Below are positions 1-64,000 of a stretch of DNA of 64,000 nucleotides, piece after piece. The stretch spans positions 2,931,501 through 2,995,500 of the forward strand of contig NZ_CP132543.1 in the NCBI RefSeq assembly GCF_030845195.1, in the 5' to 3' direction. The notes beneath the pieces were generated by a model that searched no databases, had not been told where the DNA came from, and saw nothing but the letters and a program-made list of their open reading frames with translations. The stretch's first letter is position 1. Every line of letters starts with the position of its first letter. Source of the stretch: Sanyastnella coralliicola (lineage in GTDB: Bacteria > Bacteroidota > Bacteroidia > Flavobacteriales_D > Sanyastnellaceae). A program made the translations under genes and the position numbers.

Positions 1-603
1 TTGTATTTCCCGCCATTCACCCCAGAAGAAATCCTGCACTACTACAGCGACAACGCTCAAGAAGTGCCCTTGATCCTTCGAGGAGAAATCAACCACAAGA
101 AAGTAGAAGACTCAGGGAAATTTAAAATCTTGATTATCGATAGTGGCGCAGGAGTGCTTCGACCAAGCATCCTGAAAGCCCTCGATCATATCCGTTCTCT
201 GGATGACTACCAGTTCTTTGTCTCTTCAAACCTTGAGCGCGAGCAAGACAACCTTTCATTCATTGATAAGAATGAGCTCATGGTAGACTACATCAATGAG
301 ATGGACCTCGTAATCGCTCGTGCTGGATTCAACACCATTAGTGAGTGCATTGGATTGCGCACACCAATGTTGCTTCTTGGAGAAGCGATGAATCCTGAAA
401 TGAACGAAAACATTATCAACCTGAAGAAAGGAGGCCTGGCCACCTTCATCGGGTTAGACACTTTTGAAAATAGCTTAGACACTTTCCTCCCGCATTTCAT
501 TGACCATGAGTACAAATCGATTCTACAGAACATGCAGAATCACGAAATGGCGACCAATGGAGCGGAAGTGATTGCACGTGATATCCTCGACCGCATCTTA
601 TGA
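1..603 (+). CDS. GT28/PseG-like GT-B protein, C-terminal part (5' truncated)
   Basis: The frame is open at base 1, so the N-terminus lies outside the window; the first codon (TTG) is probably not the real start. The 200 visible residues look like the C-terminal half of a GT-B fold. Residues 43-51 form a beta strand plus glycine turn, and RAGFNTISECIGLRTPMLLL at about 107-126 resembles the nucleotide-sugar-binding element of MurG, GT28 and PseG proteins. Because a NeuA-like and a NeuB-like gene follow, a PseG/NeuC-like role (removing UDP from an amino sugar) is possible, but a true glycosyltransferase is equally possible. It overlaps the next gene by 4 bases (ATGA), so the two are translationally coupled. 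Confidence 0.7.
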   Translation: MYFPPFTPEEILHYYSDNAQEVPLILRGEINHKKVEDSGKFKILIIDSGAGVLRPSILKALDHIRSLDDYQFFVSSNLEREQDNLSFIDKNELMVDYINEMDLVIARAGFNTISECIGLRTPMLLLGEAMNPEMNENIINLKKGGLATFIGLDTFENSLDTFLPHFIDHEYKSILQNMQNHEMATNGAEVIARDILDRIL

Positions 604-1181
604 GAACTATCGCTATCATACCCGCACGTGGCGGCTCGAAACGCCTAGAGAAGAAGAACATCTACCCACTTCTCGGCAAGCCACTGATTGCCTATACGAT
701 TGATGCCCTGAAAGAATGTGCGTTCGTTGATGACATCTTCGTGAGTTCAGACGACGAAGAGATTCTGAAGGTCGGAGAACAGTATGGAGCCAAGTCGTTG
801 CTTCGTCCGAAGGAGCTTGCTGATGATCACACCCCGAAAATTGTAGCAATCCGCCAAGCCGTGGAAGACCCATTGGTATCGGCCGACGGAGAAGTGGAGA
901 ACGTTATTGTAGCTCAAGCGAACAGTCCTGAACTGACGGCAGCTCATTTCAAAAGTGGCTATGACTTGATGGTCAACCACAAACTTTGGGAGGTGATGAG
1001 TGCCGACGAAAATGGCGTTCAAAATGCCGCTTTCCGAATCGTAAAGAAGCACGCTCTTTTCAATGAATTCCTCAGTGCACACTGTGGTTTCGTTGTGGCG
1101 AACAACCTCGACGTGCACACCATTGAAGACATTCAAGAACTCGAGAATTCTGACGAGTTCAAAGCACTACATACTGCCTGA
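600..1181 (+). CDS. NeuA-like cytidylyltransferase (acylneuraminate/NulO family)
   Basis: 193 residues. The N-terminal motif IPARGGSKRLEKKNI at about 7-21 is the CTP-binding signature of the CMP-sialic acid/KdsB cytidylyltransferases. Further on, VSSDDEEI and a proline-rich RPKEL stretch match the same family. Known family role: activation of a nonulosonic acid (or a related sugar) with CTP before glycosyl transfer. It is shorter than typical NeuA (about 220-230 residues) and diverges at the C-terminus, so the exact substrate cannot be read. It starts inside the stop of the upstream gene and ends 2 bases before the asparagine-synthase-like gene. The NeuB-like gene two genes downstream supports a nonulosonate pathway. 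Confidence 0.82.
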   Translation: MRTIAIIPARGGSKRLEKKNIYPLLGKPLIAYTIDALKECAFVDDIFVSSDDEEILKVGEQYGAKSLLRPKELADDHTPKIVAIRQAVEDPLVSADGEVENVIVAQANSPELTAAHFKSGYDLMVNHKLWEVMSADENGVQNAAFRIVKKHALFNEFLSAHCGFVVANNLDVHTIEDIQELENSDEFKALHTA

Positions 1182-1183
1182 CC

Positions 1184-3013
1184 ATGTGTGGAATAGCTGG
1201 ATATATCGGTAAAGAAAAACTTGATGACGGACGCATCAACGCGGCTCTTCAAACCATGGAGCAACGCGGTCCGGATGCCAACGGACATAGCACCCACGTC
1301 TTCGGCGATAGCCAAGTCAACTTGCTGCACAGTCGATTGAGCATTATTGACCTTGATCCTCGTTCAAATCAGCCATTCCATTTTGAGCATATTCATCTCG
1401 CCTTCAACGGAGAGATCTATAACTATGTTGAGCTCAAAGAGGAACTGATTACCCTAGGTCATACTTTTCAGACAGATTCAGACACAGAGGTACTGGTGAA
1501 AGCATACCTCGAATGGGGCGATCGCTGCACGGAACGCTTTGAAGGAATGTGGGCTTTTGCCTTGCTGGATGACAAGCTCGGACGTTTGATGTTGTCTCGA
1601 GATCGATTCGCAGAAAAGCCTTTCTACCTGCATGAAACCAATGACGGTGTGTACTTCGCTTCTGAAGTGAAGGCCCTGAAAGCATTGAGTAATCGCCCGT
1701 TTGAAGTGAATAGTGACCATATTCTTCGCTACATCGTGAATGGTCATAAATCACTTTACAAAACGAATGAAACCTTCTTCCATGGTGTGCGCGAATTGCC
1801 GCTTTCGCACAATGGTTTTGTCTCAGTGAATAACCCTAGCGAGGTCAAAGAATCTCCATACTGGATTCCAAAGCTGAACGAGCAGAAGATGTCAATGGAA
1901 GAAGCCATTGAAGGAACGAGAGAGCGCTTGATCAACAGCGTCAAGTTACGTATGCGTTCAGATGTACCTCTTGCATTCTGCTTGAGCGGTGGAGTCGACT
2001 CAGCGAGTTTGGTCTCTATTGCGGCGAAAGAGTTCAATGTCACTGCTCACACCTTCTCTATCATTGACAACGATCATCGTTACGATGAGTACGAGAACAT
2101 TCAAGCCACGATTGAAGACACTGGATGTGAAAGCACCAAAGTGATCCTTGATCCTAATGTAGATAATATTAGTCGCCTCGAGTCGCTGGTTCAATACCAC
2201 GACGCGCCGGTGGCAACGATTTCATATTTCGTCCACAGTTTCCTGTCAGAGCAGATTGCGAAGAATGGGTTCAAGATTTCCATTTCGGGAACTGCTGCAG
2301 ACGAGCTGTTCACCGGATACTACGACCACTTCGTACTTCACATGTACGAGATGAGAAATCATCCGGAATTCGCGCGATTCAAAGCGGAATGGGAAAAATA
2401 CCCACTTCAGTTTGTTCGCCACCCTGACTTCAGAAAGTTCGATCTGTACTTCGACAACCCAGATAAGCGTGACCACATTTATCTGAACAACGAACTCTTC
2501 CGAAGCCTTTTGAATAAAGACTTCCATGAGCCGTTCACGGAGACAAAGTACTGTGATAGCCTCCTTCGCAACCGCATGATGAATGAGCTCTTCAATGAAG
2601 TGGTTCGTGTCATCTTGCACGAAGACGATTTGAACAGTATGAAGTACTCTTTGGAGAATAGAAGTCCGTTCCTTGACAAAGGGCTTTTTGAGTGGGCTTA
2701 CAGCATCCCAAGTGAGCTATTAATCAATGAAGGGTACAACAAATACATCCTCCGTTCTTCGATGAAGGGAATTCTCAATGATCAGGTTCGCTTGAGTCGT
2801 GAGAAGAAAGGGTTCAATGCTTCGATCAACTCGATCTTTGACTTCAAAAACCCTGAGCATCGTGCTTACTTCCTTGATGATTCAGCGATCTATCAATACT
2901 TCGACCGATCGAAGATGGAAGAAATGCTCAACAAAGAAGAGTACCCAAACAGCTACAAGAAATTCCTTTTCAACTTCATAAATGCCAAGATCTTTCTTGA
3001 GCAGCATAACTAA
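1184..3013 (+). CDS. asnB: Asparagine synthase (glutamine-hydrolysing)-like amidotransferase
   Basis: 609 residues with the two-domain AsnB layout. The mature N-terminus begins MCGIAGYIG, giving Cys2 as the glutaminase nucleophile; FNGEIYN at about 74-80 belongs to the same Ntn domain. The synthetase domain carries the PP-loop SGGVDS at about 268-273 and the ENRSPFLD motif toward the C-terminus. The reaction in the family is ATP-dependent amidation of a carboxylate with ammonia from glutamine. In polysaccharide operons such proteins (for example WbpS of Pseudomonas aeruginosa) amidate hexuronic acids, so a sugar substrate is more likely here than free aspartate. It lies between neuA-like and neuB-like genes. 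Confidence 0.88.
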   Translation: MCGIAGYIGKEKLDDGRINAALQTMEQRGPDANGHSTHVFGDSQVNLLHSRLSIIDLDPRSNQPFHFEHIHLAFNGEIYNYVELKEELITLGHTFQTDSDTEVLVKAYLEWGDRCTERFEGMWAFALLDDKLGRLMLSRDRFAEKPFYLHETNDGVYFASEVKALKALSNRPFEVNSDHILRYIVNGHKSLYKTNETFFHGVRELPLSHNGFVSVNNPSEVKESPYWIPKLNEQKMSMEEAIEGTRERLINSVKLRMRSDVPLAFCLSGGVDSASLVSIAAKEFNVTAHTFSIIDNDHRYDEYENIQATIEDTGCESTKVILDPNVDNISRLESLVQYHDAPVATISYFVHSFLSEQIAKNGFKISISGTAADELFTGYYDHFVLHMYEMRNHPEFARFKAEWEKYPLQFVRHPDFRKFDLYFDNPDKRDHIYLNNELFRSLLNKDFHEPFTETKYCDSLLRNRMMNELFNEVVRVILHEDDLNSMKYSLENRSPFLDKGLFEWAYSIPSELLINEGYNKYILRSSMKGILNDQVRLSREKKGFNASINSIFDFKNPEHRAYFLDDSAIYQYFDRSKMEEMLNKEEYPNSYKKFLFNFINAKIFLEQHN

Positions 3014-3031
3014 CCTAGAAATTCCAGAACC

Positions 3032-3739
3032 ATGTTCATCATTTCAGAAATATCACCTCAGTTTAGCGGAGATCTTGCTACCGCGGAACAAATGATTCTT
3101 CAATCAAAGCTTGGTGGAGCCGAAGCTGTTAAAGTTCAGCTATACGATCCGGAGCAATTCAACAAGCCGAAGAGCCATGCTATGGACTTCGAGACATTGA
3201 AGCACCTGCGCGATTTCGGAGATCACCATGGAATTCCAGTATTCGCTACACCGTTTGCTTCGAAATTCCTTGACTGGTGTGTTGAGCTAGACCTGAAATA
3301 CATGAAGGTGGCTGCGCGTATGCACGTTGGATTCCCAGAGTTGACGCGTGATATTATGTCGTTAAAGAAGCCAACCTTTGTTTCTATTCCTGCTGATATG
3401 CCGCAAGAAGACGTAGACAAGATTGAAGTGGTTGATTACGCAACTTACCTCTACTGCGTCGTGAAATACCCAACATTGGTTGAAGAGTTCGAAATGCCTG
3501 ATTTCGCAAACAGTCGTTTCCACGGTATTTCTGACCACACGCTAGGGAATAGCGCGGCCCTTTTCGCCTCAGCACACGGAGCGAAATACCTCGAAAAGCA
3601 CTTCACACTGCGTCAATCATTCCAGCGCACAGGCGAGCTTGCTCACCTTTGCTCGATGGACATGAACGACCTTCAGCAGATTAAAAATACAGCAACGGAG
3701 TTTGAGACGCTTCGTCGCGTAATGGGAATGGATGCGTAA
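3032..3739 (+). CDS. NeuB-family sialic/nonulosonic acid synthase-like TIM barrel, no SAF domain
   Basis: 235 residues. The start MFIISEISPQFSGDLATAEQ, then GAEAVKVQLYD, ISDHTLGN and KYLEKHFTL, follow the order of conserved strands in NeuB, SpsE and PseI synthases, which condense phosphoenolpyruvate with an amino sugar. Full NeuB proteins are about 335-350 residues and end in an antifreeze-like SAF domain that closes the active site; here the protein stops just after the barrel and no separate SAF ORF follows. The segment after EKHFTL reads RQSFQRTGELAHLCSMD, where classical enzymes have a DxxxxxxDH-type segment. Either a divergent synthase or a related barrel enzyme. It overlaps the next gene by 8 bases. 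Confidence 0.75.
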   Translation: MFIISEISPQFSGDLATAEQMILQSKLGGAEAVKVQLYDPEQFNKPKSHAMDFETLKHLRDFGDHHGIPVFATPFASKFLDWCVELDLKYMKVAARMHVGFPELTRDIMSLKKPTFVSIPADMPQEDVDKIEVVDYATYLYCVVKYPTLVEEFEMPDFANSRFHGISDHTLGNSAALFASAHGAKYLEKHFTLRQSFQRTGELAHLCSMDMNDLQQIKNTATEFETLRRVMGMDA

Positions 3740-5045
3740 AGAGCTCAAAGAAGCCATAGCGTCTTATCGTTCTCTGAAAAGCGCCAAAGAAGGCAGCCGC
3801 GAATGGCATGCCTGGAAGTGCATGAATGAGAATGTCACTTACCGATTGGATCAAGCGGCGAGCAATCAAGCCACCATTGGTCTTCGGGTGCTCATTCGAG
3901 TGCTTCGTAAAATGCGTTCTGGCACGGATGCCTTTCACACATTGAGAGGAGAGCCGCAATTGGCCATCTTAGAGTCTGCCTTTGTATTCGAAGAATTAGA
4001 ATTCGAGTACGTTAAAAAACAAGCACAACCGCCGGGCGTGTTCTTCAGTCAAGAAGATCTACCAGCAGCATTCAAAGGACAGCAATTGATCCCTTTCATT
4101 CTGTTTGCGCTTCCGATTGTGTTGTCTTGTTTCTTCTCTTCGGCAAACCGAGCGAACAAAGCGATGCATATTGCTTTTGTAGCGGAGAATGCGGCTTTGC
4201 TGCATTTGGTCCGAAGCCAGAAGATCAAGCGAATCTTTGATTTCGCTCCTTACCTCATCGACCACAACTGGAGTTACCTTCTACTTGAAAACGAACTTGA
4301 CGACTTCACGAAGTTGCCAAGTCCGGGACCTTTGAGCACCCATCATGGCGTGCTGTATTGCCACAGCCTTTTGTTGAGTAGCGCTTACCAAAAGGAAGAA
4401 ATCAAGGTCTTGAAAGAGGTAAAGTACACTCAGGTAGATATGTGGGTTCCAGAGTATGCCTTCACGTACATTGATCGCTACCTCGAGACCTTACCTGAGC
4501 CTGAGCCAATGACCATTGGATACTACTCTCATGGTGGTTGGTTGCGCAGAGATGAAGGTCATACAGATGACGGATTGAATATTCCAGAGGCTGAAGAACA
4601 ATTGCTGAAAGACCTCGCCAAATTCACTGCTGAACATGATGGTTGGAAGGTGATGATCTTCCCCCACCCTCGTGAAAAAAAGCCTGAATTGGTGGAGAAA
4701 ACCAGGGAGTTCTATCAGCAGTTCTTTCCAGATGGCAACTTTGCTTTAGCGGGCCCAGACGTTCGTACTTCCATGAGTTTTGAGCATGTGGATATCGCCG
4801 CGGCGGCATTCAGCACCATCCTTTATGAGCGCCTATTCTGTGGCTACAAAACCCTGATCGGGAACTACGGCATGGAGCATTTCCCAATGAAAGGCTCCAC
4901 ACTGGATGGGATCTGTTTTAACTCGGGAGAACAACTCTCTAAGAAACTACTTGAGCTCGAATCGGTCACTCGAAACGAGTTCTTTGAACGATACGGACTT
5001 GAAGCCTACCGCTTCGATGCCTATCCATATTTTGTGCAAGCATGA
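3732..5045 (+). CDS. Unrecognised polysaccharide-locus protein, possible GT-B transferase
   Basis: 437 residues with no family I can name firmly. The first 100 residues are charged and helical. About residues 115-132 are hydrophobic (LIPFILFALPIVLSCFF), then the chain becomes globular. In the C-terminal half, TIGYYSHGGWLRR, KVMIFPHPREKKPE and DIAAAAFSTILYERLFCGYK are reminiscent of the second Rossmann domain of CDP-glycerol/capsule polysaccharide transferases (HP motif, then S-x-x-x-E near the donor site). No signal peptide is seen. It sits between the NeuB-like gene (8-base overlap) and hisH (4-base ATGA overlap), so it belongs to the operon and may act on the same sugar. A role in transfer of a CMP- or UDP-activated sugar is inference. 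Confidence 0.7.
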   Translation: MRKELKEAIASYRSLKSAKEGSREWHAWKCMNENVTYRLDQAASNQATIGLRVLIRVLRKMRSGTDAFHTLRGEPQLAILESAFVFEELEFEYVKKQAQPPGVFFSQEDLPAAFKGQQLIPFILFALPIVLSCFFSSANRANKAMHIAFVAENAALLHLVRSQKIKRIFDFAPYLIDHNWSYLLLENELDDFTKLPSPGPLSTHHGVLYCHSLLLSSAYQKEEIKVLKEVKYTQVDMWVPEYAFTYIDRYLETLPEPEPMTIGYYSHGGWLRRDEGHTDDGLNIPEAEEQLLKDLAKFTAEHDGWKVMIFPHPREKKPELVEKTREFYQQFFPDGNFALAGPDVRTSMSFEHVDIAAAAFSTILYERLFCGYKTLIGNYGMEHFPMKGSTLDGICFNSGEQLSKKLLELESVTRNEFFERYGLEAYRFDAYPYFVQA

Positions 5046-5650
5046 TCGCGATTATTGACTACGGCGTAGGTAACCTTGCCTCGGTAAGGAATATGATCAA
5101 GAAAGCTGGCGGAAAGGCTAAGATTTCTTCTGATCCTGAAGTTCTCGCTAGCGCGGAAAAGCTCATCCTTCCAGGGGTGGGCGCTTTTGGAGTTGGAATG
5201 GCTAATCTTCGGGAGCGAGGATTAGACACTCTTATCAAGGAACGCGCAGCGGCTGGAGTTAAGATCCTAGGCATTTGCCTTGGGGCACAGTTGCTAACGG
5301 ATTACAGCGAAGAGAACGATTGTGAAGGGTTAGGATTGATTCCTGCCAAGACTATTCGTTTCAATGTAGCAGATCAAGGTTTGAAAGTACCTCACATGGG
5401 GTGGAACAACATCCAGGTTTCTCAATCAGACCATCCTCTACTTCAAAATATTCAAGCCAACCCGCGCTATTATTTCGTGCACAGCTATTACATGAAATGT
5501 GATGACCAAGCAGATGAACTGTGCAGCTGCGATTACGGACATTCATTCTCGGCTGGAATTGCAAAAGGACATGTTGCCGGTATGCAATTTCACCCTGAGA
5601 AAAGCCACGTATTTGGCCTGAAGGTGATGGAGAACTTTTTAAGCTGGTAA
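5042..5650 (+). CDS. hisH: HisH-type glutamine amidotransferase subunit (sugar amidation module)
   Basis: 202 residues, the usual HisH length. Class I glutaminase features are intact: oxyanion strand PGVGAFG at about 44-50, nucleophile Cys79 in GICLGAQ, and the His184/Glu186 pair in HPEKS. It hydrolyses glutamine and passes ammonia to a HisF-type barrel. The next two genes are a HisF homologue and a WbpG-type N-acetyl sugar amidotransferase, the same trio as in Pseudomonas aeruginosa O-antigen clusters, and no other histidine-biosynthesis gene is nearby. The likely job is therefore ammonia supply for sugar amidation, not histidine synthesis. A copy of the 13-bp CGCTAGCGCGGAA word lies inside the gene at 5146. 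Confidence 0.9.
   Translation: MIAIIDYGVGNLASVRNMIKKAGGKAKISSDPEVLASAEKLILPGVGAFGVGMANLRERGLDTLIKERAAAGVKILGICLGAQLLTDYSEENDCEGLGLIPAKTIRFNVADQGLKVPHMGWNNIQVSQSDHPLLQNIQANPRYYFVHSYYMKCDDQADELCSCDYGHSFSAGIAKGHVAGMQFHPEKSHVFGLKVMENFLSW
5146..5158 (+). repeat. 13-bp word CGCTAGCGCGGAA
   Basis: Exact copy in hisH; codons read L-A-S-A-E. Confidence 0.85.
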
Positions 5651-5651
5651 T

Positions 5652-6410
5652 ATGCAGAGAGCACGGATCATACCCATACTGACTGTAGATAACGGCAAGC
5701 TCGTGAAGACGGTGAAGTTCAAAAAACCGAACTACATCGGAGACCCGATCAACGCCATCAAGATCTTCAACGATAAGATGATCGATGAGATCGTTATCCT
5801 TGACATTACTGCTTCGAAGCAAGGACGAAAACCGAACACCGACCTCATTTACGAAATGGCCAGTGAGTGTTTTTCGCCGCTAGGCTATGGTGGAGGAATC
5901 ACATCTTTCGAAGAAGCCAAAAAGGTATTTGATCAAGGGGTTGAGAAGGTGATTATTAATTCAGCTATCGCTGGGAACGCTTCGCTTCTGCAAGAAATCG
6001 CTGATGCCTACGGCAGTCAAAGTGTAGTCGTGAGTTTGGACGTGAAGAAACCTCTGTTCGGCGGAATGCGTCCATGTTTCCGATCGGCAAGTGACGTGAT
6101 TAAGGAAGATATTGTTGCCTTTGCTCAACGCATGGAGTCAGCAGGAGCAGGAGAGCTGATTGTACACAACACTGATCGCGACGGCACCTTTAGCGGACTA
6201 GATCGCGAGCTGACTAAATCGGTGGCTAGTGCGGTCGGAATTCCGGTAATTGCTTGTGGCGGAGCACACTCCGTAGAAGACATGAATGAAACCATTTCTG
6301 CAACCGGAGCTTCAGCTGCAGCCGCAGGAAGCATCTTCGTTTACAAAGACAGAAATCCGAAATCAATCCTAATCTCCTACCCTACTCCAGAAGACATAAT
6401 CTCACGTTGA
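5652..6410 (+). CDS. hisF: HisF-like barrel, ammonia channel partner of HisH/WbpG
   Basis: 252 residues, same length and register as HisF. Conserved elements include LDITASK at about 50-56, GYGGGIT at 78-84, IINSAIAGN at 101-109 and HNTDRDGT at about 172-179. In true HisF cyclases the catalytic pair is Asp11 and Asp130. Here residue 11 is Thr (IPILTVDNG) while residue 130 is still Asp (VVVSLDVKK). Loss of Asp11 argues against imidazole glycerol phosphate cyclase activity and fits a barrel kept as an ammonia tunnel from HisH. It begins 1 base after the hisH stop and is followed after 70 bases by the WbpG-like gene. Confidence 0.9.
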   Translation: MQRARIIPILTVDNGKLVKTVKFKKPNYIGDPINAIKIFNDKMIDEIVILDITASKQGRKPNTDLIYEMASECFSPLGYGGGITSFEEAKKVFDQGVEKVIINSAIAGNASLLQEIADAYGSQSVVVSLDVKKPLFGGMRPCFRSASDVIKEDIVAFAQRMESAGAGELIVHNTDRDGTFSGLDRELTKSVASAVGIPVIACGGAHSVEDMNETISATGASAAAAGSIFVYKDRNPKSILISYPTPEDIISR

Positions 6411-6480
6411 ACTAAGACACGTCCTACATACAATATTAGTAGCTTTACCCCCGGATGTTTTATGCATCAAGACTAGTTAA

Positions 6481-7668
6481 ATGACCACCCTCAACAACAC
6501 CACCCAAGACGTACGTGTATGTACGAAAACGGTAATGGATAACATTGCTGACCCAGACATCACCTTTGATGAAAATGGGGTCTGCAATTACTTCTACCAA
6601 TACCAAGATCGTGTCGAGAAATTCTTCGTTGGAGGAGAAGAAGGGCAACGTCAAATGGAAGAGGTGTTCGCCAAGATCCGCGAAGAAGGGAAAAACAAGA
6701 AATACGATTGCATTACAGGAGTCAGTGGAGGTGTTGATAGCACCTACATGGTATACCTCTGCAAGAAGTATGGATTACGTCCGCTAGTTGTTCACCTAGA
6801 CAATGGGTGGAACTCTGAAATTGCCAATCAGAACATCAATAATATCATCGATAAGTGTGGCTTTGATCTTCACACCCATGTCATCGACTGGGAGGAGTTC
6901 AGAGATCTGCAGTTATCATTTTTGAAAGCATCTGTCATTGACCTTGAGTTAACTTCAGATCACGCCATCTTCGCAGTGATCTATGGATTGGCTCAAAAGC
7001 ATGGCATTACTTACATGTTGAACGGATTCAACATTACTACAGAAGGCATTCTTCCTTCAGCGTGGCGATGGTTCAAGTATGACTGGTTGAATATCCGTTC
7101 GATTCAAAAGCAGTTCGGATCAAAGAAACTGAAGACCTTCCCTCATGTAAGCTTCGGTAAGAAGACCTACTATGAATTCGTGAAGAAGATTCAGACGGTG
7201 ATGCCGCTGAATTACATTGATTACAACAAGGAAGAAGCAAAAGAACTTATCTCTCGCGAACTCGGTTGGCGTGACTACGGAGGTAAGCACTTCGAGAGTA
7301 TCATCACTCGCTTCTACCAAGGATATATTCTTCCGGAGAAGTTTGGGGTAGATAAGCGCAAAGCACACTTATCTACGCTGATTGCTTCCGGACAAATGAC
7401 GCGAGACGAAGCGCTTGAAGAGCTCAAGCAACCCATCTATGACGCAGATATGCTCGAGGAAGACAAAGAATTCGTTCTGAAGAAATTCGGATTTAGCGAA
7501 GCTGAATTTGAAGCCGTCATGAACGCGCCGATAAAGGCACACACAGACTATCCTAGCTACATCACAAAGCACTATAAATACCACGAACAGATCATGAAGT
7601 CAATCTCTCCAGCAACGCGTCTGGTGAAGAAAGCACTTGGGATCCGTCGAGAAAATAAGTCGTACTGA
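6481..7668 (+). CDS. N-acetyl sugar amidotransferase (WbpG/PseA/LegX family)
   Basis: 395 residues. The PP-loop SGGVDSTYMVY at about 82-92 activates the sugar N-acyl group with ATP; VVHLDNGWNSE and LTSDHAIFA are typical of the family. With HisH and HisF supplying ammonia, these enzymes convert an acetamido group into an acetamidino group on amino sugars of O-antigens or flagellin glycans. The N-terminal region normally has two CxxC pairs; here they read CTKT (14-17) and CNYF (35-38), so each pair has kept only its first Cys. The gene is preceded by a 70-base gap, unusual in this operon, and is followed by wbpB after 1 base. Confidence 0.9.
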   Translation: MTTLNNTTQDVRVCTKTVMDNIADPDITFDENGVCNYFYQYQDRVEKFFVGGEEGQRQMEEVFAKIREEGKNKKYDCITGVSGGVDSTYMVYLCKKYGLRPLVVHLDNGWNSEIANQNINNIIDKCGFDLHTHVIDWEEFRDLQLSFLKASVIDLELTSDHAIFAVIYGLAQKHGITYMLNGFNITTEGILPSAWRWFKYDWLNIRSIQKQFGSKKLKTFPHVSFGKKTYYEFVKKIQTVMPLNYIDYNKEEAKELISRELGWRDYGGKHFESIITRFYQGYILPEKFGVDKRKAHLSTLIASGQMTRDEALEELKQPIYDADMLEEDKEFVLKKFGFSEAEFEAVMNAPIKAHTDYPSYITKHYKYHEQIMKSISPATRLVKKALGIRRENKSY

Positions 7669-7669
7669 C

Positions 7670-8686
7670 ATGAAAAAGACCCGTTTTGCCATTGTAGGAT
7701 GCGGAAGCATTGGTCGCCGCCACATCGCGGTGATCGACGCTGAACCCAATGCGGAGATCGTAGCGATCTGTGATATCAAGGAAGAAGCTGCTCGCGAGCA
7801 ATCTGATCTTTATGACAACCTTCCTTTCTACACAGATTTCACGGAAATGCTGGCAAACATCGAAGCTGATGTGATTAACATTGCCACACCTCACGCGTTG
7901 CATGCTGACATGTCGATTGAAGCACTCCGTGCTGGTTTTGACGTCTTAGTTGAGAAGCCAATGGCCCTCACAACGGAAGACTGTAAGCGCATGAATGCCG
8001 TATCAAAGGAAACCGGTCAGCAGCTGTGGGTCGTGAAGCAAAACCGTCACAACGTTCCTGTTCGATTGGCCAAAGATGCGATCGACAAAGGAATGCTCGG
8101 TAAGATCTTCATGATCAAGTGTGACATCCTATGGAATCGTTACCAAGGGTACTACGATGACTCTCCGTGGCGAGGTGTGAAAGAAGAAGAAGGCGGGGCG
8201 CTATTCACTCAAGCAAGTCACTTCATTGATCTATTAATCTGGTGGTGTGGTGATGTAGTGAAAGCTCAGTGTCACGCTGAAACTCAGAATCATAATATTG
8301 AAACAGAAGACAGCGGTGTAGCCATCTTGAACTTCGCTAACGGAGCCATTGGCTCATTGGTTTGGACAACTTGTGTCTACAACAAAAACTACGAAGGGTC
8401 AGTGACCATCGTAGGAGAGCGAGGTACCATCAAGATCGGTGGCAAGTACCTCAACAAGATTGAATTCTGGGATGTAGAAGGATACCCTCTTCCAGAAGGG
8501 ATCGAATTCTCAGATAAGCCGAATGCCTACGGTAAGTACCAGGGAACAAGCTCAAATCACGACAAGGTGGTGAAGGCATTGATCGCCTACTTAAACCGTG
8601 AAGGAAATGAAACAGTAGATGGTTTCGAAGGAATGAAATCAATTGACGCCATCGAACACATTTACAACGCAATGGCCAATGGCTGA
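7670..8686 (+). CDS. Gfo/Idh/MocA oxidoreductase, WbpB-like
   Basis: 338 residues from ATG 7670, which lies 1 base after the upstream stop; a longer in-frame TTG start at 7637 would overlap the amidotransferase and adds no conserved sequence. The Rossmann motif GCGSIG is at about 10-15 and the family motif EKPMAL at about 95-100. WbpB homologues oxidise C3 of UDP-GlcNAc-uronic acid, giving the 3-keto sugar that a WbpE transaminase aminates. The acetyltransferase and aminotransferase genes that complete this sequence follow directly, which is the main reason for preferring the WbpB role over other Gfo/Idh/MocA activities. Confidence 0.87.
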   Translation: MKKTRFAIVGCGSIGRRHIAVIDAEPNAEIVAICDIKEEAAREQSDLYDNLPFYTDFTEMLANIEADVINIATPHALHADMSIEALRAGFDVLVEKPMALTTEDCKRMNAVSKETGQQLWVVKQNRHNVPVRLAKDAIDKGMLGKIFMIKCDILWNRYQGYYDDSPWRGVKEEEGGALFTQASHFIDLLIWWCGDVVKAQCHAETQNHNIETEDSGVAILNFANGAIGSLVWTTCVYNKNYEGSVTIVGERGTIKIGGKYLNKIEFWDVEGYPLPEGIEFSDKPNAYGKYQGTSSNHDKVVKALIAYLNREGNETVDGFEGMKSIDAIEHIYNAMANG

Positions 8687-9137
8687 ACCGAAGAAATACC
8701 AAGCACAAATCCGCGACGTCAATTTCGGTGAGAATGTCATCGTTGTTGAACCTTGCAACCTCTATGAATGCAGCATCGGCAGCAACAGCTTTGTTGGGCC
8801 CTTTGTTGAAATTCAAAAAGGAGTCGTTGTAGGGGATCGCAGCAAAGTGCAGTCGCATACCTTCATTTGCGAATTGGTAACGATCGGTGATGATTGCTTT
8901 ATCGGACATGGAGTCATGTTTATCAATGACTTGTTCAGTGATGGAGGACCGGCCGGAGGCGATCAAACGAAATGGAAACAAACCTTCATCGGGAATAAGG
9001 TCTCGATTGGAAGCAATGCCACCATTCTCCCTGTCACTATTTGCGACGAAGTCGTGATTGGCGCAGGTAGCGTAGTGACAAAAGATATCACGGAGCCTGG
9101 CGTCTACGCTGGGAATCCAGCAAAAAAACTTCGGTAA
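8679..9137 (+). CDS. Hexapeptide N-acetyltransferase, WbpD-like
   Basis: 152 residues from ATG 8679, overlapping the upstream stop by 8 bases. The chain is a left-handed beta-helix with repeats such as IGSNSFVGPFVEI, IGDDCFIGHGVMF, IGSNATILP and IGAGSVVTKDI, ending in the usual YAGNPAKKLR. Homologues such as WbpD acetylate the 3-amino group of UDP-2-acetamido-3-amino-glucuronate. Its place between the WbpB-like and WbpE-like genes supports that substrate. Hexapeptide acetyltransferases vary widely in acceptor, so the assignment leans on context. Confidence 0.88.
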   Translation: MAEPKKYQAQIRDVNFGENVIVVEPCNLYECSIGSNSFVGPFVEIQKGVVVGDRSKVQSHTFICELVTIGDDCFIGHGVMFINDLFSDGGPAGGDQTKWKQTFIGNKVSIGSNATILPVTICDEVVIGAGSVVTKDITEPGVYAGNPAKKLR

Positions 9138-10234
9138 TGAACGTACCTTTTGTTGACCTCCATGCGCAGTACTTGCGCTACAAAGATGAATTCGATTCCG
9201 CGATAGCGAATGTCATCAGCGAAACCGCATTCATCAGCGGTAAACACGCGAAAGCCTTTGAAGCCAACTTCTCTGAGTACGCTCAAGTAGGGCACACAGT
9301 AAGCTGCGCGAACGGAACTGACTCCCTTGAAATCCTCTTGGATGTTCTTGGTGTAGGACCAGGTGATGAGGTAATCATCCCAGCGCTATCATGGATTTCG
9401 ACTGCTGAGGTTATTGGCACAAGAGGTGCTACACCGGTATTCGTTGACATAGACGAAACCTATACGATCAACGTAGACTTGATCGAAGAAAAAATCACTC
9501 CTCAAACAAGAGGTATCATGCCTGTGCACCTATATGGATGTCCGGCGAACATGCCTCGAATCATGGAGATCGCGGAAAAGCACAACCTATTCGTCATCGA
9601 AGACAGTGCGCAGGCGCATGGTGCTGAATGGGGAGGTCAACGCATTGCTACATTTGGAACCGCAGGTAGCTTTAGCTTCTACCCAGGAAAAAACTTGGGT
9701 GCGTACGGAGACGCCGGTGGAATGGTGACCGACAGCGAAGAGATCGCGAATAAAGCACGCATGATCGCTAACCACGGTCAGCCAAAGAAACACGAGCACA
9801 TCATGGAAGGCCGCAATTCCCGAATGGACGGAATGCAAGCAGCCATTCTAAATGTGAAGCTCCCATACATTGAGACATGGACGGAAGAGCGCATTGCTCA
9901 TGCCGCTCGTTACACTGAGTTACTGAAAGAAAGCAGCGTTCAAACGCCAATCGTTCCTGAGGGCGCTCGTCATGTCTTCCACCTTTATGTAGTGCAGCAT
10001 GATGACCGCGATGGTTTGAGACAACATCTCGCGGATCATGGCATCGGTAATGCGATCCACTACCCTACGCCAATGCCTTTCATGCCGTGTTACGCGCATC
10101 TGGGCTATACTGAAGCAGATTTCCCTGTAGCTACGGCGGCATGTAAACGCATTGTTTCGCTTCCGATGTATCCGGAAATGACTAATGAGCATATTGATCG
10201 CGTTGTAGAAACCATCAATTCTTATGGCGGATAA
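9137..10234 (+). CDS. DegT/DnrJ/EryC1/StrS aminotransferase, WbpE-like
   Basis: 365 residues, normal for PLP-dependent sugar aminotransferases. Conserved features are NGTDSLEI at about 60-67, IEDSAQAHGAEW at 164-175, and the PLP lysine Lys185 in FYPGKNLGAYGDAG. It would transaminate the 3-keto group made by the WbpB-like enzyme, using glutamate. The start ATG overlaps the upstream stop by 1 base (TAATG). WbpB, WbpD and WbpE together lead to a UDP-2,3-diacetamido-2,3-dideoxy-hexuronate, the substrate whose N-acetyl could then be amidated by the upstream WbpG/HisH/HisF trio. It contains one CGCTATCGCGGAA word at 9196 on the reverse strand. Confidence 0.9.
   Translation: MNVPFVDLHAQYLRYKDEFDSAIANVISETAFISGKHAKAFEANFSEYAQVGHTVSCANGTDSLEILLDVLGVGPGDEVIIPALSWISTAEVIGTRGATPVFVDIDETYTINVDLIEEKITPQTRGIMPVHLYGCPANMPRIMEIAEKHNLFVIEDSAQAHGAEWGGQRIATFGTAGSFSFYPGKNLGAYGDAGGMVTDSEEIANKARMIANHGQPKKHEHIMEGRNSRMDGMQAAILNVKLPYIETWTEERIAHAARYTELLKESSVQTPIVPEGARHVFHLYVVQHDDRDGLRQHLADHGIGNAIHYPTPMPFMPCYAHLGYTEADFPVATAACKRIVSLPMYPEMTNEHIDRVVETINSYGG
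9196..9208 (-). repeat. 13-bp word, T variant CGCTATCGCGGAA
   Basis: Reverse-strand copy (TTCCGCGATAGCG on the + strand) in the WbpE-like gene; codons read D-S-A-I-A-N. Confidence 0.8.
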
Positions 10235-11474
10235 GAAACTCCTGCTCGTTTGTTATGACTTCCCGCCAAACGCAGGCATTGGTGGTAGACGCTGGGCAAA
10301 GCTCGCTAAGGGGCTGACGCAACTGGGCTACCACATTCACGTGATCAAAGCGGATCCAATTTCAGGAACCGATCCTTCGGGTTGGGCAGATGATATTGAT
10401 CGCAATGCGATTACGGTGCATTCCGTAAAGCGCAATTACCCAACCGTTGTTTCACACGGACCGAAAAACATTGTCGACAAACTGCGTTACCGCTACCATG
10501 TCAATCAATTGAAGAATAAAGAAAAGGGCACCATTTACGACATCGCTATCGGATGGGATAAGCGCTTTCTTCCCTTCGCAAAGAACTTGATTGAAAAGGA
10601 AGGCATCACTGACATTCTTGCCACTGGAGCCCCTTTCAACCTTCTATATTACTGCGCTCAGCTAAAAGACTTCTTTCCAGAAATCAACTTGATTGCTGAT
10701 TACCGCGACCCTTGGCTTACTGCTGAGAACTACGGCATGAAAGACCTGACCGATGAGCGAATGACCGTGGAGACTGAGAAACAAGAGTTACTCTTTCAAA
10801 ACGCGAATTGGATTACTTGTCCGAATGAATTCTTGTTGGCTGACATTCGCTCTACGGCTGTCATCAAGCCAAAGGCAGAGTTCACGGCCATGCCTCACTT
10901 CTACGACAAGGATGACCTCAAGAAGTACCTTGTCGACCATGAAAAGACTGACGACAAAATCAAGATTGTATACGGCGGAGCGATCTACCTTGGCATGGAA
11001 AGGCATTTGGAGCGTCTAGCACGTGCCTTGCGTTACCTCGCTAAGAATCAACCATTGCTAGCTGCAAAGCTTGACATTCGTTTGTACACACCGCATCATC
11101 GATTTGCTGAAATCTTCCAAGGGTTGGAGAAGTTTGTTCAGTTCAAAGAAACCATCGGCAAAGATTTTTTCTCTGAATTGAATAGTGCAGATGCGGCATT
11201 CATATTCTTAGCAGAACACAACCGAAACTTCCTGACAACGAAGTTCTTCGAGTACTTGCCATTCAACAAACCTCTGCTGTATCTAGGTGCAGAAGGCTAT
11301 GTTTCTGGTTTCATTGAAGACAATGATCTGGGAGTCTCCCTACGAAGTGAAGAACACATTGGCGCCACCTTAAAAGAATTGGCTGAAGGAAACTTGAAGA
11401 CCAAATCAAGCATTGATGTCAAGGCGTTCAGCCTCAAACGAAGAGCCCGCGAACTCGCCGCACTATTGTCATGA
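10224..11474 (+). CDS. Glycosyltransferase, GT-B fold (GT4-like)
   Basis: 416 residues. The N-terminus (KLLLVCYDFPPNAGIGGRRW) has the start typical of GT4-type enzymes, with an acceptor-binding glycine loop. IADYRDPWL at about 155-163 and VYGGAIYLGMERHL near residue 252 are typical of this cytoplasmic or membrane-associated group. The C-terminal KFFEYLPFNKPLLYLGAEG is the donor-site segment with its acidic residue. It should add one sugar to the growing lipid-linked repeat unit; donor and linkage cannot be told. It overlaps the aminotransferase by 11 bases and the next glycosyltransferase by 4. Confidence 0.85.
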   Translation: MADKKLLLVCYDFPPNAGIGGRRWAKLAKGLTQLGYHIHVIKADPISGTDPSGWADDIDRNAITVHSVKRNYPTVVSHGPKNIVDKLRYRYHVNQLKNKEKGTIYDIAIGWDKRFLPFAKNLIEKEGITDILATGAPFNLLYYCAQLKDFFPEINLIADYRDPWLTAENYGMKDLTDERMTVETEKQELLFQNANWITCPNEFLLADIRSTAVIKPKAEFTAMPHFYDKDDLKKYLVDHEKTDDKIKIVYGGAIYLGMERHLERLARALRYLAKNQPLLAAKLDIRLYTPHHRFAEIFQGLEKFVQFKETIGKDFFSELNSADAAFIFLAEHNRNFLTTKFFEYLPFNKPLLYLGAEGYVSGFIEDNDLGVSLRSEEHIGATLKELAEGNLKTKSSIDVKAFSLKRRARELAALLS

Positions 11475-12673
11475 AAATCGTCTACTTCTCTCCTCACCCT
11501 AACATCTACCTGAATATTCCGGCGGGGCCGGGGGTGCATATTCGTGAGATGATCCGTGGGTTTGAGCAAGAAGGACACGAAGTTACTCCCTTGATTATGG
11601 GTGGTGTTGACGCCCAAGAAAGTTCTGGTGGCGGCACACAAACCAAAGGACTGAAGGAGCGCATTAAGCCCTTGATCCCGAATATCCTGTGGCAAAGTTT
11701 GAAAGATCGTCAGCTTTTCGCTTTCGATGATCACGCTAGCGCGGAATTGAAAGCTCTTTGCGAGAAAGTGAAGCCAGACCTCATCTACGAGCGTGCCTAT
11801 TACGGAATGACTTCTGGCGTTCGCGTAGCAAAGGAACTCGGAATTCGACACGTCCTTGAAATGAACGCCCCTTACCCTGAAGAGCGCGTTGATATGGAAG
11901 GCCGAAGTATGGGCACTTCGAAAGCCAAAAAGGCAGAAAAGCAACAATTGAAAGACACCGATCGAGTGGTTGTGGTGTCAAGCGCACTTAAAGAGTACGT
12001 CAACAACGTTGTACCCGGAACGGAGGCCAAAACAATCATTACACCCAATGCGATTCGATCAGATTTCGAAGCACCCCACCAATCGCACATCGACAAGACA
12101 AAGCAAGAATTGGGTCTTGAGGGGAAAACGGTTGTTGGTTTTGTAGGATCCATTTTCCCTTATCACGGGGTTGATCAGTTGATTGAAGCCTTTGCAGAGA
12201 CCTGTGCCAAACAGGATGACAAGGCCTTACTCGTTGTTGGAGACGGAGCCATTCTAGACGGCCTCAAAACATTGGCGGACAGCCTTGGAATTGGTGAACA
12301 AGTAAGATTCACTGGGAAAATCCCTCATGCCAAGGTATTCGCACACATTGGCGCCATGGACATCTGTGTCATGGCCACGTCGAACTGGTATGGATCACCG
12401 GTAAAGATTTTTGAATACGGAGCGATGGGGAAGACGGTCATTGCACCAGACGTAAGTCCCGTGACCGATGTCATGGAAAACGACAAACATGGTCTGCTCG
12501 TTCAACCAAACACACCGAATATCGCTTCCGCGCTAGCGAAATGCATCAATGACCAAATAACAGCCAGCACCATGGCTGAACAATGGAAAACGAAGGTATT
12601 GACCGAGCACCGATGGCAAGCCATGGCAGCGAAAGTCTTGAATTCCCTCAACGGAAACGATATTCAAGTATAA
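11471..12673 (+). CDS. Glycosyltransferase family 4
   Basis: 400 residues. The N-terminal glycine loop (PAGPGVHIREMIRGF, about 17-31) and the C-terminal donor domain beginning at VVGFVGSIFPYHGVDQLIEA are classical GT4. In the donor site, KIFEYGAMGKTVIAPDV carries the EX7E-type motif. It probably transfers a hexose or amino sugar during repeat-unit assembly on the cytoplasmic face. It couples to the upstream gene by a 4-base overlap. Two CGCTAGCGCGGAA words lie in it, at 11734 (+) and 12526 (-). A gap of 53 bases separates it from the next gene. Confidence 0.88.
   Translation: MKIVYFSPHPNIYLNIPAGPGVHIREMIRGFEQEGHEVTPLIMGGVDAQESSGGGTQTKGLKERIKPLIPNILWQSLKDRQLFAFDDHASAELKALCEKVKPDLIYERAYYGMTSGVRVAKELGIRHVLEMNAPYPEERVDMEGRSMGTSKAKKAEKQQLKDTDRVVVVSSALKEYVNNVVPGTEAKTIITPNAIRSDFEAPHQSHIDKTKQELGLEGKTVVGFVGSIFPYHGVDQLIEAFAETCAKQDDKALLVVGDGAILDGLKTLADSLGIGEQVRFTGKIPHAKVFAHIGAMDICVMATSNWYGSPVKIFEYGAMGKTVIAPDVSPVTDVMENDKHGLLVQPNTPNIASALAKCINDQITASTMAEQWKTKVLTEHRWQAMAAKVLNSLNGNDIQV
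11734..11746 (+). repeat. 13-bp word CGCTAGCGCGGAA
   Basis: Exact copy in a glycosyltransferase gene; codons read H-A-S-A-E. Confidence 0.85.
12526..12538 (-). repeat. 13-bp word CGCTAGCGCGGAA
   Basis: Reverse-strand copy in the same glycosyltransferase gene, 780 bp from the previous one; codons read A-S-A-L-A-K. Confidence 0.85.
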
Positions 12674-12726
12674 GCATGGAAAAGTCGGAGTAGCCACATG
12701 TTTTTGGGGCCATTATTCTTCGACCT

Positions 12727-13902
12727 TTGACGAATCAAGAACTGACTAATTTGAAGATAGCGATCATTACGGATGGCATTTATCCCTTTGTGATTGGAGG
12801 GATGCAAAAGCACTCTTTTTATTTGGCAAAATTTCTTGTCAAACGTGGGGTGGATGTCACTTTGATCCATTGTGTAACGAAAGGAGAGCTGCCAACGCAT
12901 GAAGGCGTATTGGAAGCTATGGAATTGGAGGAAAGTGCCAATTTCAAATCAATTGCTCTTCGTTTTCCGCAAATGGGTTCAATGCCGGGTCACTATATCC
13001 GCGAGAACTACGCTTACTCGATGGAAGTCTTCAAATCACTCGAAGCCGAGCTTCAGTCGTTTGACCTCATTTATGCCAAAGGATTCGCTGCATGGGCGCT
13101 ACTTGACAAGAAGCGCAAAGGCTTGAAAGCGCCGCCAGTAGCGGTGAAGTTCCACGGCTATGAGATGTTCCAAAAAGCGCCAAGCTTCCGAGTGCGCCTT
13201 GAACACTACCTTCTTCGCGGACCTGTGAAATTCAACAATGTGAACGCTGACTACATCTTCTCTTATGGAGGAAAGATCACTTCGTTGGTTGAAGGACTGG
13301 GTATCTCGAAAGACCGCATTAAAGAAATTCCGACGGGCATCGAAGCCAACTGGTGTCGAGATATGATTGCTCCAATTGAGTCAGAGAAACGTCGCTTCCT
13401 GTTTATCGGGAGATACGAACGACGAAAAGGGATTGAAGAACTAAATGAGGTCCTCAACGCTGTTGATCCAAGTCTTCCTTTCCATTTTGATTTTGTTGGT
13501 CCGATTCCACCATCGAAACAATTGAAAGATGACCGCATAACCTACCACGGTAAGGTGATGGAACGCGAGAAGCTTCAAGCAATCATGGAGAATTGCGAAG
13601 TACTCGTAACGCCATCGCACTCTGAAGGCATGCCGAATGTCATCATGGAAGGTATGGCTCGAGGCTTGGCGGTGATTGCGACTGATGTTGGCGCTGTAGC
13701 AGCCCAAGTCGACAACAAATGCGGATGGTTACTTGAACCTGCGAATGTGCCGCAACTCAAAGCTGCCTTTGAAGAAGCGGTGAATTCGAGCAACGAAGAC
13801 CTCATCCAGAAAAGAAAGAATGCATTGACCAAGGTGAAGGAACACTTCACTTGGGAACATGTCTCGATGCTAACCCAAAAAGCCTTCGAAGAAATTGGCT
13901 GA
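12727..13902 (+). CDS. Glycosyltransferase family 4
   Basis: 391 residues from TTG 12727. A second TTG at 12751 would give an N-terminus that begins directly at KIAIITDGIYPF, the usual GT4 start, and is a fair alternative. The glycine loop GGMQKHSFYLAKFL is at about 24-37. The donor domain contains RFLFIGRYERRKGIEEL and SEGMPNVIMEGMARGLAVIA, the GT4 donor motif with both glutamates. It follows the only sizeable gap (53 bases) in this half of the operon and overlaps the acyltransferase gene by 8 bases. The acceptor and donor are unknown. Confidence 0.87.
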   Translation: MTNQELTNLKIAIITDGIYPFVIGGMQKHSFYLAKFLVKRGVDVTLIHCVTKGELPTHEGVLEAMELEESANFKSIALRFPQMGSMPGHYIRENYAYSMEVFKSLEAELQSFDLIYAKGFAAWALLDKKRKGLKAPPVAVKFHGYEMFQKAPSFRVRLEHYLLRGPVKFNNVNADYIFSYGGKITSLVEGLGISKDRIKEIPTGIEANWCRDMIAPIESEKRRFLFIGRYERRKGIEELNEVLNAVDPSLPFHFDFVGPIPPSKQLKDDRITYHGKVMEREKLQAIMENCEVLVTPSHSEGMPNVIMEGMARGLAVIATDVGAVAAQVDNKCGWLLEPANVPQLKAAFEEAVNSSNEDLIQKRKNALTKVKEHFTWEHVSMLTQKAFEEIG

Positions 13903-15190
13903 GCAAAAGAAAAAAAGCGTTTACTTCCCTGGCCTGAATGGGCTTCGATTCTTCGCAGCTTTTGCCGTGGTAATCACGCATATCGAGCTCATGAAGAAGT
14001 ACATGCGCAACCTGCATCCCTTCGATCATGGTTGGCTTGACATCTGGGGTAAATGGGTTAGTGGACCTAAAGAAGGCGAGCCCGTTGTCACATCGATTCC
14101 GCTTGAAGCGGTCATCAACGACCCTGTCGTAGAATGGTATCACCCGATCATACCGGAATTAGGCCCATTAGGCGTGGTTTTCTTCTTCGTACTCAGCGGT
14201 TTCTTGATCACCTACCTCCTCTTCGCAGAACGTGACGCCACGGGAACGGTGGCAATCAAAGACTTTTATATGCGCCGCATTTTCCGAATCTGGCCATTGT
14301 ATTACTTGATTTTCATTCTCGGGTTCTTTGTATTGCCTCAAAGCGGACCGGATGACCTCTTCTTTGTCCCGTATCAAAGCCCTGCATTTGATGGAGGAAC
14401 ATCATACTGGGCGAGCCTGATTTTCTACGGACTCTTCTTCCCTAACATTGCCTACTCCATTTTCGGGGCCTTCCCGAATATTGGTCAAAGTTGGTCAATC
14501 GGTGTTGAGGAACAGTTCTACCTCATTTGGCCTTGGCTTATGCGCAAGACGAAAAAGCCACTGCGCGTGATCATCACTTTCTTCATGATTTACCTGATGA
14601 TCAAGGTAATGGTGATTGTCATTGGTAGCGTAACTGATATCAACGGCTGGCAATACGTGCGCAAGTTTTTCGCCATGAGTAAGCTCGAGTGTATGGCTTT
14701 CGGTGGTGTCGGAGCATGGTATCTCTACAACGAAAAAGAACGTTTGCTGAACTTCATTTTTTCAAAGCCAGTTCAGATTCTTTCTTTCCTCGGAATTCCT
14801 TTCCTGATGTACTTCACGCCAGCTGCGGTGCAAAATGTAGTACACCTGGCCTACTCAGTATTGTTCTTAATCATCATCATGAACGTAAGTTCCAATCCGA
14901 ATTCTATTCTGCGCCTGGAACGTAAGTGGCTAAGCACACTTGGAAAGATTAGCTATGGAATTTACATGTTCCACATGTTGATCATTGTGGGCGTTTTGCA
15001 TCTATTCATGATGTTCTTACCACCAGATGAAGCACCATCATTCCTGATGAATGTTGCGATCTATGTTGTTTCTATAGGTCTGACTCTCTTGGTTTCGTAC
15101 CTTTCGTATCACTACTTTGAAAATCGCTTTATCCGGATGAAACGGAAGTTCACCAAAGTGGTTAGTGGTGAGGAAGCAAAAAAGGCATGA
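13895..15190 (+). CDS. Acyltransferase 3 family membrane protein (OafA-like O-acetylase)
   Basis: 431 residues from TTG 13895, overlapping the upstream gene by 8 bases. FPGLNGLRFFAAFAVVITHI at about 10-29 is the signature first helix of acyltransferase 3 proteins, with the conserved Arg and His. About ten hydrophobic helices follow, with FYMRRIFRIWPLYYL and SWSIGVEEQFYLIWP as the other family landmarks. These integral membrane proteins O-acylate (usually O-acetylate) surface sugars such as O-antigen repeat units. An insertion of about 50 polar residues after the first helix (about 34-85) lengthens the loop compared with minimal members. Confidence 0.9.
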   Translation: MAEQKKKSVYFPGLNGLRFFAAFAVVITHIELMKKYMRNLHPFDHGWLDIWGKWVSGPKEGEPVVTSIPLEAVINDPVVEWYHPIIPELGPLGVVFFFVLSGFLITYLLFAERDATGTVAIKDFYMRRIFRIWPLYYLIFILGFFVLPQSGPDDLFFVPYQSPAFDGGTSYWASLIFYGLFFPNIAYSIFGAFPNIGQSWSIGVEEQFYLIWPWLMRKTKKPLRVIITFFMIYLMIKVMVIVIGSVTDINGWQYVRKFFAMSKLECMAFGGVGAWYLYNEKERLLNFIFSKPVQILSFLGIPFLMYFTPAAVQNVVHLAYSVLFLIIIMNVSSNPNSILRLERKWLSTLGKISYGIYMFHMLIIVGVLHLFMMFLPPDEAPSFLMNVAIYVVSIGLTLLVSYLSYHYFENRFIRMKRKFTKVVSGEEAKKA

Positions 15191-16503
15191 CAGGAAAGTT
15201 TGCGCGGTTCTGTATTCTACTGACGATCTTCTTGAGTTCGTACATTCTATTCCGTTCGCCATTCGAGGGGTACATTACCTACCTCGTGATGGTGATGTTC
15301 TTTCCTATTTATGTAGTTCGTTACGGAATTCCGCGACTTCCCGTCTTACTCTTCACTCCTATCTTGATCTCTGGATTGATCTACATCCAGGTAGGTGACA
15401 ACGAGACCGGACTATTCATTAAGATCTTCATTGGGTTCTTCTCCTCCGTACTCTTCTATAGGTATGTTTTACAGGCCTTTGAGTATGATGTAGACACCTT
15501 ATTTGAAATGTATCTCAAGGGATCCGTCGTCGTCTCCATGATTGGGCTCTTCCAAATGTTGAGCTTCTTTGTCGGCTTCGGTCCAGGCTTTGACTACAGC
15601 TGGATTCTGAATAAATGGGGTACCAGTCCCGGTGGGTTGGGTATTCGATTGAACTCCATATTCTCAGAGCCCGCCTACTTCGCAGGGGTAGTTGGACCGG
15701 CCTTTTTCGTGTCGATTTACAACCTGTTCTTCCGGAAGAATTTCTTCATTAAGAACTGGCAATGTATCGTGATTATCACGGCATATATGCTCACCTTCTC
15801 GACGCTTGGTATCATCTCCATCTTCGTGAGCGCGTTCTTGTTGCTTCTGAATTTTGGATTCGTCAAGTACGCTGTGATCGTCGTCCCACTTGGGTTCTTC
15901 GGTTATCAATATGCCTACAACAACATTGAAGATTTCCGAGAGCGAGTCGATGGAACCACTAAAGTGTTTAGCTCTGATGAGATGCCAGACATTAACGAGG
16001 TTCACGGATCGAGTTTCGTACTCTACAACAACTACGTTATCGCCACCGAGAACTTCTCTAGGAACACCCTTTTCGGTACCGGACTGGGCTCTCACCCTGT
16101 GGCCTTTGACCGTTACTCGTTGACGAACGCTCCGGGAATGATCCAGATCAACTTCAACAAAGCCGATGCAAATTCCATGCTCCTTCGACTATTGTCAGAA
16201 ACCGGTTTGTACGGAGTTTCGGTGATGATTTGGCTGGTGTTGTCGAACCTGGTTCCTAAGAATCGATCCCAGAACGAAACCAATTGGCTGATGTCGAATG
16301 CCATTCTGGTGGTAATCCTCGTGTATCTTATGCGCCAGGGTCACTACTTCATTAATGGGTTCCCTTTCTTTCTCTGGATGTATTATTACATACGGAAGAA
16401 GAATGTGGCTATGGCTAACGCCGAAACAGAAGAAGAGGCACAAGCCATTGACAAAGGTTCATCTCCAAATGAACAGCTCGCACCAATTCCTCAGGCTTCA
16501 TGA
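15187..16503 (+). CDS. Wzy-like O-antigen/capsule polymerase
   Basis: 438 residues with about ten to twelve predicted hydrophobic helices and one larger periplasmic loop around residues 250-330. The loop has the pattern seen in Wzy/WaaL proteins: ENFSRNTLFGTGLGSHP followed by NSMLLRLLSETGLYG, the latter being a recognisable O-antigen polymerase/ligase feature. It would join repeat units at the outer face of the inner membrane. A WaaL-type ligase cannot be excluded from sequence alone; its position inside the assembly operon favours polymerase. Start overlaps the acyltransferase by 4 bases. Confidence 0.78.
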   Translation: MTGKFARFCILLTIFLSSYILFRSPFEGYITYLVMVMFFPIYVVRYGIPRLPVLLFTPILISGLIYIQVGDNETGLFIKIFIGFFSSVLFYRYVLQAFEYDVDTLFEMYLKGSVVVSMIGLFQMLSFFVGFGPGFDYSWILNKWGTSPGGLGIRLNSIFSEPAYFAGVVGPAFFVSIYNLFFRKNFFIKNWQCIVIITAYMLTFSTLGIISIFVSAFLLLLNFGFVKYAVIVVPLGFFGYQYAYNNIEDFRERVDGTTKVFSSDEMPDINEVHGSSFVLYNNYVIATENFSRNTLFGTGLGSHPVAFDRYSLTNAPGMIQINFNKADANSMLLRLLSETGLYGVSVMIWLVLSNLVPKNRSQNETNWLMSNAILVVILVYLMRQGHYFINGFPFFLWMYYYIRKKNVAMANAETEEEAQAIDKGSSPNEQLAPIPQAS

Positions 16504-17546
16504 AAAAAGTGCTCTTCCTCTATACCGAGCTCGCCGAGTATGTTTTAGCATGTATTCAAGAGTTAGAGAAAGAATCATTGGAAGTCCATGTTGTTCGCTG
16601 GCCGATCAACAAGGAAGCCCCTTTTGAATTCCGTTCCTTGGAACGTACGCACTTCTACGATCGAAGTGATTTTACCGACGAGTCATTAATCGAATTCACT
16701 AAGAAGCTACAACCTGACGTAGTCTTCTCTTCAGGCTGGGTAGACAAAGGTTACTTAAAAGCATTGCGTGCCGTCAAAAAGCAATCGAAGACGGTCGTTC
16801 TACTAGACAATCAATGGCTAGGAACACCTCGTCAACGGGCGGCTATGATCCTTGCACGTTCATGGATCAAAAAGACCTTTGATGCGGCATGGGTTCCGGG
16901 TGAGCCACAACGTCAATTTGCGCTGCGCCTGGGCTTCAAGGCTGAAGACATTCAGAATGGTTTTTACTGTGCTGATACCGGTTTCTTTTCCAAATTCTAC
17001 CATGACCATCCTGAACGTCAAGAAAAGCTACCAAAGCGATTCATTTTTGTGGGTAGGTATCTCGATTTTAAAGGAATCTTCGAATTGTGGAATGCCTTCA
17101 TTGAGTTGAAGAAAGAGTATGCCGATTGGGAACTGATCTGCGCAGGAACTGGTGATCTATGGGATCAGCGAATAGAGGCAGATGGCATCGAACATTTAGG
17201 ATTTGTTCAGCCTTCTGACTTCCCTCCTGTTTTAGAAAAAGCAGGTGTGTTTGTTTTACCAAGCCACAAAGAACCATGGGGTGTGGTGATTCATGAGATG
17301 GCCGCAGCAGGTTTCCCATTGATCTGTTCGAAGGCGGTAGGCGCTGCCTCATGGTTTGTCAAAGAAGGCGAGAACGGGTTTACCTTCAACGGAGCTGATC
17401 AACAAGACCTCTTTGAAGCCATGAAGAAGATTGCCTCCATGGACGATGAAACCCTAACGGCAATGGGAAAAAGAAGCCACGAGATCTCTAGTTCACTAAC
17501 ACCTACCATCTGGAAGGAAAGACTTCTTACCTTCATTGATGACTAA
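16500..17546 (+). CDS. Glycosyltransferase family 4
   Basis: 348 residues. The N-terminal domain is short, with KKVLFLYTELAEYVLACIQE at the start and DVVFSSGWVDKGYL near 75. The donor domain starts at RFIFVGRYLDFKGIFELW and holds HKEPWGVVIHEMAAAGFPLI, the EX7E motif region. It should transfer one sugar to the repeat unit; specificity cannot be read. It overlaps the polymerase gene by 4 bases (ATGA) and is followed by the epimerase gene with an 8-base overlap. Confidence 0.87.
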   Translation: MKKVLFLYTELAEYVLACIQELEKESLEVHVVRWPINKEAPFEFRSLERTHFYDRSDFTDESLIEFTKKLQPDVVFSSGWVDKGYLKALRAVKKQSKTVVLLDNQWLGTPRQRAAMILARSWIKKTFDAAWVPGEPQRQFALRLGFKAEDIQNGFYCADTGFFSKFYHDHPERQEKLPKRFIFVGRYLDFKGIFELWNAFIELKKEYADWELICAGTGDLWDQRIEADGIEHLGFVQPSDFPPVLEKAGVFVLPSHKEPWGVVIHEMAAAGFPLICSKAVGAASWFVKEGENGFTFNGADQQDLFEAMKKIASMDDETLTAMGKRSHEISSSLTPTIWKERLLTFIDD

Positions 17547-18504
17547 ACCACCCGAGATGTCAAACATTCTTGTAACTGGAGGAGCAGGTTTTATCGCAAG
17601 CTCCATGGCCGCGAGGCTTGCTGAAGACCCAGCGAATACTGTGGTCATCGTAGACAACTTCGTGACCGGAAAGCCAGAGAATATTCCAAACTCGCCACAT
17701 GGCAATATTCACTTCGTGAAATGTGATGTCAACAATTACCGCGACATCTCAGAAGTGTTCTTCTCATGGCGATTTGACATGGTCTTTCACTACGCCGCCT
17801 TGGTAGGGGTTCAACGAACTTTGAACAACCCAGTGAAAGTGCTTGACGACATTGATGGAATCAGAAACATCCTGAATCTCTGCAAAAACGGTCGTGTTAA
17901 ACGCGTCCTTTACAGTTCATCTTCGGAAGTTTATGGAGAGCCTTTTGAAATCCCTCAAAATGAGCACACCACACCACTAAACTCAAGGCTACCTTATGCC
18001 ATTGTCAAGAATGCAGGGGAAGCATGGCTCAAAGCCTACGAGAAGGAATACGGCCTATCATACAGCATCTTCCGATTCTTCAATACCTACGGACCACACC
18101 AAAGCGATGACTTCGTAATCTCGAAGTTCATCAAAGCCGCTTTGGCTAATGAAGATATAACCATCTATGGCGATGGCATGCAAACAAGAACGTTTTGCTA
18201 CATCGACGATAACGTAGAGGCATGTTACCGCATCGCGCATAGCGACGACTTCAGAAACGAAGTGGTCAATATTGGAAGCGACCACGAAATCACGATACTC
18301 GAACTTGCCCAACGAATTATCCGCTTGAGCCGCAGCCAATCACAGATCGTTCACCTTCCAGCCTTGAAAGAAGGAGACATGAGCCGTCGCAAACCTGACA
18401 TTTCACTCATGCGTTCCATCTTGAAAGATGACCTCACAGAATTGGATCAAGGCCTATTAAGAGTTATTGATGCTTTTAACCCAGTAGCGAATGTGCGGAA
18501 TTAA
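17539..18504 (+). CDS. NAD-dependent nucleotide-sugar epimerase/dehydratase (extended SDR)
   Basis: About 321 residues from ATG 17539 (8-base overlap with the upstream stop); ATG 17557, giving MSNILVTGGAGF, is an equally plausible start. GGAGFIAS near the N-terminus is the NAD-binding glycine motif, SSSSEVYGE precedes the YxxxK catalytic pair in LPYAIVKNAGE, and FFNTYGPHQ and TRTFCYIDD are family landmarks. The pattern matches UDP-glucuronate decarboxylase or 4-epimerase/4,6-dehydratase enzymes; the exact reaction is not decided. It supplies a nucleotide sugar for this polysaccharide. It overlaps the next gene by 14 bases. Confidence 0.87.
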   Translation: MTKPPEMSNILVTGGAGFIASSMAARLAEDPANTVVIVDNFVTGKPENIPNSPHGNIHFVKCDVNNYRDISEVFFSWRFDMVFHYAALVGVQRTLNNPVKVLDDIDGIRNILNLCKNGRVKRVLYSSSSEVYGEPFEIPQNEHTTPLNSRLPYAIVKNAGEAWLKAYEKEYGLSYSIFRFFNTYGPHQSDDFVISKFIKAALANEDITIYGDGMQTRTFCYIDDNVEACYRIAHSDDFRNEVVNIGSDHEITILELAQRIIRLSRSQSQIVHLPALKEGDMSRRKPDISLMRSILKDDLTELDQGLLRVIDAFNPVANVRN

Positions 18505-20359
18505 CGGGATTGTAGACCTCAAACATGTCGCAGACCCAGCGGCAACGATTAAGGTCATGAATGACCGACTGGCACATCGAGGGCCAGATGCAGAAGGCAG
18601 TTTCGTCAATGACACCGTGGCGCTTGGCCACAGACGCCTCAGCATTATTGATCTCAGCGACGCCGGTAACCAACCTTTCCATTCATTCGACGGAAAACAG
18701 ACCCTCGTTTTCAACGGAGAGATCTACAACTACATCGAATTAAAGGCCAAATTGGCTGACTACCCGTTCAAGACGGGTTCTGATACTGAAGTGCTCATAG
18801 CAGCGTACCGCAAGTGGGGAAAAGACTGCTTGCTCCAGTTAAATGGAATGTTCGCTTTTGCGCTTTGGGACGAAGACCAACGGTCACTTCTCATCGCACG
18901 AGACCGAATGGGGATCAAACCACTTTACTTTGCTTGGCAAGGCAATGGATTGGTATTCTCCAGTGAAATGCGCGCCCTTCTTTCGAGCAACCTTGTCAAA
19001 AAGAAAGTCGATTCGTTGGCTCTGGTTGACTACTTGCGCTATCAAACGGTTCACGCTCCAAGAACAATGATCGAAGGAGTACAGATGCTCGAACCAGGCA
19101 CCTACATGCTGATCACTGATAGTGAGACCATCAATGAGCATTACTGGCACTTGGCTGCCTCTTCAAAGCAAATCATTGATGGCCGCGATCGCATTCTTAA
19201 GAACATTAATGAGTCATTACACCGCAGCGTTGAAATGCGCATGCGAGCGGATGTCCCTTTTGGTGCCTTTCTTTCTGGTGGAATCGACTCTAGCGCGATC
19301 GTGGGATTGATGGCTGGAGTAACAGACCACCCGGTGAGTACGTTCAGTGTGACTTTCGATGAGGAAGAATTCTCTGAAGGGGTATACGCAGAAATGATCG
19401 CTAAGAAGTTCAATACGCGACATACAGAAATCCGATTAAAGGCCGACGACTTCCTCCAGATGATTCCAGATGCCCTCCAGGCGATGGATCACCCGAGCGG
19501 AGATGGACCAAATACTTATGTCGTAAGTAAGGTGACCAAAGAATCAGGAATCACCATGGCACTCTCAGGATTGGGTGGTGATGAATTATTCGCTGGGTAC
19601 GGCATCTTTACCCAAGCAACTGCCCTGCTCGACAAACGTTGGGTGATGAGCTTTCCGAAGTTCTTACGTTCCTTCGCCGGACGTGGACTTCAACTAGCGA
19701 AACCGTCGATTGCGAGTCGTAAGACGGCATCCATTCTGAAAGAAGATTACCTAGATCTCGAATACTTTTATCCGTATTCAAGACAGGCGCTTGATGAAAA
19801 GCAAGTTGGAGCCTTGGTGAAAGGCAAACTCCCAAAGAACGCGGTACACCAGTTCCTGCTCGAAGAAATGGCGCAAGATATGCCAGCCTTCAGCTTGAAT
19901 TACCTCAGTAAAATCTCATACGCAGAGATCAGAACCTACATGCAAAATGTACTTCTTCGTGACTCAGATCAGATGAGTATGGCACATGCACTCGAAGTTC
20001 GTGTACCATTCCTCGATCACGAGTTGGTAGAGTATGTCATGGGGGTTGCTGACCCTGAAAAGTATCCGCATACACCGAAGAAATTACTGGATGATTCTCT
20101 AGGTACTCTCTTGCCAAGAGAAATCGTCGATCGTCCTAAGATGGGCTTCACCCTTCCTTGGGAACAGTGGATGAAAGGAACACTTCGCTCTTTCTGCGAA
20201 GAAAAATTGCAACGTCTTGGTGAGCGCGAGTACTTCAACGCTCGTGGAATTGACCAAACGTGGAGATCGTTCTTGAACGGCAGCAAGTTTATCACTTGGT
20301 CACGTGTTTGGCACCTCGTAGTACTTGAAAACTGGCTACAAGAGCACGGCATTGAGTGA
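18491..20359 (+). CDS. asnB: Asparagine synthase (glutamine-hydrolysing), second copy
   Basis: 622 residues with N-terminal Cys2 (MCGINGIVDL), FNGEIYNYIEL at about 74-84, and PP-loop SGGIDSS at about 262-268; VRVPFLDHELVEY and DRPKMGFTLPW are C-terminal family motifs. It is closer to the canonical biosynthetic AsnB pattern than the first copy at 1184. Homologues are common in exopolysaccharide loci (AsnB/WbpS type) and are linked to amidation of uronic acids or to unknown sugar modification. A 14-base overlap with the epimerase gene and an 8-base overlap with the next glycosyltransferase tie it to the operon. Confidence 0.9.
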   Translation: MCGINGIVDLKHVADPAATIKVMNDRLAHRGPDAEGSFVNDTVALGHRRLSIIDLSDAGNQPFHSFDGKQTLVFNGEIYNYIELKAKLADYPFKTGSDTEVLIAAYRKWGKDCLLQLNGMFAFALWDEDQRSLLIARDRMGIKPLYFAWQGNGLVFSSEMRALLSSNLVKKKVDSLALVDYLRYQTVHAPRTMIEGVQMLEPGTYMLITDSETINEHYWHLAASSKQIIDGRDRILKNINESLHRSVEMRMRADVPFGAFLSGGIDSSAIVGLMAGVTDHPVSTFSVTFDEEEFSEGVYAEMIAKKFNTRHTEIRLKADDFLQMIPDALQAMDHPSGDGPNTYVVSKVTKESGITMALSGLGGDELFAGYGIFTQATALLDKRWVMSFPKFLRSFAGRGLQLAKPSIASRKTASILKEDYLDLEYFYPYSRQALDEKQVGALVKGKLPKNAVHQFLLEEMAQDMPAFSLNYLSKISYAEIRTYMQNVLLRDSDQMSMAHALEVRVPFLDHELVEYVMGVADPEKYPHTPKKLLDDSLGTLLPREIVDRPKMGFTLPWEQWMKGTLRSFCEEKLQRLGEREYFNARGIDQTWRSFLNGSKFITWSRVWHLVVLENWLQEHGIE

Positions 20360-21494
20360 TCAAAAACACATATTGATTTTCATTGATTGGTTCCTTCCAG
20401 GCTACAAGGCTGGAGGTCCGATCCAATCAATTGCCAACCTGGTTGAGCGACTACCTTATCGCTTTTCGATCGTCACTTCCATCTACGACCATCACTCTGA
20501 CACGCCTTACGATCTTCCCACGAATACTTGGGTGATTCGCAACGACCGAGTTCGCGTGAAGTATTTTGATACGGAAGGTCCATCTGCTGACGACATTCGC
20601 ACGATCATCGCGGAAGACAACTATGACTCGGTGTATGTCAATAGCTTGTTTAGTCCGAAGTATGCTTTGACACCGGTTCGAACCATTCAAAAGATCAAAG
20701 GTGCACCGAAGGTGATTCTAGCTCCGCGAGGCATGTTGAAGCCGGGGGCACTTTCGGTGAAGGCTCGAAAGAAGAAGATATTCCTTGCTACTTCCAAAAT
20801 GCTTGGCTGGTTCAAGGGCATTCGTTGGCATGCAACGAATGATGTCGAGGCAGCTGAAGTTCATCAACACTTTGGGAAGAAAGTTGAAGTCACGGTCGCT
20901 CCCAATCTTCCGCGTTCAGCGAAAAAAAGAGAACGGATACCTCAGAAGACTGCCGGCGAAATGAAACTCATCACGGTAGCAAGGGTAAGCAAGGAGAAGA
21001 ATATTCTCGGCGGGATTGAATACCTCGCCAACTTTGACGGACAAACCATACAGTGGGATGTGTATGGCACCATGCAAGACGAAGCCTATTTGCAGGCATG
21101 CAAAGAGGCCGCCGCTGCCTTGAAAACCATTTCCATCGACTTCAAAGGTGAGATTCCCCCTTCATTAATACCGGAAAAATTCAACGACCAACATTTCTTC
21201 TACCTCCCTACCTTGGGCGAGAACTTTGGTCACGCTATCGCGGAAGCGCTACTTTCCGGAGTTCCTGTGATTATTAGCGACATGACTCCTTGGCAAGATC
21301 TGGCGAATACAAAAGCTGGGTGGGCCGTACCATTAAAGGACGATCCGTGGAAAACAACACTGACTGAGTGTTTGAACATGGATCACGAAACTTACCTTCA
21401 TTGGACCGATGGAGCATACGCACTCGGAAGTTCCGTAGCGAATGACGAAACGGCAATCACAGCCAACAAGAGACTATTTGAACATGCAGGGTAA
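20352..21494 (+). CDS. Glycosyltransferase, GT4-like
   Basis: About 380 residues from TTG 20352, which overlaps the upstream stop by 8 bases as elsewhere in this operon; an upstream TTG at 20325 would add nine unconserved residues. ILIFIDWFLPGYKAGGPIQS at the N-terminus is typical of a subgroup of exopolysaccharide GT4 enzymes. LAPRGMLKPGALSVKARKK near residue 128 and the donor motif LGENFGHAIAEALLSGVPVI (about 286-305) confirm the family. It contains one CGCTATCGCGGAA word at 21233. Confidence 0.87.
   Translation: MSDQKHILIFIDWFLPGYKAGGPIQSIANLVERLPYRFSIVTSIYDHHSDTPYDLPTNTWVIRNDRVRVKYFDTEGPSADDIRTIIAEDNYDSVYVNSLFSPKYALTPVRTIQKIKGAPKVILAPRGMLKPGALSVKARKKKIFLATSKMLGWFKGIRWHATNDVEAAEVHQHFGKKVEVTVAPNLPRSAKKRERIPQKTAGEMKLITVARVSKEKNILGGIEYLANFDGQTIQWDVYGTMQDEAYLQACKEAAAALKTISIDFKGEIPPSLIPEKFNDQHFFYLPTLGENFGHAIAEALLSGVPVIISDMTPWQDLANTKAGWAVPLKDDPWKTTLTECLNMDHETYLHWTDGAYALGSSVANDETAITANKRLFEHAG
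21233..21245 (+). repeat. 13-bp word, T variant CGCTATCGCGGAA
   Basis: Copy in the GT gene at 20352; codons read H-A-I-A-E. Confidence 0.8.
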
Positions 21495-22038
21495 AACAGA
21501 CCTCAGTCAATTCAACAATGATTGGTACCAACCAGGCTCAGCAATTAAGCGAGCACTGTGGTACATCGTCAATGTCTTGTTCTTCATCAATCCTTTGATG
21601 CCGATTTCTGGATTGAAAGTCGCTTTGCTACGCCTCTTTGGAGCCAAGGTAGGCGCTGGGGTAGTGATTAAACCCGCGGTCAATATCAAGTACCCATGGA
21701 AGCTCACGATCGGTGACCACACGTGGATCGGTGAGAAGGTATGGATTGACAACCTTGGTGTGGTAAAGATTGGTGCCAATGCATGCCTCTCGCAAGGGTC
21801 AATGCTCCTTTGCGGAAACCACAATTACAAAAAGGCTGCCTTCGACTTGATGGTCGGAGACATCACTATAGAAGACGGTGCATGGGTGGGAGCCCATTCC
21901 GTAGTCTGTCCGGGAGTGACCTGCGGGTCTCACTCGATACTATCCGTTAATTCTGTAGCCACTCATGATCTTGAAGCATACAAGATCTATCAAGGCAATC
22001 CTGCTCAATTCGTACGTAACAGAGAGATCAACTCATGA
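21484..22038 (+). CDS. WcaF-like sugar O-acetyltransferase (hexapeptide repeat)
   Basis: 184 residues from ATG 21484 (11-base overlap with the upstream gene). The N-terminal portion (WYQPGSAIKRALWYIVNVLF) is the extension seen in WcaF/putative colanic-acid acetyltransferases, followed by GAKVGAGVVIKPAVNIKYPW and hexapeptide repeats IGDHTWIGEKVWI, IGANACLSQGSML and IEDGAWVGAHSVV. It ends IYQGNPAQFVR. Family role: O-acetylation of a sugar in the repeat unit. With the acyltransferase 3 protein this gives two likely acylation steps in one operon. Confidence 0.87.
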   Translation: MQGKTDLSQFNNDWYQPGSAIKRALWYIVNVLFFINPLMPISGLKVALLRLFGAKVGAGVVIKPAVNIKYPWKLTIGDHTWIGEKVWIDNLGVVKIGANACLSQGSMLLCGNHNYKKAAFDLMVGDITIEDGAWVGAHSVVCPGVTCGSHSILSVNSVATHDLEAYKIYQGNPAQFVRNREINS

Positions 22039-22790
22039 AAGTATCGATCATCACTATTGCATGGAACAGCGCTGAAACGATCGAAGACACGATCAAATCA
22101 GTCATTGCTCAAGACTACCCTGATATCGAATACATTGTAGTTGACGGTGCGTCAAAAGACGATACCATGAAAATCGTTGAACGACACCGAGATGGTATTG
22201 CCAAAGTAGTAAGTGAACCAGACAAAGGCATCTACGACGCCATGAATAAAGGAGTCAAATTGGCCACTGGTGATGTCATTGGCATCTTGAACAGCGATGA
22301 CTTCTATGCCGATGAAAAGGTCATTTCTGAGGTTGTAGCTAGGTTCAAAGAAACAGGCAGCGACGGCTTATATGCAGATCTTACCTATGTCAACCGTGAT
22401 CAAACTGATAAGGTCATTAGATACTGGAAGGCAGGAGAGTACAAACCAGGCTTATTCCGCAAGGGATGGATGCCACCGCATCCTACCTTTTTCGTGAAGA
22501 AGACATGTTACGATCAATTCGGCATCTACTCATTGGAGCTCCGCTCTGCTGCTGATTACGAACTGATGTTGCGCTTCATCCACAAGAACGAGATTTCGGT
22601 TACCTACCTGCCACGTGTCATCACTCGTATGCGTGAAGGAGGAGAAAGTAACGTTACTCTCAAAAATCGCATCAGAGCGAACAAGGAAGACCGTCGCGCA
22701 TGGAAGATGAACGGTTTAACCCCTGGAGCTTTCACGCTCATTAGAAAGCCACTTTCTAAGCTTTCTCAATTCATTAAAAAAGGAGCATAA
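22035..22790 (+). CDS. Glycosyltransferase family 2
   Basis: 251 residues, GT-A fold. VSIITIAWNSAETIEDTIKS at the N-terminus, EYIVVDGASKDDT with the first acidic motif, and ILNSDDFYADEKV with the metal-binding NSDD motif are typical of the WcaA-like GT2 group. GWMPPHPTFFVKK and SAADYELMLRF complete the signature. It is the last gene of the polysaccharide operon: a 4-base overlap couples it to the acetyltransferase, and a hairpin terminator begins right at its stop. Confidence 0.9.
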   Translation: MKVSIITIAWNSAETIEDTIKSVIAQDYPDIEYIVVDGASKDDTMKIVERHRDGIAKVVSEPDKGIYDAMNKGVKLATGDVIGILNSDDFYADEKVISEVVARFKETGSDGLYADLTYVNRDQTDKVIRYWKAGEYKPGLFRKGWMPPHPTFFVKKTCYDQFGIYSLELRSAADYELMLRFIHKNEISVTYLPRVITRMREGGESNVTLKNRIRANKEDRRAWKMNGLTPGAFTLIRKPLSKLSQFIKKGA

Positions 22791-22825
22791 AAAAAAGCGC
22801 CTTCCCTTCGGAAAGCGCTTTAAAT
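22791..22825. terminator. Intrinsic terminator at end of polysaccharide operon
   Basis: A 12-bp stem with one mismatch, AAAGCGCCTTCC paired with GGAAAGCGCTTT around a CTTC loop, directly after the GT2 stop codon and flanked by A and T runs. It sits between convergent genes and can act for both. Confidence 0.8.
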
Positions 22826-22844
22826 ATTCTATCGTGCGTTCTTC

Positions 22845-23795
22845 TTAGAACTTCGCACGTGATTTTCTTGAACCTGTGCGGTTACGCAGCCAGCTGTACT
22901 TCTTACGGTAGAATTGGCTTCGTCCGCGGATAACACGACCAACAGTAAACTGTGTAGTCAAGTAGCTATCGTTGTTCGTCGGATCACCACGCTTTGTGCT
23001 GAATCCTTCTTGGTACTGGTGGTCATTCACCGAACCAGCGTCTGGATCGTCGATATCAAGAATCAATTGCTGGTTTGTCTGGCTAGCAAAGGCACGAGCC
23101 TCATCCGATGGCAATGATGCAGGGTCAACGTAAGTCGTTGAAATGTCATCAAGGTAATCTGAACCAGTTGTTCTCCAGCTCAACTCCCATCCGATTCTCC
23201 ATGTCTTGTCGAACGTGAAGTAAAGACCAAGACCTGCAGGGATTGCCCATCCGAACTGACCGTACTCCTCTCCTTCCGTTTGGAAGTCACGTAGGTTGTA
23301 CCAAACATCATCAAACTGATCATTTGGATCAAATAGGATCTGCCCCTGTGGGTTACTGCGGTATCCCGCGAAACCTCCGAAGATGTATAGACGGAAATCA
23401 GGGTTGTAGTATCCTTTTCCACCGACGTCGTTATCGTAGAAGATTGTCAACTCTGCGCGAGCTTGAAGCTCAAGCATGCGGTTACGGAAGTTCAAGTTAC
23501 GAGCGCGACGAGCTGGGTTGGTAGACTCACTATCGGCATCATTAATCTGCAAGTAGTTGAATGCACCAAATACCGCTAGACGCTTAGAAATCTTGTAACG
23601 GGTGTAAGCACCAATAGCGATGTTGGTTTGGTTCAAGTGCATATCCCAAACGAAATCACGTCTGGTTTGCTCCTTCCCTCCAATATCTCCAAGGTAATTT
23701 GCGCCACCAACCATTAGTCCGTACTCCCACTTATACTGGGCATCGGCGCTGAGAGTCAAGGTTGTTAGCAACAATAAGTATAGCAGTCGCTTCAT
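22845..23795 (-). CDS. porG: PorG-like outer-membrane protein of T9SS (DUF6089 family)
   Basis: 316 residues from ATG 23795; a 32-residue longer reading has no supporting features, and a good -7 box lies 31 bases upstream of this start. Signal peptide MKRLLYLLLLTTLTLSADAQ, then a beta-barrel-like chain beginning YKWEYGLMVGGANYLGDIGG, the hallmark of DUF6089/PorG proteins, with many alternating aromatic strands. The C-terminus is basic (KYSWLRNRTGSRKSRAKF). PorG is part of the periplasmic/outer-membrane T9SS ring-associated machinery. It stands alone, convergent with the polysaccharide operon. Confidence 0.82.
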   Translation of the reverse strand: MKRLLYLLLLTTLTLSADAQYKWEYGLMVGGANYLGDIGGKEQTRRDFVWDMHLNQTNIAIGAYTRYKISKRLAVFGAFNYLQINDADSESTNPARRARNLNFRNRMLELQARAELTIFYDNDVGGKGYYNPDFRLYIFGGFAGYRSNPQGQILFDPNDQFDDVWYNLRDFQTEGEEYGQFGWAIPAGLGLYFTFDKTWRIGWELSWRTTGSDYLDDISTTYVDPASLPSDEARAFASQTNQQLILDIDDPDAGSVNDHQYQEGFSTKRGDPTNNDSYLTTQFTVGRVIRGRSQFYRKKYSWLRNRTGSRKSRAKF

Positions 23796-23825
23796 TACCA
23801 AATGATTAAGATTCATTGTAAAGAA

Positions 23826-23833
23826 CAAAAATA
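23826..23833 (-). promoter_or_regulatory. -7 box TATTTTTG for porG-like gene
   Basis: Reverse-strand TATTTTTG matches the Bacteroidota TAnnTTTG consensus and places transcription start near 23822, about 27 bases before ATG 23795. No convincing -33 TTTG was seen. Confidence 0.5.
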
Positions 23834-23971
23834 GCTCTTTGGAATCGGTTTCAAAATCATTCATCGAATTCTTTTTGGCTTTAGTAGTCACTTAGAGCTG
23901 AATTCGTCTGACATGGGTTACGAAAGTTTCCCACATTTGTTTCCTCTTCGTGATGCTAAAATTCGCTTCCT

Positions 23972-24925
23972 ATGAATAGACTAAGTCAGCTTCTGAACAT
24001 CAAATACCCGATCATTCAAGCCGGAATGGTTTGGTGTAGTGGGTGGGAACTAGCCGCCGCATCTTCCAAAGCTGGAATTCTTGGCACAATCGGCGCAGGG
24101 TCAATGTATCCAGAGGTTTTGCTAAGTCATATTGCCAAATGTAAAGCGGCTGGTGAGACCAACTTTGCGGTGAATTTACCGCTCCTTTACCCACAGATTG
24201 AAGAACACATCAAGACCATTCTGGAGCAGGAAGTTCCGGTGGTAATTACGAGTGCCGGCAATCCCAAAAAGTGGACTTCAGAACTGAAGTCTAAGGGGGT
24301 GATTGTAGGACACGTCGTTTCATCAAAAAAATTCGCTCTCAAGGCGCAGGATGCCGGAGTTGACTTCATTATTGCTGAAGGTTTTGAGGCGGGCGGGCAC
24401 AACGGTAGGGAGGAGACAACAACGATGTGCTTGATTCCTGAAGTGGCTGATGCCATCGAAATTCCATTGGCAGCCGCTGGAGGTATTGCCGATGCACGAA
24501 GCATGGTTGCCGCCATGGTTCTGGGCGCTGACGGCGTTCAAATTGGCAGTCGTTTCGTGGCTTCGAAAGAATCTTCTGCACACGAAAATTTTAAATCTAG
24601 TGTTGTTGAGGCCAGTGAAGGTCAAACAGAGCTGACCTTGAAAGAGCTAACTCCAGTGCGCCTTCTTGAGGGTGGTTTTCTGTCTGCAGTTCGTGAGGCT
24701 TATGCCAATGACGCTAGCGCGGAAACGCTCAAAGAGCTTCTTGGCAGAGGCCGAGCCAAGAAAGGTATGTTTGAAGGCGACCTTCAGGAAGGAGAACTTG
24801 AAATCGGTCAGGTTTCATCTCGAATCGATGAAATCCTGAGCGTTGAGGATATCGTGAAGGAGATTATTTCTGATTATAGAAGAATGAACCCGCAAGGGCT
24901 GGGAGACCGCTTCCAACTCACATAG
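23972..24925 (+). CDS. Nitronate monooxygenase-family FMN oxidoreductase
   Basis: 317 residues, TIM-barrel flavoprotein. RLSQLLNIKYPIIQAGMVW at the start is the typical N-terminal strand with the FMN loop; VDFIIAEGFEAGGHNGRE, AAGGIADARSMVAAMVLGAD and VQIGSRFVASKES are the FMN phosphate and active-site segments. The enzymes oxidise alkyl nitronates or, in related members, act as enoyl reductases (FabK-like). Physiological substrate is unknown. It is a single gene between the porG-like gene and a secreted protein. A CGCTAGCGCGGAA word lies at 24712. Confidence 0.88.
   Translation: MNRLSQLLNIKYPIIQAGMVWCSGWELAAASSKAGILGTIGAGSMYPEVLLSHIAKCKAAGETNFAVNLPLLYPQIEEHIKTILEQEVPVVITSAGNPKKWTSELKSKGVIVGHVVSSKKFALKAQDAGVDFIIAEGFEAGGHNGREETTTMCLIPEVADAIEIPLAAAGGIADARSMVAAMVLGADGVQIGSRFVASKESSAHENFKSSVVEASEGQTELTLKELTPVRLLEGGFLSAVREAYANDASAETLKELLGRGRAKKGMFEGDLQEGELEIGQVSSRIDEILSVEDIVKEIISDYRRMNPQGLGDRFQLT
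24712..24724 (+). repeat. 13-bp word CGCTAGCGCGGAA
   Basis: Exact copy in the nitronate monooxygenase gene; codons read D-A-S-A-E. Confidence 0.85.
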
Positions 24926-25016
24926 GCAACCATTAACAGTGGTATTCAGTCTATTTATTAGCAGGGACGTTCGTAAAATTCAATGCGATTCCATGCGTTA
25001 TGCTTACAGAAGTGCC

Positions 25017-25024
25017 TAATTTTG
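25017..25024 (+). promoter_or_regulatory. -7 box TAATTTTG
   Basis: Perfect TAnnTTTG match ten bases before ATG 25034; predicted start of transcription about 25028, giving a leader of only a few bases. It also supports 25034 over an earlier in-frame ATG. Confidence 0.55.
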
Positions 25025-25033
25025 CACTTGTTT

Positions 25034-27151
25034 ATGCCTAGAACATTCAAATTCATAGGAGTCTTCATCGTCTTTTGCTTTGGCGTCAATGCGTTATCAG
25101 CGCAGCTAGACCCTCCGAGCTTTGATTGTATTTCTGTAGGTATCGATGGTTCCGTCACACTTTCTTGGACAGAACCCAATGATCCTCTCAACGAGTTTAC
25201 AGCATACACCGTTTACAGCTACGATGTAGGCACAGATACAGAAACACTCGTTTCGACAATTGGCAACTATGCCACTACAAATATGATCGTTCCTGGAGTC
25301 GATGGAAACATTGCTCAAACCTGTTATTTCCTCCAGACCACATCTAACGACGGAAACAACCAAACGTCGGTTAGTTCCGATACACTGTGCTCCATGCTAC
25401 TTTCAGCTGTTCCAGGTCTTGTTCCCGGAACAGTGGAATTAAACTGGAACTACCCTCAGGCACTAGATCCAGCCCTTTTTCCAGGAGACTTTACTGTTTT
25501 CATGGAATATCCAGTAGGTGAATGGAATATCATTGCGGAATTCCCTGCTAGCTTGACGAACAGCTACACTTATGAAGTAACTGCCTGCACCGCAGATTTG
25601 AACTTTCAGATTCGCTACAGCGATGGTGGTCCTTGCGATCACTTCTCAAATATTTCAGGCGGAACTTTCCAGGATCAAATTGATCCTCCAGCGCCGGTTA
25701 TCACCAGCGTTTCAGTTGACAGTCTTACGAATGATGCTTCCATTTCATGGAGCATTCCCCCAGTGATTGATGTGGGTGGATACATTCTCTACGAATGTAT
25801 TCCTGGTTTGAACCCCATGCCTTTGGATACCATCTTCGACCCAAACATCACCACGTGGGTAAACCCGAACTCTGATGCCAATCTCGGACCAGAACAATAC
25901 AACATCGCCGCATTTGATGATTGTTTGACCAACTTCGGAGAACCAGACCCAGGGGCTGCGAATCTTGATTGTGTAAGCTCTATCTACCTCACACACACTT
26001 GGCAAAGCTGCACAGATGTAGTCAACCTCGTGTGGACTGCATACCAAGGATGGAATACGGGTGTTGCGTACTACGAAGTATATGCAGCTGAAGAACCAGA
26101 TCCAGGTAGTGGGGTTTTCAACCCTTCGGTACTATTGGCAACACTTCCAGGAACCGACAACACATACGTGCATGAAGGAGCCACTTTGGGGAGCTCCTAC
26201 CGTTACCGAGTTCGCGCCTTCTCTAATGATCTGATCAATAACGCCGCTTCAAATAACCGAACGGCTACCCTGGCTTATCCAGATTCTCCGGATCAAACAA
26301 GAATTGGACGTGCTTCTGTGAATGGTCCGAATGAAATTGAAGTGCTTGCAGATCTTGACGCTACCGTGGCAACGCCGCATACCTATGTTCTTGAACGTTT
26401 GAATCCAATCTTCAACGAATTCGAAGAAATCGATTCTCAAGACGCGGTCGCTTCTCCTCAAATCACCTTCGTTGACACTGACGTTGACACAGGAGAAAGA
26501 AGCTATACATACAGAATCAAGGTACTGAACAACTGTGGTGATGTGGTAGACTCAACCAATATCGGTAAGACCATTCTTTTAGATGGTTTGGCGAATACAG
26601 ATCAACTCGTCAACACACTTATTTGGAGTCACTACGAAGACTGGCAAGAAGGTGTTGATCAGTATCAGATCACACGAACAATCGACGGAGGTCCGGTGGA
26701 GATTCTGGGATCTGTGCCAGGCTCAGTCAACTTCTTCGAAGACGACGTAAGCGACCTGCTTTACACCGAAGGAGAATTTTGTTACCAAATCTTCGCTAGT
26801 GAGATCCCTGGTGGAGTTTTCTTACCTGAAGGGTCGATCAGTAATGAGCTCTGTATCACGCAGGAGCCAGTTATCTGGATTCCAAATGCTTTTGTTGTAG
26901 ATGGATTCAACAAAGAGTTCCGCCCAGTGATTTCTTTTGCTGACTTCGACAACTATCGCATGCAGATATACAGCCGTTGGGGTAACCTCATCTTCGAAAC
27001 CGATCAAATCGAAGAAGCATGGGATGGCACCTACCGCGGAGAATTCGTCCGCGAAGGCATGTACGCCTACTACATTTCTGTAGCTGATGGTGCCGGTAGA
27101 CTCTACGAAAGAAGAGGAACCGTAGTCATGCTTAAGGCATCCGAAGACTAG
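25034..27151 (+). CDS. Secreted protein with fibronectin-like repeats and gliding-motility C-terminal domain (T9SS type B sorting)
   Basis: 705 residues from ATG 25034. Signal peptide RTFKFIGVFIVFCFGVNALS followed by an AQ cleavage site. Several Fn3-like beta domains follow, recognisable from repeated W-x-x-Y/Y-x-V/Y-R-x-x patterns (for example SYRYRVRAFSND). The last 90 residues (IPNAFVVDGFNKEFRPV, MQIYSRWGNLIFETDQI, AWDGTYRGEFVREGMYAYYI) are the gliding motility-associated C-terminal domain, which directs export by the T9SS. It is probably a cell-surface adhesin or scaffold; no catalytic domain is evident. Confidence 0.88.
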   Translation: MPRTFKFIGVFIVFCFGVNALSAQLDPPSFDCISVGIDGSVTLSWTEPNDPLNEFTAYTVYSYDVGTDTETLVSTIGNYATTNMIVPGVDGNIAQTCYFLQTTSNDGNNQTSVSSDTLCSMLLSAVPGLVPGTVELNWNYPQALDPALFPGDFTVFMEYPVGEWNIIAEFPASLTNSYTYEVTACTADLNFQIRYSDGGPCDHFSNISGGTFQDQIDPPAPVITSVSVDSLTNDASISWSIPPVIDVGGYILYECIPGLNPMPLDTIFDPNITTWVNPNSDANLGPEQYNIAAFDDCLTNFGEPDPGAANLDCVSSIYLTHTWQSCTDVVNLVWTAYQGWNTGVAYYEVYAAEEPDPGSGVFNPSVLLATLPGTDNTYVHEGATLGSSYRYRVRAFSNDLINNAASNNRTATLAYPDSPDQTRIGRASVNGPNEIEVLADLDATVATPHTYVLERLNPIFNEFEEIDSQDAVASPQITFVDTDVDTGERSYTYRIKVLNNCGDVVDSTNIGKTILLDGLANTDQLVNTLIWSHYEDWQEGVDQYQITRTIDGGPVEILGSVPGSVNFFEDDVSDLLYTEGEFCYQIFASEIPGGVFLPEGSISNELCITQEPVIWIPNAFVVDGFNKEFRPVISFADFDNYRMQIYSRWGNLIFETDQIEEAWDGTYRGEFVREGMYAYYISVADGAGRLYERRGTVVMLKASED

Positions 27152-27159
27152 CGAGTTAG

Positions 27160-28701
<1,542 letters not shown>

Positions 28702-28718
28702 GCTTACCTGAGAATCCG

Positions 28719-28726
28719 TACTTTTG
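28719..28726 (+). promoter_or_regulatory. -7 box TACTTTTG for the parvulin operon
   Basis: TAnnTTTG match 28 bases before ATG 28755; predicted transcription start near 28730. It would drive the three-gene chaperone operon that ends at 32927. Confidence 0.5.
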
Positions 28727-28754
28727 CGCTCCAACCAAATAATGCTTTCTGATC

Positions 28755-30719
28755 ATGACTAGATCAACAATTGTTTTTTCTCTCCTATTCAGTGTACTAC
28801 TTAGCTTTTCCGCGCTAGCGCAGAACGGCGACCAAATTGTACTAACTGTTGAGGACGAACAAGTAACACTGTCCGACTTTGAAGCAATCTTCATGAAGAA
28901 TAACCGTGACTCTGTGATCACTCAAGCATCACTAGATGAGTACATGGAACTCTTCATCAATTTCAAGCTGAAAGTAAGAGAAGCAGTTGAAGAAGGTTTG
29001 GATACAAATGCTGCATTCCAGCGCGAACTACAAGGTTACCGCAAGCAGCTTTCTCGTCCTTACTTGATTGACAATGAGCTTTTGGACGAATTGGTTCAGG
29101 AAGCGTTCGAGCGCAAGTCGCAAGAAGTAAACGCAAGCCACATTCTTATTAAGTGTGACCAAAATGCGACTCCGGAAGATACCTTGAAGGCGTACAACCG
29201 CATCATGGAATTGCGTAAGCGTATTGAAGGTGGAGAAGATTTTGCGGCGGTTGCAACCTCAAAAGGAGGTTCGGAAGACCCAAGTGTTCGTGAAAACGAA
29301 GGTAACCTTGGTTGGTTCACAGCGTTCCAAATGGTATTTCCATTCGAAAATGCTGCCTACACTACAGAGGTAGGAAAAGTAAGTCAACCAGTGCGTACAC
29401 GTTATGGATACCACATTCTAAAGGTGCACGACAAGCGTGATGCACGCGGAGAAATTCGCGTAGCGCACATCATGGTTCGTCACAAAGACAAGAACGACGT
29501 TCAAGCAAAACAAGAAGCAGAGAACAAAGCACGTGAGATTCACAAGATGCTTCAAGAAGGATCTGATTTCGGTGAGCTAGCAATGCGCTTTTCGCAAGAT
29601 GCAAGTACATCACGCAATGGCGGTGAGCTTCCTTGGTTCGGAACAGGTAAGATGGTTGAAGAGTTCGAAGATGCAGCTTTCGCATTGAAAGAAGACGGAC
29701 AAATCAGCGAACCTGTAGAGACGACTTATGGATGGCACATCATCAAGCGACTAGAATACCGTGGAGTGCCTGATTTCGCTTCGCAAGAGTCAGACATTCG
29801 CAAGCGTGTGAGCCGCGATTCTCGTGCCGAGCTTACAAAGCAGAGTTTCATCAATAAGTTGAAAGCTGAGTACGGTGTAAATCCAATCACCAAGTCACTA
29901 AAAGACATCTACAAAGCAGCAGATGACGATAGTGCTTTTGTTGGAAGCAACGGAATCAAGGTGAAGAAAATGAAGAAGCTCAGCAAAGAGCTATTCTCTA
30001 TTGATGGAAACGTATATACAGCGAAAGACTTCTACGAACACTTGAATACTTCGAAGATTCGTCGTCGTGATATGACCGGACGTGAGATCGTAGATAGCGA
30101 GTTGAATAAGTACATCGAGCGTGAGCTGATGAGCTACGAAGACAGCCAACTTGAGCGCAAGTACAATGACTTCCGTTTGTTGATGAACGAATATCACGAT
30201 GGTATCCTTCTATTCGAACTGACAGATCGTAAAGTGTGGTCGAAAGCAGTAAAAGACACTACTGGTCTTGAGGCATTCTACGAAGCAAACAAGATGAACT
30301 TCATGTGGGAAGAACGCGTGAATGGAACCATCTTCACTTGCGCTGACAAGAAGATTGCAAAGTCAGTTCGCAAGATGCTAAAGCGCGGAAAAACACTTGT
30401 TGAAATCAAAGACGAGCTTAACAAGACATCTTCACTCAACTTGAGCCTGGAAGAAGGTACTTGGGAACGTTCTGATAAAGCAGAACTTTTTGCGAAAGCC
30501 GAGCTAGTTTCAGGCGAAATCGCAGAAGTTGAAATGAACGGTCAAATCGTTTTGATCCAAGTCAACGAACTCATTGCTCCAACTCCTAAGGCACTGAACG
30601 AAGCACGTGGTATGATCACTGCTGAGTACCAGAACAGCCTTGAGCAACAGTGGATCGAAGAGCTTCGTGCTAAGTACAGCTACCAAGTTAATCGCGAGGT
30701 ACTTTACATGATCAAATGA
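28755..30719 (+). CDS. Periplasmic peptidyl-prolyl isomerase with two parvulin domains
   Basis: 654 residues. Signal peptide (IVFSLLFSVLLSFSALAQ), then a SurA/PrsA-like N-terminal helical region. Two parvulin (rotamase) domains follow: NASHILIKCDQ to YGYHILKVHDKR (about 130-240) and VAHIMVRHKDK to YGWHIIKRLEY (about 238-335). The remaining 320 residues are helical and charged, without a known motif, and form a chaperone-like tail. It likely assists folding of outer-membrane and T9SS-exported proteins. The stop overlaps the next start by 4 bases. A CGCTAGCGCGGAA word on the reverse strand lies at 28808 inside the signal-peptide codons. Confidence 0.88.
   Translation: MTRSTIVFSLLFSVLLSFSALAQNGDQIVLTVEDEQVTLSDFEAIFMKNNRDSVITQASLDEYMELFINFKLKVREAVEEGLDTNAAFQRELQGYRKQLSRPYLIDNELLDELVQEAFERKSQEVNASHILIKCDQNATPEDTLKAYNRIMELRKRIEGGEDFAAVATSKGGSEDPSVRENEGNLGWFTAFQMVFPFENAAYTTEVGKVSQPVRTRYGYHILKVHDKRDARGEIRVAHIMVRHKDKNDVQAKQEAENKAREIHKMLQEGSDFGELAMRFSQDASTSRNGGELPWFGTGKMVEEFEDAAFALKEDGQISEPVETTYGWHIIKRLEYRGVPDFASQESDIRKRVSRDSRAELTKQSFINKLKAEYGVNPITKSLKDIYKAADDDSAFVGSNGIKVKKMKKLSKELFSIDGNVYTAKDFYEHLNTSKIRRRDMTGREIVDSELNKYIERELMSYEDSQLERKYNDFRLLMNEYHDGILLFELTDRKVWSKAVKDTTGLEAFYEANKMNFMWEERVNGTIFTCADKKIAKSVRKMLKRGKTLVEIKDELNKTSSLNLSLEEGTWERSDKAELFAKAELVSGEIAEVEMNGQIVLIQVNELIAPTPKALNEARGMITAEYQNSLEQQWIEELRAKYSYQVNREVLYMIK
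28808..28820 (-). repeat. 13-bp word CGCTAGCGCGGAA
   Basis: Reverse-strand copy inside the signal-peptide codons of the parvulin gene; codons read F-S-A-L-A-Q. Confidence 0.85.
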
Positions 30720-31579
30720 TCAGATACGCGCTGATCGCCTGTTCCATATTATTTCTTGCCTGCCAACCGAAGGAGGAAGCCTCAACTGAACATGTAGTTG
30801 ATGGTGTGGCTCGTGCCTACGACAAAACATTGACGTGGGAAGAGCTGAGTGCCATTATCCCTGATCAATCGAGTGAAGAAGACAGCATTATGTTGGCCGA
30901 GCGCTACATCAATGATTGGCTCAAGCTTCAGGTCATGCTTCACACAGCTGAAACCAATCTTCCCGAAGAAGAAAAGAAGTTTGAGCAAGAGCTCGAGAAT
31001 TACCGGAATACGCTGCTCACCTATGCGTATGAAAACACCTTTGTTCAGCAACGACTAGACACAAACCTCACGGAAGCAGAGGTCAACGCCTACTACGAAC
31101 AGAACCAAGAGATCTTCAGTCTTAATGACTACATCGTCAAGGTCAAGTTCTGTATTCTGGCAAAAGACACTCCCAAACTCAAACGTTTTCGCAAGCTCTT
31201 TGAGAGTGAAGAATCAGAAGATTTGGTAAAACTTGAGCAGTTCTGCGTTGATTATGGCGCGAGCTATTACGTGGATGTGGAAGAATGGATGTACTTTGAA
31301 GACCTTTTACAGCAAGTACCCCTAGAAGTCTATAATGTAGAGAGCTTTTTGAAGAAAAAGCCTTCGACCGAATTCGAGAAAAGTGACAAAATGTACTTCG
31401 TATCCGTCTTAGACTATAAGTTGAAAGATGGCGTTTCTCCGATAGACCTTGTTGAAGATCAAATTCGCAACCTGATCATCAACAAACGGAAGAAGGAATT
31501 ACTGACCAACATGCGCGAGCAGTTGTACAAAGATGCCCTAGCGAGAAACGAGGTCGAAAAAATGACAGACAATGAATAA
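30716..31579 (+). CDS. Putative lipoprotein, SurA-like chaperone without PPIase domain
   Basis: 287 residues. The N-terminus IRYALIACSILFLACQPKEE has a lipobox (LFLAC, Cys16). The rest is helical with SurA/PpiC-like features: LAERYINDWLKLQVMLHTAE followed by ENTFVQQRLDTNLTEAEVNAYYEQN, the pattern before the rotamase domain in SurA. No parvulin catalytic strands follow; instead a mixed 150-residue C-terminal part. It is embedded between two SurA-like genes (4-base overlap upstream, 8-base overlap downstream), so a shared outer-membrane biogenesis role is likely. Confidence 0.8.
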   Translation: MIRYALIACSILFLACQPKEEASTEHVVDGVARAYDKTLTWEELSAIIPDQSSEEDSIMLAERYINDWLKLQVMLHTAETNLPEEEKKFEQELENYRNTLLTYAYENTFVQQRLDTNLTEAEVNAYYEQNQEIFSLNDYIVKVKFCILAKDTPKLKRFRKLFESEESEDLVKLEQFCVDYGASYYVDVEEWMYFEDLLQQVPLEVYNVESFLKKKPSTEFEKSDKMYFVSVLDYKLKDGVSPIDLVEDQIRNLIINKRKKELLTNMREQLYKDALARNEVEKMTDNE

Positions 31580-32927
31580 GACAGCGTTGCTTATAACGAT
31601 TAGCCTACTTTGGAGCGTTGCCGCTTTTGCGCAGCCTCAGGGTGAAATCATTGATCGTATTATCGGAGTAGTCGGGAACGAAATCGTTCTTCAGAGTGAT
31701 CTTGAAAATGATCTCCTTCAACAAAGACTCCAGGGAGTTGACCCAGATGGAGATTCTCGTTGCGTGTCTATTGAGGGTCTATTGTTCTCTCGCCTTTTGT
31801 TACACCAATCACGCTTAGATAGTTTGGTAGTCACGGAACAGCAGATCCAATCAGAAATCGAAAAGCGTCTTGCTTACTACATGCAGCTTTTTGGTTCCGT
31901 GGAAGCCTTTGAGGCTGAATACAGGAAATCTGTGGCGCAATGGCGTGATGAATTCCGTGAACCAATTGAAGAGCAGCTGCTGATTCAGCAGATGCAGTAC
32001 CAGCTTCAAAGCCGAGTTACTGCTACTCCAAAACAGGTGAAAGAGTACTTCGATAACATGCCTACAGACAGTATCCCACTGATCAGTGAGCAGGTTGAAT
32101 ACAGTATGATCATTATTGAGCCGGCACCTACCCCGCAGGAGGTCGCTGCTAAACGAAATCAAGCAGATTCTGTTCGTGCACTTGTAGCCGACGGTAAAAT
32201 GCGTTTCAACCTGGCGGCAAGCCGATTCTCTGATGATCCAGGATCGAAGTACAAGGGAGGTTGCTATCAGAACATCAGCAAAGGTGCGTTCGTACCGGCA
32301 TTTGAAGAAATGGTGTACTCAACAGAGCTCGAGCAGCTCTCACCGGTTTTCGAGACTGAATTTGGATTCCACTTCCTGAAGCCAACCGATAAGCGCGGAC
32401 AAGTATTTAGCTGTTGTCACGTGTTGTTCTCCCCTACAGTGAGTGATGATGCCTTGGTTTATACAGAGGGAAAGATTGATAGTATCGCAACGGCCATTCG
32501 CGCTGACTCATTGACATTTGAGCAAGCAGCTATTCGCTTCTCAACAAATGAAGACACGCGAAATCAAGGTGGGCGTGTAGCCAACTTCCGTGTTGGGGGT
32601 ATGAAGCATGGTGTGGATGAATTGGATCGAAATGTATTCCTCGTACTTGACAAGCTAGAAGTAGGTGAAGTATCTGAACCTATCTTGATTCAATCACCAG
32701 GAGGAAACCCGCAATACGCGATCTACAAACTTGATTCACGACTGGCAGCTCACCAGGCGAACCTCAAAGACGATTACCTGTTGTTCAAGCAGGAAGCAGA
32801 GGCTGACATGCAGGAAACTGCAGTTGACAAATGGATTGAGAAACGTTTACGCTCGACCTTCGTTAAACTGAATCCTGATTATAAAGATTGTGAATTCCGC
32901 TTCATGTGGATTAAAGGTGACTCATAA
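31572..32927 (+). CDS. surA: SurA-like periplasmic peptidyl-prolyl isomerase
   Basis: 451 residues. Signal peptide ending AAFAQ, then IIDRIIGVVGNEIVLQSDLE, the SurA N-terminal motif. The SurA core helices run to about 170. A first parvulin-like domain runs from VEYSMIIIEPAPT to FGFHFLKPTDKRG (about 175-275), and a second, more degenerate one from FSCCHVLFSPTVS to YAIYKLDSRL. Its role is chaperoning outer-membrane beta-barrels through the periplasm. It follows two related genes in the same operon. The Cys-Cys pair in the second domain (FSCCHVL) is unusual. Confidence 0.88.
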   Translation: MNKTALLITISLLWSVAAFAQPQGEIIDRIIGVVGNEIVLQSDLENDLLQQRLQGVDPDGDSRCVSIEGLLFSRLLLHQSRLDSLVVTEQQIQSEIEKRLAYYMQLFGSVEAFEAEYRKSVAQWRDEFREPIEEQLLIQQMQYQLQSRVTATPKQVKEYFDNMPTDSIPLISEQVEYSMIIIEPAPTPQEVAAKRNQADSVRALVADGKMRFNLAASRFSDDPGSKYKGGCYQNISKGAFVPAFEEMVYSTELEQLSPVFETEFGFHFLKPTDKRGQVFSCCHVLFSPTVSDDALVYTEGKIDSIATAIRADSLTFEQAAIRFSTNEDTRNQGGRVANFRVGGMKHGVDELDRNVFLVLDKLEVGEVSEPILIQSPGGNPQYAIYKLDSRLAAHQANLKDDYLLFKQEAEADMQETAVDKWIEKRLRSTFVKLNPDYKDCEFRFMWIKGDS

Positions 32928-32973
32928 GGATTGACTTTTCCTTATTTTCGTCACTCTTGAACGAAAAGAAGAC

Positions 32974-33945
32974 ATGGCTGTACCAAATTATAAGTCTGAC
33001 GCAGAGGCGCTAGACCACCTAAGAGAAGACTACCACAAATTGACCAAAGAGATCGGCAAAGTGATCGTTGGTCAGGAAGACGTTATCAAGGAAGTCATCA
33101 TTTCGATCTTCGGTAACGGACACTGTCTACTTGTTGGTGTGCCTGGACTGGCAAAGACACTTTTGGTCAACACCATCTCTGAAGCACTCGGTCTTTCATT
33201 CAACCGTATTCAGTTCACACCTGACTTGATGCCATCTGACATCGTCGGTTCTGAGATTTTGGATGAGAACCGTCAGTTCCGTTTCGTCAAAGGACCTTTG
33301 TTCTCGAACATCATTCTGGCAGATGAGATTAACCGTACGCCACCTAAAACTCAGGCAGCTTTGCTTGAGGCAATGCAGGAGCGTGCTGTAACAGCTGCCG
33401 GACAGCGATACCCACTCCCTTCTCCGTTCTTCGTACTTGCAACGCAAAACCCGATTGAACAAGAAGGAACCTACCCGCTTCCTGAAGCACAGCTTGACCG
33501 TTTCATGTTCAACATTTGGGTAGACTACCCAACATATGAGGAAGAGCTTAGCGTCGTGAAGAACACTACAGGTGGCGGTGTTGCCAAAGTAGAGTCAGTG
33601 ATCGATGCAGAACAGATTCTGTTCTTCCAGAACTTGATTCGAAAGATGCCAGTTGCTGACAACGTTATTGAGTACGCTGTGAAGCTTGTGGGTAAGACAC
33701 GCCCTGGACGTGACATGGCACCTGACATGGTCAACAACTTCCTGAGCTGGGGTGCTGGTCCTCGTGCATCACAGTACCTCATTATTGGTGCGAAGTGTCA
33801 TGCTGCATTGAATGGTAAGTACTCTCCAGACATTGAAGATGTTCAGGCGGTAGCGCTTCCAATTCTACGTCATCGTGTAGTTCGTAACTACAAAGCCGAA
33901 GCTGAGGGCTACACTGTAGAGCGCATCGTTAAAGAGCTCTTCTAA
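32974..33945 (+). CDS. MoxR-family AAA+ ATPase
   Basis: 323 residues, normal for MoxR. Walker A GVPGLAKTLLVN at about 55-66, Walker B IILADEINRTPPKTQAALLEAMQE with the second acidic residue, sensor 1 region VLATQNPIEQEGTYPLPEAQ and LPILRHRVVRNY near the C-terminus. MoxR ATPases act as chaperones that activate partner VWA or DUF58 proteins, but no such partner follows: the next genes are on the opposite strand and overlap its stop by 4 bases. A partner must be encoded elsewhere. Confidence 0.93.
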   Translation: MAVPNYKSDAEALDHLREDYHKLTKEIGKVIVGQEDVIKEVIISIFGNGHCLLVGVPGLAKTLLVNTISEALGLSFNRIQFTPDLMPSDIVGSEILDENRQFRFVKGPLFSNIILADEINRTPPKTQAALLEAMQERAVTAAGQRYPLPSPFFVLATQNPIEQEGTYPLPEAQLDRFMFNIWVDYPTYEEELSVVKNTTGGGVAKVESVIDAEQILFFQNLIRKMPVADNVIEYAVKLVGKTRPGRDMAPDMVNNFLSWGAGPRASQYLIIGAKCHAALNGKYSPDIEDVQAVALPILRHRVVRNYKAEAEGYTVERIVKELF

Positions 33946-34793
33946 GCTTTCAATCGAAGTTTCTTCACCACTTTCTCAGCGGTCTCTTCACTCATGAACA
34001 GACTGTAACCAACAATCATTGCCAAACCGAATTCTGGCAATCGCATTCCTATGCCTATAAAGGCGTGGAAAAGGATTCCTGCAATGAATAATGGCGTCTT
34101 AATTTTCTTGAACCAAACCAAGATCGGGAACACGAGCTGGTAGATGACCCCGAAGTAAGTCAGCGCCGTTAAAACACCCTTCATCGGCTTCATCAATTCT
34201 AGCAACCAGGGCCGTGTGAAATGATCCAAGTGTAAGGCATACCATAGCGAAGATCCATTCAACCACGTTTGACCCGTTAGCTTATAGCCTCCAGCAATCG
34301 AGTAAACCAGCAGGAACTGCACCCGACAAGCCCAGAATGCGATATTCGAAAAGATCGCATCTAGTGGACCCCCTCCTTTTCTTCCAAAAAACATCAAGAA
34401 GAAAGAGAATACATTAAAGAGTAAGAAAGACGAATTGAAGGCTGGAACACAGGCGTAGTACAAAAGCCAAGACAAGAAGAACACTACCATTCGAACGAGT
34501 CTTCCGCCAATTCCAACAACCGCCAAAGCAATCGCGATGATGTAGGTATAAAAAGCTGGGATGGCCAAGGCACGCTGATGGTCAAGCAGGTAAGCAAAGT
34601 TGATGGTCACACTTTGCTCCGGATGAAAACTCATGATCATCGAATACTCACCCCACATCTGATGACGAATGGGGAAAAAGTACAAGGCGTTGAAAAACAT
34701 CCAAGCATAGGCTAAGAAGCGGAAGAGGCGCATCACATTCGGATGGCGAATCTCGCTCAGTAGCTCAGTATATCGAATCGCTAGCTCTTTCAT
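33942..34793 (-). CDS. HTTM-domain-like integral membrane protein
   Basis: 283 residues, mostly hydrophobic, with about seven or eight predicted helices and loops rich in His and Trp (FFPIRHQMWGEYSM, WLNGSSLWYALHLDHFTRPW). Features such as YSIAGGYKLTGQTWLNGSS and ILFHAFIGIGMRLPEFG resemble HTTM proteins, the family that includes vitamin K-dependent gamma-carboxylase-like membrane proteins. Catalytic activity is unproven. It is co-transcribed with the preceding DUF5819-like gene (4-base overlap), a pairing typical for HTTM proteins. Its 3' end overlaps that of the MoxR gene tail to tail by 4 bases. Confidence 0.78.
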   Translation of the reverse strand: MKELAIRYTELLSEIRHPNVMRLFRFLAYAWMFFNALYFFPIRHQMWGEYSMIMSFHPEQSVTINFAYLLDHQRALAIPAFYTYIIAIALAVVGIGGRLVRMVVFFLSWLLYYACVPAFNSSFLLFNVFSFFLMFFGRKGGGPLDAIFSNIAFWACRVQFLLVYSIAGGYKLTGQTWLNGSSLWYALHLDHFTRPWLLELMKPMKGVLTALTYFGVIYQLVFPILVWFKKIKTPLFIAGILFHAFIGIGMRLPEFGLAMIVGYSLFMSEETAEKVVKKLRLKA

Positions 34794-35368
34794 TGCTTGA
34801 ATCGATATACAGGAAATTGAAAGCTGACATCCTCCTTCTTCTCACTCCCGTCAAACGGAGGAGTGCGATGAAGATTTAAACGCAACTGCACTGAATCTGG
34901 TCGAGACAAGTAAATCGACTCATGCCTGCGCACTGCATAGTACAAGACACGCTGATATGGCGCGTCGTCTACAATCAGATCAAAATTGACCGTTGAATCA
35001 GGATTGTAGGTCAAATTGCTTCGCATGTCATTCGCCAAATACAACTCCATTTTCTGAATGATGTATTCGACGCGCGGGTGAGATGAAATACCTGGCAGGT
35101 CTTCTGCGTTGGTCCAGGCATTCCACTTCCCTTCCTCCGGGAAACGGTATTCGAGTGAATACTGCACGGCGGGCACATCAGGTGCAAACAACTTCCAGCC
35201 TTGGTGAAAGAACGGCGTCATATACTGGTTCGACACTTCCTTAACGGTGCCCGGGACCTTGAGCTCAGGAATTGAATAAACAAGGGTATTCACGAAATGG
35301 AATAAGGCGAATGCCGTTCCGGCGAGTGCCGAAAAAATAAGCCACGGTGAAAGCTTCTTCTTTTCCAT
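34790..35368 (-). CDS. DUF5819-like single-pass membrane protein
   Basis: About 192 residues from ATG 35368; a TTG at 35416 would add 16 residues. One N-terminal transmembrane segment (LIFSALAGTAFALFHFVNTL) precedes an extracytoplasmic domain with YMTPFFHQGWKLFAPDVP, the aromatic motif typical of DUF5819 proteins. The domain ends FQFPVYRFKQ. It is transcribed divergently from the fumarylacetoacetase gene and couples to the HTTM-like gene by a 4-base overlap. Function unknown; the pair is probably one membrane complex. Confidence 0.75.
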   Translation of the reverse strand: MEKKKLSPWLIFSALAGTAFALFHFVNTLVYSIPELKVPGTVKEVSNQYMTPFFHQGWKLFAPDVPAVQYSLEYRFPEEGKWNAWTNAEDLPGISSHPRVEYIIQKMELYLANDMRSNLTYNPDSTVNFDLIVDDAPYQRVLYYAVRRHESIYLSRPDSVQLRLNLHRTPPFDGSEKKEDVSFQFPVYRFKQ

Positions 35369-35435
35369 TCTGGCGAAAGTTATCAAAGCCTTCCTTTCCT
35401 CCTCACTTGAAAGCAAAAAATGTGAGGTTGATTGC

Positions 35436-35443
35436 TACATTTG
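35436..35443 (+). promoter_or_regulatory. -7 box TACATTTG for fumarylacetoacetase
   Basis: Perfect TAnnTTTG match in the divergent intergenic region, 19 bases before ATG 35463; predicted transcription start near 35447. Confidence 0.55.
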
Positions 35444-35462
35444 CAGTCAAAGCTTACCTGTA

Positions 35463-36734
35463 ATGATCAGTGCAAACGACCCTAAATTGACGTCTTGGGT
35501 GAATGTCCCAGACAACAGTGACTTCCCTATTCAGAACCTTCCATTCGGCATCTTCAAAACGCCGCAAATGGACGCCCGAGTAGGTATAGCTATTGGAGAA
35601 CATGTTCTCGACCTGAAAGCCCTTCATGTGCTTGGTTACCTCGAGAACCTGCCGTTTACACTTGATGATTTGAGCTCGAACACCTTGAACGCGATTATTA
35701 ATCGCGGGAAAGTGGCTACACGCGAACTTCGAAATCGCGTGAGCAAGTTGCTTACGTCTGATGTTCCTGATTTGCGTGACAAAGAGCATCATGTGAAGCA
35801 GGCGTTGATTCCAATGGGAGATTGCGAGATGTTGCTTCCAGTTGAAATTGGTGATTACACTGATTTCTATTCTTCGATTGAACACGCCACTAACGTGGGA
35901 AAAATGTTCCGTGACCCAGCGAACGCTTTGCTGCCTAACTGGAAGCACATTCCAGTAGGATACCACGGAAGATCATCTTCAATTGTGGTTTCAGGAACAC
36001 CTATTCATCGTCCGAAAGGACAAATGCTCCCAGCAGATGCAGAGGCACCTGTGTTCGGACCTTGTAAGCTTCTTGATTTTGAATTGGAAATGGCCTTCAT
36101 CACTTACCCAGGTAAGCCGATGGGCGATAGCATTGGAACTTCTGAAGCAGAGAATTACATCTTTGGAATGGTGTTGTTCAATGATTGGAGTGCACGTGAC
36201 ATTCAGAAATGGGAATATGTGCCACTCGGACCATTCCTTGGGAAGAACTTTGCTTCGTCTGTTTCAGCTTGGGTTGTGACACTTGATGCTCTCGAGCCAT
36301 ACAAAGTTGCTGGTCCTGTTCAAGACCCACCGGTATTGAGCTACCTTGAATACGATGGTAACCGCAACTACGACATCAACCTCGAAGTTGGTATCCAGCC
36401 TGAAGGCAACGACGAAACAGTAATCTGTCGCTCGAACTTCAAATACATGTACTGGAACATGTCGCAGCAATTGGCTCACCATACCGTAAACGGATGTAAT
36501 ATCCGAGGAGGTGACATGATGGCAAGCGGTACTATTTCGGGAAAAGATGAGACGAGCTACGGTTCAATGCTTGAGCTTTCTTGGAAAGGAACAAAGCCAT
36601 TGAAACTGTCGAACGGAGAAGAACGTAAGTTCATTAATGATAATGATGAAGTCATTATGCGCGGACACGCGACAAATGGCGATATTAGAATTGGATTTGG
36701 GGAAGTGAGAAGCAAATTGCTTCCTACCCGCTGA
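35463..36734 (+). CDS. fahA: Fumarylacetoacetase
   Basis: 423 residues, the length of the eukaryote-like FAH family. FPIQNLPFGIFKT opens the N-terminal SH3-like domain. The catalytic domain has DFYSSIEHATNVGKMFRD (metal-binding Asp and His), GYHGRSSSIVVSGTPIHRP, LDFELEMAFI (metal-binding Glu pair) and FNDWSARDIQKWEYVPLGPF. It hydrolyses fumarylacetoacetate to fumarate and acetoacetate, the last step of tyrosine degradation. Other pathway genes are not adjacent. The RelA/SpoT gene follows after 8 bases. Confidence 0.95.
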   Translation: MISANDPKLTSWVNVPDNSDFPIQNLPFGIFKTPQMDARVGIAIGEHVLDLKALHVLGYLENLPFTLDDLSSNTLNAIINRGKVATRELRNRVSKLLTSDVPDLRDKEHHVKQALIPMGDCEMLLPVEIGDYTDFYSSIEHATNVGKMFRDPANALLPNWKHIPVGYHGRSSSIVVSGTPIHRPKGQMLPADAEAPVFGPCKLLDFELEMAFITYPGKPMGDSIGTSEAENYIFGMVLFNDWSARDIQKWEYVPLGPFLGKNFASSVSAWVVTLDALEPYKVAGPVQDPPVLSYLEYDGNRNYDINLEVGIQPEGNDETVICRSNFKYMYWNMSQQLAHHTVNGCNIRGGDMMASGTISGKDETSYGSMLELSWKGTKPLKLSNGEERKFINDNDEVIMRGHATNGDIRIGFGEVRSKLLPTR

Positions 36735-36742
36735 GAACCTTT

Positions 36743-38959
36743 ATGCTCAACATAGATCAGGAAGCTGAGAAGAAAGAGATCCTACGACGATACCGTGGGT
36801 TACTAAGAAGTGCCGTGCGCTCGAAGTCTACACAAGACAAACGACGCATTCGCAAGGCCTTCGATATTGCACTAGAAGCGCACAAAGAGATGCGCCGCAA
36901 GTCTGGTGAACCATACATCTATCACCCGATTGCCGTAGCACGAATTTGTGCCGAGGAAATAGGACTAGACACCACCTCTATCGTCTGTGCCTTACTTCAC
37001 GATACGGTTGAAGACACCTACATCACTTTAGAAGACATTGAAACCTTGTTCGGTTCGAAAGAGCGAATGATTATCGATGGTCTGACGAAGATCTCTGGAG
37101 TTTTCGATCAAACCTCTTCCATGCAGGCGGAGAACTTCCGCAAGATGTTGTTGACGTTGAGCGACGACATCCGCGTAATCCTGATCAAGATTGCTGACCG
37201 TCTTCACAACATGCGCACCTTGGGCCACATGGCGCGAGAAAAGCAGTTGAAGATCGCGAGCGAAACGCTGTTCATGTATGCACCGTTGGCGCACCGTCTT
37301 GGCTTGTACAATATCAAGACTGAGCTTGAAGACCTTTCGCTGAAGTACAAAGAACCAGAGCAGTACGAAGAGATTTCATCGAAACTCGAAAAGACGAAAG
37401 CGGTTCGTACTCGCTTCATCAATAAATTCACCCTTCCTATTCGCAATGCCCTCGATGAAGCAGGCATTGAATACGAGATCAAGGGAAGAACAAAAAGCAT
37501 TTTCAGCATCTGGAACAAGATGCAGAAGAAGCGAGTTCGATTTGAAGACATCTACGACGTATTTGCGATTCGAATCATTCTTGAAACAGAGATCGAAGGA
37601 GAAAAGGCCCTCGCTTGGAAGGTCTATTCCATGGTTACTGATTTCTACCAGCCAAACCCTGACCGACTACGCGATTGGATCTCCATTCCGAAAGGAAACG
37701 GATATGAATCGCTCCATACTACGGTGATGTCGCCAACAGGTAAATGGGTAGAAGTGCAAATCCGTTCTCGTCGTATGGATGATGTTGCAGAGAAGGGATT
37801 CGCTGCACACTGGAAGTACAAAGGTGGAACCGAAAACGCGGAGAACAACCTTGACCGTTGGCTCTCGCAGATTCGTGAAGTCTTGGAAAGCGCGCAAGAT
37901 GATGCCCTGACCTTCATCGATGATTTCAAACTCAATCTATTCAGTGAAGAGATTTACATCTTCACTCCAAATGGAGATTTGAAGACCTTACCTAAGGGAT
38001 CAACCGCCCTTGACTTTGCCTTCAACATTCACTCTCAGATTGGGTCGCAATGTATAGGCGCCAAGGTGAATCATCGACTCGTTCCGTTGAGCCATGAATT
38101 GCGCTCAGGTGATCAGGTGGAAATCATCACTTCTAAAAAGCAGACGCCTAAGGAAGACTGGCTGAACTACGTAGTAACAGCAAGAGCCCGTCAGAAAATC
38201 AAGCACGCGCTGAAGGAAGAAAAGCGCAAAGTAGCTGGTGAAGGAAAAGACATGCTTCGTAGAAAGTTCAAGAACCTCGGTGTAGGTTTCTTGAGCATCA
38301 ACATCACCGCCCTCGAAAAGCACTACAACGTAGACTCAGCAACGGAGCTCTACTACCAGATAGCTAAAGGAAAGATCGACATCAAGAAGCTCAAAGGCTT
38401 CGAGGTTGATGGCGGGCGAATCATCTTCAAGAAAGCACCGATCATTCCTCCGAAGCAAGCTGACAATAAGGTCATTGCTCCTATTCCTGGAAAGAAAGAC
38501 ATTCTGTTGATTGGCGATGAGCAACAGCGTATGGATTACACCCTCGCTCGTTGTTGTAACCCAATCCCTGGAGATGACGTGTTTGGATTCGTAACAGTGA
38601 ACGGTGAGATTAAGGTTCACCGTGTGAATTGCCCGAACGCAACACAGCTCTTGAGTAATTACGCTTATCGTGTGATCAAAGCTCGCTGGGCAAGCAAAGA
38701 ACTGAACCAATTCGAAGTTACCGTTCAGTTCTCAGGAATCGATGACGTAGGGCTTGTACAGCGAATTACGAACATCATTTCGTCTGACATGCACGTGAAC
38801 ATGAAAGCCATCAGTTTCGAGTCGAACGATGGTATATTCGACGGGCTTGTGCGAGTGCAGGTGCACGATACAGAACACCTGAACACCTTGATCGATAAGT
38901 TGCGGAATGTCAATGGAGTACTGACCGTTGACCGTATGGATCCGGGTCAGGCTATCTAA
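36743..38959 (+). CDS. rsh: Bifunctional (p)ppGpp synthetase/hydrolase (RelA/SpoT homologue)
   Basis: 738 residues with the complete long-RSH layout. HD hydrolase domain: YIYHPIAVARI and HDTVEDT at about 86-92. Synthetase domain: FEDIYDVFAIRII, then RLRDWISIPKGNGYESLH. TGS domain: IFTPNGDLKTLPKGSTALDF at about 412-431. The C-terminal half has the zinc-finger-like region (CCNPIPGDDVFGF) and an ACT domain from about 665 (QFSGIDDVGLVQRITNII). Both catalytic centres look intact, so it can make and break the alarmone. It starts 8 bases after the fahA stop. Confidence 0.96.
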   Translation: MLNIDQEAEKKEILRRYRGLLRSAVRSKSTQDKRRIRKAFDIALEAHKEMRRKSGEPYIYHPIAVARICAEEIGLDTTSIVCALLHDTVEDTYITLEDIETLFGSKERMIIDGLTKISGVFDQTSSMQAENFRKMLLTLSDDIRVILIKIADRLHNMRTLGHMAREKQLKIASETLFMYAPLAHRLGLYNIKTELEDLSLKYKEPEQYEEISSKLEKTKAVRTRFINKFTLPIRNALDEAGIEYEIKGRTKSIFSIWNKMQKKRVRFEDIYDVFAIRIILETEIEGEKALAWKVYSMVTDFYQPNPDRLRDWISIPKGNGYESLHTTVMSPTGKWVEVQIRSRRMDDVAEKGFAAHWKYKGGTENAENNLDRWLSQIREVLESAQDDALTFIDDFKLNLFSEEIYIFTPNGDLKTLPKGSTALDFAFNIHSQIGSQCIGAKVNHRLVPLSHELRSGDQVEIITSKKQTPKEDWLNYVVTARARQKIKHALKEEKRKVAGEGKDMLRRKFKNLGVGFLSINITALEKHYNVDSATELYYQIAKGKIDIKKLKGFEVDGGRIIFKKAPIIPPKQADNKVIAPIPGKKDILLIGDEQQRMDYTLARCCNPIPGDDVFGFVTVNGEIKVHRVNCPNATQLLSNYAYRVIKARWASKELNQFEVTVQFSGIDDVGLVQRITNIISSDMHVNMKAISFESNDGIFDGLVRVQVHDTEHLNTLIDKLRNVNGVLTVDRMDPGQAI

Positions 38960-39006
38960 TGTGGAGAAAGTCTCGTTTTAGGCTTATTCTTTTCAAACTC
39001 ATTCAC

Positions 39007-39014
39007 TAATTTTG
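39007..39014 (+). promoter_or_regulatory. -7 box TAATTTTG for fur-like operon
   Basis: Perfect TAnnTTTG match, predicted transcription start near 39018, 19 bases before ATG 39037. Likely promoter for the Fur-like, STAS, purA and OstA-like genes. Confidence 0.55.
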
Positions 39015-39036
39015 TCTTTTGGTCTTAAGCGGACTT

Positions 39037-39480
39037 ATGCAAGACATTCAAGAGAATGTTCGGGACATTTTCGCGGCCTACTTGGAAAACAATGGGCACC
39101 GAAAAACACCTGAGCGATTCGCGATATTGAGAGAGATCTACGAGTTTGATGGTCATTTTGACATCGAATCGTTGTACGTACACATGAAGAATAAGAATTA
39201 TCGTGTGTCTCGTGCTACACTCTACAACACCATTGAGTTGCTACTTGCGTGTAATCTAGTTCGCAAGCACCAGTTCGGAAAGAACCTCGCTCAGTTCGAG
39301 AAATCACATCAAAACCAACAACACGATCACATCATTTTGACTGACTCGGGTGAGGTAATTGAATTTTGTGATCCGCGTGTGCAACAGATCAAAGCCAAAT
39401 TAGAAGAGATCTTCGGGATCGATATCATGCATCACTCGCTGAACTTCTACGCTCAGCGCAAAAAGAACAATGATGAGTAA
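39037..39480 (+). CDS. Fur-family transcriptional regulator
   Basis: 147 residues from ATG 39037. The winged-helix domain includes [14 protein letters not shown] and [18 protein letters not shown], the Fur recognition-helix pattern. The dimerisation domain carries [17 protein letters not shown] with the regulatory metal ligands His-x-His and Glu, and [13 protein letters not shown] near the end. The CxxC pair that often holds structural zinc after the HDHxxC segment is absent (ILTDSG), leaving a single Cys in EFCDP. It could be a Fur or a Zur/PerR-type sensor; metal not decided. It overlaps the STAS gene by 11 bases. Confidence 0.92.
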
Positions 39481-39817
39481 AGACATCGAAGCGTTCGAAA
39501 AAGGTGATTGCATGGTGTACCGTGTCACCGGACGATTTGTAGAAGACGAGTCACATCAGGCCCTTCTTCGTCAAGTTGAACATGCTACTGAACGTGATTT
39601 CAAGAAATTCTTGGTTGACCTTGAAGGATTGGAGTACGTGAATAGCAGTGGGATCAACCTTCTAGTTAAAATGGTGAAACACCTCAACCAGCACAAAGCG
39701 CAATTGGTATTTACCAGTGTGCCTGACAAAGTGAGGGAACTACTAACGATTATCAAATTGAACGCCGTTCTAGACATCCATCCTTCAATGGACGACGGCA
39801 TCCAATCACTAAACTGA
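39470..39817 (+). CDS. STAS-domain anti-sigma factor antagonist
   Basis: 115 residues, a single STAS domain. [20 protein letters not shown] at about 44-63 carries the phosphorylatable Ser of SpoIIAA-type antagonists (NSSG instead of the common DSSG). [19 protein letters not shown] is the following helix and strand. It would bind a partner-switching kinase or anti-sigma factor; none is encoded nearby. It overlaps the Fur-like gene by 11 bases and lies 4 bases before purA. Confidence 0.88.
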
Positions 39818-39821
39818 CATC

Positions 39822-41105
39822 ATGAAAGTCGATGTACTACTTGGCCTCCAATGGGGAGATGAAGGTAAGGGAAAGATTGTGGACGTTATTACGCCTGATT
39901 ACGGTGTAATCGCTCGTTTCCAGGGTGGTCCGAATGCAGGACACACATTGGAATTCGAAGGAAGAAAGCACGTATTGCACACCATCCCTTCTGGGATTTT
40001 CCACGACAACCAATTGAATGTTGTTGGAAACGGTGTGGTGATTGACCCTGTGATCTTCCGTCGTGAGATTGAAAAGCTCAAAGAGCATAACGTTGATGTC
40101 AATAAGCAACTCCTGATCTCTAGAAAAGCACACCTCATCCTTCCAACACACCGTTTGTTGGATGCTGCGAGTGAGCAAGAGAAAGGAAACAAGAAGATCG
40201 GTTCTACTCTGAAAGGAATTGGCCCTACATACATGGACAAAACAGGTCGTAACGGCTTGCGCGTTGGTGATGTACTTGGCCCTCAATTCGAAGAGCGCTA
40301 CGAAAGCCTTCGTGGAAAGCACTTACGTCTGCTTGGCCACTTCGAAGGGTTTGAGTTCGATCTTGATCCGATGGAAAAAGAATGGCTTGACGCGGTTGAG
40401 TACATGCGTGACCTCACTTTCATTGATAGTGAGCACTACTTGAACAACCAACTTCGCAAAGGTGAGCGCATCCTCGCTGAAGGAGCTCAGGGATCGTTGT
40501 TGGACATCGACTTCGGTTCATACCCATTTGTGACTTCTTCAAATACGATTTCTGCCGGAGCTTGTACCGGACTAGGAATTGCTCCTAACCGTATCGGAGA
40601 AGTATTCGGAATTTTCAAAGCATACTGTACACGCGTAGGTAGTGGACCTTTCCCTACTGAACTTCACGATGAAACAGGTGAATTGCTTCGTGCGAAAGGA
40701 CATGAATTCGGCGCTACAACTGGACGTCCTCGTCGTTGTGGGTGGATTGACCTGCCAGCGTTGAAATACGCGATTATGATTAACGGCGTGACTCGCCTCA
40801 TCATGATGAAAGCCGACGTTCTTAGCGCATTCGAAGAAGTGAAAGTTTGTACCCACTACGAGTACAATGGAGAAGAGATCGACTACTTGCCTTACAGCAT
40901 TGACCCTTCTGAGGTGAAGCCTGTATACAAGTCGCTTCCAGGATGGCACCAAGATCTAACAGGTATGCGTAACATCGACGAGCTTCCGAAGGAACTCAAC
41001 GATTACATTGAATACCTCGAAAAGCAATTAGAAGTGCCGATTACCGTTGTGTCTGTGGGACCTGATCGCGAGCAAACAATTCGCCGCGATAGCGTTCTGG
41101 CATAA
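39822..41105 (+). CDS. purA: Adenylosuccinate synthetase
   Basis: 427 residues, full length. GLQWGDEGKGKIVDVI is the N-terminal GTP/IMP loop with the catalytic Asp and the next motif GPNAGHT holds the catalytic His; GPTYMDKTGRNGLRVGD, EGAQGSLLDIDFGSYPFVTSS and TTGRPRRCGWIDL are diagnostic. It joins IMP and aspartate with GTP in AMP synthesis. It follows the STAS gene by 4 bases, so the purine gene is in a regulator-led operon. Confidence 0.97.
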   Translation: MKVDVLLGLQWGDEGKGKIVDVITPDYGVIARFQGGPNAGHTLEFEGRKHVLHTIPSGIFHDNQLNVVGNGVVIDPVIFRREIEKLKEHNVDVNKQLLISRKAHLILPTHRLLDAASEQEKGNKKIGSTLKGIGPTYMDKTGRNGLRVGDVLGPQFEERYESLRGKHLRLLGHFEGFEFDLDPMEKEWLDAVEYMRDLTFIDSEHYLNNQLRKGERILAEGAQGSLLDIDFGSYPFVTSSNTISAGACTGLGIAPNRIGEVFGIFKAYCTRVGSGPFPTELHDETGELLRAKGHEFGATTGRPRRCGWIDLPALKYAIMINGVTRLIMMKADVLSAFEEVKVCTHYEYNGEEIDYLPYSIDPSEVKPVYKSLPGWHQDLTGMRNIDELPKELNDYIEYLEKQLEVPITVVSVGPDREQTIRRDSVLA

Positions 41106-41125
41106 TTTTTCGGTACGTTTTGTCA

Positions 41126-42700
41126 ATGAACAGACTGCTTCTACTCTTTTTGGTACTCGCCCCTCTTTGGGGTACAGCACAGTCTGTTCTCAAAAACAAG
41201 AAAGACAAAACGCCTATTGAGATCCTCAATAGCGACCGTGTGTTGTATGACGAGGAGATTGCCAAGGCAGATCGACTCATTGGAAATGTGCGCCTCAAGT
41301 ACAAAGAGGCCATCATGAAATGCGACAGCGCGTACCGCTACCCTAACGGAGATTTCGAAGCCTTTTCTACTGTTCGCATCAATCAAGGAGATAGCCTTCG
41401 TTTGAACGGTGATCGTTTGTACATCACCAATGAAGACAAACAGGCGAAACTGCGTGACCGTATTTCGCTACGCGACAAAGACCTCACCCTCACCACGGAA
41501 ATTCTTGACTACGACCTTGAGACAGGGGTAGCCAGCTATTTCGGAGGAGGAAAAATTGTGAGCTCAGAGAACCAGAACGTCTTGACCAGTAAACAAGGTT
41601 TTTACGATTCTGAAAGTGAGTTTTTCCATTTCCGCGATAGCGTAGTACTGAAGAACAGAGAATACACGGTGCTCTCAGACACCCTGAAGTACAGTGGTCA
41701 AGCGGAAACCGCATTCTTCTTTGGCCCTACAGAAATCAAGTCTGACAATAACACCATTTATTGCTCCAGAGGATGGTACAACACCGTTTCAGGTGTTTGT
41801 CAATTTACCAACCGTGCCGAGATTTGGTCTAAGAACACTTACCTCGCAGGCGACTCTGTGTATTACGAAGCTGAGCAAGGTTTTGGAGAAGTCTTTGGTG
41901 GTGTTGTGATTCAAGACACCACGAGCAACTACCTCATTCAAGGTGAGTACGGATGGCACAATGAAGAAGACGATCGATCACTAGTAACAGATCGGGCTCA
42001 GATGATTCAGTTCTTTGATACCGACTCACTCTTTTTGCACGCCGACACCCTCCGTGCCGAACCAGATAGCCTAGGCAAACGACTCATCACCGCCTACGAA
42101 CACGTAAAGTTCTTCAAGAGCGACCTTCAGGGAAAAGCGGATTCCCTTACGTACGCAGAAGAAGATTCGTTGCTTACCCTCCTAGGGGCTCCGGTTCTTT
42201 GGTCTGACGCCAATCAGATCAGTGGTGAGCTCATCGACATCAAGATCTTCTCAGGTAAGATCCAGCAAATGGATATTTACGACGCTGCCTTGATTATCTC
42301 TGAAGCGGCCCCAGAAAGCTATAATCAGATCAAAGGGCGCAACTTAACCGGTTACTTCAAAGACAACCAGCTTTCTCGAATTCATGTCAAAGGGAATGGA
42401 CAAACCATCTATTTCCCGGTTGAAGAAGGTGAAGAGAAAAAGGCCGTCGGGGTGAATAAAGCGGAATGCTCTGATGTGATCATTTATGTTGAGGGAACTG
42501 AAATTCAACGTATCGCCCTCATCAACAAACCTTCTGGTGCCATGCACCCTCTTTCAAAAGCAGTTGATGCTGACCTCTTCCTCGAAGGGTTCTTTTGGGA
42601 TACCATGAATCGTCCGCTAACGCGGGAAGAGATTTTTTCCTGGATAGAGGAAGAGGTAGAATTAGAGGAAGAAGAAGAATTAGAAATAGAAGGAGAATGA
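41126..42700 (+). CDS. OstA/LptA-like outer-membrane biogenesis protein
   Basis: 524 residues from ATG 41126. Signal peptide NRLLLLFLVLAPLWGTAQ. The chain is a long beta-jellyroll of LptA/OstA type: repeated D-x-x-x-Y-x-x-x patterns such as NGDRLYITNEDKQAKLRDRI, LTSKQGFYDSESEFFHFRDS and LSDTLKYSGQAETAFFFGPT. The last 20 residues are almost all acidic (EEEVELEEEEELEIEGE). A role in lipopolysaccharide transport across the periplasm is likely. A variant of the 13-bp DNA word lies at 41630 (exact CGCTATCGCGGAA on the reverse strand). Confidence 0.85.
   Translation: MNRLLLLFLVLAPLWGTAQSVLKNKKDKTPIEILNSDRVLYDEEIAKADRLIGNVRLKYKEAIMKCDSAYRYPNGDFEAFSTVRINQGDSLRLNGDRLYITNEDKQAKLRDRISLRDKDLTLTTEILDYDLETGVASYFGGGKIVSSENQNVLTSKQGFYDSESEFFHFRDSVVLKNREYTVLSDTLKYSGQAETAFFFGPTEIKSDNNTIYCSRGWYNTVSGVCQFTNRAEIWSKNTYLAGDSVYYEAEQGFGEVFGGVVIQDTTSNYLIQGEYGWHNEEDDRSLVTDRAQMIQFFDTDSLFLHADTLRAEPDSLGKRLITAYEHVKFFKSDLQGKADSLTYAEEDSLLTLLGAPVLWSDANQISGELIDIKIFSGKIQQMDIYDAALIISEAAPESYNQIKGRNLTGYFKDNQLSRIHVKGNGQTIYFPVEEGEEKKAVGVNKAECSDVIIYVEGTEIQRIALINKPSGAMHPLSKAVDADLFLEGFFWDTMNRPLTREEIFSWIEEEVELEEEEELEIEGE
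41630..41642 (-). repeat. 13-bp word, T variant CGCTATCGCGGAA
   Basis: Reverse-strand copy in the OstA-like gene; codons read H-F-R-D-S-V, a different frame from most copies. Confidence 0.8.
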
Positions 42701-42703
42701 GAG

Positions 42704-42722
42704 GGACGGATCAAATCCGTCC
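42704..42722. repeat. Perfect 8-bp hairpin between convergent genes
   Basis: GGACGGAT, loop CAA, ATCCGTCC, four bases after the OstA-like stop. There is no T run, so it is not a classical intrinsic terminator, though it may work as one or block transcript decay. Confidence 0.6.
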
Positions 42723-42724
42723 AT
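42709..42724 (+). repeat. 16-bp direct repeat, copy 1
   Basis: GATCAAATCCGTCCAT; an identical copy starts 44 bases downstream at 42753. It includes the right half of the hairpin at 42704-42722. Confidence 0.75.
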
Positions 42725-42752
42725 AGCCCACGACTATCCCTTTAATAGAACC

Positions 42753-42768
42753 GATCAAATCCGTCCAT
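42753..42768 (+). repeat. 16-bp direct repeat, copy 2
   Basis: Second exact GATCAAATCCGTCCAT, ending 3 bases before the glyA stop. This copy lacks the left hairpin arm. Confidence 0.75.
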
Positions 42769-42771
42769 GCC

Positions 42772-44061
42772 TTAAACCGCCGCTTCGTGTTCAGCGAATA
42801 GCGGAAGTTCGCTCATCTTTTCTTTGACCTCGTTTCCAACTTTCGCAAGAACGTTTTCGTCTTCTGGAGCTGTGATTACACGATCGATCCAATCCGCAAC
42901 CAATGGCATGTCTGCGGCAACCAGTCCACGAGTTGTTGCGGCTGGCGTTCCGATGCGGATTCCTGAAGTAACGAACGGTGATTGGGTGTCGAACGGAACC
43001 ATGTTTTTGTTAGCCGTGATGTGTGCATCAACCAATGCCTTTTCTGCAAGCTTTCCAGTGACTCCCTTGTTGCGAAGGTCGATCAACATGCAATGGTTAT
43101 CAGTACCACCAGAAATCAATTCGAATCCGCGTTCAACCATTGCATTTGCCAAGGCTTGGGCATTTTCGATAACCTGCTTCGTGTAGGTCTTGTATGAAGG
43201 ACGAAGTGCTTCACCGAAGGCAACTGCCTTCGCAGCAATGACATGCTCTAGTGGTCCACCTTGCATTCCTGGGAATACACCTGAATCAAGGAGTGAAGTA
43301 AAGCTTCTCACCTTTCCTTTCATCGTTGTCAACCCCCATGGATTATCGAAGTCTTTCCCTACCATGATCAGACCACCACGTGGACCACGTAGTGTCTTGT
43401 GCGTCGTTGTAGTTACAACATGACAGTGAGGCATTGGATTATTCAAGAGTCCTGTAGCGATCAAGCCTGATGGGTGCGAAATATCTGCAAGCAAAATGGC
43501 ACCAACTTTATCAGCAATCGCACGGAAACGAGCGTAATCCCAATCACGAGAATAAGCTGAAGCACCACAGATAATCATCTTTGGCTTCACCTCGAGGGCT
43601 GTCGCCTCCACCTTATCCATGTCGATCACACCTGTCTCCTTCTCTACTCCGTAGAAATGTGGTTGGTACAACTTACCTGAGTAGTTTACCGGCGAACCAT
43701 GAGTCAAGTGACCACCGTGCGAAAGATCAAACCCGAGAATCACATCTCCTGGCTTGAGGCATGCGAGCATCACTGCTGAATTTGCAGATGCCCCGCTGTG
43801 CGGCTGAACATTCGCCCACTCAGCTCCGAACAATTCACACACACGATCAATGGCTAGTTGTTCTGATTGATCTACAATCTCACATCCACCATAGTAACGC
43901 TTGCGCGGAAGTCCTTCAGCGTATTTATTCGTCATCACAGAACCCATCGCTTCCATTACTTGGTCGCTTACAAAGTTCTCTGAGGCAATAAGCTCTAGTC
44001 CTTCAATTTGACGTGAACGCTCCTGGGCAATCAGGTCAAAAATTTGTTCATCTCTCCACAT
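42772..44061 (-). CDS. glyA: Serine hydroxymethyltransferase
   Basis: 429 residues from ATG 44061; an upstream in-frame ATG at 44094 overlaps the promoter box. [19 protein letters not shown] near the N-terminus, [17 protein letters not shown], and the PLP-lysine segment [15 protein letters not shown] are diagnostic; [20 protein letters not shown] follows. It interconverts serine and glycine with tetrahydrofolate, the main one-carbon source. Full length, typical. Convergent with the OstA-like gene and divergent from the YyaL-like gene. Confidence 0.97.
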
Positions 44062-44091
44062 AGTTATTCGGTTGGGAAGTCGGTATGCATG

Positions 44092-44099
44092 CAAAATTA
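44092..44099 (-). promoter_or_regulatory. -7 box TAATTTTG for glyA
   Basis: Perfect reverse-strand TAnnTTTG match; predicted start near 44088, a 27-base leader to ATG 44061. Confidence 0.55.
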
Positions 44100-44146
44100 G
44101 GGCATTCTACCCTACGTTCGGCCATATCTTTTAAACACTGCATCAA

Positions 44147-44169
44147 ATAAGTGTACTTTTTACACTTAT
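44147..44169. promoter_or_regulatory. Perfect 9-bp inverted repeat, operator-like
   Basis: ATAAGTGTA, 5-base spacer CTTTT, TACACTTAT, in the 204-bp region between divergent glyA and the YyaL-like gene. The 14-bp centre-to-centre spacing and A/T-rich palindrome suit a dimeric regulator; a transcript hairpin is the alternative. Confidence 0.45.
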
Positions 44170-44184
44170 AGTATGAGATTCCCA

Positions 44185-44197
44185 TTCCGCGCTAGCG
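44185..44197 (-). repeat. 13-bp word CGCTAGCGCGGAA, intergenic
   Basis: Reverse-strand copy between glyA and the YyaL-like gene, 16 bp from the 9-bp inverted repeat; no coding constraint is expected here. Confidence 0.85.
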
Positions 44198-44253
44198 AAA
44201 CCATTAACACTCTACTCTCGATAACAATCGCCCACAAACCCTGCTTTCTTAAG

Positions 44254-44261
44254 TACCTTTG
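44254..44261 (+). promoter_or_regulatory. -7 box TACCTTTG, likely leaderless start
   Basis: Perfect TAnnTTTG match ending 4 bases before ATG 44266, so the predicted transcript starts at or within a base or two of the start codon. Confidence 0.55.
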
Positions 44262-44265
44262 TGTC

Positions 44266-46333
<2,068 letters not shown>

Positions 46334-46359
<26 letters not shown>

Positions 46360-47197
46360 TCTTCTTTTCCTATTCATTAGCATGCACTCGCACGGTCAAC
46401 AGATCGACCTTGGCGATGGTGACGTTGATTTTCTGAAGCTTCCCTTCAATCAGCGTTTTATTTCGCGCAATGACATTAAGACCATCATGGTCGATGAGCA
46501 AATGAAGCGCTCGAATCAAGCCATCAAGGATACAGGGAAACGCACTGTGTACGAGTTTAGCACTGAAGGAGATTGCACCGCGAGATCAACCTATCGTTCA
46601 TTAAGAGGACGACTCGACACCATTGTAGAATCTTTCGGCTTAGACCATGAAAAGCTTGACATGCTTACCTATCGCCGTGAAGACCAACGCGGTGTGTATA
46701 CTGAGACCTTTGAAATCCGAGGTGACACTACAGAAGTTTGTCGCTATCGCGGAAAAGAGGGCGAAGAGCGCAGGAGCTTCTTGAGCTGTGAATCCTTGGT
46801 ACATAAGAAACTCCCAAAGGAAGATCGCATCACCACCTTAAACGAGCAAGGACTCCCCTATCAAGAACGCATTGATTATTACGACGACAATGGATACCTC
46901 GAGCAGCGTACGGTAAAGATGCTGGTCACTCGTCAAGAGCGCAAAACACAATATGCTTACGATGAGAAAGGGAGATTATCCATTCGTTCTCGTGAAGTCA
47001 ACGATGTTCAAGAACAGTGGAGTTACTCCTATGATGAATCAGGATTGCTTTGGCGAGTTGTTTATCGCGAAGACAACCAATTGATCTGGAGAAAAGAAAT
47101 CTTACATGATGAAGGCGGCTTCATTACTGCCATTATCACCAAAGACGAAGCAACGGAAGATATCGTTATTGAACGATTTTCATACGAAATACACTAG
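46334..47197 (+). CDS. Exported protein of unknown function with RHS-like tyrosine/aspartate repeats
   Basis: 287 residues from ATG 46334 (an ATG at 46325 is also possible); it overlaps the 3' end of the YyaL-like gene by 26 bases. Signal peptide [20 protein letters not shown]. In the C-terminal half, [34 protein letters not shown] and [13 protein letters not shown] look like short YD/RHS-type beta repeats. No catalytic motif is visible. A CGCTATCGCGGAA word at 46742 falls in a different reading frame from the other copies (encoding RYRGK). Confidence 0.78.
46742..46754 (+). repeat. 13-bp word, T variant CGCTATCGCGGAA
   Basis: Copy in the exported protein gene at 46334; codons read C-R-Y-R-G-K, a third frame context. 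Confidence 0.8.
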
Positions 47198-47208
47198 GTT
47201 TACGTTCC

Positions 47209-47523
47209 ATGAAAGTGTCACGTCTCATTATCATATTTCTTCTAGGCCTTGCCTCGTTCATCAGCATTGATGCACAAGCGCAACGCGATCGTAGTCAGAA
47301 CCCTAAGCAACAAGCGAAGCAGCAACAAGAGCTTCGACAAGCCCGGGAGAAGAAGATCAATAATGAGATGAAAGAACGCGAAGAGCGTCATGTCAAGATC
47401 CAAGACAAGAAGACACGGAAGCGCATGAAGAAGAATCGCAAGCGATCTGAACGCTTAGCGAAGCGCGGAAACAGCGAACCTTTTTTTCGCAGAATATTTA
47501 GAAAGCGTCATTTCAAACGCTAG
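47209..47523 (+). CDS. Small, strongly basic exported protein
   Basis: 104 residues. Signal peptide VSRLIIIFLLGLASFISIDAQ, then a Lys/Arg/Gln-rich helical chain (KQQAKQQQELRQAREKKINN, KRMKKNRKRSERLAKR) ending FRKRHFKR. I do not recognise a family. It starts 11 bases after the preceding stop, so the two exported proteins are likely co-expressed. The mature part is almost free of hydrophobic residues and would bind acidic surface polymers or nucleic acid by charge; this is inference. Confidence 0.72.
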   Translation: MKVSRLIIIFLLGLASFISIDAQAQRDRSQNPKQQAKQQQELRQAREKKINNEMKEREERHVKIQDKKTRKRMKKNRKRSERLAKRGNSEPFFRRIFRKRHFKR

Positions 47524-47720
47524 GCATTCCAATTCTTAGAGAAGTTTTTAGGCTTAGAATTGAGTTTTTTCATCAATTCTGTGGCGAAAGCATTGCACCG
47601 GAACCCAAGGTCTTAGCTATCTTTAGCCCGGTGTTAGATGTGAATATCTGATTCGTCCATCAGACAAAAGGCCGTCAAAACAGGGGTTTTAGCACTGCTC
47701 CCAACCGACTGGTTTAGCGC

Positions 47721-47752
47721 TTTGATAACGGAAGGGATAATTTCTATATTTA
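47721..47752 (+). promoter_or_regulatory. Promoter of the TonB-receptor locus (-33 TTTG, -7 TATATTTA)
   Basis: TTTG at 47721-47724, a 20-base spacer, then TATATTTA at 47745-47752 (one mismatch from TAnnTTTG). Predicted start near 47756, 38 bases before ATG 47794. It sits in a 270-bp region that otherwise holds nothing I recognise. Confidence 0.5.
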
Positions 47753-47793
47753 CGCCCGTTTGTTGAGAAATAGTGTAATCAAAGCCAATCTGT

Positions 47794-50700
47794 ATGTCGC
47801 GTAAGATCTACTTACTGTTCTTGCTGGCTCTTTTAGTTTCGACAGGAGCCATGGCTCAAGTATCTGCCGGAACCCTGAAAGGGAAAGTGACCGATGCTGA
47901 GACAGGAGAACCCCTTCCATTCGTAAACGTGGTGGTGTTCCTTAATGGAAACCAGATCACGGGTACTAACACCGATTTCGACGGTGAGTACACCATTAAA
48001 CCAATTGATGCAGGTACCTACGAGGTACTCTTCTCTTATGTTGGATACAACACAAAGAAGATCACTGGTGTAAAAGTGGTGTCGAACAAGATTCAATTTG
48101 CTAACGCACAACTTGCCAGCGGTGTTGCCCTGGAAGAAGTAGAAGTTGTGGAGTACACCGTTCCACTTATCGATCGAGATGGTGGTGCATCGGGTGGTAC
48201 TGTTACACGTGACGACATCGACAAGATGCCTGGTCGTGATGCTGTATCCCTTGCAACTACAGTTGCCGGTGTAAGTACTGCCGGTACCGGAGGTGGTGTA
48301 TCGATCCGTGGTTCTCGTCCTGACGGAACATGGATTTACATCGATGGTATTAAAGTACGTGGGTCATCATCGCTACCTAAGTCTGCGATCCAGGAAGTTT
48401 CGGTACTAACCGGAGGTATCCCTGCGAACATCGGAGATGCTACAGGTGGGGTCATGAACATTTCGCTTCGTAACTCTTCTGCCAAGTGGTTTGGAGGATT
48501 TGAGGTGATTACTTCAGGATTCAAGAGCGGTGAGACTGCAGTAGGACTTGACCGCTACGGTTACAACCTCGTTGAGGGTGTAATTTCTGGTCCACTACTC
48601 TTCGCGAAAGATGAAGAAGGAAATAAGGAGCGTCCACTTCTCGGACTTTTCCTCTCAGGTAACTACACAAGCATCCTTGATCCACGTCCTGCTTACGGAG
48701 GTGTGGTGCGCATGACAGAAGATGCACGTGCTCAGATCCTGAACAACCCACTTCGTCAGAACCTTTCATCTTCAGGTGAGGTGAACGGTGCGTTGTACAA
48801 TGCTGACTTCCTTACTGCAGACGACTTCGAAACAGTTGATACGCGACTCAACGTTGGAAGCCGTTCTGCAAACCTTGTAGCGAAAGTTGACGTGAACACA
48901 TCACAGACGATGACTCTGACTTTCGGAGGTACAGCAGCTTACAACCGCAATGCTGAATTCAGCCGCGCACGAAGCCTAATGAACCACGAGAATAACGTAG
49001 ACGTAACCAACTTTGACTGGCGTGTTTACGGTAAGTTCTCTCAGCGTTTCGTGAACGAAGAAGAAGACGAAGGCACTGCGAGCAACCTAAAGAACATCTT
49101 CTACACAGTGATGGTTGACTACTCTCGTTCGTTCGACCGTCGTCAAGACGAGAACCACGAGGATAATTTCTTCCGTTACGGACACGTAGGACAGTTCGAG
49201 GTATTCGATCGTAATGCTTACCAGTTCCAGGGAGATCGTTACGTGCACGTTGGATGGGAGGATACATTGGTAACCTTCGCTCCTTCACAGTACAACCCTG
49301 AACTAGCAGCCATCAACAACCAGTACTTTGGACTATTTGATGATGAGCCATACAATGAATTTGATCCAGGACCATACTCAAGCCTACTTGAGGTACAGAA
49401 CGGTAACGCCCTTCTAAACGGTCAGGTAGCACCAGCGACTTACGGTCTATGGAGCTACTACGGAACACAGGCGAATGAGTACTTCATTCAGGATAACAGC
49501 CAGTTCCGTGTAACTGCTGCAGGTTCTGCCGATATCGGTGACCACGCGGTACAGATCGGATTCGAATACGAGCAGCGTAGTGATGCCTTCTACTCACTTT
49601 CACCAGTGGGACTATGGACACTAGCTCGTCTTTACACAAACAGCCACATCCAAGAGATCGACCAGAGTGACTCTACAGTGACAAACATCGGTACTGACTT
49701 CTACGTGACTTACGATCGTTTGATCGGTGACGGACAGTTCCAGTTTGATCGCAACCTTCGTATTGCACTCGGTCTTGATCCAAACGGAAACGACTTTGTA
49801 AACGTTGATGCACTTGACCCAGAAACATTCTCAATCGACATGTTCGGTGCGGATGACCTTCTAAACCAGGGTAACAACGTTGTTCTTTACTCAGGATACG
49901 ACCACCACGGTAACAAGCTAAACGGACGTCCAACAATTGAAGACTTCTTCAACGAGACGAACGACCAAGGCTTCCGTACGCGTCCGATCGGAGCTTACGA
50001 GCCGATCTACATCGCTGGTTACGTGATGGACAAGTTTACATTCGACGATATCATCTTCAACGTTGGTCTACGTGTTGACCGTTTCGATGCGAACCAGCCA
50101 GTACTTAAAGATCCTTACGTGATCGGACAAGCATTCACTGTTGGTGATATCCGTACAGACTTGATCAACGACCTAGAAGAAGGAATCGAGATCCCAACGA
50201 ACATTGCTGATGATTACGTAGTGTACGTTGATGACCTTGACAACCCAACAACTATCGTAGGTTACCGTGATGGTGATACATGGTTCAACGCTCAGGGATC
50301 TGAGATTACTGACCCAGACGCGATCGCTTCTACAAACGGTTTCCCTGCACCATGGTTGATTAACGGTCCTGACGAAGATTTGAACTCTGGAGCATTCAAG
50401 GATTACGAGCCACAGGTGAACATCATGCCTCGTATCGCATTCTCATTCAACATTTCGGATGAGGCGGTATTCTTCGCTCACTACGATATCTTGACTCAGC
50501 GTCCTACTTCTTCGAACCGATTCAGCCCGATCGATTACCTCTTCATCGAGGCGCGTAACGCTTTGATCTCAAACCCAGATCTACGTCCTACGAAAACGAT
50601 CGATTACGAGCTTGGTTTCCAGCAGGTACTTTCACGTACTTCTTCATTGAAGATCTCAGCGTTCTACCGCGAGCTTCGTGATATGATCCAGGTACGTCAG

Positions 50701-51471
50701 TTCGCTGGTGCTTACCCTCGTCCTTACCGTGCATTCGGTAACCTTGACTTCGGTACGACAAAAGGATTGACTATTGCATACGACCTTCGTCGTACGGGTA
50801 ACGTTCGTTTGAACACATCTTACACGCTTCAGTTCGCTGACGGTACGGGTTCAACAACCACTACTGCCCTAGCATTGATCAACGCTGGTCTTCCAAACCT
50901 TCGTACAATCGCACCGTTCAACTACGATCAACGTCACCGTATCGTAGCTAACCTTGACTACCGTTACGGTGGTGGTAAGGATTACAACGGTCCTGTATGG
51001 TTCGGTAAGCAGGTATTCGCTAACACGGGTATCAACTTCATCGCGAACCTAGGTTCTGGAACTCCATACACTGCATCTACAATTGCAGTTCCGATTACTG
51101 GTGAGGTATCACCATCTACAGAAGGTTCTATCAACGGTAGCCGCCTACCATGGCAGTTTAACCTTGATGTAAACATCGATAAGAACTTCACATTGACATT
51201 CGGTGGTGAAGGAGACAAAGCGAAGACGGCGAACTTGAACGTCTACCTATGGATTCTGAACGCACTGAACACACAGAACATTAACTCTGTGTACCGATTC
51301 ACAGGAGTTCACGATGACGATGGTTACTTGGCAGCTGCTCAGTACCAGCCACAGATCAACTCTCAAAATGATCCTGCGTCATTTAGAAACTATTACAACA
51401 TGTTCGTGAACAACCCATTCAACTTGGGTCTACCACGTCAAATTCGTCTAGGTGTTAAACTAGACTTCTAA
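47794..51471 (+). CDS. TonB-dependent receptor with carboxypeptidase-like N-terminal domain
   Basis: 1225 residues. Signal peptide IYLLFLLALLVSTGAMAQ, then a carboxypeptidase regulatory-like domain (GTLKGKVTDAETGEPLPFVN at about 26-45 through SYVGYNTKKITG), then the plug domain (DDIDKMPGRDAVSLATTVAG, GVSIRGSRPDGTWIYIDGIK, GGIPANIGDATGGVMNISLR). The rest is a beta-barrel ending RQIRLGVKLDF with a terminal aromatic residue. It imports or binds an unknown large substrate. Codons are highly biased (GGT, CGT, AAC, TTC, TAC), unlike the flanking genes, so it is probably expressed at high levels. The secreted partner follows after 10 bases. Confidence 0.93.
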   Translation: MSRKIYLLFLLALLVSTGAMAQVSAGTLKGKVTDAETGEPLPFVNVVVFLNGNQITGTNTDFDGEYTIKPIDAGTYEVLFSYVGYNTKKITGVKVVSNKIQFANAQLASGVALEEVEVVEYTVPLIDRDGGASGGTVTRDDIDKMPGRDAVSLATTVAGVSTAGTGGGVSIRGSRPDGTWIYIDGIKVRGSSSLPKSAIQEVSVLTGGIPANIGDATGGVMNISLRNSSAKWFGGFEVITSGFKSGETAVGLDRYGYNLVEGVISGPLLFAKDEEGNKERPLLGLFLSGNYTSILDPRPAYGGVVRMTEDARAQILNNPLRQNLSSSGEVNGALYNADFLTADDFETVDTRLNVGSRSANLVAKVDVNTSQTMTLTFGGTAAYNRNAEFSRARSLMNHENNVDVTNFDWRVYGKFSQRFVNEEEDEGTASNLKNIFYTVMVDYSRSFDRRQDENHEDNFFRYGHVGQFEVFDRNAYQFQGDRYVHVGWEDTLVTFAPSQYNPELAAINNQYFGLFDDEPYNEFDPGPYSSLLEVQNGNALLNGQVAPATYGLWSYYGTQANEYFIQDNSQFRVTAAGSADIGDHAVQIGFEYEQRSDAFYSLSPVGLWTLARLYTNSHIQEIDQSDSTVTNIGTDFYVTYDRLIGDGQFQFDRNLRIALGLDPNGNDFVNVDALDPETFSIDMFGADDLLNQGNNVVLYSGYDHHGNKLNGRPTIEDFFNETNDQGFRTRPIGAYEPIYIAGYVMDKFTFDDIIFNVGLRVDRFDANQPVLKDPYVIGQAFTVGDIRTDLINDLEEGIEIPTNIADDYVVYVDDLDNPTTIVGYRDGDTWFNAQGSEITDPDAIASTNGFPAPWLINGPDEDLNSGAFKDYEPQVNIMPRIAFSFNISDEAVFFAHYDILTQRPTSSNRFSPIDYLFIEARNALISNPDLRPTKTIDYELGFQQVLSRTSSLKISAFYRELRDMIQVRQFAGAYPRPYRAFGNLDFGTTKGLTIAYDLRRTGNVRLNTSYTLQFADGTGSTTTTALALINAGLPNLRTIAPFNYDQRHRIVANLDYRYGGGKDYNGPVWFGKQVFANTGINFIANLGSGTPYTASTIAVPITGEVSPSTEGSINGSRLPWQFNLDVNIDKNFTLTFGGEGDKAKTANLNVYLWILNALNTQNINSVYRFTGVHDDDGYLAAAQYQPQINSQNDPASFRNYYNMFVNNPFNLGLPRQIRLGVKLDF

Positions 51472-51481
51472 AAAACGAACT

Positions 51482-53077
51482 ATGAACATCTCAAGATATA
51501 TGTCCATGAAGGCCATGAAGAATGTGATCGCGTTCGTAATAGCAGCCCTGCTTGTTGTGCCAATGTCAGCATACAAGTACGAAGGGACGCTTGTCGAAGC
51601 GAATGGAAATGAGAATGGGAATGTTGGCACTCAGCAGACACGTGCAGCAGCATGTGCTCCAGCGACAGCACTCCGAGATCTAGAGTGGAACAACGTTCGT
51701 GCCCTCATCGAAACAGGTGGTTCGATGTGGCAGGATCGCTCAACGAGCCGTGCCTCGTACGAGATTCCAAAAGATGGTGGTGTATCATCGCTATATGCAG
51801 GTGCCCTATGGATGGGTGGTATCTCTCCTGACCAGCAGCTTAAGTTGGCTGCGGTAACGTTCCGTGCAGACGGTAACGACTTCTGGACTGGTCCACTTAC
51901 TACAGATGGAGCTGCTGAAATCGACGAAGCGGTTTGTGAAGAATGGGATAAGTTCTTCGTAACTGTACGTGCAGATTCCCAGCGTCACCGCCAGTACTTT
52001 GACGCATTGGCGAACGGTACTGTTGAAACAGAATTCCCTGATGGATACGTGATTCCTCAGTACTTCTACGAGTACGAAGGAAACGGTAACGTAGCACTAG
52101 GACAGGATTACTTCCTCGCTCCTTTCTTCGATTACGACGGAAACACTATTTACGATCCTAACGCAGGTGACTACCCATGGTACGATTTCCTACAGGAGAT
52201 TGACTGTGCTGAGCGTCGTCGTACTGACCCAGTTCCATTGTTTGGTGACCAGACTTACTTCTGGATCTTCAACGATAAGGGTAACGTACACTCTGAGTCA
52301 CAAGGTGAGCCGATTGGTATGGAGATTCGTGCGCAAGCGTTCGCTTTCTCTACTAACGATGAGATCAACAACATGACGTTCTACAACTACGTCATGATTA
52401 ACCAAGGAACACAGACCCTTGGAGATACATACTTCGGAACTTGGATCGATGCCGATTTGGGTACTGCGGTAGATGATTACGTTGGATGTGACGTTCAGCG
52501 TGGACTAGGTTACTGCTACAACGGGGATGCGGTAGATGAGCCTTCTACAAGCTCACCTGGATACGGTGAAAACCCACCAGCAGTTGGTGTTGACTTCTTC
52601 GAGGGTCCTTACCAGGATGAAGATGGAATCGACAACCCATTGACTACAGACTTCCAAGATGCAGTTGACTCACTTGGTATTCCTTACCGTGGTATCGGTA
52701 TCGGATACGGTGATAACGTAATTGACAATGAGCGTTTCGGTATGCGTCGTTTCGTATACTACAACAACTCAGGTAACCCTATTAACGGTGAGCCTACAAT
52801 CCCTACGCACTACTACAACTACATGAACGGTATCTGGAAGAACGGTCAGAAGATGTTGTACGGTGGTGACGGTGTTGCTACAGGAGTAACAGACGTAGAA
52901 GCTGACTACATGTTCCCAGGTGAAACAGATCCTGAGAACTGGGGAACTGGTGGTACATCAGTTGAGCCATGGACAGAGCAGACAGCAGGTAACCCACCAG
53001 CTGACCGCGTTTCATCCAGGCTGCAGGTCCTTTCACCCTTCAACCGGGAGATTACAACAACATTACCGTTGGTGTAG
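51482..53077 (+). CDS. Large T9SS-type secreted protein, 5' part (frame broken near 53008)
   Basis: 531 residues as read, but the last 23 after ADR (reading VSSRLQVLSPFNREITTTLP) are out of frame. Reading from 53008 in the -1 frame instead gives RFIQAAGPFTLQPGDYNNIT, a segment common in secreted Bacteroidota proteins of this class, and continues without a stop to 55683. One base is missing after 53007. A signal peptide (NVIAFVIAALLVVPMSA) follows a short leader. The visible portion is beta-rich and Asp/Tyr/Asn-rich (PNAGDYPWYDFLQE) without a catalytic motif. Codon bias is as strong as in the TonB receptor. Sequencing or assembly error versus real mutation cannot be told. Confidence 0.8.
   Translation: MNISRYMSMKAMKNVIAFVIAALLVVPMSAYKYEGTLVEANGNENGNVGTQQTRAAACAPATALRDLEWNNVRALIETGGSMWQDRSTSRASYEIPKDGGVSSLYAGALWMGGISPDQQLKLAAVTFRADGNDFWTGPLTTDGAAEIDEAVCEEWDKFFVTVRADSQRHRQYFDALANGTVETEFPDGYVIPQYFYEYEGNGNVALGQDYFLAPFFDYDGNTIYDPNAGDYPWYDFLQEIDCAERRRTDPVPLFGDQTYFWIFNDKGNVHSESQGEPIGMEIRAQAFAFSTNDEINNMTFYNYVMINQGTQTLGDTYFGTWIDADLGTAVDDYVGCDVQRGLGYCYNGDAVDEPSTSSPGYGENPPAVGVDFFEGPYQDEDGIDNPLTTDFQDAVDSLGIPYRGIGIGYGDNVIDNERFGMRRFVYYNNSGNPINGEPTIPTHYYNYMNGIWKNGQKMLYGGDGVATGVTDVEADYMFPGETDPENWGTGGTSVEPWTEQTAGNPPADRVSSRLQVLSPFNREITTTLPLV
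53000..53016 (+). other. Single-base frameshift site
   Basis: Frame 2 reads GCT GAC CGC GTT TCA; frame 1 from 53008 reads CGT TTC ATC. Adding one base after 53007 restores a single continuous reading frame of about 1400 codons (51482-55683). There is no slippery heptamer, so programmed frameshifting is unlikely. Confidence 0.85.
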
Positions 53078-55683
53078 TTTGGGCACGTGCAACTAGTGGT
53101 GATCCATTCGAGTCAGTTCGTCTTCTTCGCGAGGCAGATGATAAGGCACAGGCACTTTTCGATAACTGTTTCGAAATCGTTTCTGGTCCTGCTGCTCCAG
53201 ACGTAACTATCCAGGAAATGGATCAGGAGTTGATCCTTTACTTGACGAATGAGAACAGTACTTCAAACAACTTCAACGAAGAGTACCTAGGATTCGACCC
53301 AGGTATTCCAGAAGAATTGGCTGACGGTACTTCACTTGATACATTGGATCGTTCATACACGTTCCAAGGTTACCAGGTTTACCAGCTATCTGACAACACA
53401 GTATCAGCTGCTGACCTTGATGATATCGATAAAGCTCGCTTAATCGCGACAGTTGACGTTCAGGATACTGTAGACGTAGTAGTGAACTACACGTTGGATC
53501 AAGATATGGGACTACCAGTTCCAACAGCTGAAGCCATTGGTGAGAACGAAGGTATCCGTCACAGTTTCCACGTGACTACGGATGCATTCGCTCAGGGTAA
53601 CAACGCGCTTGTTAACCACCGCACTTACTACTTCATGGTAATTGCATACGGTTACAACAACTACCGTGCATACAACCCGATCACAGGTACAGGACAGGAT
53701 GAGCAGTACAAAGGATCTCGTACAGCCGCTAACGGTTCTGCGATCCGCGTATTCACTGGTATCCCTCACGCACCATCTCCTGAAGCAGGAGGTACAGTTG
53801 CAAATGCAGCTTACGGTGACGGAGTTGAGTTGACACGTTGGGAAGGAAAAGGAAACAACACCTTAGACCTTACACTAACGCCAAAAACAGAAGAAGAAAT
53901 CGTATTCAACACGTTCGTAAACGGTGCTACTTACATGGCAGGTCAAGGACCTGTTGAAGTGAAGATCGCCGATCCATTGAATGTACCAAACGCTGACTTC
54001 GAACTTGCACTTGCGCCAGACGACGCAGTACTTGATTCAGACTCTGCATTCTGGGTGTTGACGAACTTGACAATGTTGAACGACATCGACCCATCTAACG
54101 ATGAAGCTGCCGTTTACACTTCTAAGAAAGCTATCACTGTATTGAACGAAGACCTAATCTTGGATTGGGGTCTGTCGATCACTTGGAGCCAGTACGAATA
54201 CCAATTGAACGGTGGATTCACTGAACTTCTTGCTGGTGACATCCAGTTCGAGAACTCAGCTGAACCATGGCTACTCGGTATTCCTGATCAAGAAGGATTC
54301 AGCGAATTGAACTGGATCCGTGCAGGAACGCAAAACACCGAGAACGACGATGTAGAAGAAGAGGTAATCTTCGACGACTTGAAGCCTGGTGACCCACTTG
54401 ATGAAGAAGAGGTTTACGAAGGTGTTGTTGGAGGAACTTGGGCACCGTATGCACTATGTGCATACACTGGTGAAGTAACGCCTGTTGGAGCTACTGAGTC
54501 AATCTTGATTCCAGCTGTTGCACCAACAGTTGACGGTCTAGAAGGTGACTTGAGCCCATTCTCTAACATCAGCGGTCTAAACAACGTTGACGTTGTATTG
54601 ACTAGCGACAGATCGAAGTGGACTCGTGCCGCAGTTCTCGAGATGCAGCCAATTGAAGACTTGATGCAAGATGAGCGTGACCAAATCGCAGGTAGCTTCG
54701 ACGATCCTGAGAAGATGCGTCTACGTCGTCACCCATCGGTTGACAAATTCGGTCGCACAGTAGCTGAAGGTGCTAGCGCAAGCGAAGCAACAATGGATGG
54801 AGCACAGCCAATCGGTATGGGATGGTTCCCAGGATACGCGATTGACGTAGGAACTGGTGAGCGTTTGAACATCGCTTTCGGTGAGGACTCTTGGTTCTCT
54901 GCTGATAACGGTAACGACATGATCTGGAACCCATCTTCACGTTTGACTTCAAACTTGGGTAACACAGTTTACGCAGGTGGTCAGCACTGGATCTACGTAT
55001 TTAAGAATGCTCAATACGAAGAAAACACTGATAACCGTATGCCAGCGTATGATGAAGGAAACTACATCTACACTAACCTGGAAAGCGATTACTCAAGCAC
55101 TAACCAACGTCGTGTATTCCGTGCATGTACTTGGGTAGGTTCTTCACTACTGAACCCAGACTTCGAATTGGCTTCAATGGAAGATGGATTGATTCCAAGT
55201 GAAGTTCGTGTTCGCCTGCGTGTTGCTAAGCCATACGAGAAGTACTCAGCAACTCAGCGTGATACTGAAGTATTTGACAACGCAGACAACTTCTGGAACC
55301 CATACTACACATTCTCTACTAGCAACGTAGCGACTGTGACAAACAGCATGGCGACGCTAGAAGATGCATTAGACATTATCAATGTTGTTCCTAACCCTTA
55401 CTACGCGTTCTCGCAGTACGAGACAAGTAAGCTTGACAACCGTGTGAAAGTCACTAACCTACCTGAGGTATGTACAGTGTCTATCTACAACCTTCAAGGA
55501 ACACTGATCCGTCAGTTTGATAAAGCAGATCCACTCACGTCTCTAGATTGGGACTTGAAGAACCAAGCTAACGTACCAATCGCTGGTGGGGTTTACATCA
55601 TCCACGTTGATGTACCTGGAGTAGGCGAGAAAGTATTGAAGTGGTTCGGAGTACTTCGTCCAACTGACCTTGATAACTTCTAA
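53008..55683 (+). CDS. Large T9SS-type secreted protein, 3' part (continuation of 51482)
   Basis: The open frame runs from 53008; the first ATG in it, 53218, is inside the conserved chain and is not a real start. The reading joins to the upstream part after one missing base. About 890 residues with beta-sandwich domains and few motifs; NHRTYYFMVIAYGYNNYRAY is a typical surface-protein segment. The C-terminus (INVVPNPYYAFSQYETSK, VTNLPEVCTVSIYNLQGTLI, WDLKNQANVPIAGGVYIIHV, VLKWFGVLRP) is a FlgD-like/T9SS sorting domain. Function unknown; it is likely the surface partner of the TonB receptor. Confidence 0.8.
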   Translation, partial: RFIQAAGPFTLQPGDYNNITVGVVWARATSGDPFESVRLLREADDKAQALFDNCFEIVSGPAAPDVTIQEMDQELILYLTNENSTSNNFNEEYLGFDPGIPEELADGTSLDTLDRSYTFQGYQVYQLSDNTVSAADLDDIDKARLIATVDVQDTVDVVVNYTLDQDMGLPVPTAEAIGENEGIRHSFHVTTDAFAQGNNALVNHRTYYFMVIAYGYNNYRAYNPITGTGQDEQYKGSRTAANGSAIRVFTGIPHAPSPEAGGTVANAAYGDGVELTRWEGKGNNTLDLTLTPKTEEEIVFNTFVNGATYMAGQGPVEVKIADPLNVPNADFELALAPDDAVLDSDSAFWVLTNLTMLNDIDPSNDEAAVYTSKKAITVLNEDLILDWGLSITWSQYEYQLNGGFTELLAGDIQFENSAEPWLLGIPDQEGFSELNWIRAGTQNTENDDVEEEVIFDDLKPGDPLDEEEVYEGVVGGTWAPYALCAYTGEVTPVGATESILIPAVAPTVDGLEGDLSPFSNISGLNNVDVVLTSDRSKWTRAAVLEMQPIEDLMQDERDQIAGSFDDPEKMRLRRHPSVDKFGRTVAEGASASEATMDGAQPIGMGWFPGYAIDVGTGERLNIAFGEDSWFSADNGNDMIWNPSSRLTSNLGNTVYAGGQHWIYVFKNAQYEENTDNRMPAYDEGNYIYTNLESDYSSTNQRRVFRACTWVGSSLLNPDFELASMEDGLIPSEVRVRLRVAKPYEKYSATQRDTEVFDNADNFWNPYYTFSTSNVATVTNSMATLEDALDIINVVPNPYYAFSQYETSKLDNRVKVTNLPEVCTVSIYNLQGTLIRQFDKADPLTSLDWDLKNQANVPIAGGVYIIHVDVPGVGEKVLKWFGVLRPTDLDNF

Positions 55684-55706
55684 ACCAACCTAAAGAACCG
55701 ATAGTC

Positions 55707-56762
55707 ATGAAGATTTCTAAATATATCATCAGCCTTTCGACCCTGGCAGCAGTATTGTTGCTTCTTCCAGGTTCGATGTCAGCGGGTAACCCTGATCGCG
55801 CAGGTTCTGCGGGGGCAAGTCAACTACTGATCAACCCTTGGGCACGAAGCACAGGTATGGCGAATGCCAGCATGGCTTCAATCCGTGGTGTGGAAGCGAC
55901 ATTCCTTAACGTTGCCGGATTGGCATTCGTTGAGCGTACAGAGCTCATCTTTGCGAACCAGCAATACCTTGTTGGTACCGACATCACCATGAACAGCCTT
56001 GGTTTTGGTCAAAAAGTTGGTGAGAACAGTGTAATTGCACTTACAGTAATGTCAATGTCTTTTGGAGAGATTGACGTAACAACAGAAGACCTTCCAGAAG
56101 GTGGAATTGGTACTTTCCGTCCGAACATGTCGAACATTGGTATCTCGTATGCCAAGGCATTCTCGAACAGTATCTACGGAGGTATCACTGCACGTATCGT
56201 TTCTGAGTCAATCTCTAATGCTCGCGCTCAAGGGATTGCTTTCGATGCAGGTATTCGCTACATCACAGGTGACAACGACCAACTTCGTTTTGGTATTGCA
56301 CTTCGTAACGTAGGACCACCGATGCGTTTCTCTGGTGATGGTCTTACTGCTACTGCAACGATCCCATCAACGGGTAACCAGATCACTGTTTCACAGCGTT
56401 CTGAGAAGTACGAGCTTCCTTCAATGGTGAACATTGGGGTTTCTTACGACTTCCTTTTCAGTGAAACAATGAAGCTGACTACAGACGGACAGTTCACTTC
56501 GAACTCGTTCACCCGTGACCAATTCGGATTCGGTGCAGCGTTCTCATGGAACGAGCGCGTGATCATCCGTGGAGGTTACCTATGGGAAAGCGAATTGACA
56601 AATGAAGAAGAGCGCCAAACGGCAATCACTGGTCCTGGTGGAGGTTTGACACTTCAGATCCCAGCTGGTCCTAATGGTACCGTTATCGGTGTAGATTACA
56701 GCTACCGTACTACGAACCCATTCAATGGTACGCACGCTATCGGACTCCACGTGACGCTCTGA
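55707..56762 (+). CDS. PorV/PorQ family outer-membrane protein
   Basis: 351 residues. Signal peptide KISKYIISLSTLAAVLLLLP, then GASQLLINPWARSTGMANAS, the typical PorV/PorQ N-terminal motif, and a beta-barrel ending AIGLHVTL. PorV binds T9SS substrates at the outer membrane and shuttles them to the attachment complex, while PorQ acts in the same machinery. Being 23 bases after the secreted protein gene it likely handles that cargo. Codon bias matches the two upstream genes. It ends just before a terminator. Confidence 0.9.
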   Translation: MKISKYIISLSTLAAVLLLLPGSMSAGNPDRAGSAGASQLLINPWARSTGMANASMASIRGVEATFLNVAGLAFVERTELIFANQQYLVGTDITMNSLGFGQKVGENSVIALTVMSMSFGEIDVTTEDLPEGGIGTFRPNMSNIGISYAKAFSNSIYGGITARIVSESISNARAQGIAFDAGIRYITGDNDQLRFGIALRNVGPPMRFSGDGLTATATIPSTGNQITVSQRSEKYELPSMVNIGVSYDFLFSETMKLTTDGQFTSNSFTRDQFGFGAAFSWNERVIIRGGYLWESELTNEEERQTAITGPGGGLTLQIPAGPNGTVIGVDYSYRTTNPFNGTHAIGLHVTL

Positions 56763-56775
56763 TATAAAGATTTTC

Positions 56776-56783
56776 TATATTTG
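56776..56783 (+). promoter_or_regulatory. -7 box TATATTTG, possible greA promoter
   Basis: Perfect TAnnTTTG match, but the predicted start (near 56787) is just before a strong terminator hairpin (56789). It is either a chance match or a promoter whose transcript starts with that hairpin. Confidence 0.3.
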
Positions 56784-56788
56784 TGTAG

Positions 56789-56825
56789 AGAGAAAACCCT
56801 CCATGTTGAGGGTTTTCTCTTTTTT
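56789..56825 (+). terminator. Intrinsic terminator after the PorV/PorQ gene
   Basis: Perfect 13-bp stem, AGAGAAAACCCTC paired with GAGGGTTTTCTCT around a 6-base loop (CATGTT), followed by a T run. It ends the receptor-secreted protein-PorV locus. Confidence 0.88.
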
Positions 56826-56838
56826 ACGCCCCCAGACC

Positions 56839-56855
56839 GGCCGCTTTCAGCGGCC
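56839..56855 (+). repeat. GC-rich hairpin upstream of greA
   Basis: GGCCGCT, loop TTC, AGCGGCC, a perfect 7-bp stem 17 bases before the greA ATG and 14 bases after the terminator. Possibly a leader structure. Confidence 0.5.
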
Positions 56856-56872
56856 TGTTTAATCTTAGTATT

Positions 56873-57346
56873 ATGTCTAACATCACCTACTATACTGAGG
56901 AAGGCCTTCAGAGGTTGAAGGAGGAATTGCACAACATGAAAAGCGTGCAACGCCCGGCCATTTCTCAACAAATTGCAGATGCTCGCGACAAAGGAGATCT
57001 CTCTGAGAACGCTGAGTACGATGCTGCCAAAGAAGCACAAGGACTACTCGAAGCGAAAATTAATAAGCTAGAAAACGTCATTGCCAATGCACGTGTTATT
57101 GATGAGTCGCAAATCGACAATAGCAAAGTCTTCATCTTGAGCCGAGTTAAGATCAAGAACTTGAAGAACAATGCGATTATGGAGTACACATTGGTTGCTG
57201 AGAACGAAGCAAACCTTGCTCTCAAGAAAATCTCTGTAGACTCCCCTATCGGTAAAGGACTATTAGGAAAAGTAGTCGGTGACATTGCGGAAGTGCAGAT
57301 CCCTGCTGGACTTGTAAAATTCGAGGTACTCGAGATTAACCGATAA
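56873..57346 (+). CDS. greA: Transcription elongation factor GreA
   Basis: 157 residues, full length. N-terminal coiled coil with the acidic tip: YYTEEGLQRLKEELHNMKS, then RDKGDLSENAEYDAAKEAQG, the conserved Gre motif. The C-terminal globular domain includes DSPIGKGLLGKVVGD. It rescues paused RNA polymerase by stimulating transcript cleavage. The HIT gene starts with a 1-base overlap (TAATG). Confidence 0.96.
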   Translation: MSNITYYTEEGLQRLKEELHNMKSVQRPAISQQIADARDKGDLSENAEYDAAKEAQGLLEAKINKLENVIANARVIDESQIDNSKVFILSRVKIKNLKNNAIMEYTLVAENEANLALKKISVDSPIGKGLLGKVVGDIAEVQIPAGLVKFEVLEINR

Positions 57347-57735
57347 TGGCGACTATCTTTTCTAAGATCGTATCTGGAGAAATTCCTTGTCACAAGATTG
57401 CTGAGAACGACAAGTTCCTCGCCTTTCTAGACATCTTTCCTTTGGTGAAAGGCCACACCTTGGTGATTCCAAAGAAAGAGGTGGACTATATCTTCGATAT
57501 GGAAGATGATCTATTAAGCGAGATCAATGTATTCGCGAAGGATGTCGCGACCCAAATCAAAAAGGCCATCCCATGTGAGCGTATCGGTATCGCCGTCATT
57601 GGCCTTGAAGTTCCCCATGCTCACATGCATCTGGTTCCGATTAACCACGTTGGTGATATCAACTTCGAAAAGGAAAAGATGAAGCTATCCCAGGAAGAAC
57701 TTAGTGAGATCGCAGAAGCGATCAGAAATGCATAA
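57346..57735 (+). CDS. HIT-family nucleotide-binding protein
   Basis: 129 residues. FSKIVSGEIPCHKIAENDKF at the start and HAHMHLVPI at about 99-107 with the His triad (HxHxH) are diagnostic of the histidine-triad Hint branch. Members hydrolyse nucleotide phosphoramidates or dinucleotide polyphosphates. It overlaps greA by 1 base and ends at a terminator. Confidence 0.94.
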   Translation: MATIFSKIVSGEIPCHKIAENDKFLAFLDIFPLVKGHTLVIPKKEVDYIFDMEDDLLSEINVFAKDVATQIKKAIPCERIGIAVIGLEVPHAHMHLVPINHVGDINFEKEKMKLSQEELSEIAEAIRNA

Positions 57736-57761
57736 AAAAAGGAGCCGCTTGGCTCCTTTTT
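57736..57761. terminator. Bidirectional intrinsic terminator
   Basis: AAAAAGGAGCC, loop GCTT, GGCTCCTTTTT: perfect 11-bp stem whose A and T ends serve both convergent genes. It begins directly at the HIT stop. Confidence 0.9.
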
Positions 57762-57763
57762 CA

Positions 57764-59047
57764 TTATCGGTTGATTAGTGCTGTATGCACCGATAACTTC
57801 ATTCCTTCAGCCCGAGTCCATATCGGTCTCACAACCCCATTGACTGCTGCTATGTTGTTATAATCTCCAAAGAATGCAGAGGCACTTGGTGTAAACGGAC
57901 TTTCACTGATTCGCTCGTTGGTCCAAGTCTCTCCCCCATCTTCACTGTAAGCTATGTATACATCCGTCTCATTGCCTTCATGATTACGACGATCATAAAA
58001 CACCGTATATAAGTACCCCGTACTTTGATCCAGGGCTAACCATGGAAAGAACTGCTGCTTTCCTGGTGCATCATCGTTTACGCGAATGGCTTCAGACCAT
58101 GTATCTCCTTTATCATCGGAGTAACAAATGAAAATATCGGTGTCTTCTTCTCCGTTTCGTTGATCTGCCCAGTTGATATAGATTCTTCCATCGTGCTCTC
58201 CTCCACTTCTATCCAACGCAGTGACAGGCATTCCATTCGTTCTGTTAATTCCTGGAATATGATGATCCCAGCCTCCTACTATTTCATTGGCTATTAAATC
58301 TTCTTCGAGCCAAGTCTTTCCGCCGTCAGTGCTTCGATCAAACCAAATCGTGTCGTTCAAAGCCCATGCGACGAATACATCTTCTCCTCTGCCGGCACAA
58401 GGAACTGCCCCTTCAACAGTAGCGTCTCCATCGAGGCAATTTCCAGCGTGCTGATTTAAGCGCACTGGTTCGCTCCAATTCTTTCCTTTGGGTCCGGCGC
58501 ACGAGAATAGAATGTAAGTACTGTCTTTCTCCTCTTTACTAGCGTATTTGTCGAATTCGGTCCAGGTAACGTAGACATGGTCACCCGTTTCGTCGGTACA
58601 AGCCCATTCTTTGTCTTGATCTTTGGGTGGATTCAACCCAATTCCAGCACCACTACTCCAGGTTCGACCAGCGTCTTTGCTGGTTTGACAAACGATTCGA
58701 TCTAGCAATGAAGGGTCACTCCATCCTTTTCCGGAAGGGTCACTTAGGTGAAAGTAGTAGAACCAACCTTTTGGAGAAGCCAATAAACAAGGGTCTCCAA
58801 AGACTCCCATTTCTGAAGTTAAGCGATCTACTTGCCATGTTCTTCCGCTATCGCGGGAAAGGTATACTTTGTCAAGGATGGCTCCTCCAATAACCACTGA
58901 AGGATCATTCAAATCGATGGCAATACTCGGCTCGCACGGAGGATACCCAAATCCATCTGGTCCGTCGATTTTCACATTCTGATAAGGCGTTTGCGCCGTT
59001 CCGCCCATGGCGAAAAGAATCAGAACCAAGAAAAAGAAATGCTTCAT
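57764..59047 (-). CDS. Exported sialidase/BNR-repeat protein
   Basis: 427 residues. Signal peptide HFFFLVLILFAMGGTAQ. Five Asp-box motifs (S-x-D-x-G-x-T-W) are visible: SRDSGRTW, SKDAGRTW, STDGGKTW, SDDKGDTW and SEDGGETW, spaced as blades of a six-bladed beta-propeller. Asp-box proteins include sialidases and many non-sialidase exo-enzymes, and the catalytic Arg triad and Tyr are not obvious here, so activity on sialic acid is not claimed. No T9SS sorting domain at the C-terminus. It overlaps hemB by 1 base and is probably in the operon yidD to here. Confidence 0.83.
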   Translation of the reverse strand: MKHFFFLVLILFAMGGTAQTPYQNVKIDGPDGFGYPPCEPSIAIDLNDPSVVIGGAILDKVYLSRDSGRTWQVDRLTSEMGVFGDPCLLASPKGWFYYFHLSDPSGKGWSDPSLLDRIVCQTSKDAGRTWSSGAGIGLNPPKDQDKEWACTDETGDHVYVTWTEFDKYASKEEKDSTYILFSCAGPKGKNWSEPVRLNQHAGNCLDGDATVEGAVPCAGRGEDVFVAWALNDTIWFDRSTDGGKTWLEEDLIANEIVGGWDHHIPGINRTNGMPVTALDRSGGEHDGRIYINWADQRNGEEDTDIFICYSDDKGDTWSEAIRVNDDAPGKQQFFPWLALDQSTGYLYTVFYDRRNHEGNETDVYIAYSEDGGETWTNERISESPFTPSASAFFGDYNNIAAVNGVVRPIWTRAEGMKLSVHTALINR

Positions 59048-60027
59048 TAGAGCTTGTTGTCCCGCATCATCTGCGCATATTCCTTAGCAAAGTAGGTCAA
59101 AATGCCGTCTGCTCCTGCTCTTCTGATTGATAGGAGCATTTCAGGCATTGCCTTCTCATAATCCAACCAACCGTTTTGAGCTGCTGCTTTCAGCATCGCG
59201 TACTCACCACTCACATTGTAAGCTGTAATGGGCAAGTCTGTCTCATTCTTCAGGAGATGAATGATGTCGAGGTAGCAGAGCGCTGGTTTCACCATTAGAT
59301 AGTCAGCCCCTTCTTCCGCATCTGCATGCGCCTCGCGAAGTGCTTCGTATTTATTGGCCGGATCCATCTGGTAAGTCTTCTTGTCACCAGACTTCGGCGC
59401 GCTGTCAAGCGCATCTCGGAATGGACCGTAGTATGCACTGGCGTACTTGGCCGTGTAAGACATGATCGCAACCTCTTCAAATCCTTCATCATCCAAGGCA
59501 TCGCGGATGGCCTCAACCCGACCATCCATCATGTCTGAAGGACCGATGATATCAATTCCCGCCTGTGCTTGTGCCACACTCATTTTTTCGAGAATTGGAA
59601 GTGTCTCATCATTGAGAATCTTTCCGTCTTCCACGAGTCCGTCGTGGCCATCAGAACTATATGGATCCATTGCCACATCGCTCATGATGCTTGACTCCGG
59701 GAAACGTTCTTTGACAGCGCGAATGATTCTTAGATAGAAGTTCTCATCTGCGTAGCTATAAGTAGCGGTTTTGTCTTTCAACGAATCGTCTACTGCCGGG
59801 AATAGCACAAATGAGCGCAAACCGAGCTCCATGGCTTCATCGATATCTCTCAAAAGATTGTCTTCAGAGAAACGCGAAAGCCCAGGGAGGGACGCAATTG
59901 GAATGTTCTGATCCTTGCCATCTACCACAAAGTACGGGTAGATCAAGTTATCGAGGGAGAGTGAGGTCTCGCGTACCATCCCACGAATAGCAGGGGTACG
60001 GCGATTACGACGAGGTCTACTCAGCAT
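59047..60027 (-). CDS. hemB: Porphobilinogen synthase (delta-aminolevulinic acid dehydratase)
   Basis: 326 residues, normal length. SRPRRNRRTPAIRGMVRETS at the N-terminus, MSYTAKYASAYYGPFRDA and LMVKPALCYLDII contain the two active-site lysines. The metal site reads DVAMDPYSSDGHDGLV, with Asp in place of the Cys ligands of zinc-type enzymes, indicating the magnesium-type. It condenses two aminolevulinates in heme synthesis. It is 3 bases after the lipoprotein gene. Confidence 0.96.
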   Translation of the reverse strand: MLSRPRRNRRTPAIRGMVRETSLSLDNLIYPYFVVDGKDQNIPIASLPGLSRFSEDNLLRDIDEAMELGLRSFVLFPAVDDSLKDKTATYSYADENFYLRIIRAVKERFPESSIMSDVAMDPYSSDGHDGLVEDGKILNDETLPILEKMSVAQAQAGIDIIGPSDMMDGRVEAIRDALDDEGFEEVAIMSYTAKYASAYYGPFRDALDSAPKSGDKKTYQMDPANKYEALREAHADAEEGADYLMVKPALCYLDIIHLLKNETDLPITAYNVSGEYAMLKAAAQNGWLDYEKAMPEMLLSIRRAGADGILTYFAKEYAQMMRDNKL

Positions 60028-60030
60028 AAA

Positions 60031-60495
60031 TTACATGTTGATCGCTTCGATCTCTTTTTTAAGTTCTTCTAGTTGCTTCAACTGCTCTTGTTGGATCTCA
60101 AGATGCTCTGCATCAGACAGACCTTCCATGATGGCATTTTGTGCGTGGTCATGATCGTGATCACATTCTTCTCCTGGTGCATGGGTATGCTCGTGCCCAG
60201 GGATTTCTACCATATTCTCTTCCCATTCGTGGAACTTCGCGTGAAGTCCGTCAAGCTTTCCGTTGAGTGCTTGAAGTTGTTCTGCCATCAAGGTATCACC
60301 CGCAGCCACCGCTGTTTCGATTTTTCCTTGAAGGTCTTCCACTTTGCTATGCATCATATCTGCCACGTCACCACTCAATGAAAGGAGTGTTTCGTGTACT
60401 TGTTCTGCTTCTTTGATGGTTTCACTTTTCTCGTGTGAATGTCCACAAGATGCGAGTAGTGCTGCTGCAACTAGGAGTGAGAATAGGTATTTCAT
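60031..60495 (-). CDS. Histidine-rich lipoprotein of unknown function
   Basis: 154 residues. N-terminal [20 protein letters not shown] has a lipobox (LLASC). A long helical, charged coiled-coil-like stretch follows, then a His/Asp/Glu cluster ([20 protein letters not shown]) about two thirds along, likely to bind divalent metal, and a final helix rich in Glu/Lys. I do not recognise a family. Its start overlaps yidD by 4 bases and hemB follows after 3, so it sits in the heme-gene operon; metal handling near hemB is plausible but unproven. Confidence 0.75.
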
Positions 60496-60731
60496 GGTTG
60501 ATGTTTTTTCTTCTTTGGTACGGGGTCATAACCTGAGGTTCCCCAGGGATGGCATTTCGCAATGCGCTTCGTCCCTAGCCAGATACCTTTGATCGGACCC
60601 CATTCTTTAATGGCTTCAATGGTGTAATTCGAACATGTGGGCTCATGGCGACAGTTCTGACCTAATAACGGTGAAATGACCGCTTGGTATATTTTGATCG
60701 GAAAGATCGCGATGGCCTTGAGTACGTTCAC
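60492..60731 (-). CDS. yidD: Membrane protein insertion efficiency factor YidD
   Basis: 79 residues from GTG 60731. An upstream ATG (60767) would add 12 residues with no family match and would place the promoter box inside the gene. [20 protein letters not shown] is the amphipathic helix, and [37 protein letters not shown] are the conserved Cys and His core. It helps YidC-dependent insertion. The -7 box ends 5 bases before the GTG, so the message is predicted to be leaderless. Confidence 0.88.
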
Positions 60732-60735
60732 TTGA

Positions 60736-60743
60736 CAAAAATA
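60736..60743 (-). promoter_or_regulatory. -7 box TATTTTTG for yidD operon
   Basis: Reverse-strand TATTTTTG matches TAnnTTTG; predicted start near 60732, adjacent to the GTG at 60731. It would drive yidD, the lipoprotein, hemB and the sialidase-like gene. Confidence 0.5.
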
Positions 60744-60798
60744 CAAGGTGAAACCAGAGTAAAGCACTAAAATTCAATAATTACGAGCTTTTCACCCC

Positions 60799-61383
60799 TT
60801 AGAATGGCCACGTATCGATGCAAAGCATCAAGGCAACACCTCCCGTCAATCCCGAGAAGAAGATGATCCAGTCGCGTTGAGTGATTCTGAAGAGTCCGTT
60901 CATGGCGAAGCTGAACAAGATGAAGATGGCAATGATTAAGAGCTGCCCGACTTCCACTCCAACATTGAAGAACAACAATGGTTGAAAGATGGATTCTTCC
61001 TTCCCAAGGATCATTCTGAAGTAACTCGAAAAGCCCATTCCGTGCACCAATCCAAAGATCACCGCAATCAAATATCGCGTTCCGTGGAAGGCGATGACTT
61101 GGTTTCCGCGAACAGTATATCGGAGGTTTGAGAGCGCCGTTATGAGGATGGTCACTGGGATTAAGAACTCGATGATTCCACCATCAGGACGAATAATATC
61201 GAGACTCGTGAGAATGAGTGTGATGGTATGACCAACAGTAAATGCTGTGGCCAACAAAACGATTCGCTTGATCTCGCGGTATTCGAAGATACTGATGAGG
61301 GCGATCAAGTAGACCATGTGGTCATAGGCTTTCGGATCGGTGATGTGCTTGATCCCATCAAGGAGAAAGTCTGACCAGGTCAT
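60799..61383 (-). CDS. HupE/UreJ-family membrane protein
   Basis: 194 residues with about six hydrophobic helices. FLLDGIKHITDPKAYDHMVY at the start and LLATAFTVGHTITLILTS, with the family GHT(x)T motif, identify HupE/UreJ. FGLVHGMGFSSYFRMILGKE is another conserved block. Members are suspected nickel or metal transporters or accessory proteins; the substrate is unknown. It is downstream of folA (3-base gap) and likely in the thyA-folA operon. Confidence 0.85.
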   Translation of the reverse strand: MTWSDFLLDGIKHITDPKAYDHMVYLIALISIFEYREIKRIVLLATAFTVGHTITLILTSLDIIRPDGGIIEFLIPVTILITALSNLRYTVRGNQVIAFHGTRYLIAVIFGLVHGMGFSSYFRMILGKEESIFQPLLFFNVGVEVGQLLIIAIFILFSFAMNGLFRITQRDWIIFFSGLTGGVALMLCIDTWPF

Positions 61384-61386
61384 GGC

Positions 61387-61896
61387 TTAGCGTTTTCGGT
61401 TGTATTCAATGATCGTGAAGGCGTAGTCATGCTTTTCGTCTGTCGGGTGTTCCAACAGAATTTCCGCATCCCATTTCTCCGCATCAAATTCAGGGTAGAA
61501 GGCATCCGCCTCAAACTCGGCATGGACATGCGTGATGTACATGCGGTCTACAAGGTCTTTTTTGAGGGCTAGGGAGTAGATCTGCCCGCCGCCAATGACG
61601 TAGGCTTCTTCTTCTCCAGCTTCTTTTGCTTTGGCTAGCGCTTCTTCGAGAGAATTCACGACCACTGCCCCTTCTGCTTGGTAGCTATTCGAACGCGTGA
61701 TAACCACGTTGGTTCTTCCTTTCAGTGGTCTATACTTTTCAGGAATCGACTCATAGTTCTTTCTTCCCATGATGACGAAATGCCCTTTAGTCTTCGTCAT
61801 GAAGAAACGCATATCATCAGGTAGATCCCAGATTAGGTCGTTGTCTTTCCCAATCGCGTGGTTTGTTGCAATGGCTGCAATGGAAGACACGATCAT
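61387..61896 (-). CDS. folA: Dihydrofolate reductase
   Basis: 169 residues. [20 protein letters not shown] and [20 protein letters not shown] carry the NADPH and folate sites (the acidic residue of the catalytic DDMRFF segment), and GRKNYESIP and VVITRSNSY are diagnostic; [14 protein letters not shown] is the C-terminal nucleotide loop. It restores tetrahydrofolate oxidised by ThyA. It overlaps thyA by 4 bases. Confidence 0.96.
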
Positions 61897-62687
61897 ACCG
61901 CTACCTCCGCTTTGATGTGTGGGTGTGGATCGTAGTTGATCAACTCAAAATCTTCAAACTTGAAATCGAAGAGATCAGTCACATTCGGGTTGATTTTCAT
62001 TTGAGGCTGTTCACGGAAATCTCGTGTGAGCTGAAGCTCTGCTTGTTCAATGTGATTCGAGTAGAGGTGCACATCTCCAAAGGTGTGTACAAACTCACCA
62101 AGCTCGTAACCGCACACTTGCGCCAACATCATTGTCAGCAACGCATACGAAGCGATGTTAAACGGCACTCCAAGGAAGGTATCAGCGCTACGCTGGTAAA
62201 GCTGACACGAGAGTTTTCCATCTGCCACATAGAACTGGAACAAGCAGTGACAAGGTGGAAGCGCCATATCATCGATAAATGAGGGGTTCCAAGCGGAAAC
62301 AATGTGACGACGAGAGTCAGGATTGTTTTTCAGAGAATCCACCAATTTCTTGATTTGATCAGTATGGCTTCCATCAGGATTCGGCCAAGAGCGCCATTGG
62401 TATCCGTACACCGGACCAAGGTCTCCATTTTCATCTGCCCACTCATCCCAGATACGCACACCATTGTCTTTCAAGTACTTGATATTGGTATCCCCTTGAA
62501 GGAACCAAAGTAGCTCGTGAATGATCGAACGGAGGTGAAGCTTCTTAGTGGTCAATACCGGAAATCCTTCACTGAGGTCAAAGCGCATTTGGTAACCAAA
62601 ACAACTGATGGTTCCGGTTCCTGTGCGGTCTTCCTTTTTCGTACCGTTGGCGAGAATATGGCGAAGGAGGTCGTGGTATTGCTGCAT
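61893..62687 (-). CDS. thyA: Thymidylate synthase
   Basis: 264 residues, same length as E. coli Thy[21 protein letters not shown] at the start, [19 protein letters not shown] and the catalytic Cys in [13 protein letters not shown] are diagnostic, as is [14 protein letters not shown]. It methylates dUMP using methylene-tetrahydrofolate, yielding dihydrofolate that the adjacent folA gene product reduces. Full length. Confidence 0.97.
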
Positions 62688-62751
62688 CTGAATAAACTTT
62701 CATACGAAGTTACTTTCAAACACTCAGAATTCCGGACAAAAAGGAAAGAAG

Positions 62752-62780
62752 AAAGGCACCATTTTTCAACGATGCCTTTT
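62752..62780 (-). terminator. Hairpin downstream of the dockerin-like gene
   Basis: AAAGGCA and TGCCTTT arms (7 bp) with a 15-base loop, followed on the reverse strand by T-rich sequence. It lies between the dockerin-like gene and thyA. Confidence 0.5.
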
Positions 62781-62793
62781 AATTTCTTAGTGG

Positions 62794-64000
62794 TTATTCA
62801 CATGCAGGACACTGGGTCTGCCATGAAGTTCCGAAGGAGCCGAGGAGGACTGCTAAATCACCAGCCCCTACTGCGCCATCACCATCTAAATCTTGAGGAC
62901 AATCACAGGTGACACCAAAAGCACCCAAAATAGAGGTCATATCTGCTGTTCCTACCGAGCCATCTCCGTTCAAATCTGCTTCTAAACAGGTAATGGATGC
63001 CACTTCAAAGGAGGCGGTGACATCACAATCTAAACCGTACGTAATCGAAAAATTGTATACCCCTGGCTCTGTCAACCCAGAGATTACATTTCCATTTAAG
63101 CTCCCTCCAGTAGGCGACCAGGTAATGTCACTAATAGATTCACTGAAGCCATCGGCCGTTCCTGAAACTAAAACACTTCCCTCTTGGTAAGTAGCATTTT
63201 CATTTCCAATAATACAGTCTTGTCCAACTACATCAATCGAAGCTGAGATCAATTCATCGTTCAACTGTATTGTAGCTTGCGCCGCACAACCCCATTGTGT
63301 ATCTGTAACGATGACATCGTACAAACCTTCAGATAGATTATTGAATCCTACATTGTTATCATCAATGATCAACATGTCTCCAGATGTTAATTGGAAGGAG
63401 TAGTTACCGGAACTCGTTTCATCAGTGAAGAATACTGAACCATAGGCAAAGTCTCCTTGGGCATCAGCGGTTGCACATTTTTTGGGATGACTAATAATCT
63501 CGCTAAAAATTGGAGCCGCATCATCAACTACTACATCAAGGAATTGGACATCAGTGAAACACTGCTGACTTCGAAGAAAGAAGTTGTACGTACCTGGTTC
63601 AAATCCCGCGATCACTTCTCCGTTTGAATACTGAACGCTTGAATTTGAAGACTCGGTGATTTCTACGGCTACATTAGTATTAATTGTAATCGTACCACTT
63701 GCATCTCCATTACAACTTGGGGTCATTATTACTTCAGTCAGACTCTCATCAATCAACACAACTGGATCAAAGGTGTTGGTGTAGTCAAATTGTGTCCCTG
63801 AATCGTCAATAAAGCTAATAGTGACAGGGTCCGAAGTAGTATTATCAAAATAGGCCGACACCCAAATGTTATCTCCCAAAATGGTTGGTATGAATTCCGA
63901 TAATTCGCAATTGGTCAAGGTAAAATCTGGTATCTCTTCGAGTTGCACCCCGTCTTCAATTCGGTCAATGACCAGAAGAAAATTAGATTCAGCAGGGTTA
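62794..64000 (-). CDS. Secreted protein, 3' part, with two dockerin-like calcium loops (5' end outside window)
   Basis: The frame is open to base 64000, so the N-terminus lies beyond the window; about 400 residues are visible. The chain contains Ig/PKD-like repeats with SNGEVIAGFEPGTYNFFLRS, LSEGLYDVIVTDTQWGC, and SGLTEPGVYNFSITYGLDC. Near the C-terminus two EF-hand-like segments, DLNGDGSVGTADMTSILGAFG and DLDGDGAVGAGDLAVLLGSFG, follow the type I dockerin pattern. The chain ends WQTQCPACE without a T9SS sorting domain. It is likely a surface or matrix protein. Confidence 0.83.
   Translation of the reverse strand, partial: NPAESNFLLVIDRIEDGVQLEEIPDFTLTNCELSEFIPTILGDNIWVSAYFDNTTSDPVTISFIDDSGTQFDYTNTFDPVVLIDESLTEVIMTPSCNGDASGTITINTNVAVEITESSNSSVQYSNGEVIAGFEPGTYNFFLRSQQCFTDVQFLDVVVDDAAPIFSEIISHPKKCATADAQGDFAYGSVFFTDETSSGNYSFQLTSGDMLIIDDNNVGFNNLSEGLYDVIVTDTQWGCAAQATIQLNDELISASIDVVGQDCIIGNENATYQEGSVLVSGTADGFSESISDITWSPTGGSLNGNVISGLTEPGVYNFSITYGLDCDVTASFEVASITCLEADLNGDGSVGTADMTSILGAFGVTCDCPQDLDGDGAVGAGDLAVLLGSFGTSWQTQCPACE

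Follow-up and report, generated by a model that had tools for sequence, protein, structure and literature searches.

Loss of one catalytic aspartate in HisF paralogues linked to the sugar amidotransferase WbuX: a Thr11 case from Sanyastnella coralliicola

Results

The window analysed here, a stretch of 64,000 nucleotides of the S. coralliicola genome, contains three adjoining genes for a HisH-type glutaminase, a HisF-type barrel protein and a WbuX/WbpG-type N-acetyl-sugar amidotransferase (Table 1). A single base separates the end of the HisH gene from the start of the HisF-type gene. Residues Cys79, His184 and Glu186 of the HisH protein occupy the columns of the catalytic triad, which bears out the full catalytic set that had been noted in a first-pass annotation of the sequence, and the PP-loop of WbuX (SGGVDS) is intact. 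Two of the four zinc-site cysteines of this WbuX are replaced by Thr and Phe (CTKT and CNYF versus two CxxC motifs). Among 299 aligned WbuX rows, some of which are the same gene fetched twice, 243 have all four cysteines and 35 fully readable ones have an incomplete set; since several of these 35 rows come from other phyla, loss of zinc-site cysteines is a recurring variant of WbuX.

The order of the sugar-modification genes downstream resembles, as we take it, that of WbpB/D/E in the wbp cluster of P. aeruginosa, and the encoded oxidoreductase, acyltransferase and aminotransferase are compatible with the synthesis of a diamino sugar. A similar gene set is described for an exopolysaccharide locus of Sphingomonas in the accessible part of that report (PMC11340318). 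Just upstream lie genes for a short PseF-like and a short NeuB/PseI-like protein, which may or may not still act on a nonulosonate, and two asparagine-synthase-type amidotransferases are encoded in the same polysaccharide region. The host genome, a single contig of 4.1 Mb, has one copy of WbuX and carries a true HisF far from the window, which exceeds the TIGR00735 cut-off, has Asp at both 11 and 130 and adjoins a HisA-like match.

Table 1. Features of the window and of the other loci discussed in the text (window positions unless a locus or contig is named)
Feature	Position	Strand	Detail
Short PseF-like cytidylyltransferase	600..1181		109.2 bits (cut-off 205.7)
Asparagine-synthase-type amidotransferase	1184..3013		
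Short NeuB/PseI-like protein	3032..3739		90.6 bits (cut-off 340.25)
HisH-type glutaminase (HisH2)	5042..5650	+	TIGR01855 230.5 bits (cut-off 105.4)
HisF2/WbuZ-type barrel	5652..6410	+	ATG to stop, 252 aa
Codon 11, Thr, site of the lost catalytic acid	5682..5684	+	numbered from ATG 5652 and aligned register
Codon 130, Asp, catalytic-base position retained	6039..6041	+	numbered from ATG 5652 and aligned register
WbuX/WbpG-type N-acetyl-sugar amidotransferase	6481..7668	+	TIGR03573 313.1 bits (cut-off 203.2)
Gfo/Idh/MocA oxidoreductase, hexapeptide acyltransferase, DegT-type aminotransferase	7637..10234	+	
Asparagine-synthase-type amidotransferase	18491..20359		
True HisF of the same genome	G000:C1:1290096-1290845		319.2 bits
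HisF-WbuX fusion	L273:13506-15599		open frame 698 aa, Pseudomonadota genome
HisF-WbuX fusion	L275:505-3018		open frame 838 aa, Pseudomonadota genome
WbuX with group 1 glycosyltransferase domain	L155:6991-9390	-	
WbuX with group 1 glycosyltransferase domain	L183:6961-9372	-	
WbuX with family 2 glycosyltransferase domain	L178:6085-8151		
Weak WbuX-like domain	L301:5933-7774	-	TIGR03573 147.7 bits, below cut-off
Split HisF2 gene	L180:6274-7033		
HisF2-type, Gly11	L197:6291-7106		
HisF2-type, Gly11	L198:8361-9146		

The HisF-type protein scores 315.9 bits against the model of the AglZ/HisF2 family of acetamidino modification proteins (NF038364; cut-off 310) and remains below the cut-offs of both WbuZ (TIGR03572; 269.3 versus 299.7 bits) and the HisF cyclase (TIGR00735; 185.6 versus 294.55 bits). 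The company of HisH and of an N-acetyl-sugar amidotransferase within a saccharide locus is likewise what is expected of the AglZ/HisF2 family. The phmmer alignment to solved HisF structures runs without gaps from residue 4 to past residue 130 and places Thr11 of the window protein on HisF residue 11 and its Asp130 on Asp130. At position 11 the aligned structures have Asp in HisF-LUCA (4evz) and Asn in 1gpw, the latter presumably an engineered D11N exchange. After about residue 140 the numbering of the window protein runs one ahead of that of T. maritima HisF (Glu168 = 167, Asp177 = 176, Cys202 = 201). AlphaFold2 models the protein as a HisF barrel (mean pLDDT 93.4), which matches 1h5y with a Z of 32.3 (rmsd 2.1, 238 aligned residues) and 1gpw with a Z of 31.2. 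The open reading frame, the gap-free alignment and this model confirm the earlier identification of a HisF homologue in which Thr replaces Asp11, and the exact register and the retained Asp130 that went with it stood up equally.

The catalytic pair of the HisF cyclase is thus incomplete in the window protein, with Thr11 beside Asp130. Position 20 in loop 1 is Thr instead of Gly, and Lys19, Phe23 and Asp177 are present. The residues Arg5, Glu46, Lys99 and Glu167 of HisF we take to form its ammonia gate, and all four have their counterparts in the window protein (Arg5, Glu46, Lys99 and Glu168), which hence combines the fold and the gate of an ammonia-conducting barrel. The closest relative, L032 from the same family, is 67% identical and has Thr11 too. 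A register error was rejected in view of the alignment free of gaps through residue 130, and a chance or sequencing slip at codon 11 was rejected as Thr11 recurs in L032 and Asp11 is found in none of the 157 readable rows of the group described next. We consider it supported that the window protein is a sugar-amidation paralogue of HisF and not an enzyme of the histidine pathway.

Proteins of this type, here HisF2 proper, were assigned by best fit among three models and comprise 158 rows. Members of this group as a rule lack Asp11, and Thr is a minority state: 147 rows have Leu11, 3 Thr, 2 Gly, 2 Gln and 1 Ser, all together with Asp130; the remaining rows are one Gln11/Glu130 protein and two fragments of one broken gene. 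Asp11 occurs in none of the 157 rows readable at that site, and Asp130 is present in 156 of 157. At L180 the HisF2 gene, beside WbuX and HisH, is split into two overlapping frames. The two HisF2-type proteins with Gly11 at L197 and L198 sit on long branches, and the HisH domains beside them are part of open frames of more than 1000 aa; the one scanned, at L197, also bears glycosyltransferase domains.

The best loci, at least 80, from a scan of named genomes of many phyla, archaea included, were selected by HisF alone. HisF, HisH and WbuX are found together in 78 of the 80 best HisF2 loci, one being without WbuX and one without HisH in the stretch. Only five rows from these and the same-phylum loci have Asp11, and no HisF2 is among them: four are true HisF and the fifth (L098, Glu130) belongs to another lineage. 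Of 296 genomes of the same phylum, 27 have a protein above the NF038364 cut-off, and no score falls between 315 and 245 bits. Of the 49 HisF2-bearing genomes searched across many phyla, 42 also carry a HisF above the cut-off; the other seven, of unstated completeness, include archaeal assemblies.

WbuX (TIGR03573) was in addition sampled without selecting on HisF, in 198 Bacteroidia, 398 Pseudomonadota, 121 Campylobacterota and 151 Chloroflexota genomes, and 140 regions around WbuX were chosen from among the matches listed. HisF is present in 50 of 80 regions from Bacteroidia, 32 of 40 from Pseudomonadota, 7 of 18 from Campylobacterota and both of those from Chloroflexota, where the regions without HisF include, pooled with the rest, some that end at contig ends. 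These regions yield 92 unique HisF open reading frames (copies recorded under other loci excluded), two of which are fragments of a broken gene. Not one of the other 90 has both aspartates. Asp11 is lost and Asp130 kept in 73 (60 Leu, 4 Thr, 3 Ile, 2 Gly and one each of Asn, Gln, Val and Tyr), Asp11 is kept in 15 (Glu130 in 13, Gln130 in 2), and there is one Glu/Glu and one Gln/Glu protein.

Pooling all loci and counting HisF as WbuX-linked when WbuX lies within 8 kb gives 209 rows, again without any Asp/Asp pair: 185 have Asp130 and a residue other than Asp at 11, with nine letters in use there, 18 are Asp/Glu, 2 Asp/Gln, 1 Glu/Glu and 1 Gln/Glu, and 2 are the fragments of the broken L180 gene. 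When these fragments are dropped, both aspartates are found in 0 of 207 readable WbuX-linked HisF versus all 31 HisF read that exceed the HisF cut-off, a count that describes related rows and not 207 independent events. Exactly one aspartate is present in every one of the 207 rows except for one Gln11/Glu130 and one Glu11/Glu130 protein; Asp11 accounts for 20 of the rows and Glu11 for one. Three more HisF from the phylum (L034-L036), compared with the 31, are Asp/Asp as well, and together they make up the true-HisF group of 34 rows, from which the Asp/Asp filter removed none. Left out of this group were L218 from Latescibacterota (Asp/Asp, over the HisF cut-off, without WbuX) and the partial row L226 (Asp/Asp), and the HisF2-type rows L013, L023, L028 and L063, which have no WbuX in their stretch, were not counted as linked. 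The groups compared below are defined by residues, namely the 185 rows that combine Asp130 with a non-Asp residue at 11, the 21 rows whose residue 11 is Asp or Glu and whose residue 130 is Glu or Gln, and true HisF; L205 (Gln11/Glu130) is inside the 207 and outside all three.

The first-pass annotation had proposed residue 11 as a simple marker to tell sugar-amidation HisF from histidine HisF, to be given up if other WbpG-linked HisF proteins kept Asp11. Comparison of WbpG-linked with histidine HisF at this site upholds the marker in HisF2 proper (157 of 157 rows) but not in general, as 20 of the 207 WbuX-linked HisF, all of one lineage, do keep Asp11. Following the WbuX-anchored sampling we therefore rejected Asp11 as a universal marker. 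Judged by the sequences in hand, a better marker would be that Asp11 and Asp130 are not both present, and this holds.

Twenty-one WbuX-linked rows, among them L230, L231, L232, L234, L236, L257, L259, L271 and L306, make up the lineage in which Asp11 (once Glu) is paired with Glu or Gln at position 130. Three of its proteins were scanned and lie below the HisF, WbuZ and HisF2 cut-offs alike. Phe23 is changed to Leu in 21 of 21 rows and Asp177 to Glu in 90%, and Gly20 is retained. Since Glu130 remains acidic, loss of the cyclase is less certain for this lineage, which might still be active; the changes at Phe23 and Asp177 would support the loss. At L207-L214 two HisF types occur a few kilobases apart within one region, each pair joining an Asp11-less type to the Asp11/Glu130 type or to a second Asp11-less type.

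A second, careful tree of HisF was built from 74 sampled rows, without HisA and with columns 11 and 130 removed; the long or odd rows L205, L272, L143 and L254 and the window copy L002 were excluded deliberately. In this unrooted tree the Asp11-keeping lineage, represented by 13 of its 21 rows, is a single clade (100/100), and HisF2 proper forms a clade of its own (100/100). The split that sets true HisF and the Glu130 lineage against the Asp11-less groups has support of 99/98, and true HisF make up one side of a branch at 80/93. All 21 rows of the Asp11-keeping lineage also form one clade in a HisA-rooted tree from which columns 11 and 130 had likewise been removed. The placement of the two lineages indicates that loss of Asp11 and change of Asp130 were different events. 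The root given by HisA, which puts HisF and the sister lineage inside the Asp11-less groups, was discarded on account of the long HisA rows and a long-branch warning. Recruitment to WbuX may have happened once or twice.

A tree of the WbuX partners, made by a quick method to which the long-branch warning applies, splits exactly by HisF type, with two changes for three types over 90 rows, the minimum possible; partners of HisF2 proper were drawn at random (45 of 158) and supply 44 rows of this tree, the window included. Because linked genes travel together, the matching tree is support for contact and not proof of it. In two Pseudomonadota genomes HisF and WbuX are fused in one open frame (Table 1). 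The WbuX part of both fusions is over the TIGR03573 cut-off, the HisF part has Leu11 and Asp130, and a separate HisH is encoded nearby. We regard these frames as the strongest sign that barrel and amidotransferase would work as one unit. HisF is not always needed by WbuX, given that many WbuX regions are without it, and WbuYZ is reportedly non-essential. WbuX is also found fused to a group 1 glycosyltransferase domain (L155, L183) and to a family 2 glycosyltransferase domain (L178), in each case with no HisF in the stretch, and the weak WbuX-like domain at L301, which follows a class-II glutamine amidotransferase domain, is perhaps part of an asparagine-synthase relative.

The gate residues Arg5 and Glu46 are kept in all of the 185 and 21 WbuX-linked rows, as they are in the 34 true HisF. 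Glu168 is found in 205 of 205 WbuX-linked rows read and Lys99 in 204 of 206, the other two having Arg, and the 34 true HisF behave likewise. The Cys/His/Glu triad of the HisH partner is complete in 179 of 179 cases for the 185-row group and in 20 of 20 for the Glu130 lineage; beside true HisF it is found in 20 of 22, the two others being unaligned at Cys. Within the 185-row group the GGG and GG columns of the phosphate loops are conserved to 96-100%, Lys19 to 93% and Asp177 to 86% (Glu in 13%), and position 20 is Thr in 70%, Ser in 18% and Gly in 10%. This conservation of the phosphate pocket, together with that of Asp130, exceeds the needs of a bare pipe.

In the cyclase reaction Asp11 acts as general acid and Asp130 as general base according to the available excerpt of one account (PMC11350729), and both are essential according to the accessible part of another (PMC5919458). 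The former excerpt also gives the cost of loop-1 exchanges in T. maritima HisF, with kcat falling from 2.4 to 0.0055 per second in F23A, about 440-fold, and to 0.022 per second in G20A, about 110-fold (PMC11350729). In the WbuX-linked proteins the loop-1 losses split by group, Gly20 being lost mostly in that of the window and Phe23 in the Glu130 lineage. In a chance estimate with random loss over 60 HisF-invariant positions, 11 lost in one group and 9 in the other, 9% of draws hit a catalytic aspartate in both groups, and about 2% spared all four gate sites in addition. With only two lineages and some 2% of random draws giving the same picture, the pattern of catalytic and gate sites is suggestive, not overwhelming.

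Discussion

The role of HisF2 proteins in acetamidino modification of sugars is already known (NCBIfam NF038364, TIGR03572), and the window protein joins this known family; of interest here are the two-residue rule and the second lineage. Like AglZ/HisF2 the window protein scores over the family cut-off, has WbuX and HisH as neighbours and is without Asp11, but it differs from the usual members in having Thr in place of Leu at position 11 and from WbuZ in its score below the TIGR03572 cut-off. With T. maritima HisF (1thf, 1gpw) it shares fold, register, Asp130, Lys19, gate and HisH partner, whereas the absence of Asp11 and Gly20, the score below the HisF cut-off and the WbuX neighbour set it apart. 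It has the HisH and WbuX neighbours and the gate in common with the Asp11/Glu130 lineage, and one of the catalytic pair is changed in each. In that lineage, however, Asp11 and Gly20 remain, the changed residues are Asp130, Phe23 and mostly Asp177, and the position in the tree is closer to true HisF.

The adjoining gene encodes the same enzyme as WbpG, WbuX and LpNASAT (TIGR03573; PDB 8WEX), with the PP-loop kept, but differs from LpNASAT, as far as the available text of that study goes, in the two zinc-site cysteines replaced by Thr and Phe (PMC10607449). The same available text makes no mention of HisF or HisH (PMC10607449). In a literature search that had most subscription journals outside its range, we found no paper reporting that these paralogues have lost Asp11 or Asp130, and none on HisF-WbuX fusions, at which this search was not aimed alone.

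Our preferred reading, to which we assign a probability of roughly 0.7, is that the cyclase-dead barrel serves as partner of HisH and as ammonia conduit for WbuX. The lost acid, the intact HisH, the adjoining WbuX, the kept gate and the fusions make the conduit a good reading. By this mechanism the HisF2 paralogue would have given up cyclisation of PRFAR; HisH2, bound by HisF2, would hydrolyse glutamine and free ammonia, which would pass through the barrel to WbuX; and WbuX would, together with ATP, turn the N-acetyl group of the sugar into an acetamidino group during surface-polysaccharide synthesis. Such PP-loop chemistry, with ATP converted to AMP, is proposed for LpNASAT in the accessible portion of its description (PMC10607449). 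Loss of one catalytic aspartate, Asp11 in the present case, would be the sign that the barrel has been freed from its task as a cyclase, with gate and glutaminase still under full constraint. Family, neighbourhood, residue states, co-inheritance and fusions are matters of observation; we infer that the barrel is inactive as a cyclase, that WbuX docks on the former active-site face and that ammonia is transferred. The barrel reduced to a conduit, as the window protein had been read at the outset, gains from the assignment as a sugar-amidation paralogue, the intact HisH, the adjoining WbuX, the gate and the fusions, and has to part with Asp11 as a general marker.

But pocket residues are largely kept, and this leaves room for a ligand-sensing role. 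HisF2 could be mainly a switch that takes up a sugar nucleotide, or a portion of WbuX, at its pocket and Asp130 and thereby activates HisH, as PRFAR does in the histidine pathway; the free ammonia would then diffuse to WbuX. Asp130 in 156 of 157 readable HisF2-proper rows, the phosphate-loop columns at 96-100%, Asp177 at 86% and Lys19 at 93% in the 185-row group, and the retention of exactly one aspartate in all but two of 207 rows would fit such a switch. However, the gate is constrained as strongly as the pocket, and direct contact is indicated by the fusions and by the strict joint inheritance of HisF and WbuX; we consider the switch unlikely as the main function, though it is compatible with the conduit and both could be true together. 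Considerably less probable, in our view, is that the barrel catalyses another reaction with Asp130 alone, on a sugar nucleotide or other phosphorylated substrate. The nearly invariant Asp130 of HisF2 proper and the mostly kept pocket would be in line with this, but position 11 shows nine letters among the rows with Asp130, and no separate reaction is needed given the ATP-dependent chemistry proposed for WbuX in the text available (PMC10607449). Moreover, it is Asp130 that is changed in the sister lineage, where Asp11 stays, so there is no catalytic aspartate that every one of these proteins shares.

The HisF fold (Z about 32) and the kept Lys19, Phe23, Asp130 and Asp177 might suggest that the window protein still acts as a HisF cyclase, at full or low activity, and backs up histidine synthesis, yet it lacks the residue that the accessible parts of the two accounts give as the general acid (PMC11350729) and as essential (PMC5919458). 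Gly20 is lost too, the score of 185.6 bits falls far short of 294.55, and a real HisF lies elsewhere in the genome; on these grounds a working second HisF was rejected, and the chance of a backup cyclase of any kind is very small. Smaller still is the chance that the gene is decaying and Thr11 the product of drift. The two replaced zinc-site cysteines of the adjoining WbuX could be taken as a sign of decay, but this cysteine change is common to other WbuX with an intact PP-loop, and Asp11 is absent from every HisF2-proper row read. A pseudogene was rejected in view of the intact open reading frame, of Thr11 conserved in the 67% identical L032, and of the kept gate and Asp130.

HisFH is said to have been proposed earlier as a source of ammonia for WbpG/WbuX. 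The conduit reading can be widened to the statement that HisH-HisF is a portable ammonia-delivery module, which was turned over to sugar amidation and lost its cyclase activity by two residue-loss routes: in HisF2 and related groups Asp11 would have gone, in most cases along with Gly20, and in the Glu130 lineage Asp130, along with Phe23 and mostly Asp176, each lineage with a WbuX clade of its own and with the barrel fused to WbuX in some Pseudomonadota. For this statement as a whole we see about even odds. By the two-residue test, each of the 207 readable sugar-amidation HisF is told apart from the 31 HisF above the HisF cut-off, and together with the fusions and the co-inheritance of the partners this test makes the older ammonia-feeding proposal directly testable. 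If true, this would be a natural case of an enzyme barrel that was kept for its channel after its own chemistry had been lost.
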